From Lachnospiraceae bacterium (GTDB lineage Bacteria; Bacillota; Clostridia; Lachnospirales; Lachnospiraceae): a DNA stretch of 32,320 nt. The first letter of the stretch is position 1; each line of letters starts with the position of its first letter. Below the pieces are notes generated by a model that did no database searches, was not told where the DNA came from, and worked only from the letters and a program-made list of their open reading frames with translations. A program made the translations under genes and the position numbers. This document shows positions 1 through 32,320 of the stretch, piece after piece. Location: the NCBI GenBank assembly GCA_021202335.1, contig JAJQDE010000048.1, positions 1 through 32,320 on the forward strand, written 5' to 3'.

Positions 1-63
1 TTTTCGGTTTGCTATTGCAAAAGGATATGAGAAAAGTTTTACAGATAAATACTTGTAAGCAAA

Positions 64-1566
64 TTAAGGTATCGACCAAAAATACTCAAACGGATTGAGA
101 TATGAGCCGCTATCGCTGTTACTGTCGCTGTCCTCAGAGCTGGAGGCGTCAGAGGTGCCTGACGTTTCGCCGAAGATATCCTTCGTGCCTAAGGTGATGG
201 TAAAGGTCTGCTCGGAGTAGCCGTCGCTTCCCTGCACCATTGCGATAATGTCAACCGTTTCACCTGCGCGGTAATAGGTCAGCAGTGATTTTAACTCACT
301 CATGGTCTTTACGGTCTGACCGTCAAATTTGGTGATGATATTGCCCTTTGAAAGACCGGCTGCCGCCGCGGGCGAATCATCGTAAATGGTATTAATATAT
401 ATTCCCATGGGCATATCGTAGGTTTCGGAAATTTCATTTGTCACGTCTGTTCCGCCGATGCCGAGATATCCCTGCGCGGTTTCAGACACCACATCTCTGG
501 TTTCCTTAAGCATAAGCTCCTCGATTATTGAACGAACATCCGATATGGGGATTGCATAGCCCATACCTTCAACGGAGCTTGAAGAAACCTTTACGGAATT
601 AATGCCTATCAGTTCACCGTTCATGTTCAGAAGCGCGCCGCCGGAATTTCCCGGGTTAATGGCTGCGTCCGTCTGAATGAGCTTGTTTGTAATGGTGTTG
701 CCGTTGTCGTCGGTGACGCTGACCTCACGGTTTAAGGCGCTTATAATACCTGTGGTCACGGACTGACCGTAGCCTAAGGCGTTGCCGATTGCCACGACCT
801 CCTGACCAAGCTCAAGAGTAGAGGAATCGCCGATGGTTGCAATCTTTAGCTGAGAACGGATTTCATCAGTAATCTCGTCCAACGAAACGGAGATGACCGC
901 CAAATCCTTGTCCGAATCATAGCCCTTAATCTTTGCGCTTACTATGGAAGGGTCGTCGCTGTCCTCGTCATAGCTGAACACAACGCTCAAATCGCTGCTG
1001 CCTGATACCACATGATAATTGGTAACAATCAAAAGCTCCGTGTCATTCTCTCCGATGATGATGCCTGAGCCGCTGCTCTCGGTATCCTGCTGGTAAGTGC
1101 CAAACATCGTCCTTACCTCTGTCACGCTCTTGTTTGTAATGGAAACAACGCTCGGCAGACAATTTTCTGCGATTTCCGCTACGGTTAAGGCGCCGCTGTC
1201 AGAGTAGGAAGCGTTGGAGGCGGATAAGGAATCCGTTGTCGTTGAAATAGCCGTGGAGCTTGTCGTTTCAGCGCTTTCCTCCGATGTCTGCAGCTCCTGA
1301 ATTTCCGTTTTAAGCTGCTTGAGCTCCTGCGTGCTCATGTAGGCAGGTACGCTGAACGCTGCGCCCGCAGCCACGCCGAATACAAGACCTAAGCAGACCG
1401 CCGCGGCTGCCTTTTTGCCGAAACCGCCCTTTTTTTGCTTTTTTGAAGGGGCGGCGTCTACAGTCTGTCCGCTTTTACTGCCTGTCGAATAGTAATACTC
1501 CTGATAGCAGCCGCTTGAAGAAGCATTACCCGACTGCTGAGAATAACTGTCATTATTATCGTACAT
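64..1566 (-). CDS. htrA: HtrA/DegP-like membrane-anchored serine protease with PDZ domain
   Basis: This is a 500-aa S1C-family serine protease that degrades or refolds damaged proteins at the cell surface. The N-terminal ~50 residues are polar and Tyr/Ser-rich with a Lys cluster. A single membrane helix follows (about residues 53-73), then a coiled or Ser/Thr-rich linker to ~130. The trypsin-like domain has the triad His185 (TNYHVV), Asp221 (DKDLAV) and Ser308 (GNSGGAL). A PDZ domain follows at about 365-455, then a Ser/Asp-rich tail. The start is supported by AAAGGAG about 10 nt upstream on the minus strand. It is transcribed away from the galactan operon. Stop and motifs are all intact. Which HtrA paralogue (htrA, htrB or degP type) cannot be decided here. 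Confidence 0.93.
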   Translation of the reverse strand: MYDNNDSYSQQSGNASSSGCYQEYYYSTGSKSGQTVDAAPSKKQKKGGFGKKAAAAVCLGLVFGVAAGAAFSVPAYMSTQELKQLKTEIQELQTSEESAETTSSTAISTTTDSLSASNASYSDSGALTVAEIAENCLPSVVSITNKSVTEVRTMFGTYQQDTESSGSGIIIGENDTELLIVTNYHVVSGSSDLSVVFSYDEDSDDPSIVSAKIKGYDSDKDLAVISVSLDEITDEIRSQLKIATIGDSSTLELGQEVVAIGNALGYGQSVTTGIISALNREVSVTDDNGNTITNKLIQTDAAINPGNSGGALLNMNGELIGINSVKVSSSSVEGMGYAIPISDVRSIIEELMLKETRDVVSETAQGYLGIGGTDVTNEISETYDMPMGIYINTIYDDSPAAAAGLSKGNIITKFDGQTVKTMSELKSLLTYYRAGETVDIIAMVQGSDGYSEQTFTITLGTKDIFGETSGTSDASSSEDSDSNSDSGSYLNPFEYFWSIP

Positions 1567-1773
1567 AATATCGAATCTCCTTTCAAGAGTTTTATTTATT
1601 TTTTTGCAGTACCATTGCTGTTATGCTTATTACTATAAATGAATTTGTGTTTTAAATGTTATCTAAATGTGTTTAATTTGTGAAAAGATTTTACGGGGCA
1701 GAAAAGGAGTTTATGTAAAAAAATACCAAAAACGAGGTTCTATTTTTTACTATTTCAATAATGCCAAACGATA

Positions 1774-1802
1774 TTGACTATTTTCTTCATAATTACTATC
1801 AT
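1774..1802 (+). promoter_or_regulatory. sigma-A-type promoter for the galactan operon
   Basis: A -35 TTGACT (1774-1779) and a -10 TATCAT (1797-1802) are separated by exactly 17 bp, about 50 nt upstream of the GH53 start. The same -35/-10 pair and spacing occur before argC at 7928-7956. The rest of the 1567-1855 gap is AT-rich. I see no convincing -35/-10 pair for htrA on the minus strand there. Confidence 0.65.
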
Positions 1803-1808
1803 ATTATT

Positions 1809-1840
1809 ATGGAAAAATAATAACATGGAAAAATAATAAC
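1809..1840 (+). repeat. tandem 16-bp repeat in the leader of the galactan operon
   Basis: ATGGAAAAATAATAAC occurs twice head to tail (1809-1824 and 1825-1840), between the promoter and the ribosome site GGAG at 1846-1849. It could be a simple slippage duplication. It creates two short AUG codons in the leader, but neither is preceded by a good Shine-Dalgarno. Confidence 0.8.
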
Positions 1841-1855
1841 GAAATGGAGAATAAT

Positions 1856-2983
1856 ATGCTGAATTATATTAAGGGAATGGACATCTCATCGCTGGATGAG
1901 CTGGAGAGGCTTGGCGCAAAATTTTACGACAACGGCAGGGAGGGCGACCTGATTGAGATTCTCAAGGGATATGGCACAAACTACATCAGGCTCCGGCTTT
2001 GGAATGACCCTAAGACCGGCGACGGTGTGCCGTATGGCGCGGGAAACAACGACTATGAGGTGACGCTGCGGCTGGCAAAGCGCGTAAAGGCGGCAGGTTT
2101 GGGCTTCCTACTTGATTTTCATTACAGCGATTTTTGGGCGGATCCCGGAAAGCAGCGAAAGCCCAAAGCGTGGGAAGGCTACGACGCAGACAGGCTTGAG
2201 AAGGCAGTATATGATTTTACAAAGGAAAAAATGGCGGACTTTATAAATGAAGGAGCAGCGCCCGACATGGTTCAGGTAGGCAATGAGCTTACAAACGGAC
2301 TGCTTTGGCCCGAGGGACAGGCGCCGAATTATGAAAACATTGCCCGTTTTGTAAGCGCGGGAATAAGGGCGGTAAAGGAAACGGCTCCCAAAGCAAAAAT
2401 CATGATACACCTCGACAACGGCGGAAACAATGAGCTGTACCGCAATTGGTTCGAGCAGTACATCAATGTGAACAGGGGGGAGGACTTTGACATTATCGGA
2501 CTTTCCTACTATCCGTTTTGGCACGGGACGCTTGACGACCTCGCAAAAAACATGAACGATATTGCGGTGCGCTTTGGTAAGGAGCTTGTCATCGCGGAGG
2601 TATCAATGGGGCATACCGTTGAGGATTACGCCGGCTACGAAAAGCTTGCGCCTGATGAGCGCAAGGGGATGGCGACAAGGGCGGAGCTGTGCGCAAAGGT
2701 TCCGTTTGCGATGACTAAGGAGGGGCAGTGCGATTTTATGAGAGCATTGTTGCAGACCATCGAAAACGTGCCTGAAAATAAAGGCAGAGGCTTTTTCTAT
2801 TGGGAGCCTGCGTGGCTTCCCGTGCCGGGCAGCGGCTGGGCAACGGACGCGGCGCTTGCCTACATAAAGGAAAAAGGATCGTGCGGAAACGAATGGGCAA
2901 ATCAGGCGCTTTTCGACTACGACGGCAATGCGCTTCCCGCGCTTGAGGTCATAAGGGATTACAAAAACATGGAGGTTTCATAA
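1856..2983 (+). CDS. GH53 arabinogalactan endo-beta-1,4-galactanase, apparently cytoplasmic
   Basis: This 375-aa glycoside hydrolase family 53 enzyme is expected to cleave beta-1,4-galactan or galacto-oligosaccharides. Visible family landmarks are the N-terminal KGMDISS, the IRLRLWNDP strand, DFHYSDFWADPGKQ, the acid/base Glu144 in VGNELTNG and the nucleophile Glu248 in IAEVSMG. There is no signal peptide or membrane helix, so it should act inside the cell on imported oligosaccharides, unlike the secreted form. I chose the second ATG (1856) because GGAG lies 6 nt upstream. The first ATG at 1844 has no ribosome site. The stop codon overlaps the galT start (TAATG), so the two are translationally coupled. 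Confidence 0.92.
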   Translation: MLNYIKGMDISSLDELERLGAKFYDNGREGDLIEILKGYGTNYIRLRLWNDPKTGDGVPYGAGNNDYEVTLRLAKRVKAAGLGFLLDFHYSDFWADPGKQRKPKAWEGYDADRLEKAVYDFTKEKMADFINEGAAPDMVQVGNELTNGLLWPEGQAPNYENIARFVSAGIRAVKETAPKAKIMIHLDNGGNNELYRNWFEQYINVNRGEDFDIIGLSYYPFWHGTLDDLAKNMNDIAVRFGKELVIAEVSMGHTVEDYAGYEKLAPDERKGMATRAELCAKVPFAMTKEGQCDFMRALLQTIENVPENKGRGFFYWEPAWLPVPGSGWATDAALAYIKEKGSCGNEWANQALFDYDGNALPALEVIRDYKNMEVS

Positions 2984-4509
2984 TGATTACGGAAAATATA
3001 GCAACATTGGTAAGCTATGGTATTGCGGCGGGGCTTTTGGGCGAGCAGGACAAAATTTACGCGACGAACAGCCTTTTGGAGCTGTTTGGATTGGACGAAT
3101 ATGAGGAGCCGGACAAAATCCCTCAAATTTCAAATCCCGCCGAGTTTGACTTGGAGGGGCTTTTGAAGGAAATGCTGGACTATGCTGCCGAAAAGGGGCT
3201 GCTGCCGGAGAATACGGTGACATACCGGGATTTGTTTGACACGAAGATAATGGGGAAGCTTGTGCCAAGACCAAGCGAAGTGACAACGATGTTTTGGGGA
3301 CTTTACAAGCATAAGTCCGGGCAGGCGGCGACAGACTGGTATTATCAGTTCAGCCAAAACACGGATTATATAAGGCGTTACCGTATCGCAAGGGATATGA
3401 AGTGGAAAGCGGATACGGAGTATGGGCAGATGGATATTACAATCAATCTGTCAAAGCCCGAGAAGGATCCAAAGGCAATCGCGGAGGCAAAGAACGCAAA
3501 GCAGAGCGGATATCCTAAGTGCCAGCTCTGCATGGAAAACGAGGGCTACGCGGGGCGCGTAAACCACCCTGCAAGGCAGAACCACAGGATTATTCCCATA
3601 AAAATTCAGGGGAATAAATGGGGCTTCCAGTATTCTCCGTATGTATATTATAACGAGCACTGCATCGTGTTCAATTCAAAGCATGTTCCGATGAAGATTG
3701 AGCATGACACATTCGTGAAGCTGTTTGAGTTTGTGGAGCAGTTTCCTCATTACTTTGTCGGCTCGAACGCGGATTTGCCGATTGTCGGAGGCTCGATTTT
3801 AAGCCATGACCATTTCCAGGGCGGAAATTATGAGTTCGCGATGGCAAAGGCGCCTGTGGAGAGGGAATTTAGCGTAAAAGGCTTTGAGGACGTGAGGTCG
3901 GGCATTGTGAAATGGCCGATGTCGGTAATCAGGCTTTCGTGCGCGGATTACGGCAGGATTATCGCCCTTGCGGACATTATACTTGCAAAGTGGAGAGGTT
4001 ACACGGACGAGGCGGCGTTTATTTATGCCGAAACTGACGGCGAGCCGCACAACACAATAACGCCGATTGCGAGAAAGCGCGGCGGAAGCTATGAGCTTGA
4101 CCTTGTGCTTAGAAATAATATCACGACCAAGGAGCATCCCTTGGGAGTGTACCATCCCCATGCCGAGCTGCACCATATTAAAAAGGAAAATATCGGGCTT
4201 ATAGAGGTTATGGGGCTTGCGGTGCTTCCTGCAAGATTGAAGGGCGAGCTTGAGCTTTTGGCGGACGCAATTTTGGAAAAGAGGGATTTGCGCGCAGATG
4301 AAAAGCTTGAAAAGCATGCCGACTGGGCCAAGGAGTTTTTGCCGCGGTACGCTGACAGGCTTGCGTGCAGCCCAACAAAAGAGTGCGTCATGGATATTCT
4401 TAAAAAGGAAGTCGGTATTGTGTTTGGAAAGGTGCTTGAGCATGCGGGCGTTTACAAGCGCAATGAGGAAGGACATGAGGCGTTTATGAGGTTTATCAAC
4501 AGCATTTAG
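2983..4509 (+). CDS. galT: UDP-glucose--hexose-1-phosphate uridylyltransferase, type 2 (GalT)
   Basis: This 508-aa Leloir-pathway enzyme exchanges UMP between UDP-glucose and galactose-1-phosphate. It has the length and layout of the second GalT family found in Firmicutes. These include an N-terminal helical region, GYPKCQLCMENEGYAG, the IPIKIQGNKWGFQYSPYVYYNEHCIVF block, SHDHFQGG and the late YHPHAELHHIKKENIGLIEVMG block. It follows GH53 with a 1-base overlap and has GGAGG 9 nt before its ATG. Together they would free galactose from galactan and channel it into UDP-sugar metabolism. No galK or galE is in the window, so those must be elsewhere. Confidence 0.95.
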   Translation: MITENIATLVSYGIAAGLLGEQDKIYATNSLLELFGLDEYEEPDKIPQISNPAEFDLEGLLKEMLDYAAEKGLLPENTVTYRDLFDTKIMGKLVPRPSEVTTMFWGLYKHKSGQAATDWYYQFSQNTDYIRRYRIARDMKWKADTEYGQMDITINLSKPEKDPKAIAEAKNAKQSGYPKCQLCMENEGYAGRVNHPARQNHRIIPIKIQGNKWGFQYSPYVYYNEHCIVFNSKHVPMKIEHDTFVKLFEFVEQFPHYFVGSNADLPIVGGSILSHDHFQGGNYEFAMAKAPVEREFSVKGFEDVRSGIVKWPMSVIRLSCADYGRIIALADIILAKWRGYTDEAAFIYAETDGEPHNTITPIARKRGGSYELDLVLRNNITTKEHPLGVYHPHAELHHIKKENIGLIEVMGLAVLPARLKGELELLADAILEKRDLRADEKLEKHADWAKEFLPRYADRLACSPTKECVMDILKKEVGIVFGKVLEHAGVYKRNEEGHEAFMRFINSI

Positions 4510-4530
4510 ATACGGATATGGGGGCGGGAT

Positions 4531-5457
4531 ATGTCCAAAAAGAGAAAAAAACCTGCGGAGTTTCGTTTTTATGAGCTTTCAAATGATGAGCCTGCGCTTG
4601 CTCTGCTGGGAAACAAGTGGAAGCAGGTCTACGGTGAAAATATTGACAATCAGCATTTTCACAACCTGCTTGAGATTGGCGTCTGCCATTACGGTGAGGG
4701 CGATTTGGTCATAGAGGATGACAGCTATCGCTTTGGGGCGGATATGATATCGTGTATTCCGGCGAATTTTTTGCATGTCACAAGAAGCGATACGGATGTT
4801 GTCGCATTTTGGGAGTATCTCTATATTAATCCCACGGAAATCCTTCAGACCTGCAGCAAAGCGCCGCAGGATATTAAGGGAATTTTGGAGGCGGTCAACC
4901 AAAAGGCGTTTTTTGTGAGTGCGCAGGAAAATCCGATTCTGCTGACGCTGGTAAATGCTATTTTTGAGGAGATGAGCCACAAGCGCGAGTATCATCAGGA
5001 GTGCGTGCGCGGTATGATTTATGCGCTTTTGTTTGAAATTGCACGTTTTAACGGCAAGAAATCAAGCCGCACCTCCGAAAGGAACGGCACTCTTTTGCTG
5101 GAAAACGCGATTGAATATGTTGAGAAAAATTATCACAACAACTTTAAGATTGAGGATTTGGCGAATGTGTGCCATATGAGCGAAACGCATTTCAGGCGCG
5201 TGTTCCAGGAAAAAATGAATATGACGCCGATAGAGTATGTGAATTTTGTGCGCATAAAAAAGGCGTGCGAGCTGATTGACAAGACGGATATCAGCATGGA
5301 GGATGTGGCGGAGAAGGTAGGCTTTATCACGCCTTCCACCTTCAACAGGAATTTCAGGCGCATAATCGGCACATCGCCGTATCAGTGGAAGAAGCGCCCG
5401 GATAATCATGAGCGGAAGCTTTTGGATTATCAGATTTCGGCTTTGAAAGGCTGGTAG
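4531..5457 (+). CDS. AraC-family transcriptional regulator
   Basis: This 308-aa protein has an N-terminal cupin-like ligand-binding region (about 25-110, with HFHNLLEIGVCHYGEGDLVI) and a C-terminal pair of helix-turn-helix motifs (about 190-290). The second contains the classic VAEKVGFITPSTFNRNFRRIIGTSPYQWKK signature. It lies 21 nt after galT on the same strand and is probably in the same operon. A G-rich stretch (GGGGGCGGGAT) serves as a weak ribosome site. By context it would sense galactose or a galacto-oligosaccharide and control this operon, but that is inference. Its stop codon is immediately followed by a long hairpin. Confidence 0.92.
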   Translation: MSKKRKKPAEFRFYELSNDEPALALLGNKWKQVYGENIDNQHFHNLLEIGVCHYGEGDLVIEDDSYRFGADMISCIPANFLHVTRSDTDVVAFWEYLYINPTEILQTCSKAPQDIKGILEAVNQKAFFVSAQENPILLTLVNAIFEEMSHKREYHQECVRGMIYALLFEIARFNGKKSSRTSERNGTLLLENAIEYVEKNYHNNFKIEDLANVCHMSETHFRRVFQEKMNMTPIEYVNFVRIKKACELIDKTDISMEDVAEKVGFITPSTFNRNFRRIIGTSPYQWKKRPDNHERKLLDYQISALKGW

Positions 5458-5650
5458 AATGAAGAGAGTTTCTAGGGCTTTAGAAAACAAAGCCCAACAA
5501 ACTCTAAAACTTCATTCAAAAGAATGCCCAAAGGGCATTCTCCGCAGGTATTTTAAAACTTCATTCAAAAGAATGCCCAAAGGGCATTCTCCGCAGGCTT
5601 TTTTAAACTTCATTTAAAAGAATGTTTCAAAAAAGGGCATTCTCCGCAGG
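5457..5650 (+). repeat. hairpin plus 49-bp tandem array downstream of araC
   Basis: A long interrupted stem (GAATGAA 5457-5463/TTCATTC 5511-5517; AGAGTTT/AAACTCT; GGGCTTT/AAAGCCC) is followed by a perfect hairpin AGAATGCCC-AAA-GGGCATTCT and CCGCAGG. The unit carrying CTTCATTC, the hairpin and CCGCAGG then repeats at a 49-bp period. CTTCATT occurs at 5510, 5559 and 5608; CCGCAGG occurs at 5542, 5591 and 5644. The third copy is degenerate. The long stem is clearly homologous to the one at 8941-9001, so this is a relative of the intercistronic element family. It may end transcription of the galactan operon, but the T-tracts are weak. Confidence 0.85.
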
Positions 5651-5736
5651 TGTTTTAAAATTTTAAGTATTTTTTTGTGTTTTGGTTGAAAATGCACTGA
5701 ATTAAATGGATATTGGAAACAAAAATCAGGCAAAAA

Positions 5737-5745
5737 TGCTATACT
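5737..5745 (+). promoter_or_regulatory. possible extended -10 promoter
   Basis: TGCTATACT (TGn plus TATACT) lies about 77 nt upstream of the GTG start at 5822. No -35 with good spacing is obvious. The rest of 5651-5821 holds no gene that I can see. Confidence 0.4.
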
Positions 5746-5821
5746 GCATGTATAGACTGCGGATTACAGGCAGGGCATTAATATTTTAAGGGGCGCAGGC
5801 CTCGGATAAGGAGGAATAACA

Positions 5822-7693
5822 GTGGATAAATTTGTGGTAAACATTATCCATCGTCCGGAAATGGTTCCGGAGTATGCGGAGAAGGTGACAGGGCATGGTA
5901 AGGCGGAGGATATCGGAAGAAAAGCTCTGCTTACGGAATCGCTTGACATCTTTAAGACACAGCAGGAATGTGCGCATAAGAACGGCTTAAAGACAACGAT
6001 TCAGATGACCTACGCAAGTCTTTTCAACGACGAGGCGGTAGAAATTGCAAAGGAGCATCACGAGAAGTACGGCGATGAGATTGCGCTTACGCTGTTAGGC
6101 CTTCCCTGCACGGAGTTCCGCGAGAAATACAAGACAAAGGATTTCTGCATTTGGATGTTTTCAATGGAGGACAAAATGTCAATCGTTGACGACGTTTTCG
6201 GCAAGTTTCATGAGAGGTTCGGCTTTTATCCGGAGTCGACCGGCTCATATTACATGGATGCAGATCTCACAAACTATATAAAGAGCAAATATCCCATGGT
6301 AAAATGCGCCGTGGCTACATGCTGGGAAGAGGGTCCGAAGGCTTATCACACCTGCAATAACTCATGGTACACCTTTATGGACGGAGGTCCGTGGGCGCCG
6401 TGGATTCCTTCAAAGCAGAATACTCATGCGCCTGCGGCAAACGAGGCGGAGGATTCCGGCATTGTGGCTATTCCGCATCTGTCAAGGGATTTGATTGCGT
6501 GCTACGACGGAAACGGCTCAAACTTCGGTACGCACCCGCAGAATGTGCTGCGCGGCATGATTTACGATTCAAAGACGTGGGAGTTCCCGTATATGTACAA
6601 CCTCATCGACCAGTACAGGGATTTGGAGAAGTACAACAACGGCTATGCTTACAACATGATGTTTGTGGGACCGGGCTGGATGAACAAGATGGGACGCTGG
6701 GAGGCTCCGTATGAGCTGCTCTTAAAATCCTATGAGGACGGCTGCGCTTATTACGGCAAGCTGAAAAAAGAAGGAAAGCTTACCGATATGACCATGTCGG
6801 AGTTTGCCGATTATTACAGAGAGAAAAAGGGCGTGACAAAGGGCGTTTACACAGAGCCTGAGTGTGCGCTTTGGAGAGATATTTTATACGGCTCGGACAA
6901 GCAGCTTTTCTGGTACTGCGACCCGTTTATGAGAGCCTGCGTAAATATGGATCAGGGCGGCGCGATTGTGGACCTTCGTCCGTATGCGGCAAAGCTTGAG
7001 TGGAAAACGGGTATCGGCACAAAGCACGTTTGGGACGCGTCTTATCCTTTCCTTATTCAGGAGAAATACAGGGCGGGCTACTTCACGCACTACGCGGGAG
7101 AGGGTACGGTGCGCAGCGCGAAGGTGTGCTACAACGGCGAGGAGGTTGACCTTTGCTTATGCCGTACAAAGGCGCATTTCTCGGAGGAGCCTAAGGCGGA
7201 CAGACAGGGAAAAACGCGTATTCTTACGCTTGACCCGGTTGACATTGAATTTTATGATCTGACGGTGAAGCTTCAGTCAAGGGTTATCTTTGAGGAGGGA
7301 AGCTCGGAGATTAAGATTGAGAGAAACATCCTTGAGATGTCAAAGCCGGATGCAAAGGTAGAGATTAACGAGTACATAGTGTGCTGCTACGGCACGACGG
7401 AGTATTCGGAGGATATGAACGGCATCACCTTAAGCTGCGTGGGAGAAAATGAAACAAAGACCATCGAGTACGCTTACAAGTGCAGAGAAGAAAGCCTTGA
7501 GGCGGCAAAGGAGGTGTCGGCAGTCATTCCTCCCGTGGAAACAAAGGTATTGCTTACGGCGTGCGGAAACAATTATACCGGCTATGTGAAGGAAGGCTAT
7601 GCATTTTCGCCGATGCTCACATTGGGCTACACAACGACTCTCAGGAATAAGGAGGTATTCACAACATGTCTCAAGGTAGAAAAGGCAAATTAA
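5822..7693 (+). CDS. large protein of unknown function, possibly carbohydrate-active
   Basis: I do not firmly recognise this 623-aa protein. It starts with GTG, with GGAGGAA 6 nt upstream. No signal peptide or membrane helix is seen. The N-terminal ~330 residues resemble a (beta/alpha)-barrel or deacetylase-like enzyme. They hold many conserved-looking acidic and aromatic stretches (PESTGSYYMDADL, ATCWEEGPKAYH, WYTFMDGGPWAPWIPSKQN, IPHLSRDL). The C-terminal third (about 400-620) reads as beta-rich. It stands between the galactan operon and argC and overlaps the next small gene by 28 nt. The aromatic-rich pocket motifs make a glycan-related role plausible, but this is inference. Confidence 0.8.
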   Translation: MDKFVVNIIHRPEMVPEYAEKVTGHGKAEDIGRKALLTESLDIFKTQQECAHKNGLKTTIQMTYASLFNDEAVEIAKEHHEKYGDEIALTLLGLPCTEFREKYKTKDFCIWMFSMEDKMSIVDDVFGKFHERFGFYPESTGSYYMDADLTNYIKSKYPMVKCAVATCWEEGPKAYHTCNNSWYTFMDGGPWAPWIPSKQNTHAPAANEAEDSGIVAIPHLSRDLIACYDGNGSNFGTHPQNVLRGMIYDSKTWEFPYMYNLIDQYRDLEKYNNGYAYNMMFVGPGWMNKMGRWEAPYELLLKSYEDGCAYYGKLKKEGKLTDMTMSEFADYYREKKGVTKGVYTEPECALWRDILYGSDKQLFWYCDPFMRACVNMDQGGAIVDLRPYAAKLEWKTGIGTKHVWDASYPFLIQEKYRAGYFTHYAGEGTVRSAKVCYNGEEVDLCLCRTKAHFSEEPKADRQGKTRILTLDPVDIEFYDLTVKLQSRVIFEEGSSEIKIERNILEMSKPDAKVEINEYIVCCYGTTEYSEDMNGITLSCVGENETKTIEYAYKCREESLEAAKEVSAVIPPVETKVLLTACGNNYTGYVKEGYAFSPMLTLGYTTTLRNKEVFTTCLKVEKAN

Positions 7694-7884
7694 ATTACAG
7701 ATGTCCCTCATGCTTTATGAGAGACCTCGATATAGATATGTTTTACGACAAGGAAAAGGACGAGTTTTACTGCATGCGCTGCCAGTATACGGGCAATGAG
7801 GCGGATGTGCTTGAGAAAAATGAAATGGTACGGTTTCGTTACAGGGCGATGGCTAAGAGATATACGAAATTTGACTTTGATTAA
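7666..7884 (+). CDS. small zinc-ribbon protein of unknown function
   Basis: This 72-aa protein has two Cys pairs (CPSC near residue 14 and CMRC near 37), which form a four-cysteine zinc ribbon. A basic, Tyr/Phe-rich tail follows. The ATG lies inside the upstream gene (28-nt overlap) and is preceded by AAGGAGG about 11 nt upstream, so translation is coupled. A hairpin terminator follows directly. It may be a nucleic-acid or protein-binding accessory factor. No function can be assigned from sequence alone. Confidence 0.8.
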   Translation: MSQGRKGKLNYRCPSCFMRDLDIDMFYDKEKDEFYCMRCQYTGNEADVLEKNEMVRFRYRAMAKRYTKFDFD

Positions 7885-7888
7885 GCAG

Positions 7889-7920
7889 TGGGGAGCATCA
7901 TCATGCATGGTGCTCCTTTT
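7889..7920 (+). terminator. rho-independent terminator after the zinc-ribbon gene
   Basis: GGAGCA (7892-7897) pairs with TGCTCC (7911-7916), with further CATG pairing in the loop, followed by TTTT. It lies 5-36 nt past the stop codon. Confidence 0.65.
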
Positions 7921-7927
7921 AAATTAA

Positions 7928-7956
7928 TTGACTTTTTTAATACTTCGTCATATCAT
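7928..7956 (+). promoter_or_regulatory. sigma-A-type promoter for argC
   Basis: TTGACT (7928-7933) and TATCAT (7951-7956) are separated by 17 bp. They lie about 47 nt upstream of the chosen argC start and just after the preceding terminator. Confidence 0.7.
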
Positions 7957-8002
7957 ATAGATTGAAAAATCAAGGTATATGTTCGAGGAATGGAGGAAGC
8001 AG

Positions 8003-8959
8003 ATGAAAAAGGTTTTTATTGACGGAAGCGAGGGAACCACGGGGCTTCGCATATTTGAGCGCTTCGAGGGGCGGGATGACATTGAGCTTTTGAAAATCCC
8101 GTCGGAGCTTAGGAAGGAGCCAAGCGAGGTTAAAAAATACATAAATGAATCGGATATCACCTTCCTGTGTCTGCCGGACGCGGCGGCAAGAGAGGCGGTC
8201 GCGCTGGTTGAGAACGAGAATACGGTTATCATCGACACCTCGACGGCGCACCGCACACAGGAGGGCTGGGCATACGGCTATCCCGAGCTTTCGCCAAGCC
8301 ACAGGGAGGCGATAAGGACAAGCAGGCGCATCGCCGTTCCGGGCTGCTATGCCACAGGCTTTATCACGGCGGCATATCCCATGGTGGCGCGGGGCGTTCT
8401 GCCAAAGGCTTATCCCGTGGCGGCGTTTGCCATGTCGGGCTACAGCGGCGCGGGCAAAAAGACGATAGCGGTTTATGAGTCGGGCGTTCGTGACAGCGAG
8501 CTGGATTCGCCGAGGGAGTACGCGCTTTCCCAAAATCACAAGCATTTGAAGGAAATGAAGAAAATCACGGGGCTTGAGAGGACGCCGCTTTTTTCGCCGC
8601 TCATATGCGATTATTACAGCGGCATGGTTGTTACCCTGCAATTTTATGCGGATATGCTAAACGGCAATCCGACGCCTGAAAGGGTGCATGAGATGTTTGC
8701 GGATTATTACAAGGGAGAGCAGTTTATTAAGGTAATGCCGTTTGGAAAGGAAGCGGAGTACAACGGATTTTTGGCGGGAAATGCCCGCTCGGGCTGGGAC
8801 GGCATAGAGATTTACGTGACGGGGAATGAGGAGCGGCTTCTTGTCAGCACCCGCTTTGACAATCTCGGGAAGGGCGCGTCGGGTGCGGCGATACAATGCC
8901 TTAATATCGTGCTTGGCTGTGAGGAGAGCAAGGGTTTACAGTGTGAAGAGATTTTCTAG
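8003..8959 (+). CDS. argC: N-acetyl-gamma-glutamyl-phosphate reductase (type 2 ArgC)
   Basis: This 318-aa NADPH-dependent reductase makes N-acetylglutamate semialdehyde in arginine synthesis. It has the N-terminal nucleotide-binding motif FIDGSEGTTG, DTSTAHR, the catalytic Cys115 in VPGCYATG, and SGYSGAGKK. Its length fits the short (type 2) ArgC class. I chose the ATG at 8003 because GGAGG ends 6 nt upstream. An earlier in-frame ATG at 7979 has no ribosome site. No other arg gene is nearby. The last codons (QCEEIF, stop at 8957-8959) lie inside the first stem of a repeated intercistronic element, so the C-terminus is partly element-encoded. Confidence 0.93.
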   Translation: MKKVFIDGSEGTTGLRIFERFEGRDDIELLKIPSELRKEPSEVKKYINESDITFLCLPDAAAREAVALVENENTVIIDTSTAHRTQEGWAYGYPELSPSHREAIRTSRRIAVPGCYATGFITAAYPMVARGVLPKAYPVAAFAMSGYSGAGKKTIAVYESGVRDSELDSPREYALSQNHKHLKEMKKITGLERTPLFSPLICDYYSGMVVTLQFYADMLNGNPTPERVHEMFADYYKGEQFIKVMPFGKEAEYNGFLAGNARSGWDGIEIYVTGNEERLLVSTRFDNLGKGASGAAIQCLNIVLGCEESKGLQCEEIF

Positions 8960-9035
8960 GGTTTTAAAATACAAAGCCCAAGAAAATCTAAAGCTTCACA
9001 CGGCAAATATAATGAAAAATGCTCATTATATTTGC
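8941..9035 (+). repeat. intercistronic two-hairpin element, copy between argC and the methyltransferase gene
   Basis: Hairpin A pairs GTGTGAAG (8941-8948) with CTTCACAC (8994-9001), AGATTTTCT (8949-8957) with AGAAAATCT (8981-8989), and an inner GGGTTT with AAAGCCC. Hairpin B is a perfect 13-bp stem, 9003-9015 with 9023-9035, with loop AAAATGC. CGGGCTTGA follows, as in other copies. The downstream ATG is at 9064. Hairpin A is homologous to the one after araC. Hairpin B and its flank match the copies at 15054 and 16543. Confidence 0.85.
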
Positions 9036-9063
9036 GGGCTTGATAAAGACGAAGGGATTTTGA

Positions 9064-10416
9064 ATGATAAACTTACCAAAGGATTTTGAGATAAGGATGC
9101 AGGATATGCTTAAGGACGCATATCCTGATTTCGTGCGCAGCTATGATGGGAAAAAATGTCAGGCATTGCGCGTGAACACGCTTAAGACGGGCGTGGAGGA
9201 GTTCCTTGAAAAGCAGAGCTTTTTTGACAGGGAGAGCGCGCGCAGAGTGCCGTGGGAGAGCAGAGGCTTTTATTATGAAGAAACGGCGCAGCCCGGGAAG
9301 CACCCGTTTCATGAGGCGGGGGTTTATTATATTCAAGAGCCGAGCGCGATGCTGCCCGTATCGCTTCTTGGCGCCGGACCAAACGAAAAAATCCTTGACC
9401 TTTGCGCGGCGCCCGGTGGGAAAAGCACGCAGATTGCCTCCTATATGGAAAACAAGGGTTTTTTGTTGTGCAATGAAATCCATCCTGCGAGGGCGAAAAT
9501 CCTCTCGCAGAACATTGAGCGGATGGGCATAAAAAACGCGCTTGTCACGAATGAAACGCCTCAGAAGCTGTCGGAGCTTTTTGGCGAATACTTTGACCGG
9601 ATACTTGTTGACGCGCCGTGCTCGGGCGAGGGGATGTTCCGCAAAAACGAGGAGGCGATAGGCGAGTGGAGCCTTGAGAATGTGCGCCTTTGCGCCGAGC
9701 GTCAGGCTGCAATCCTTGACTGTGCCGATTTGATGCTTCGGGCGGGCGGGACGCTTGTTTATTCGACCTGTACGTTTTCCCGTGAGGAAAATGAAGAAAA
9801 CGTTGAGGGCTTTTTGCAAAGGCATCCCGGCTATGAGCTTATCCGCATGGAGCGGCTTTATCCGCATATGGCAGAGGGCGAGGGGCATTTTGCGGCGGTA
9901 TTAAAAAAGGGCGGCGACGTTCCTGCGGGCTATCAGGGCTTTCTCCAAAACGGTCTGCAAAGGGGCATTTCCATAAAGGACGTAAAGGAATTTGCGGATT
10001 TTCAAAACGAAAATCTTAAAAATTTTGAATCAAGGCTTTTGGAGGAAGGCGGGGAGCGGATTGTCAAATTTGGCGGGCAGCTTTATCTTATGCCAAAGGG
10101 GATGCCGTCGGTAGCGGGGCTTAAGGTTCTGCGCGCGGGCCTGCATTTGGGCGAGATTAAGAAAAACCGCTTTGAGCCGTCGCACGCGCTTGCGCTTGCC
10201 TTGAAGGAGGATGAGGCTGCGCACTGTATGGAGCTTTGCAGTGATGCGGATAAAAATGACATGAGTGTCACAAATCTTTACCTGAACGGGCAGACCTTAG
10301 TCAGACAGGGTGAGAAGGGCTGGTATCTTATGACCTGCAGAGGGTATAGCATCGGCTGGGGAAAGCTTGCCGGTCAGGTCATGAAAAATCATTATCCGAA
10401 AGGATTGAGGAAATGA
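9064..10416 (+). CDS. RsmF/NOL1-type rRNA cytosine-C5 methyltransferase
   Basis: This 450-aa SAM-dependent m5C RNA methyltransferase belongs to the NOL1/NOP2/Sun family. It has an N-terminal RNA-binding segment, the SAM-binding block ILDLCAAPGGKSTQIA (about 110-125), DAPCSGEGMF with one catalytic Cys, and YSTCTFSREENEE with the other. The C-terminal region (about 300-450) fits the RsmF-type accessory domain. The start at 9064 has GAAGGG 8 nt upstream, within the tail of the intercistronic element. The stop overlaps the MATE start (ATGA). The exact target base (for example 16S C1407) cannot be read from sequence. Confidence 0.9.
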   Translation: MINLPKDFEIRMQDMLKDAYPDFVRSYDGKKCQALRVNTLKTGVEEFLEKQSFFDRESARRVPWESRGFYYEETAQPGKHPFHEAGVYYIQEPSAMLPVSLLGAGPNEKILDLCAAPGGKSTQIASYMENKGFLLCNEIHPARAKILSQNIERMGIKNALVTNETPQKLSELFGEYFDRILVDAPCSGEGMFRKNEEAIGEWSLENVRLCAERQAAILDCADLMLRAGGTLVYSTCTFSREENEENVEGFLQRHPGYELIRMERLYPHMAEGEGHFAAVLKKGGDVPAGYQGFLQNGLQRGISIKDVKEFADFQNENLKNFESRLLEEGGERIVKFGGQLYLMPKGMPSVAGLKVLRAGLHLGEIKKNRFEPSHALALALKEDEAAHCMELCSDADKNDMSVTNLYLNGQTLVRQGEKGWYLMTCRGYSIGWGKLAGQVMKNHYPKGLRK

Positions 10417-11792
10417 AAGCTTCAAGAACAGCATTGGATTTAACTCGGGGAAAGCCGATGAGATTGATTTTGCTCTTTGCCATTCCCGTGTTTTTTGGAA
10501 ATCTGTTTCAGATATTGTACAGCCTTGTGGACACAAAGATTGTGGGAAGCATTTTAGGCGAGGACGCGCTTGCCGCGGTGGGAGCGGTGTCGTCGCTCTA
10601 TACGCTGCTTACGGGTTTTTTTGGAGGCTTAAGCCTTGGCTTTAGCGTTATTATCTCGCGCTGCTATGGCAGCGGCGATGAGCGGGCGCTCAAAAGGAAC
10701 GTGGCGGGCTCAATTTTGCTGGGCTTTGGCACGGCGGCAGTGATTATCGTGGGGGTTGCGCTGCTTCTAAAGCCAATCCTTTATCTGCTGAATGTGCCCG
10801 AGCAGCAGCTTTCCATGGCGCAAGGCTATATCCGCATTTTAGTATGGGGAATGTTTATCACTTTGGCGTACAACCTTTGCGCGAACATGCTCCGGGCAAT
10901 CGGCGATTCCGTGACGCCGCTGATATTCCTTGTGCTGGCGTCAGTGTTAAACATTGTGCTGGATTATGTCTTTATACTCGGCTTTGGCATGGGCGTTCGG
11001 GGTGCGGCGGCAGCGACGGCGTTCTCCCAACTGGTGTCAGTGCTGCTTTGCCTTGTACGGATTTACAGGGGCTTTCCGATTTTGCATGTATCGCGTGCGG
11101 ATTTTGTGCTGACAAGGGAGCAGGTATTTTCAATGTATGTAAGCGGCCTTTCCATGGGGCTGATGTCAAGCCTTGTGAATTTCGGCACGCTTGTACTCCA
11201 AAGCGGCATAAATCAGCTTGGCACGAATATCATCGTCGCGCATACTGCCGCGCGCAAGGTGTTTGAAATATGGAATCTTCCGGTGAGCGTGTTAGGCTCA
11301 TCCATGGCGACCTATTGCGGTCAGAACTACGGCGCGGGAAAGTACGGCAGAATCCGTCGGGGCATGAAGGACGCTCTGATTTTGGGCGGCGTGTGGGTTG
11401 CATTTATCTTTGTGCTTGCGCATACGGTTTCGTCCGCGCTGATTGCGTTTATCGCAAGCTCTCAAAACGGGGAAATCGTTTATTGGGGCTCTGCATATTT
11501 GAGGGTTGATATGTCGTTTTTGGCAGTGTGTCTTTTTATCGTCATTTTGAGAAATTCGATGCAGGGCTTCGGCGACTATAAAACGCCTCTTTTGTCAAGC
11601 TTTATAGAGCTTGTCGGAAAGCTGGTATTTACATTTGTGTTTGTGCGGATATTCGGGTATTGGGGTATTATTTGGACAGAGCCTGTGATATGGTTTTTGA
11701 TGGTAATACCGCTGATTGTGATGACGCTTAAGAATCCAAGCCTGAAGCGCGGCAGAGGAACGAATGGAGGCAGAAATGAAGAAGAAGTATGA
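10413..11792 (+). CDS. MATE-family multidrug/metabolite exporter
   Basis: This 459-aa membrane protein has about twelve predicted helices in two homologous halves. It starts with a typical MATE N-terminus (LTRGKPMRLILLFAIPVFFGNLFQILYSLVDTKIVG), and the second half repeats the pattern (VLGSSMATYCGQNYGAGKYGRI). It would export cationic compounds by Na+ or H+ antiport. Its ATG overlaps the methyltransferase stop by 4 nt, and it overlaps the next MATE gene. The substrate is unknown. Confidence 0.93.
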   Translation: MKASRTALDLTRGKPMRLILLFAIPVFFGNLFQILYSLVDTKIVGSILGEDALAAVGAVSSLYTLLTGFFGGLSLGFSVIISRCYGSGDERALKRNVAGSILLGFGTAAVIIVGVALLLKPILYLLNVPEQQLSMAQGYIRILVWGMFITLAYNLCANMLRAIGDSVTPLIFLVLASVLNIVLDYVFILGFGMGVRGAAAATAFSQLVSVLLCLVRIYRGFPILHVSRADFVLTREQVFSMYVSGLSMGLMSSLVNFGTLVLQSGINQLGTNIIVAHTAARKVFEIWNLPVSVLGSSMATYCGQNYGAGKYGRIRRGMKDALILGGVWVAFIFVLAHTVSSALIAFIASSQNGEIVYWGSAYLRVDMSFLAVCLFIVILRNSMQGFGDYKTPLLSSFIELVGKLVFTFVFVRIFGYWGIIWTEPVIWFLMVIPLIVMTLKNPSLKRGRGTNGGRNEEEV

Positions 11793-13146
11793 AATTGATA
11801 TGTGCAGCGGTTCCGTGTTTAAAAAGATGCTGCTTTTTGCAATACCGCTGATGTGCTCAAGCATTTTGCAGCTTTTGTTTAACGCGGCGGATATCGTGGT
11901 GGTGGGGCGCTTTGCGGGGGACAATGCGCTTGCGGCGGTAGGCTCCAACACATCGCTTATCAATCTGCTCACGAATGTTTTCGTGGGTCTTTCCATCGGC
12001 ACGAATGTGCTCACGGCGCAGTATTATGGCGGGAAAAAGGATAGGGATTTGAAGGAAACGGTACATACCTCCATGTTGCTTAGCGTATACAGCGGCGTAA
12101 TTCTGACGGTTATCGGAATTGCGGGGGCAAAGCTTCTTTTGGAGCTTATGCAGGCACCGGAGGAGGTGCTTAGTCTTGCGGTCGTGTATCTTAGGATTTA
12201 TTTCCTCGGGATGACTTCAACGATGGTGTACAATTTCGGAAGCGCCATTTTAAGGGCGGTCGACGACACGCAAAGACCGCTTTGGTATCTGCTTGGAGCG
12301 GGCATCATCAACGTGATTTTGAATTTGTTTTTCGTGGTTGTATGCAAAATGGGAGTGGCAGGAGTGGCGGCGGCAACCGCAATATCGCAGACGGTTTCCG
12401 CATTTTTGGTCGTGCGCTGCCTTATGAGGGAGCAGAGCGGCATCCGTCTTGTGCTTGGGGAGCTTCGCATAAGCCGTGAAAAGCTTGTGAAAATCGTTAA
12501 AATCGGTTTGCCGGCGGGCTTTCAGGGGATGGTGTTTTCCCTCTCCAACGTCGTCATTCAGTCGGCAGTTAATTCCTTTGGCGCGGTTGCCGTGGCGGGA
12601 AATTCAGCCGCCGCCAATATAGAGGGCTTTGTATACATGGCTATGAACGCTTTCTATCAGGCGACCATTTCATTTACCAGCCAAAATTACGGAGCAAAGG
12701 AATACAGGCGCATTTATAAAATCCTGTTTGCCGGTGAAGCTTATGTCATAATCACGGGCGTGGTGCTTGGAAATCTGGCGCTGCTTTTTGGCGATTCACT
12801 GCTTGGTATTTACTCGTCAAGCGCAGAGGTGATAGAGGCAGGAACAGTGCGATTAAAAATCATATGCGCCACCTACGCGCTGTGCGGTATTATGGATGTG
12901 CTTGTCGGCGCGCTCAGGGGCATAGGCTACTCAGTTGTCCCAATGATCGTATCTTTGGTGGGAGCCTGCGGGCTTCGCCTTTTGTGGATAGCGACGGTGT
13001 TTGGTTTGCCGCAGTATCACAGCCTGCGGACCGTTTACCTTTCTTATCCGATAACATGGACGATTACGCTTACGGTCCATGCCGTTACCTTCCTGATTGT
13101 ATCGCGCAGGACGCTTGCAGGACACACCGGGGAATTTAGGGGGTAG
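11776..13146 (+). CDS. second MATE-family exporter, tandem with the first
   Basis: This 456-aa integral membrane protein has the same family features (FKKMLLFAIPLMCSSILQLLFNAADIVVVG; FTSQNYGAKEYRRI). I chose the ATG at 11776, with GGAGG 5 nt upstream. The ATG at 11764 is possible (GAGGA upstream). The gene overlaps the first MATE by 17 nt, so both are translated from one message. The two proteins share layout but differ clearly in sequence, so this is not a recent duplication. The substrate is unknown. Confidence 0.92.
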   Translation: MKKKYEIDMCSGSVFKKMLLFAIPLMCSSILQLLFNAADIVVVGRFAGDNALAAVGSNTSLINLLTNVFVGLSIGTNVLTAQYYGGKKDRDLKETVHTSMLLSVYSGVILTVIGIAGAKLLLELMQAPEEVLSLAVVYLRIYFLGMTSTMVYNFGSAILRAVDDTQRPLWYLLGAGIINVILNLFFVVVCKMGVAGVAAATAISQTVSAFLVVRCLMREQSGIRLVLGELRISREKLVKIVKIGLPAGFQGMVFSLSNVVIQSAVNSFGAVAVAGNSAAANIEGFVYMAMNAFYQATISFTSQNYGAKEYRRIYKILFAGEAYVIITGVVLGNLALLFGDSLLGIYSSSAEVIEAGTVRLKIICATYALCGIMDVLVGALRGIGYSVVPMIVSLVGACGLRLLWIATVFGLPQYHSLRTVYLSYPITWTITLTVHAVTFLIVSRRTLAGHTGEFRG

Positions 13147-13158
13147 ATTAAAATTCAG

Positions 13159-13190
13159 GCGTACCGGTACGCGTTTAAAAGCTTTTTTTG
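13159..13190 (+). terminator. palindrome and T-tract after the MATE operon, possible terminator
   Basis: GCGTACCGGTACGC (13159-13172) is a perfect 14-bp palindrome 13 nt after the stop. AAAAGC and a seven-T run follow at 13183-13189. The 10-nt gap between hairpin and T-run is longer than usual. An operator for the downstream dnaK gene is the alternative. The remaining stretch to 13293 is AT-rich, with no CIRCE element. Confidence 0.4.
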
Positions 13191-13293
13191 AAATACTTAA
13201 TCTTTGCTTTATGGTATGTACACATTTTAGTCAAATTTAGCGTTTATCATGATTAAAAATGTTACTTAAAACCTTTAGAAAGAGGGAAAGCAT

Positions 13294-15045
13294 ATGAGTA
13301 AAGTGATAGGCATAGATTTGGGAACTACAAACAGCTGCGTGGCTGTCCTTGAGGGAGAGCAGGCGGCGATAATCCCCAACGCGGAGGGCGGCAGGACTAC
13401 GCCCTCCGTTGTTGCGATAACAAAAAACGGTGAGCGGCTTGTTGGCGATGCGGCAAAGCGTCAGCTTACGGTAAACGTGGACAGGACAATCTCGTCCATA
13501 AAGCGCGAGATGGGCACGGCGTATAGGAAAAGCATTGACGGAAAGGCTTACTCGCCGCAGGAAATTTCGGCTATTATTTTGTCAAAATTGAAGAAGGATG
13601 CGGAGGATTATTTGGGAGAGCCGGTGCAGGATGCTGTGATAACTGTACCGGCATATTTTGATGACAGCCAAAGGCAGGCGACAAAGGACGCGGGGAAAAT
13701 CGCGGGGCTTAACGTTATGCGTATCATAAACGAGCCGACATCGGCTGCGCTCGCATACGGGCTTGACAACGGACAGGCGCAGAAAATTTTAGTGTATGAT
13801 TTGGGCGGCGGCACGTTCGATGTGTCGGTCATCGAGATAGGCGACAATGTGATAGAGGTGCTTGCCACGGCGGGCGATAACCATTTGGGCGGCGACGATT
13901 TTGACGAGAGGCTTGTCGATTATGTCATAAAGACCTTTAAAAAGGAGCAAAGGGTAAACCTCGGAAAGGACATCACGGCGATACAGCGTATAAGGGAGGC
14001 TTGCGAGAGTGCAAAGAAGGAGCTGTCAAACGCTACGCAGACGCATATAAATCTGCCGTTTATTACTACGGTGAAGAACGAGCCGAAGCATATAGATATG
14101 CTTATCACAAGGGAGCTTTTCAATGAGCTTACAAACGATTTGGTGCGGAGAACCGACGAACCCGTAAATCAGGCGCTGCGCGACGCGGGAATATCCGCAG
14201 GTGAGCTTGACAGGGTTTTATTGGTGGGAGGCTCTACAAGGATTCCTGCTGTTGTGGACGAAGTAAAAAGGCTTACGGGCAAGGAGCCGTCCAAGAACAT
14301 CAACCCTGACGAGTGCGTTGCGATGGGCGCGGCAATTCAGGGCGGCAAGCTCGGCGGAGAGCTTATGGTGACGAGCAAGGCAAACGAGATTCTGCTGATG
14401 GACGTTACGCCGCTTGCACTGTCAATCGAAACGGTCGGCGGCGTGGCAAACGTGCTGATACCAAGAAATTCAGCGATACCGACCAGGGTATCGAAAATAT
14501 TCACGACGGCGGGAAATTTCCAAAAGGATGTGGAAATCAAGGTTTATCAGGGCGAGCGCAAGTATACGCGCGACAACAAGCTTTTGGGTAATTTCCGTTT
14601 AAGCGGCATAAAGAGGGCGATGGCAGGAGTGCCGCAGATAGAGGTTACAGTCGATATGGACGTGAACGGAATTTTGAAGGTGTCCGCCAAGGATTTGGGC
14701 AAGGGCGTTGAACAGCAGATAGTCATTACGTCAAGCACTAACCTTTCGGACGAGGAGATACGCCGCGCGAGGGAGGACGCCATGCGCTATGAGGCGCAGA
14801 GCCAAAGCAATATGGAAAATCAGGACATACGAAACGAGGCGGAGGCGTATGTATATAAGGTGGAGGTCTTGCTTAAATCCACATCATTGGACAAAAAGCA
14901 GACAAAGCAGGTAAAGCATGATCTGGAATATCTGAAAAAGCTTGTGTGCAGAAGCGACAGCAGCGCTCTTACGGATATAGAGGCAGGCAATATCAAGGAA
15001 GCGTACAGACAGCTTCAGGAGTCGGCAAGGATTCTTGAGCAATAA
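13294..15045 (+). CDS. dnaK: DnaK-type Hsp70 chaperone, short form
   Basis: This 583-aa Hsp70 has an ATPase domain (about 1-355) with [26 protein letters not shown] and [11 protein letters not shown] beta-sandwich substrate domain follows (about 365-480, with [17 protein letters not shown]), then a helical lid. The C-terminus is shorter than canonical DnaK and lacks the acidic flexible tail. The locus has no hrcA, grpE or dnaJ in standard order and no CIRCE operator. Instead it is followed by a membrane zinc-ribbon protein, a DUF5685 protein and a J-domain protein. I therefore infer a specialised second Hsp70 rather than the housekeeping copy. AGAGGGAAAG lies upstream of the ATG. Confidence 0.92.
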
Positions 15046-15053
15046 GGAAAGCA

Positions 15054-15121
15054 GTGTGAAAAATAAGCTCGATAGCTTATTTTTCACACGGCAAATTTGG
15101 GCTTGCGCCCAAATTCGCGGG
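15054..15121 (+). repeat. intercistronic two-hairpin element between dnaK and the zinc-ribbon gene
   Basis: Hairpin A is a perfect 16-bp stem, GTGTGAAAAATAAGCT (15054-15069) with its complement 15074-15089. Hairpin B pairs AATTTGGGC (15094-15102) with GCCCAAATT (15107-15115), loop TTGC. GCGGG and TTTGA follow. The loop plus one base (CTTGC) is complementary to GCAAG at 15127-15131, directly before AATGGAGG, the ribosome site of the next gene. It begins 9 nt after the dnaK stop. Confidence 0.88.
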
Positions 15122-15145
15122 TTTGAGCAAGAATGGAGGATTAAG

Positions 15146-15553
15146 ATGAGAGATAGAATTTACAATTTTATGAGGTCGAGATACGGAGTTGACCAGCTGT
15201 CATCATTTCTAACATGGGGCGGTGTAATATTCATATTGATTGATATGTTTGCGAGAACGGGCATATTTTACCTATTGGGGATAATAATGCTTATATACGG
15301 TTATATACGCGTGCTTTCAAAGAAATATGAAAGGCGAGCGGCGCAAAACAGGTGGTTTCTCGAGCGCACGGCGGGAATAAGGGGATTTTTTAAGAGCTTC
15401 TCAAACAGAATGAGAAAAAGGCGTGAGGTCGGGAAGGATTACAAGGTGTTTACCTGCTCAAGATGCAGGCAGATGATAAGAGTTCCAAAGAAAAAGGGAA
15501 AAATTGAGATTCGCTGCCCGAAATGCGGGAATACGTTTATAAAACGGACTTAA
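15146..15553 (+). CDS. membrane protein with C-terminal zinc ribbon
   Basis: This 135-aa protein has two adjacent membrane helices (about residues 18-36 and 39-56), then a very basic stretch (RMRKRREVGK). A C-terminal zinc ribbon carries Cys pairs CSRC and CPKC (about 105-130). I start it at 15146, where GGAGG lies 6 nt upstream. A longer frame opens at 15035 but runs through the hairpin element. The basic segment and ribbon should face the cytoplasm, where they could recruit a partner such as the neighbouring Hsp70 or J protein. No function is established. Confidence 0.85.
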   Translation: MRDRIYNFMRSRYGVDQLSSFLTWGGVIFILIDMFARTGIFYLLGIIMLIYGYIRVLSKKYERRAAQNRWFLERTAGIRGFFKSFSNRMRKRREVGKDYKVFTCSRCRQMIRVPKKKGKIEIRCPKCGNTFIKRT

Positions 15554-15562
15554 GGGAGAGCA

Positions 15563-15649
15563 GTGTGAAAAATAAGCTTGATAGCTTATTTTGTCACACG
15601 GCAATTTGTGCAGGAGCGTCACAAATTGCTTTGATGTCGCTAACGCTCC
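15563..15649 (+). repeat. intercistronic two-hairpin element before the DUF5685 gene
   Basis: Hairpin A is GTGTGAAAAATAAGCT (15563-15578) with AGCTTATTTT-g-TCACAC ending at 15599, one mismatch. Hairpin B is GCAATTTGTG (15601-15610) with CACAAATTGC (15620-15629), loop CAGGAGCGT. Seven loop bases, GGAGCGT (15613-15619), are complementary to ACGCTCC (15643-15649), which abuts GGAATGGAG, the ribosome site of the next gene. This geometry allows an H-type pseudoknot. Confidence 0.88.
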
Positions 15650-15664
15650 GGAATGGAGAATAAT

Positions 15665-16555
15665 TTGTTCGGATATATTGCGGTAAATCAGCAGGAAATG
15701 AAATATAAGGAGTATGACGAGTACCACAGGTATTACTGCGGGCTTTGTAAGTCGCTCGGGGAATGTAAGGGTGTACGGGGGCAGCTTTCCTTAAGCTATG
15801 ACATGACCTTCCTTGTCATGCTTCTTACGGGACTTTATGAGCCGGCGGATGAAATTACAGGTATGCGCAGATGCGCGGCGCATCCTTTCTCTAAGCATGA
15901 GTATATTCAAAATAAATATTCACAGTACGCGGCTGACATGAATATAATCCTCACATACTATAAATGCCTTGACGACTGGCAGGACGAGCGGAAGGCGTTG
16001 CGAAAGCTCTATTCGTGTGCTTTAATGCTTGGAAGGGACGACTTTTCTAAGTATGAAGTTAAAATACAGCTTATCAAGGACAGATTAGAAAAAATAGGCG
16101 AGCTTGAGAGCGAAGGAAGCAATGATTTGGACAAGCTTTCCGGATATTTTGGGGAAGCGCTTGCAGGCATTTTTGCATATACCAACGATGAGTGGGAGAA
16201 AAGCTTGGCAAGAGTGGGCTTCCATCTCGGGAAATTCGTTTATATACTTGACGCGTATGACGATTTGGAAAAGGATATAAAGAAAAAAAGCTTTAATCCC
16301 TTGATTTCAAGGCTGAACGGCTTTTCGGGAAACGACCCGTCAAAGATTTCAAGTAAGGAATGGGAGCGGATTTCCACATGGGTAAAGGAAGTGCTGATGC
16401 TGTCAGCGGCGGAGTGCGCGAAGGAGTTTGAGAAGCTCCCGATTATAAAAAATGTGGAAATTTTGCGAAATATATTGTATTCCGGCATATGGAACGGGTA
16501 TTATAGGGCTATGAGTAAAAGGGATAAGAAGAATGGAGAACAGTGTGAAAAATAA
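15665..16555 (+). CDS. DUF5685 family protein with paired Asp-rich motifs
   Basis: This protein of about 296 aa belongs to a family (DUF5685) of unknown function. It opens with FGYIAVNQQEMKYKEYDEYHRYYCGLCKSLG, with CxxC at residues 25-28 and a later CAAH. It is otherwise predicted all-helical. Two Asp-rich motifs stand out: DDWQDE (about 103-108) and DAYDDLEKD (about 196-204). These resemble the metal-binding motifs of trans-isoprenyl or squalene-synthase folds. I place the start at TTG 15665, with GGAG 6 nt upstream and the usual FGY beginning. An ATG at 15653 would coincide with the ribosome site. The stop lies inside the next repeated element. Confidence 0.85.
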   Translation: MFGYIAVNQQEMKYKEYDEYHRYYCGLCKSLGECKGVRGQLSLSYDMTFLVMLLTGLYEPADEITGMRRCAAHPFSKHEYIQNKYSQYAADMNIILTYYKCLDDWQDERKALRKLYSCALMLGRDDFSKYEVKIQLIKDRLEKIGELESEGSNDLDKLSGYFGEALAGIFAYTNDEWEKSLARVGFHLGKFVYILDAYDDLEKDIKKKSFNPLISRLNGFSGNDPSKISSKEWERISTWVKEVLMLSAAECAKEFEKLPIIKNVEILRNILYSGIWNGYYRAMSKRDKKNGEQCEK

Positions 16556-16609
16556 ATTTTTCACACGGCAAATTTGTGCTTGCGCCCAAATTAGCGGGCT
16601 TGAGTAAGC
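16543..16609 (+). repeat. intercistronic two-hairpin element before the J-domain gene
   Basis: Hairpin A is GTGTGAAAAAT (16543-16553) with ATTTTTCACAC (16556-16566), and it contains the upstream stop codon. Hairpin B is AATTTGTGC (16571-16579) with GCCCAAATT (16584-16592), one mismatch, loop TTGC. GCTTGC (16578-16583) is complementary to GTAAGC (16604-16609), one G-U pair, directly before ATGGAGG, the ribosome site of the next gene. Confidence 0.88.
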
Positions 16610-16622
16610 ATGGAGGTTTATT

Positions 16623-17354
16623 ATGAAGGATCCATATGAAGTGCTGGGCTTGTCCCACGGAGCAAGCACTGAAGAAGTGAAAAAAGCGTACAGGACGCTT
16701 AGCAGGAAATATCATCCCGACGCGAACATAAATAATCCTAACAAGGCGCAGGCGGAGGAGAAGTTCAAGGAAGTCCAGCAGGCATATAAGGCGATAATGG
16801 ACGGCGATACGAACGGCTACGGGCAGGACAGCCGAAGCAATGAGGGAAATCCGTTTGGCGGCTTTTATGGCGGCTTTGGTCCGTTTGGCTTTGGCGGTAA
16901 TGGCAGAAGCTCTGAGGACTATAACCAAAACGACCACGACTCAAGGTACTATCAGGCTGCAAGAAATTACATTAATTCTCGAAGCTACGAGGAGGCGCTG
17001 AACGTATTAAATCAAATTCAAGACCGCAGTGCCAAATGGTATTACTATTCGGGGGTGTCCAACGCGGGGCTTGGCAATCAGATACGCGCGCTTGAGATGC
17101 TTCAGCGTGCTATTGATATGGAGCAAAACAACCAAGTGTATCGGCAGGCTTACGAGCAGATAAGGAGCGGAGCGCAGTGGTACAGGAACCAAGGCAGCGG
17201 TTACGGGATGGACATGTCCGGCAAAAGCGCGGCGCGGTGTTTTGGCACAGCCTGTGAGATATGCGTTTTGATGTCATGCTGCGGCGGCGGGTGCAACCCG
17301 TTTTTCTGCTGTATGCCTATGGGCGGCGGAGGAGGAATGGGCGGCGGAATGTAA
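16623..17354 (+). CDS. J-domain co-chaperone with TPR-like region and Cys/Gly-rich tail
   Basis: This 243-aa protein has an N-terminal J domain (about 2-65) with the HPD motif at residues 31-33, which stimulates Hsp70 ATP hydrolysis. A Gly/Phe-rich linker follows (about 75-95), then a short helical repeat region (about 105-185) like TPRs ([20 protein letters not shown]). The tail is rich in Cys and Gly ([22 protein letters not shown]). It lacks the DnaJ zinc domain, so it is a type III J protein. GGAGG precedes the ATG. The operon position makes the upstream DnaK its likely partner. Confidence 0.9.
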
Positions 17355-17422
17355 AAGCTGGCATATAAGAGAATTTTGTTATTTTGTTCCCGTTGGAATA
17401 GTTATGTAAATTGAAGTATTAT

Positions 17423-17454
17423 AGGAAACGACTTTAGGCGTTTCCTTTTTGTTG
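17423..17454 (+). terminator. rho-independent terminator of the dnaK operon
   Basis: AGGAAACG (17423-17430) pairs with CGTTTCCT (17439-17446), with an 8-nt loop, followed by TTTTTGTTG. It lies about 70 nt past the J-protein stop. Confidence 0.85.
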
Positions 17455-17499
17455 TGACAAATTATTTTTGTGACAAATTATTTTGTGCAAATTATTTTG
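17452..17499 (+). repeat. three AT-rich direct repeats
   Basis: TTGTGACAAATTATTTT occurs at 17452 and 17468, with a one-base-shorter TTGTGCAAATTATTTT at 17483. The period is 15-16 bp. It lies between the terminator and the agr regulatory genes. Confidence 0.8.
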
Positions 17500-17546
17500 T
17501 TGTTCACTATAAAATGTCAAAAAGACCATATATGACCTTATTAGCG

Positions 17547-17563
17547 AATACAAATTTTGTATT
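17547..17563 (+). promoter_or_regulatory. 17-bp palindrome upstream of the XRE/LytTR operon, possible operator
   Basis: AATACAAA-T-TTTGTATT is a perfect inverted repeat about 75 nt upstream of the XRE start. It could be a binding site for the small XRE protein encoded next to it. I see no clear -35/-10 pair at this spot. Confidence 0.4.
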
Positions 17564-17639
17564 ATGAATTAATACGGAATGATTATGAACGCTCGTGAAC
17601 ATTACATGGGGCAGGCTTCGCAATGAGGTGAATGGTTTA

Positions 17640-17882
17640 GTGAAAACGCAAGAGGCAGTAGTTTGCAGGATTAGAAATCTCTGCGATGAAAGAAACATGA
17701 AGATATCACAGTTGGCATATAATGCAGGAATGCCGCCATCGACACTGAAAAATATCATGAACGGCAACAGCAAAAATACGGGAATCGTTACCATTAAGGT
17801 AATCTGTGACGGCTTAAATATTCCTTTGGACGAATTTTTCCACAGAGGATTATTTCATGATTTGGAACAGGAAATCGGCTGA
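17640..17882 (+). CDS. small XRE-family helix-turn-helix regulator
   Basis: This 80-aa protein is almost only a Cro/C1-type helix-turn-helix: VCRIRNLCDERNMKISQLAYNAGMPPSTLKNIMNG, then TIKVICDGLNIPLDEFF. I favour GTG at 17640, with GAGGTG about 8 nt upstream. An ATG at 17595 lacks a ribosome site. It overlaps the next gene's start by 26 nt, so it probably forms an operon with the response regulator and kinase. It may tune expression of the signalling locus. Confidence 0.82.
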   Translation: MKTQEAVVCRIRNLCDERNMKISQLAYNAGMPPSTLKNIMNGNSKNTGIVTIKVICDGLNIPLDEFFHRGLFHDLEQEIG

Positions 17883-18624
17883 GAGCTTCGGGTATATTGT
17901 ACGTATGAAAAGAAATGTTTTGATAATTGAAGATAATAGGGCATGTACGGAGGCACTGGCAGAAATAACACGAAAATGTGATGCTGCCGGTGCTGTTTTT
18001 TGCGTTGATAACAGCGCGGACGCATATAAGTGCGCGATGGAGGAAGAGATTGACCTCTTTTTGGTGGATATAATTTTGGATGGCGAAAATGCGCATGATG
18101 TGTCAGGCATTTTGGTTGTGGATAAGCTCAGGAAAATCCCGCGCTATGAATTCACGCCTGTGATTTTCATTACAAGTCTTGTCGATGAGGCGCTGCATGC
18201 ATTCCATGAGCTGCACTGTTTTGATTACATAGAAAAGCCCTTTGATATGGAAAGAGTGGAGAAAATAATCAGCGCCGCGCTTAAGGCTCCGCTGAGCGAC
18301 GACAGGGACAGCGAGGTATTTTATTATAGAAAGAACGGAGTCCTATACGCTCTGAATACTGACAGAATAATTTATCTTGAAGCATGCTTTAGAAATGTTA
18401 ATATCTATACTCTTGATGAAACGGTCGAGCTGTCTTATATTTCATTGAAGCAGTTAATGGAGGAGCTGCCGAGAAAGCATTTTATTCAGTGCAGCAGGAA
18501 TGTCGTGGTGAACCGCAGCTTTATCGAGTATGTGGATAAGGTCAATCGCTTCGTCAAGCTTCGCAACGGTAAGCTGGTTAAGATTGGCGGGAAGATGAAG
18601 AAGGAGTTTTTGGGCGGGCTATGA
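17857..18624 (+). CDS. LytTR-type response regulator (AgrA-like)
   Basis: This 255-aa regulator has a receiver domain (about 17-145) with acidic EDN, phospho-acceptor Asp71 (FLVDIIL), ITS and Lys127 (IEKPF). A C-terminal LytTR DNA-binding domain follows (about 155-250, with YLEACFRNVNIYT and HFIQCSRNVVVNRSFIEYV). The ATG at 17857 is preceded by GAGGA 7 nt upstream and gives a 16-residue N-terminal extension. The conventional family start would be Met17 (17905), which lacks a clear ribosome site. It overlaps the kinase gene by ATGA. With the kinase and the AgrBD genes nearby it should be the output regulator of the peptide signal. Confidence 0.9.
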   Translation: MIWNRKSAESFGYIVRMKRNVLIIEDNRACTEALAEITRKCDAAGAVFCVDNSADAYKCAMEEEIDLFLVDIILDGENAHDVSGILVVDKLRKIPRYEFTPVIFITSLVDEALHAFHELHCFDYIEKPFDMERVEKIISAALKAPLSDDRDSEVFYYRKNGVLYALNTDRIIYLEACFRNVNIYTLDETVELSYISLKQLMEELPRKHFIQCSRNVVVNRSFIEYVDKVNRFVKLRNGKLVKIGGKMKKEFLGGL

Positions 18625-19871
18625 TTTTGCAATTTTTGAAAATATTTACGGAGTATGTTGGTATTGTACTTTGTTTACATAAAGCAGCAGGGAAGAAACT
18701 GAAGATTAATTGTTATAATTTGTTTGATTTTGTTTGTTATCTTATACTTATATTTGCAACAGAAAATATAAGCTTTGGTAGGACTGTAGTATATGTATAT
18801 TGGCTTATGTATACGAGGATAAGGGTATCAGGTACTTGGAAACAGGTGACAAAACCGTTTTTGACAATGATGTGTACGTTGCCGATGTTGCAAATATTAA
18901 TTTATGTAGCAAGTTGTGAAATACTTACGAAAATATTTAATGACTATTTAGTTGCAATAATTATAAATGTAATCATTATATTATTGATTTTTATTTGGAA
19001 AGAAAAATATTTAACTGCATTATTGAATGTGATTACTAGATTTAGAAAGATTTTAATATTTATATTGATATTTTTTCTTTTTAAACGTCTGCTTTCATAT
19101 TTCTTAGAGTACAGCAAGATAGATGCCTATTTTTTAGATCAGTTGGCAATTTGTTTTTTAATAGTGGTGCTGATGTTTATACTTTGGATTAATTCGGAGA
19201 ATGAGAAAAGGCATAAAGCGGAGGAGCTGCGAACCTATCAGCTCTATACGAGCACCTTTGAGGACGCGATTGCGGCTATCCGCATGCGTCAGCATGAGTT
19301 TGACAATCATATAAATGCAATCAGGTGCATGCAGTACACAATACATGATTCAGAGCAGTTACTTGAAGAGCAGAATAAATACTGTGACAAAATTCTGCAG
19401 GACAACAAATATAATAAGCGGTTGAAGCTGAAAACCTCTCCAATTCTGATAGGGTATTTATATTCCAAATTCACGGCGGCGTCAGCGCATGATATCCGGG
19501 TAGATTATAGGATTGAGGATATCAGTATCGTGCATATTGAAATCAACGACTTGATTGAGATTATCGGGATTTTGTTTGACAATGCTGTTGAGGCGCTGGA
19601 GCGTCAAAGCGATAGGGAAATAGAGGTAAGCCTTTTGGAAACGGAGGGAAGGCTTATTGTTTCCGTTGCAAACAGGAGCGAGTGGAAAACGAACAGTGAG
19701 ATTGAAAAATTTTTTGATTACGGCTACAGCACTAAGGGAGAAGGTCATGGAATCGGGCTTTCAAGGCTGGATGTGCTTTTGAAAAAATATAAGGCTTTCT
19801 TGCAGGTGGAAAATATCAGCAAAAACGATGTGAATTACTTATGCTTCAAGACAGAGTTGCGTGATGAATAA
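18621..19871 (+). CDS. GHKL-family sensor histidine kinase (AgrC-like)
   Basis: This 416-aa membrane kinase has about six to seven N-terminal helices spread over residues 5-191. A dimerisation segment carries the probable phospho-acceptor His225 in RQHEFDNHINAI. A C-terminal GHKL ATPase domain has the N-box ILFDNAVEAL and the glycine motif GEGHGIGLSRLD. This is the architecture of AgrC peptide receptors. The gene overlaps the regulator by 4 nt. The membrane part is more AT-rich than its neighbours, which fits fast divergence of a peptide-sensing domain. The convergent agrBD genes make a self-produced cyclic peptide the likely ligand (inference). Confidence 0.9.
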   Translation: MILQFLKIFTEYVGIVLCLHKAAGKKLKINCYNLFDFVCYLILIFATENISFGRTVVYVYWLMYTRIRVSGTWKQVTKPFLTMMCTLPMLQILIYVASCEILTKIFNDYLVAIIINVIIILLIFIWKEKYLTALLNVITRFRKILIFILIFFLFKRLLSYFLEYSKIDAYFLDQLAICFLIVVLMFILWINSENEKRHKAEELRTYQLYTSTFEDAIAAIRMRQHEFDNHINAIRCMQYTIHDSEQLLEEQNKYCDKILQDNKYNKRLKLKTSPILIGYLYSKFTAASAHDIRVDYRIEDISIVHIEINDLIEIIGILFDNAVEALERQSDREIEVSLLETEGRLIVSVANRSEWKTNSEIEKFFDYGYSTKGEGHGIGLSRLDVLLKKYKAFLQVENISKNDVNYLCFKTELRDE

Positions 19872-19908
19872 GAACAAAGAGTGTGTGCATTCGCGCTGGT
19901 CTATATGA

Positions 19909-19944
19909 CAAAAAAGGGGAATCGCCTGAGGCGACAGCCCTTTT
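19909..19944. terminator. bidirectional terminator between kinase and agrD
   Basis: A stem built of GGG/CCC and TCGCC/GGCGA (19916-19940) is flanked by A6 on the left and TTTT on the right. It can end transcription from both converging operons. Confidence 0.75.
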
Positions 19945-20092
19945 ATTCGTCAAGCGACGGGTATTCCGGTTCCCCAAAGAAGAAAGTACAAGGACCGGTG
20001 TAAGGCAAATCAACGGTTAAGCTGACAAGACCAAACGCCAAAGCGGATGCCAATATCATTTCTACCTTTGCAAGCGATAACTTCTTAAACAT
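19943..20092 (-). CDS. agrD: AgrD-like cyclic lactone autoinducer peptide precursor
   Basis: This 49-aa precursor has an N-terminal amphipathic/hydrophobic leader (MFKKLSLAKVEMILASALAF, continuing to about residue 28). A core around the single Cys35 and an acidic, proline-containing tail follow (GPCTFFFGEPEYPSLDE). The layout matches AgrD: by position the five-residue ring would be C-T-F-F-F, followed by the conserved acidic tail that AgrB removes. The ATG overlaps the agrB stop by 8 nt, which couples production of precursor and processing enzyme. The mature N-terminus cannot be read from sequence. A terminator follows the stop. Confidence 0.9.
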   Translation of the reverse strand: MFKKLSLAKVEMILASALAFGLVSLTVDLPYTGPCTFFFGEPEYPSLDE

Positions 20093-20672
20093 GTTTTTCA
20101 CCAACCTTTCTTATCAAAAATGCTATCATTAACTGCACGGTGTGCAGAACAATAGTCCAAAAACCAACGGCAGAAAGCTCGCTCTCATAAAAAAGAAGCG
20201 CGATTGCTGACTCATAGCAGGCTATGCAGGCAGCCTTTCTGCGCAATTCCTCAAATTCCGGCTTGGACAATGCTGGTCTGGAGGGTTGGCGCATCGGCCC
20301 TATCAGGTATATAATCGCAATGCAGACAACCAAGACAAAGGCTGCAGACGAAAACCCGATTTTTAAGGGCGCGAGCGCCATGACTACAATTGCCATGTAT
20401 GCGAATGAAAATATAAGGCATGAGCTGTATTTTTTAAAATGCAGCCCGCCGGATATCCTTCTTTGCGGGAAAAAGGTAAGAAATGCATACATGAATCTGC
20501 TTAATTGCCGGATGGCTGCAAAGAATGCAATAAATATAATCAATTTGCTGACATCATATAAGATGCATTTGATACGAAATATCAACAGCTTCCGCGTTTT
20601 GGAATCAATAACCGTTCCATTGTCTGATTCGCCGACTGCGGCAGCCATAGCCATGTTTAACATTTTTTGCAT
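20085..20672 (-). CDS. agrB: AgrB-like peptide-processing membrane protease
   Basis: This 195-aa membrane cysteine protease trims the AgrD tail and forms the thiolactone ring. The catalytic pair is visible as His78 and Cys85 in GGLHFKKYSSC, with the family's 7-residue spacing. Several hydrophobic helices follow (about 85-105, 110-130 and 160-185). I start it at ATG 20672, preceded by GGGGG 6 nt upstream on the minus strand. A GTG at 20699 gives a longer frame without a better ribosome site. It is upstream of agrD in one operon and convergent with the kinase/regulator operon. Confidence 0.92.
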   Translation of the reverse strand: MQKMLNMAMAAAVGESDNGTVIDSKTRKLLIFRIKCILYDVSKLIIFIAFFAAIRQLSRFMYAFLTFFPQRRISGGLHFKKYSSCLIFSFAYMAIVVMALAPLKIGFSSAAFVLVVCIAIIYLIGPMRQPSRPALSKPEFEELRRKAACIACYESAIALLFYESELSAVGFWTIVLHTVQLMIAFLIRKVGEKHV

Positions 20673-20829
20673 TTTAATCCCCCATTCCTGCCTCCACACG
20701 TGGCATTATAATACAAGCTGTTAAGATTGGGGAAAAATCCGCATCAAGTGTGAAAAATATGTGAACGAATTGACGGAAATACGAAAAAACGGTCTTTAAA
20801 ACGCAGTTTTGCGTACTTTAGCACATTTT

Positions 20830-20859
20830 TTGCCGATTTCTGTCGGATTAGATTATATT
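20830..20859 (+). promoter_or_regulatory. possible promoter for the second XRE gene
   Basis: TTGCCG (20830-20835) and TATATT (20854-20859) are 18 bp apart, about 83 nt before the XRE start. An inverted repeat CCGA/TCGG overlaps the -35 side (20833-20846). Another, GTGAA/TTCAC, lies around 20870-20883. These may be operators. The 20673-20941 gap must also hold the agrB promoter on the minus strand. A TATAAT-like box exists near 20705-20710 (minus), without a convincing -35. Confidence 0.4.
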
Positions 20860-20941
20860 AGAAGTTATGTGAACCGCTTCACAACGAATCGGTTTGCAGG
20901 AGCATATCCATATTTATGGGGAGAGAAAGGGGAAGAACAGT

Positions 20942-21283
20942 ATGGTTAGTCCAATGTACAAAGAAGCCGGAAAGAGAATCCGTAAGCTGCGAATTACAAA
21001 GAGATATACAAGAAAGCGGCTTGCTCAGGAGGCAAATATCTCAACAAAATTTATTTACGAGATAGAAACAGGAAAGAAAGGCTTTACGGCTGAGGTTCTC
21101 TATCGGCTTTCGGAAGCGCTTGAGGTCAGGTGCGATTATATTCTTGCAGGGAAAACGGACGAGGATGCAGGTGATATTTATATCAGTAAGCTTCTAAGTC
21201 AATACGATGAGCAGCAGAAGGTGCATCTGCTCAGAATTTTGGAGCTGATTAATGAAATTCCTAATGTCAGCCCGGTTGAATAA
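20942..21283 (+). CDS. XRE-family transcriptional regulator
   Basis: This 113-aa protein has an N-terminal Cro/C1 helix-turn-helix (about 5-65: GKRIRKLRITKRYTRKRLAQEANISTKFIYEIETGKKG). A helical C-terminal segment (about 75-110) may dimerise. I start it at ATG 20942, with AAAGGGGAAG 6 nt upstream. It is divergent from agrBD and shares the 270-bp intergenic region, so it may regulate agrBD. That is inference. A strong terminator follows. Confidence 0.88.
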   Translation: MVSPMYKEAGKRIRKLRITKRYTRKRLAQEANISTKFIYEIETGKKGFTAEVLYRLSEALEVRCDYILAGKTDEDAGDIYISKLLSQYDEQQKVHLLRILELINEIPNVSPVE

Positions 21284-21294
21284 GAGGATGCGAG

Positions 21295-21327
21295 CGAGCA
21301 GGGTTAAAATTACCCTGCTCGTTTTTT
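21295..21327 (+). terminator. rho-independent terminator after the XRE gene
   Basis: CGAGCAGGGT (21295-21304) pairs perfectly with ACCCTGCTCG (21312-21321), 7-nt loop, followed by six Ts. The T-run doubles as the left arm of the next hairpin. Confidence 0.9.
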
Positions 21328-21362
21328 ATCGTATAGGAAAGTTCGCCCTATACGATAAAAAC
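21321..21362 (+). repeat. repeated hairpin family (CGTATAGG), copy 1
   Basis: TATCGTATAGG (21327-21337) pairs with CCTATACGATA (21347-21357). The stem extends by T-A pairs to almost 17 bp, with loop AAAGTTCGC. A near-identical hairpin lies at 23755-23806. This one is about 95 nt upstream of the radical-SAM gene. Confidence 0.85.
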
Positions 21363-21384
21363 GAAAAGATGTTCGATAAAAGAC

Positions 21385-21413
21385 TTGAAATCAGAACAAA
21401 TGTGTGCTACTAT
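21385..21413 (+). promoter_or_regulatory. probable promoter for the radical-SAM gene pair
   Basis: TTGAAA (21385-21390), a 17-bp spacer, and TACTAT (21408-21413) lie about 43 nt before the ATG. Confidence 0.5.
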
Positions 21414-21455
21414 AAGAAAAAACATAATTTCCGGTTTGGCAAAAAGGGATACGCT

Positions 21456-22862
21456 ATGGAACGAAATTCAGGTAATCAGGCGCAAAGCTGCGCCGTTGAC
21501 AGCAATCAGGCGAACGTGGAGCTGTATTCGCCCGAAAAGAAATCTGTTATGGATAAGCTGATAATTCTTACGGATGCGGCAAAATATGACGTGGCATGTA
21601 CAAGCTCGGGCGTCGACAGAAAAGGAAGCGGCCGCGATATGGGAAACTGCATTGCGGCGGGCATCTGCCACAGCTTTTCATCGGACGGAAGATGTATTTC
21701 ATTATTAAAGATATTGATGTCGAATGAGTGCGTTTATGACTGTAAATATTGTATAAACCGAAGAAGCAACGATATGCCGCGCGCTACATTTACGCCCGAC
21801 GAGATTTGCGAGCTTACCATAAATTTTTACAGACGCAATTATATAGAAGGACTTTTTTTAAGCTCGGGGATTATCAACAATCCTGCTTATACGATGGAGC
21901 TGATTTATCGGACGCTGTATAAGCTGCGGAATGTATACCGCTTTCGCGGATATGTTCATGTAAAGGGAATACCGGGAGCGGATGCCGAGCTTATCCGCCG
22001 GACAGGATATCTTGCGGACAGAATGAGCGTCAATTTGGAGCTTCCGACGGCGGAGGGGCTTGAAAAGCTGGCTCCGAATAAGCACAGGAAAACAATCTTA
22101 AAGCCGATGCGGCAGATACAGAACGGTATCACACAGGGAAAGCAGGAGCTTGCTCTCTATAAAAACGCGCCGTCGTTTGTGCCGGCGGGGCAGTCTACTC
22201 AAATGATAATCGGCGCCACGCCTGAAAGCGACTATCAGATTATGTCGGTGGCGGAGAGCTTATACGATAAATTCGATTTAAAAAGAGTCTTTTATTCCGC
22301 ATATGTGGGCGTGAATGAGGATAAGGCGCTGCCCGCAATCGGCGAGGCGTCACCGCTGCTTCGGGAGCACAGGCTCTATCAGGCGGATTGGCTTTTAAGG
22401 TATTACCGGTTTCGCGTAGACGAGCTTTTGAGCGAAAAGCATCAGAATTTCAACATCCTTTTGGACCCGAAGTGCGATTGGGCGCTGCGCCATTTAGAGC
22501 AGTTTCCGGTGGAGATTAACAGAGCGGAGTACGCTATGCTTCTGCGCGTCCCGGGAATAGGTGTAAAAAGCGCGCAGCGGATATGTAAGGCAAGGAGGAG
22601 CAGCCGGCTTGATTTTGACAGCTTAAAGAAAATCGGAGTGGTTTTGAAAAGGGCGCTGTATTTTATTACCTGCAGCGGGAAAATGATGTACAACACAAAA
22701 ATAGAGGAAGATTATATCACAAGAAATCTTTTGGCGGAGCATGAAAGGCTGCCCTTCGATAAGGACGGCGTGACATATCATCAGATGTCGCTCTTTGACG
22801 ATACGCCGGAGAACACGATGCTCTTTGGTACGCATGGGGAAAGGAATACGGCATATGTGTGA
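21456..22862 (+). CDS. radical SAM protein, putative DNA repair/modification (TIGR03916 type)
   Basis: This 468-aa protein has a radical-SAM 4Fe-4S motif CVYDCKYC (Cys92, Cys96, Cys99), preceded by further cysteines (CTSSG, GNC, GIC) typical of the family. A helix-hairpin-helix lies near residue 365 (LLRVPGIGVKSAQRICKAR), which suggests DNA binding. The family is predicted to act in DNA modification or repair together with the DUF4130 partner, which overlaps it here by 8 nt. No substrate is established. The start at 21456 has AGGGA 6 nt upstream. It adds about 31 residues before the usual family start (Met32), so a shorter protein is possible. Confidence 0.9.
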   Translation: MERNSGNQAQSCAVDSNQANVELYSPEKKSVMDKLIILTDAAKYDVACTSSGVDRKGSGRDMGNCIAAGICHSFSSDGRCISLLKILMSNECVYDCKYCINRRSNDMPRATFTPDEICELTINFYRRNYIEGLFLSSGIINNPAYTMELIYRTLYKLRNVYRFRGYVHVKGIPGADAELIRRTGYLADRMSVNLELPTAEGLEKLAPNKHRKTILKPMRQIQNGITQGKQELALYKNAPSFVPAGQSTQMIIGATPESDYQIMSVAESLYDKFDLKRVFYSAYVGVNEDKALPAIGEASPLLREHRLYQADWLLRYYRFRVDELLSEKHQNFNILLDPKCDWALRHLEQFPVEINRAEYAMLLRVPGIGVKSAQRICKARRSSRLDFDSLKKIGVVLKRALYFITCSGKMMYNTKIEEDYITRNLLAEHERLPFDKDGVTYHQMSLFDDTPENTMLFGTHGERNTAYV

Positions 22863-23658
22863 GCAGGTGATTATATGCGAGGACAGCATGGAAGGAATAT
22901 TGAGCGGAGTGTATGAGGCGTACCGGATAAAAAAGGAAAAGGGAATTGAAAGCCATGCTTTTATTCATTTGGTGACAAGGCATCCGGATATGTACCGTCT
23001 TTTTACGGAATACACAGCGCAGGAGACAAATCCGGAAAATGCGGACAAGGTCGCCGGCACGATAAAAGCCAGGCTGGGCAGTGAGTGCTGTTATCAGCTA
23101 TGCCTTGCCATGGCATCGTGCTTTGAGGATAAGGCGGATGCGGGTTACCATACAATTGTATTGGGGCTTAGGACGAATGACAGGCGGATTTTGGACAGAC
23201 TGGGCGAGGAGTGTGTGCAGAGTGCGTTTCGGTGCGCGCGCGCCTCGTCGAACGAGCTTTGCCATATGATGGAATTTACGAGGTTCCGTGAGCTTGAGGG
23301 AGGGATTTTGTATGCGGAGATAAACGCAAAGCACCATATTCTTCCGTTTCTGATGCCGCATTTTGCGGACAGGCTTCCGGCGGAGAATTTTGTCATTTAT
23401 GATAAGGCTGCTGATATCTATGGGCTTCACCCGGGCATGAAGCCGTGGTATCTGGCGCAGGGAGTGGAGCCGGACAGCGACAGGCTTAAAAGCACCGACA
23501 GCGAGAAAGAGTACAGTGCGCTGTTTCAAAGCTTTTGCAGGAGTGTGGCAATCGAGTCAAGAATGAATTTAAGGCTTCAGGCAAGTCTGCTGCCGCTGCG
23601 GTTTCGTCCGGATATGACGGAGTGGAAGGGCTCCGGCGCCGCAGGTACGGATTTGTGA
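22855..23658 (+). CDS. DUF4130/TIGR03915 protein, partner of the radical-SAM protein
   Basis: This 267-aa protein belongs to the family regularly encoded next to the radical-SAM gene and predicted to act in DNA metabolism. Visible landmarks are the N-terminal YEAYRIKKEKG region, an RARASSNELCHMMEFTRFRELEGGILYAEI-like block (here CARASSNELCHMMEFTRF) and the HHILPFLMPHFADRLPAENFVIYDK block. The ATG lies inside the upstream gene's last codons, so the two are translationally coupled. In some genomes this region is fused to a uracil-DNA-glycosylase domain. No such domain is visible here. Confidence 0.88.
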   Translation: MCEQVIICEDSMEGILSGVYEAYRIKKEKGIESHAFIHLVTRHPDMYRLFTEYTAQETNPENADKVAGTIKARLGSECCYQLCLAMASCFEDKADAGYHTIVLGLRTNDRRILDRLGEECVQSAFRCARASSNELCHMMEFTRFRELEGGILYAEINAKHHILPFLMPHFADRLPAENFVIYDKAADIYGLHPGMKPWYLAQGVEPDSDRLKSTDSEKEYSALFQSFCRSVAIESRMNLRLQASLLPLRFRPDMTEWKGSGAAGTDL

Positions 23659-23708
23659 ACGGCGTATGACGAGCTGCTGCATTCTTAGCGCATTATGAGC
23701 TGTTATGC

Positions 23709-23737
23709 TTGATTTTTAACCGGATAAAATGTAAGAT
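23709..23737 (+). promoter_or_regulatory. possible promoter for the fucose-isomerase-like gene
   Basis: TTGATT (23709-23714), a 17-bp spacer and TAAGAT (23732-23737) lie about 85 nt before the ATG. The hairpin repeat then sits in the leader. Confidence 0.4.
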
Positions 23738-23754
23738 ATATATAGTGAACGACA

Positions 23755-23806
23755 AGAGTCGTTTTTCGTCGTATAGGAAAGTCCGTCCTATACGATAAAA
23801 CGCTCT
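23755..23806 (+). repeat. repeated hairpin family (CGTATAGG), copy 2
   Basis: AGAG/CTCT, CGTTTT/AAAACG and TCGTATAGGA/TCCTATACGA stack into one long interrupted stem with loop AAGTCCG. The hairpin directly precedes GGAATGGAGG, the ribosome site of the next gene. The core differs from the copy at 21327-21357 at only a few positions. Confidence 0.87.
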
Positions 23807-23822
23807 GGAATGGAGGTTTAAA

Positions 23823-25307
23823 ATGATTAATTTACCACAGGTAAAGGTCGGCATTGTGGCAGTAAGCCGCGATTGCTTTCCTGAGAGCTTATCAGTTGAC
23901 CGCAGAAAGGCGCTCGTAAAGGCGTACACGGAGAAGTTCGGCGCTGACGGCATTTATGAATGTCCTGTATGCATCGTGGAGAGTGAAATTCATATGGTGC
24001 AGGCGCTTGAGGACATTAAGGGAGAGGGCTGCAACGCGCTTTGCGTATATCTTGGCAATTTCGGACCGGAAATTTCGGAAACGCTTCTTGCAAAGCATTT
24101 TGACGGTCCTGCAATGTTTATTGCCGCGGCGGAGGAAACGCAGAATAATCTTGTCGGCGGACGCGGCGACGCTTACTGCGGAATGTTGAATGCAAGCTAT
24201 AATCTTAAGCTGCGGGGCGTTAAGGCGTATATTCCCGAATATCCCGTAGGTACGGCGCAGGAGTGCGCTGACATGCTGCATGAATTTTTGCCGATTGCCG
24301 GGGCGATCATAGGTCTTTCCGATTTAAAGATTATCTCATTCGGACCACGACCGCTCAATTTCCTTGCATGCAACGCGCCGATTCAGCAGCTTTACAATCT
24401 TGGCGTGGAAATAGAGGAAAATTCAGAGCTTGACCTTTTTGAAGCTTTCAATAAACATGCGGATGATGAAAGAATTCCTGCAAAAGTAAAGGAGATGGAG
24501 GCTGAGCTGGGCGAGGGCAATCTGAAGCCCGAGGTGCTTCCGAAGCTTGCGCAGTATGAGCTTACGCTGCTTGACTGGATAGATGCGCATAAGGGATATC
24601 GCAAGTATGTGGCAATCGCGGGAAAGTGCTGGCCGGCGTTCCAGACACAGTTTGGCTTTGTTCCGTGCTATGTGAACAGCCGCCTTACGGGAATGGGGAT
24701 TCCGGTTTCGTGCGAGGTTGACATTTACGGCTGCTTAAGCGAGTTTATCGGCGCGTGCGTGAGTCAGGATGCGGTTACGCTTTTGGATATCAATAATACC
24801 GTGCCTGCCGATATGTACAAGGAGTCGATTGAGGGCAAATTCCCCTATACGCATAACGACACATTTATGGGCTTCCATTGCGGTAATACAAACACGAGAA
24901 AGCTCAGCTCATGCAGCATGAAGTATCAGATGATTATGGCAAGGACGCTTCCCGAGGAGGTTACGCAGGGAACGCTTGAGGGCGACATTGTTCCGGGAGA
25001 TATTACCTTCTATCGTCTGCAGTCGACGGCGGATTGTAAGCTGCGCGCTTACATTGCGCAGGGCGAGGTGCTTCCGGTAGCCACAAAATCCTTCGGAAGC
25101 ATTGGTGTGTTTGCCATTCCTGAGATGCAGCGCTTTTACAGGCATGTATTGATTGAAAAGAACTATCCGCACCATGGAGCGGTGGCTTTCGGACATTTTG
25201 GAAAAGCGCTTTATGAGGTGTTTAAGTACATAGGGGTTCCCGTGGAGGATTTGAATTATAATCAGCCAAAGTCGCTCCCATACCCTACGGAAAATCCGTT
25301 TGCATAA
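23823..25307 (+). CDS. L-fucose/L-arabinose isomerase family protein
   Basis: This 494-aa protein has the FucI-like fold: an N-terminal domain (VKVGIVAVSRDCFPESLS), a middle segment (IISFGPRPLNFLACNAPIQQLYNLGVEIEE), and a C-terminal domain with metal-ligand candidates (Glu in SCEVDIYG, Asp in LLDINN, His in GFHCGNTN). It would interconvert an aldose and ketose using Mn2+. It is a divergent member, so the true sugar may not be L-fucose. It is alone, with no kinase or aldolase nearby. GGAGG lies 7 nt before the ATG. Confidence 0.88.
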   Translation: MINLPQVKVGIVAVSRDCFPESLSVDRRKALVKAYTEKFGADGIYECPVCIVESEIHMVQALEDIKGEGCNALCVYLGNFGPEISETLLAKHFDGPAMFIAAAEETQNNLVGGRGDAYCGMLNASYNLKLRGVKAYIPEYPVGTAQECADMLHEFLPIAGAIIGLSDLKIISFGPRPLNFLACNAPIQQLYNLGVEIEENSELDLFEAFNKHADDERIPAKVKEMEAELGEGNLKPEVLPKLAQYELTLLDWIDAHKGYRKYVAIAGKCWPAFQTQFGFVPCYVNSRLTGMGIPVSCEVDIYGCLSEFIGACVSQDAVTLLDINNTVPADMYKESIEGKFPYTHNDTFMGFHCGNTNTRKLSSCSMKYQMIMARTLPEEVTQGTLEGDIVPGDITFYRLQSTADCKLRAYIAQGEVLPVATKSFGSIGVFAIPEMQRFYRHVLIEKNYPHHGAVAFGHFGKALYEVFKYIGVPVEDLNYNQPKSLPYPTENPFA

Positions 25308-25323
25308 AAAGAAAAAAAGCGAA

Positions 25324-25353
25324 AAAGAACGTCGCTGCCGAGCGACGTTCTTT
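25324..25353. terminator. bidirectional terminator between fucose-isomerase-like and EAL genes
   Basis: AAAGAACGTCGCT (25324-25336) pairs perfectly with AGCGACGTTCTTT (25341-25353), loop GCCG, flanked by A-rich and T-rich ends. It overlaps the stop of the minus-strand gene. Confidence 0.9.
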
Positions 25354-27016
25354 AAACTACAAACCTCTCTGAAAATTCATTGAACGGACAGGGTCTGCCG
25401 AAATAGTAGCCCTGACAGTAATCAGGCGGGAGCGCCTTCATGCGGCTTAACTCGCCGGGATTTTCAATTCCTTCCACGCATATCCTTAAATCCATGCTGT
25501 GAACCATATTGCTCATCAGCGAAAGCAGTTTAAATTCATAGTCGTTGCTGATTGCTTTTAGCGTAAAGGTACGGTCGATTTTGATGATATCGGGCTTTAG
25601 CTCATTCAGATAATGGAAGTTGGAATAGCCTGTCCCAAAATCATCAAGCGCAAGATGTAGACCCTTTTCCTTAAGGCGCGCCCCAAGCTTTGTAATACGG
25701 CTGTCGGGTTCTACAAGTCCGCTTTCCGTAAGCTCGATAATGACAGTCGAAGGCGGAACCTTGTGCTTGGCGACCGCGCTTATAATCTCCGCGACAATGT
25801 TGCTCTTGAGCACCTGCACATAAGACACATTGATGCTTATTTTAAAGCCGGGAAGAGTCTTTTGTATCTCGTGACAGAAATTAAGGGCTGTGTTGAGCAT
25901 CCATCTGCCGACGGGGATAATCAGCCCTGTTTCCTCAAGCAGCGGGATAAACTCCGCCGGCGAAACCATGCCAAATTCCTCGGTATGGAAGCGCATAAGC
26001 GACTCCGCGCCATAGAGCGTGTTCGTATCTGCATCGACGAGCGGCTGCAGATAGGCTTCAAAGCCCTTGAAGTTATGAGTGACAGCGCGCCTTAAAAGCT
26101 GTGAGAGCTTGAGCCTTCTCAGGAATTTTTCATAATGCTCGGAGTTAAAGACATAGCAGCAGTTCTTTCCCTGGCGCTTAGCCTCGTTCAGCGAGAACTC
26201 GGAAAATTTCATGGCGTCGGAAAATGAGCTTTGCGCAATCTGTGCTCCCGTCAAAATACCTCCGGAAATAGTGTATACGACCTCATAATTGTTTTCCCTG
26301 ACAAAATCGTCAATGGTTTTGCGGATGTTTTTGTACTGTTCGACTGCGTCCTCCATGCTGCGGTCTGAAAAATTCACAATCACATATTCATCAGCCATGG
26401 CGCGGAATAACTGCTGGTCGGGCAGAAGGCAGGCGGTAATGCACTTAGCGGTATGCTTTAAGATTAAGTCGCCGTAATCGCTGCCGAGCTTTTCGTTTAT
26501 TTCCTTAAAATCATCAAGACCGAGCCGCAGCAGGTACCCTTGCGGCTGATTGTTGCGTTTTTTAAGCAGGTAGCTTTGCAGAGCGGGAAAGCCTAACAGT
26601 CCGCTGACATTGTCAGCCTGCTGGCGGTTGCCGACTTCATTGATGCAGCCAAGTATATACAGCGGCGTGCCCTCATGGCGGACCAAGGAGCCGCAGCAGT
26701 TTATCCAAATAGGGTCATTGTCCGGTGAAAGCCAGCGATAAAGCATATTGTGAAAATCCTTTTTACCGGAAATGATTTCATCCAAATCCGCCTGCAGCTC
26801 GGGCAAATCGGAGGGATAAACAAAGGTCGCGAAGTTTTTAATTACATTGTTGAATTGGTGGTCAGGCAGCCGAAAACGCCTTACTGCCAAAGGAGATATA
26901 TAATAAAAATCGTTGATAAAATCATAGACATAGACAAAATCATCCATACAGGGACTGAGAATATCGATTGTTTCACATATTTGGGAAACAGTCAGACCCG
27001 TAAATTCAGACACCAA
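25352..27016 (-). CDS. PAS-GGDEF(degenerate)-EAL cyclic-di-GMP phosphodiesterase
   Basis: This ~554-aa signalling protein should degrade cyclic di-GMP. An N-terminal PAS-like region (about 20-135) is followed by a GGDEF domain whose signature is degenerate (MADEY), so it is not a cyclase. The EAL domain (about 310-554) keeps its catalytic set: Glu in ESL, Asn in INVS, Glu in ELTES, both Asp in LDDFGTG, Lys in IKIDR, Glu in VEGIEN and Gln in YCQGYYF. No membrane helix is seen, so it is cytosolic. The start is uncertain. GGGAGG (27025-27030) best fits TTG 27016; GTG 27013 is the alternative. Confidence 0.9.
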   Translation of the reverse strand: MVSEFTGLTVSQICETIDILSPCMDDFVYVYDFINDFYYISPLAVRRFRLPDHQFNNVIKNFATFVYPSDLPELQADLDEIISGKKDFHNMLYRWLSPDNDPIWINCCGSLVRHEGTPLYILGCINEVGNRQQADNVSGLLGFPALQSYLLKKRNNQPQGYLLRLGLDDFKEINEKLGSDYGDLILKHTAKCITACLLPDQQLFRAMADEYVIVNFSDRSMEDAVEQYKNIRKTIDDFVRENNYEVVYTISGGILTGAQIAQSSFSDAMKFSEFSLNEAKRQGKNCCYVFNSEHYEKFLRRLKLSQLLRRAVTHNFKGFEAYLQPLVDADTNTLYGAESLMRFHTEEFGMVSPAEFIPLLEETGLIIPVGRWMLNTALNFCHEIQKTLPGFKISINVSYVQVLKSNIVAEIISAVAKHKVPPSTVIIELTESGLVEPDSRITKLGARLKEKGLHLALDDFGTGYSNFHYLNELKPDIIKIDRTFTLKAISNDYEFKLLSLMSNMVHSMDLRICVEGIENPGELSRMKALPPDYCQGYYFGRPCPFNEFSERFVV

Positions 27017-27236
27017 TACACACACCTCCCTAATAAGCAAATCAAAATTACTACGAAACACCCATGTGAATTACAGGTGCTATGGAGTATTAGACAGGGA
27101 TGCTTCGTAATCATTTTTTATTTTAGCAAAGAAAAATGGCAAAAACAAGCCATATTTGGAATAAAATGGAAGAAGTGCATAAAATAATATGTTGTATTTC
27201 CATGCCGCAATGTGCTATTGTATTTATGGAACATGA

Positions 27237-27280
27237 ACAAACATTGCGCTATGCGCAAAGAGCAGCGCAGAAATGAGGAG
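27237..27280 (+). repeat. 44-bp direct repeat, left copy
   Basis: This 44-bp segment, ending in GAAATGAGGAG, recurs at 27334-27377 with one base difference. The left copy carries a ribosome-site-like sequence with no start codon at the right distance. The surrounding 27017-27381 gap holds no gene that I can see besides this element. Confidence 0.93.
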
Positions 27281-27281
27281 A

Positions 27282-27367
27282 GAGTGAAAAATAAATTTTT
27301 CACTCGGCAAGTTTGTGACTGCGCGTTGCTTGCACAAACATTGCGTTATGCGCAAAGAGCAGCGCAG
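27282..27367 (+). repeat. intercistronic-type two-hairpin element before the M18 aminopeptidase
   Basis: Hairpin A is GAGTGAAAAAT (27282-27292) with ATTTTTCACTC (27295-27305), a variant of the GTGTGAA stems elsewhere. CGGCAA follows. Hairpin B is GTTTGTG (27311-27317) with CACAAAC (27333-27339), loop ACTGCGCGTTGCTTG. Loop CTGCGC pairs with GCGCAG (27362-27367), and TGCT pairs with AGCA (27358-27361), just before the ribosome site GAGGAGG. Confidence 0.82.
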
Positions 27368-27377
27368 AAATGAGGAG
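27334..27377 (+). repeat. 44-bp direct repeat, right copy, carrying the functional ribosome site
   Basis: This copy differs from 27237-27280 at one base (GCGTTATG versus GCGCTATG). It supplies the GAGGAGG ribosome site of the aminopeptidase gene and the right arm of hairpin B and its pseudoknot partner. Confidence 0.93.
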
Positions 27378-27381
27378 GATC

Positions 27382-28782
27382 ATGAAAAAGGATAATTTGT
27401 GGCTTAGCTATAAGCAGGAGGACAGGCAGGAGCTTGAGAGAGTCTGCAGCCTTTATAAAAAGTGTTTGGACGAGGGAAAGACAGAGCGCGAGTGTGTGTC
27501 GCTTGTCGTTGAGATGGCAAAGGAAAAGGGCTATAAGGAGCTGTATGCGGCTGTTGCGGGCGGGGAAAGCCTCAAGCCGGGCGATAAGCTTTACGTGGTG
27601 CAGATGAATAAGAGCGTAGCGCTTTTCCAGCTTGGAGAGGAGCCGCTGTCGGAAGGAATGAATATTTTGGGCGCGCATATCGACTCGCCGAGGATTGACG
27701 TAAAGCAGAATCCTCTTTATGAAAAGGACGGGTTTGCGTATTTTGACACGCATTACTACGGCGGCATTAAAAAGTATCAGTGGACGGCGGTTCCCATGGC
27801 TTTGCACGGAGTGATTGCAAAGAAGGACGGCGCTGTGGTGCAGGTCAGCATTGGAGAGAATGAGGACGACCCGGTGTTTGTCATCACGGATTTGCTGGTC
27901 CACCTTGCGGGTGAGCAGATGGCGAAGAAGGCGACGGAGGTCGTGACGGGAGAAAATCTTGATTTACTGATCGGTAATTGTCCGCTTGAGGAAAGCGAAG
28001 AGCTTGATAAGGAGGAAAAGGAAGCGTTCAAGGCAAATGTGCTTAAGCTTTTGGAGGAATCCTACGGTATCGGTGAGGAGGACTTTTTGTCAGCGGAGCT
28101 TGAGATTGTGCCGGCCGGAAAGGCAAGGGATTTAGGCTTTGACAGGAGCATGATTTTGGCCTACGGACAGGACGACAGGATTTGCGCCTTTACTTCCCTG
28201 TTTGCGATGCTCGATATGGCGTCTGAGGTGACAAAGCGCACGCTCTGCTGCCTGTTGGTGGATAAGGAGGAGATTGGCAGCGTGGGCGCTACGGGAATGA
28301 AATCGCACTTTTTTGAGAATACAGTGGCGGAGCTGATTGCGGCAACGCAGACGGATTCCCACAGGCTGCTTGGCAGGGCGCTTGCCAATTCAAAAATGCT
28401 CTCCTCAGATGTGAGCGCAGGCTTCGACCCGCTGTATGCAAGCTCATTTGAGAAAAACAACGCGGCATTTTTGGCGCACGGGCTTGCTTTCAATAAGTTT
28501 ACCGGTTCGAGGGGAAAGAGCGGCTCGAATGACGCGAACGCGGAATATATCGCGGAGCTTAGGAAAATTATGGACGAGGCAGGCGTTACATATCAGTTTG
28601 CGGAGCTTGGCAAGGTGGATGTCGGCGGGGGCGGCACGATTGCATATATCATGGCGGAGTATGGCATGAATGTCATAGACAGCGGTGTTGCAGTCTTAAG
28701 CATGCACGCGCCGTATGAGGTCGGAAGCAAGGCGGACGTGTATGAGGCAGTCCGGGGCTACACGGCATTTTTAAGAGCATAG
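27382..28782 (+). CDS. M18-family metallo-aminopeptidase
   Basis: This 466-aa zinc aminopeptidase should release N-terminal residues from peptides in the cytosol. The dinuclear metal ligands are visible: His in GAHIDSPR, Asp in YGQDDR, the Glu pair in DKEEIGS, Asp in SSDVSAG and His in SMHAPYE. The length fits the family. I start it at ATG 27382, preceded by GAGGAGG. An ATG at 27370 lies within the ribosome site. The leader carries the two-hairpin element and a duplicated 44-bp segment. It stands between two divergent-in-role EAL genes and shares no obvious pathway with them. Confidence 0.93.
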   Translation: MKKDNLWLSYKQEDRQELERVCSLYKKCLDEGKTERECVSLVVEMAKEKGYKELYAAVAGGESLKPGDKLYVVQMNKSVALFQLGEEPLSEGMNILGAHIDSPRIDVKQNPLYEKDGFAYFDTHYYGGIKKYQWTAVPMALHGVIAKKDGAVVQVSIGENEDDPVFVITDLLVHLAGEQMAKKATEVVTGENLDLLIGNCPLEESEELDKEEKEAFKANVLKLLEESYGIGEEDFLSAELEIVPAGKARDLGFDRSMILAYGQDDRICAFTSLFAMLDMASEVTKRTLCCLLVDKEEIGSVGATGMKSHFFENTVAELIAATQTDSHRLLGRALANSKMLSSDVSAGFDPLYASSFEKNNAAFLAHGLAFNKFTGSRGKSGSNDANAEYIAELRKIMDEAGVTYQFAELGKVDVGGGGTIAYIMAEYGMNVIDSGVAVLSMHAPYEVGSKADVYEAVRGYTAFLRA

Positions 28783-28790
28783 TAAAGCGG

Positions 28791-28825
28791 TAAAAAACAG
28801 GGCAGCATGTTATATGCTGTCCTGT
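28791..28825 (-). terminator. terminator at the end of the second EAL gene
   Basis: ACAGGGCAGCAT (28797-28808) pairs with ATGCTGTCCTGT (28814-28825), one G-U pair. On the minus strand it is followed by six Ts. It overlaps the stop codon of the minus-strand gene and may also stop the aminopeptidase transcript. Confidence 0.8.
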
Positions 28826-30504
28826 AATCTTTCCTCAAACTCGTCGTGCGGGAGTGGTCTGTCATACAAAAAGCCCTGCACCATGTCGCAGCTAAACTGC
28901 TTTAAAAGCACCTCTTGACCGTTGTTTTCAACACCCTCGCATATTACCTGTATTCCGAGAGCATGCGCCATGCCTATGATTGTCCTGATTACGACTTCAT
29001 TGTTCTTTGAACGTTTTTGCGCATCGTTGCTTTGCTCATCGGTGGCTATGCCTCTGATAAAGGAGCGGTCGAGCTTGATTACGTCAATTTCAAGCTCGTT
29101 TATCAGCATCAATGATGAATAACCCGTTCCGAAGTTGTCAATCGAGGTGTATACGCCGTAATTTTTTATCCGTGTGACAAAGTCGGAAAGAGAGGCAAAA
29201 TCATCGTAGCCGCTGCTTTCGGTCAGCTCTATTTCAATATATTCGGGAGGAATGGAATATTTGTTTAAAATTCTCATAATGTCCTCCGCCAGATATCTGT
29301 TGTGCAGATGCACCTTTGAAAAATTGGTGGATATGCGGACCGGCGAAATCCCCCTGTCGAGCCATTCACGCAGGCTTATGCATACCTCCTCAAGCACGTA
29401 TAAATCAAGGGCGCATATGGTGCCGTCCCGCTCTAAAACGGGGATAAATTCGGACGGCGGCAAAAGTCTGCCCTCCCTGCTCCATCGCACCAGCGCCTCG
29501 CAGCCGCAGAGCTTACCTGTGTTAAGGTCGAATTTAGGCTGATAATAGACGTCAAATTCCTTTAGGGCAATTGCCTTTGAAAAGCTGCCTGCTATTTCCT
29601 TGTCGCGCTGCAGCTGAGTAAGCATTTCGGGACGGAACCGGACATAATCGTTTTGCCCTGAGCTTCGGGCGGCGTCCAACGCCATGGATGAGTTGTACAT
29701 CACGGTGCTGATGCCGTCGCATTTTTCAATCGGATAGACTCCTGCCTTTGCCTGAAGGCTGAAGGTCGTGATGACGTCGTCTATGTTCAGGTGCAGTCTT
29801 ATGTTTCCTATAAAATTTAAAAACGCATCCAGCCGTTCGTTTTTTATCAGGACTAAAAAATTGTCGTTGCTTACTCTGCCGCACATTTCATCTCTGCGCA
29901 TGTAATCCTGCAGGCGCTGCGCATATTTTTGCAGAATGACATCGCCGCTTTGGGAGCCGAGCCTTTGATTGAGATACCGGAAATTTTTGATGTTTATGCA
30001 AACGGCAGTGTATAGATGCTCGATTCTTTTGCGGCAGCAGTCGGTGATAAAGGCGTTGACGCCCACCGTGTTAGGGATTGAGGTGACGGGGTCAAGCACG
30101 GTGGAAATGCGCGCCAGCTTTGCAAGCCCTGCCTTCCCGCAGAGCGTGTTTAGGATGTTGGACAAAAATTTCAGGCATTGCAGGTCGCTGCTGCTCCAAT
30201 CGACCTCCTTGCGGGGATAAAACATCATTTTGGCGGAGCCGTCAGAGTGCGTGGCGTAGGTGTCGCCAAAGGGTCTGTCGTCATAGCCCTCCTCGAAGCA
30301 GTAGAGCATGGTGAAATTGTCCTTAATCCGTTCTTCATAGGGGGACTGCGGATTGTTGATGCATATTTCTATTTTCCCGATGCCCAGCATATCGCATATG
30401 GGCGGGATTGCCTTGGCAATATAGCCTGAAATTTCCTCGATGGAGCCCGTGGCGTCCGGAACGGACATGTAAAATTTGTAAAATTCATCGCTGCACAGCT
30501 TCAT
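28810..30504 (-). CDS. GGDEF(degenerate)-EAL protein with altered DDFGTG motif
   Basis: This 564-aa cytosolic c-di-GMP signalling protein has an N-terminal GAF-like region (about 1-120), a GGDEF domain whose active site is lost (SNDNF), and an EAL domain (about 310-564). The EAL domain keeps Glu (CEALVRW), Asn (STNFS), Glu (ELTES), Lys (IKLDR), Glu (CEGVEN) and Gln (MVQGFLYD). The second Asp of the DDFGTG motif is Asn (IDNFGTG), so phosphodiesterase activity may be reduced. Start ATG 30504 has AGGAGG 8 nt upstream. The longer ATG at 30525 has none. Confidence 0.9.
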   Translation of the reverse strand: MKLCSDEFYKFYMSVPDATGSIEEISGYIAKAIPPICDMLGIGKIEICINNPQSPYEERIKDNFTMLYCFEEGYDDRPFGDTYATHSDGSAKMMFYPRKEVDWSSSDLQCLKFLSNILNTLCGKAGLAKLARISTVLDPVTSIPNTVGVNAFITDCCRKRIEHLYTAVCINIKNFRYLNQRLGSQSGDVILQKYAQRLQDYMRRDEMCGRVSNDNFLVLIKNERLDAFLNFIGNIRLHLNIDDVITTFSLQAKAGVYPIEKCDGISTVMYNSSMALDAARSSGQNDYVRFRPEMLTQLQRDKEIAGSFSKAIALKEFDVYYQPKFDLNTGKLCGCEALVRWSREGRLLPPSEFIPVLERDGTICALDLYVLEEVCISLREWLDRGISPVRISTNFSKVHLHNRYLAEDIMRILNKYSIPPEYIEIELTESSGYDDFASLSDFVTRIKNYGVYTSIDNFGTGYSSLMLINELEIDVIKLDRSFIRGIATDEQSNDAQKRSKNNEVVIRTIIGMAHALGIQVICEGVENNGQEVLLKQFSCDMVQGFLYDRPLPHDEFEERLQDSI

Positions 30505-30586
30505 TGTCCTGCCCTCCTTTCGCATCGGATATTTCTTTCATAATAGCATTAATGAGGCTGTTATTCAAGAGAAAGCAATTTGGTAT

Positions 30587-30615
30587 TTGTCATTTTGCTT
30601 TATAGGTGTTATACT
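30587..30615 (+). promoter_or_regulatory. sigma-A-type promoter for fdhD-mobAB
   Basis: TTGTCA (30587-30592) and TATACT (30610-30615) are exactly 17 bp apart. A transcript would begin near 30622, which rules out the in-frame GTG at 30606 as the fdhD start. Confidence 0.7.
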
Positions 30616-30653
30616 GTTTAAGGATTAGTAAAAATCACGGGATGAGAGCGGAT

Positions 30654-31448
30654 ATGACAATCAATAATCGATTTACCCAAACGCAGCAGACGGTTTTTGC
30701 TGACGCAAGGGTGGTGACGCCCGAGGGTAACGGCGGTCTGCGCGCCGTAAGCCTGATAAGAGAGCATGTGATGGAAATAAGCGTCAACGAAAAAGCCGTA
30801 TTAAGGCTTGTGTGTACTCCGAACAGGCTTCCGGAGCTGGCGCTCGGGCGGCTTGTCACGGAGGGTTTTATTAAAAGCATAGAGGATGTGGACAGCCTTT
30901 ATATCTGCGAAAACGGCAGCCGTGCGCGGGTATATTTAAGGCAGGGCATGGAGCCTGTAAAAGGCGCGGGAGGCCCGCAGACCGAGCCGACCTGCTGTAC
31001 GGACAACAGGCTTTTGGGGGGCTTTGCGCCGCAGTATGGGCTAAAGGCTTTGCCGCGCGCGGAGTATTCGGAGAAGTCCGTATTTGCGCTGATTGAAAAA
31101 TTCAGCGAAAACGCGTCACTGCATAAAAAGACGACAGGCACTCATAGCTGTTATCTTTCATATAATGGAGAATACCGGAGGGTTTTTGAGGATATCGGCA
31201 GACACAATGCGCTTGACAAGGCGGTTGGGTATGCGCTCATAAACGGTTTTTCTTCCGCAGGCTGCATGCTTTTTACCACCGGGCGCGTTCCGGTGGACAT
31301 GGTGCGCAAGGCGGTGGCGGCGGGCATACCGGTGCTTGCCTCAAAGGCGGTGCCGACTGCGGAGGCTGTGGAGCTGGCGGGGCGTTTCGGGCTGACGCTG
31401 ATATGCAGGGCGTGGCCGGACAGCTATGAAATCTATAATCAGGCATAA
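30654..31448 (+). CDS. fdhD: FdhD, formate dehydrogenase accessory sulfurtransferase
   Basis: This ~264-aa protein transfers sulfur to the molybdenum (or tungsten) cofactor of formate dehydrogenase. Family landmarks are NRLPELALGRLVTEGFI, a Cys pair (PTCCTDN, about residue 110-115) at the position of the catalytic cysteine loop, GTHSCYL, VFEDIGRHNALDKAVGYAL and TGRVPVDMVRKAVAAGIPVLASKAVPT. The start is uncertain: ATG 30654 has only a weak GAGAG upstream, and ATG 30642 is four codons earlier. It is followed after 26 nt by mobAB, so a formate dehydrogenase is expected beyond the window. Confidence 0.92.
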   Translation: MTINNRFTQTQQTVFADARVVTPEGNGGLRAVSLIREHVMEISVNEKAVLRLVCTPNRLPELALGRLVTEGFIKSIEDVDSLYICENGSRARVYLRQGMEPVKGAGGPQTEPTCCTDNRLLGGFAPQYGLKALPRAEYSEKSVFALIEKFSENASLHKKTTGTHSCYLSYNGEYRRVFEDIGRHNALDKAVGYALINGFSSAGCMLFTTGRVPVDMVRKAVAAGIPVLASKAVPTAEAVELAGRFGLTLICRAWPDSYEIYNQA

Positions 31449-31474
31449 AATCAGGTATGGAAATGAGGAAGCAT

Positions 31475-32284
31475 ATGAAAATAAGCGCGGGAATCCTTGC
31501 GGGCGGAAAAAGCTCCCGCATGGGTAAAAATAAGGCGCTGCTTACGATTAACCAACGGCGCTTTATCGACAAAATAGCGGACGAGCTTGGCAGCTTTTCG
31601 GAGGTGCTTATTTCTGCTGCGGATAAAGGCGACTATGAGGATATGGGGCTTGAGGTGGTGTACGACGGGCACCGTGATATCGGACCGATTGAGGGAATTT
31701 ACCGGATTTTGAGCGCGGCTAAGGAGGAGTATGTCTTTATTTGCGCTGCGGACATGCCGTTTATCACAAAAGAGCTTGTGCAGTACATGACGGAATTTGT
31801 ATGCTCAGACTATGACTGCTATGTGATGGAGGACGATGAGCATATCCACCCGCTGTGCGGAATTTATTCCAAAAGGATGCTTGATAAGGTCTGCGCATGC
31901 ATTGAGAGCGGAGATTACCGCCTGATGAGGCTTTTGGACTCGGTCCGCACCAAATATATCAAGCTGGAAGACACCTCCTTTGACAAAAGGGTGGTTAAGA
32001 ACATAAATACAAGGGCGCAGTACAGAGAGCTGGTTGTGCTTCCGGCTGTTTTTTGCGTGAGCGGCGTTAAGGACAGCGGAAAGACGGGGCTTATCATTAA
32101 GCTTATCAATGAGTTCATCCGCGAGGGGTATGTGGTGAATGTCATTAAGCATGACGGGCATGATTACGTGATGGATTACGAGGGAACCGATACCTTTCGC
32201 TTTCGCGGCGCGGGGGGGGGGGGGCGGCGGGGTTTTTACCAAAAGAAATTAGACGAAAAAGGGCCAAAAAAGGGCGCCGTTTAG
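31475..32284 (+). CDS. mobA: MobA-MobB fusion, molybdopterin guanine dinucleotide synthesis (3' end unreliable)
   Basis: The N-terminal part (1-190) is MobA, which transfers GMP to molybdopterin: ISAGILAGGKSSRMGKNKALL, DIGPIEGIYRIL and CAADMPFI. It is fused to the start of MobB, a P-loop protein (about 197 onward: FCVSGVKDSGKTGLIIKLI, then NVIKHDGHD). The start at 31475 has GAGGA upstream. From about 32211 a 13-G run and erratic sequence break the MobB frame after FRFRGAG. The stop at 32282-32284 is therefore probably false, and the real gene should continue past the window. It is co-transcribed with fdhD. Confidence 0.88.
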   Translation: MKISAGILAGGKSSRMGKNKALLTINQRRFIDKIADELGSFSEVLISAADKGDYEDMGLEVVYDGHRDIGPIEGIYRILSAAKEEYVFICAADMPFITKELVQYMTEFVCSDYDCYVMEDDEHIHPLCGIYSKRMLDKVCACIESGDYRLMRLLDSVRTKYIKLEDTSFDKRVVKNINTRAQYRELVVLPAVFCVSGVKDSGKTGLIIKLINEFIREGYVVNVIKHDGHDYVMDYEGTDTFRFRGAGGGGRRGFYQKKLDEKGPKKGAV

Positions 32285-32320
32285 GGAATTGACCTGTGGG
32301 TTAAACCATACCCCGGCCCC
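32205..32320. other. low-quality contig-end sequence
   Basis: A run of 13 Gs (32212-32224) is followed by short homopolymer blocks (GGGG, TTTTT, AAAAA, GGG, CCCC) that do not continue the MobB frame in a family-like way. This is best read as sequencing or assembly error at a contig end. Confidence 0.75.

Follow-up and report, generated by a model that had tools for sequence, protein, structure and literature searches.

A probably mobile repeat in ribosome-binding sites of Lachnospiraceae, with a covarying pseudoknot core

Introduction

The REP/BIME sequences and the ends of IS200/IS605 elements are palindromes next to a short target motif. Transposons of the IS200/IS605 or REP/RAYT type have hairpins and insert 3' of such a motif, which recurs at their right end. 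TD-2 RNA (RF03162, clan CL00124), reportedly described from Treponema denticola, has two adjacent hairpins. The BOX, RUP and SPRITE sequences of Streptococcus pneumoniae are small structured interspersed repeats that are held to be parasitic; BOX is modular, and the pneumococcal repeats are inserted into one another and transcribed with the neighbouring genes (PMC3049150, available part of the text). Miniature inverted-repeat elements (MITEs) are short repeats without genes of their own, with terminal inverted repeats and a target duplication of fixed length (PMC10969869, available part of the text).

In this work, we analysed a repeat of about 75-160 nt that is present in a window of 32,320 nt from a Lachnospiraceae bacterium (contig JAJQDE010000048.1) and elsewhere in its genome. 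The element is like BOX, RUP and SPRITE in being small, structured, interspersed, modular and nested, but it has a constant Shine-Dalgarno sequence (SD) at the 3' end and a covarying pseudoknot, and most of its copies abut start codons; the words "ribosome" and "pseudoknot" are absent from the available text on the pneumococcal repeats (PMC3049150). Like MITEs, it is short and has no genes of its own, but its two ends, as aligned and judged by eye, are not inverted repeats of each other, and no parent element for the repeat was found. The likeness of its flanks is significant, but there is neither a fixed-length duplication nor a terminal inverted repeat, and membership of the MITEs was rejected; the terms Shine-Dalgarno, ribosome, start codon and pseudoknot do not occur in the available part of the MITE review (PMC10969869). 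With REP/BIME and the IS200/IS605 ends it shares palindromes by a short target motif, but an enzyme of the Y1 type is unmatched in 14 of 21 carrier genomes. A literature search found no description of the element within the papers covered.

The preliminary description of this DNA could name no known RNA family that fits, and this holds at the Rfam gathering thresholds for the window and 18 loci. Rfam 15 had no match at the gathering score in the window and two matches in the 18 loci (T-box and ZTP), neither over a copy. The two hairpins of TD-2 have a sequence like that of the element, on the opposite strand; the whole model was matched by the copy at 15054 with 38.8 bits (E 3.0e-4, whole-genome search), and the second-best match of the genome (26.8 bits) was also a copy. 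The best score is below the gathering score of 48.7 and the match is clear only in one copy, so membership of TD-2 was rejected. In 40 other loci with copies, no TD-2 match was obtained at E<=0.05, where even 38.8 bits would be only just listable, and in viral contigs neither the TD-2 core nor the hairpin A pattern had a match.

Results and Discussion

Architecture of the element

In a typical copy, an SD-like motif in the left flank is followed by hairpin A (GTGTGAAAAATAA..TTTTTCACAC or GAGTGAA..TTCACTC) and hairpin B, which begins with GC(A/T)A..TTTG; then come an optional hairpin C, a partner of the hairpin B loop, (A)AATGGAG, about 6 bases and ATG. The copies of the window have the following features.

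15054..15089, + strand: copy 1, hairpin A (GTGTGAAAAATAAGCTC...TTCACAC), from the sequence; profile match 15052-15138
15091..15118, + strand: copy 1, hairpin B, loop CTTGC at 15102-15106
15127..15131, + strand: copy 1, loop partner GCAAG, from the pairing analysis
15132..15139, + strand: copy 1, terminal SD AATGGAGG, 5' of ATG 15146
15563..15599, + strand: copy 2, hairpin A, from the sequence and a profile match
15601..15629, + strand: copy 2, hairpin B, loop CAGGAGCGT at 15611-15619
15643..15649, + strand: copy 2, loop partner ACGCTCC, from the pairing analysis
15652..15658, + strand: copy 2, terminal SD AATGGAG, 6 nt before TTG 15665
16530..16540, + strand: copy 3, left flank, the old SD of the dnaJ-like gene (AGAATGGAGAA) within the end of the DUF5685 frame, from comparison with L191-L194
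16543..16566, + strand: copy 3, hairpin A, from the sequence, the hairpin A pattern and a profile match
16568..16595, + strand: copy 3, hairpin B, loop CTTGC at 16579-16583
16604..16609, + strand: copy 3, loop partner GTAAGC, from the pairing analysis
16610..16616, + strand: copy 3, terminal SD ATGGAGG, before ATG 16623
27282..27305, + strand: copy 4, hairpin A (GAGTGAA...TTCACTC), from the sequence, the hairpin A pattern and a profile match
27307..27344, + strand: copy 4, hairpin B, imperfect at its base, loop ACTGCGCGTTGCTTG at 27318-27332
27359..27367, + strand: copy 4, loop partner GCAGCGCAG, from the pairing analysis
27368..27375, + strand: copy 4, terminal SD AAATGAGG, before ATG 27382; profile match
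27234..27280, + strand: 3' part of another copy, of the subfamily of copy 4, which stands directly behind its SD
8941..9063, + strand: diverged copy with a long hairpin A and a hairpin B, loop pairing absent, from the pairing analysis

Hairpin B, the pseudoknot and the terminal SD of the AATGGAG type form the core, which is kept in most copies; a few deletion forms are without a full hairpin B (L009, L021). Hairpin A is exchangeable. It varies with the pairing kept (GTGTG, GAGTG, GTATG, GATTG), and in the own genome of the window other palindromes (AGAACAAACTTTGTTTGTTC, AGAACCAACTTTGTTGGTTC) stand in its place or are doubled with it, or there is none. By script, a recognised hairpin A is absent at 11 of 85 terminal motifs, among which several have a diverged hairpin A, two represent a single place, and L163 is perhaps not a copy.

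A covarying pseudoknot

The loop of hairpin B had been proposed to pair with the bases just 5' of the next ribosome site, and this was confirmed in four of the five window copies. The helices are CTTGC (15102-15106) with GCAAG (15127-15131), 5 bp, in the copy at 15054; GGAGCGT (15613-15619) with ACGCTCC (15643-15649), 7 bp, at 15563; GCTTGC (16578-16583) with GTAAGC (16604-16609), 6 bp including one G-U, at 16543; and CTGCGC with GCGCAG, together with TGC/GCA farther in, at 27282. From the end of the partner to GGAG/GAGG there are 3, 5, 2 and 4 bases, respectively. The copy at 8941 has both hairpins and no such loop pairing, its best helix being 4 bp and out of register. Further pairings are CTTAC/GTAAG, GGAGTG/CACTCC, CTGAGC/GCTCAG, GCAGGCA/TGCCTGC, CCGGAGCGT/ACGCTCCGG, CCGGAGCAT/ATGCTCCGG and CCGGAGCGC/GCGCTCCGG, as well as CCGAAGCGT/ACGCTTCGG in the own genome. 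In the main subfamilies the register is fixed, since the base that opens the loop after TTTGTG (or TTTGTGA/T, TTTGTTT) has as its partner the base immediately 5' of A(A)ATGGAG.

For a wider comparison, 119 copies were gathered, of which 3 were unparsed; among the remaining 116, a terminal motif and a start were present in 104, and 103 conformed to the arm pattern. The count includes all of these 103, which hold 64 distinct loop/partner pairs. The pairs were counted ungapped by script, because a MAFFT alignment of the loop and tail pieces shifted two subfamilies by one base. The mean helix score of 83 distinct loop/partner pairs was 17.13, as against 11.50 (sd 0.45, max 12.61) in 200 partner swaps. 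In the fixed register, over the first 5 positions of the 64 distinct pairs, 78.7% of the cells were paired versus 57.0% (sd 2.5) in 500 swaps, and covariation on both sides was 0.244 versus 0.071 (sd 0.015, max 0.117), the swaps taking no account of relatedness among the copies and the distinct pairings being carried by several subfamilies. Sliding the register of the 64 pairs by 1-3 bases gave a covariation of 0.035-0.097. The loops of the window copies had been said to differ with complementarity kept, and this is borne out as covariation in the wider set, whose 64 distinct pairs come from many genomes; the pairing itself, the partner swaps and the slides all support the pseudoknot that had been suggested. 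At least 4 of 9 pairs form in register in 72 of 91 own-genome copies, but since 57% of the cells pair in the five-position swap control, it is the covariation and not this count that is the evidence. Some copies are poorly or not paired in register (L003, L008, L012, L056, L062, L071, L089, L105, L106, L107, L120, L143, L148, L157, L174), for some of which insertions or a shifted register are the cause, and L059, L061 and L160 have an A-C mismatch at the fourth pair.

By eye, the UUUGUG/UUUGUUU of the 5' arm of hairpin B in the main subfamilies could also pair weakly, in a G-U rich helix, with AAUGGAG/AAAUGGGG. This possible alternative fold of the arm with the terminal SD, beside the pseudoknot, would hide the SD.

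Distribution

The carriers are the genus of the window and other genomes, mostly Lachnospiraceae. The covariance model that was used is mainly a sequence profile with rough E-values, and only hairpin A was included as structure, because hairpin B could not be aligned between subfamilies. The 37 copies behind the model include about 14 from the own genome, which match by construction. In the 2.7 Mb own genome the model had 114 matches (E<=0.01), from which 23 partial or antisense matches were set aside and 91 were read. Profile matches were present in 34 of 38 genomes of the genus, own included (E<=0.001), and in 17 of the 18 good ones. A strict hairpin A pattern occurs at 16 places in the own genome and at 0 for the control, and the short pattern TTCACACGGCAA, with one mismatch allowed, at 49 places versus 13 for the reversed control, although not all 49 are copies. 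The strict pattern was matched in 13 of 60 genomes (own included), all of the same genus, and in an even sample of the order in 1 of 216, the own genome only; thus, either the strict pattern understates the family or the family is patchy. In named genomes at least 109 stretches were found. Among the matches listed, most are titled Lachnospiraceae or a genus taken as belonging there, and 15 have broader or other labels, including one Bacillus sp. MAG.

Placement at ribosome-binding sites

The typical place of a copy is between the ribosome-binding site of a gene and its start, and each copy brings a new ribosome-binding site. An ATG stands behind the terminal SD in 107 of the 116 copies and a TTG in one more, in a set that was gathered by hairpin A alone and with a parser that rewards a following ATG; the distance from the terminal SD to the start is 6 bases in 66 of 108 copies. 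In a cruder count of terminal 8-mers followed by ATG and a frame of 50 codons, the result was 90 of 132 in element context and 29 of 158 for the same 8-mers outside recognised copies. In the own genome, 75 of the 91 copies have an ATG behind them, 71 with a frame of at least 50 codons; 16 are without ATG by script, a few of these being deletion forms whose end the script missed. On the left side, an SD-like flank is present in 80 of 99 copies compared with 25 of 99 farther upstream. A co-directional upstream frame ends nearby in 81 of the 105 copies with enough upstream sequence, and in 22 of these 81 cases it ends inside the element.

A Pfam scan of 25 downstream genes showed no common theme, two being without a family and one having only a weak match. 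The genes include those of a small membrane protein, a DUF5685 protein, a dnaJ-like protein, RsmF, an M18 peptidase, UDP-glucose dehydrogenase, an Lrp/AsnC regulator, an ABC-F-like ATPase, Vsr, an LD-carboxypeptidase, a phage-type integrase, YidC (60KD_IMP), a ParA-type ATPase, a topoisomerase, Der, a response regulator and a solute-binding protein. With dozens of dispersed copies before unrelated genes, a switch of a single gene was ruled out. YidC, Der and type I topoisomerase are commonly essential, and some genes behind copies are probably essential; the SD of a copy that stands before such a gene would have to work. The placement at start sites may stem from selection, copies elsewhere having possibly been lost.

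Empty sites, nesting and flanks

Places without the element were found for two genes of the own genome. The DUF5685 gene is present in 5 of 38 genomes, own included, and the four relatives are the loci compared with the window. The dnaJ-like gene is without the insert in 4 of the 4 orthologous loci found; its SD lies within the end of the DUF5685 frame, directly before the ATG. At this place in the window (AAGAATGGAGAAC), the element comes next and, behind it, a new ATGGAGG, in a comparison where protein identity is only about 50%. The Der proteins are 81-91% identical within the genus, and 30 of 37 full-length der loci were read, own included (29 of 36 relatives). The element stands between the SD and the ATG in 0 of these 29 relatives; in 28 of 29 the last 22 nt contain an SD-like motif, which is of the AGAAATGGAG type in 25. 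The own der leader reads TAGAAATGGAGATTA-element-GGAATGGGAGATTATAAAATG: its left flank TAGAAATGGAGATTA matches the AGAAATGGAG type, and behind it stand the element and a second GGAGATTA. A related hairpin pair is found upstream of der in G018, G015 and G003 with the old SD intact; the place of a copy is thus not always an SD. A word scan at der also flagged L368 and L376, where no such hairpin pair was seen in the bases shown.

Nested copies stand right behind the SD of an older copy at 27234/27282, in L021 and in L104. At an Lrp-type gene, two different subtypes occupy the same place in the own genome and in G028 (L040, L055); unless one subtype has taken the place of the other, descent alone therefore does not account for the dispersal. 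The string shared by the left and right flanks was longer than in shuffled flanks (5.57 versus 5.05, sd 0.14; 1/2000 within genome and type, 65 copies). Likeness of the flanks within type was reached in 0/1000 shuffles over 101 copies, and by type the values were p=0.020 (31 copies) and 0/1000 (55 copies); in the GAGTG subfamily alone the likeness was not significant (p=0.26, 15 copies). The flank tests exclude the misparsed L056, L062 and L148. A target duplication of fixed length was not found, and no single offset carries the flank signal.

Mobility, regulation and the possible mover

We hypothesize, with fair confidence, that the family is a non-coding, mobile repeat, which inserts into ribosome-binding sites and reconstitutes them. 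The element would take the SD (GGAG..ATTA) as its target, its own 3' end being a copy of an SD. An insertion would then swap one working ribosome site for another and for that reason be harmless even before essential genes. The GTGTGAAAAATAA of the element would supply stop codons to upstream frames that run into it. Least certain is the role of the pseudoknot, which may be kept to fix the 3' end for the mobilising machinery or, alternatively, to keep the folded element from burying the SD that it brings; we lean towards a role in the spread or tolerance of the element itself over the regulation of each host gene.

The main alternative is the gating of translation that the preliminary description put forward, by a putative cis-acting translational regulator, where the loop/tail pseudoknot of the mRNA would open or close the access of the 30S subunit to the SD, perhaps for one regulon, with dispersal being secondary. 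It agrees with a covarying pseudoknot that ends a few nt before the SD, with the narrow spacing to the start (6 nt in 66 of 108) and with the retention of the pseudoknot in the core when hairpin A is lost. However, the SD is outside the pseudoknot, the 25 downstream genes have no common theme, and pairing is absent in some copies, such as those at 8941, L003 and L008. An asymmetry between G-U and A-C, which would favour the mRNA strand, was not significant (26 to 17, p=0.22). The predicted openness of the SD also hardly changes: in folds predicted without the pseudoknot it was 0.464 with the element, slightly more than with a shuffled element (0.408; higher in 59 of 96, p=0.018) and slightly less than when the element was taken out (0.539; higher with it in 40 of 94, p=0.04). 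The predicted effect is too small to rest on, and exposure of the SD by folding was set aside as an explanation. Taken with this evidence, a regulator of this kind is unlikely.

For a mobile repeat, the mover has to be considered. The copies could be ends of a single-strand DNA transposon of the IS200/IS605 or REP/RAYT type, moved by a Y1 transposase in trans, which would fit the hairpins and the insertion behind GGAG..ATTA, a motif that recurs at the right end; at der and in nested copies it flanks the element on either side, but in a variable register. The Y1 transposase (PF01797) was matched in 7 of 21 carriers and had no match in the other 14, own included, many of the carriers being drafts of untold completeness. 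All seven carriers with at least 5 strict-pattern copies are without a Y1 match, and G065, which has the most Y1 matches (13), holds one strict-pattern copy. It is possible that a Y1 enzyme has been lost since, was missed in a draft or is supplied by a passing element, but this origin is improbable. Copying back of an RNA would leave a constant 3' end and a variable, chimeric or truncated 5' end, and the differing 5' modules over a constant 3' core and a few 5'-truncated copies, e.g., 27234-27280, point that way. On the other hand, truncated copies are few (11 of 85 without a recognised hairpin A, several of them diverged), and reverse transcriptase (PF00078, RVT_1), matched in 12 of 21 carriers and once in the own genome, had no match in 9 of 21, many carriers again being draft genomes; we regard such retro-copying as very improbable. 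Because the matches are patchy over the 21 carriers, neither enzyme need be resident, and neither was consistent as a resident mover. The mobile repeat could in its most specific form be a selfish element with the SD itself as attachment site, moved by neither an HUH transposase nor a reverse transcriptase but by machinery that recognises a pseudoknotted single strand, so that the ribosome site is rebuilt at each landing and the starts of essential genes are colonised without cost. This is a tentative proposal, and it is somewhat doubtful that all its parts hold.

If the family is a mobile repeat of ribosome sites, these sites would be a niche for mobile DNA, and the element would enter the most sensitive part of an essential gene carrying a replacement for what it breaks. 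In this gut bacterium, dozens of genes would then rely for their translation on ribosome sites brought by repeats, and a conserved, covarying pseudoknot beside an SD would alone be no proof of a regulator. The mobiliser can be searched for directly.

Gene starts and neighbouring repeats

The gene behind the copy at 15563 most likely starts at TTG 15665 (homologues begin with MFGY), and the one behind the copy at 27282 likely starts at ATG 27382. The ATG inside AATGGAG (15653, 27370) was called as a start by the ORF finder, which is an annotation risk at these elements. The long hairpin A of the copy at 8941 (8944-8998) recurs at 5460-5514, 87% alike, behind the gene that ends at 5457; thus, 5' modules may also occur as repeats by themselves. 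In the intergenic region after 5457, another palindromic repeat (AAAGAATGCCCAAAGGGCATTCT) of about 49 nt is present three times in near tandem (window 5505-5655). In L061 (1380-1640) and L160, a degenerate smaller relative (GTGTGAAATAAAAATTTCAC + GCCCGCAAAAGCGGGC + GAATGGGAG) stands directly before the main copy. Several different palindromes are nested before a gene in L106 (2010-2360), where the likely orthologue in L107 has one standard copy. A further palindromic repeat, TATCGTATAGGAAAGT..CTATACGATA, is present at 21319-21360 and 23759-23800, 90% alike, and a sequence like it precedes the copy in L046.
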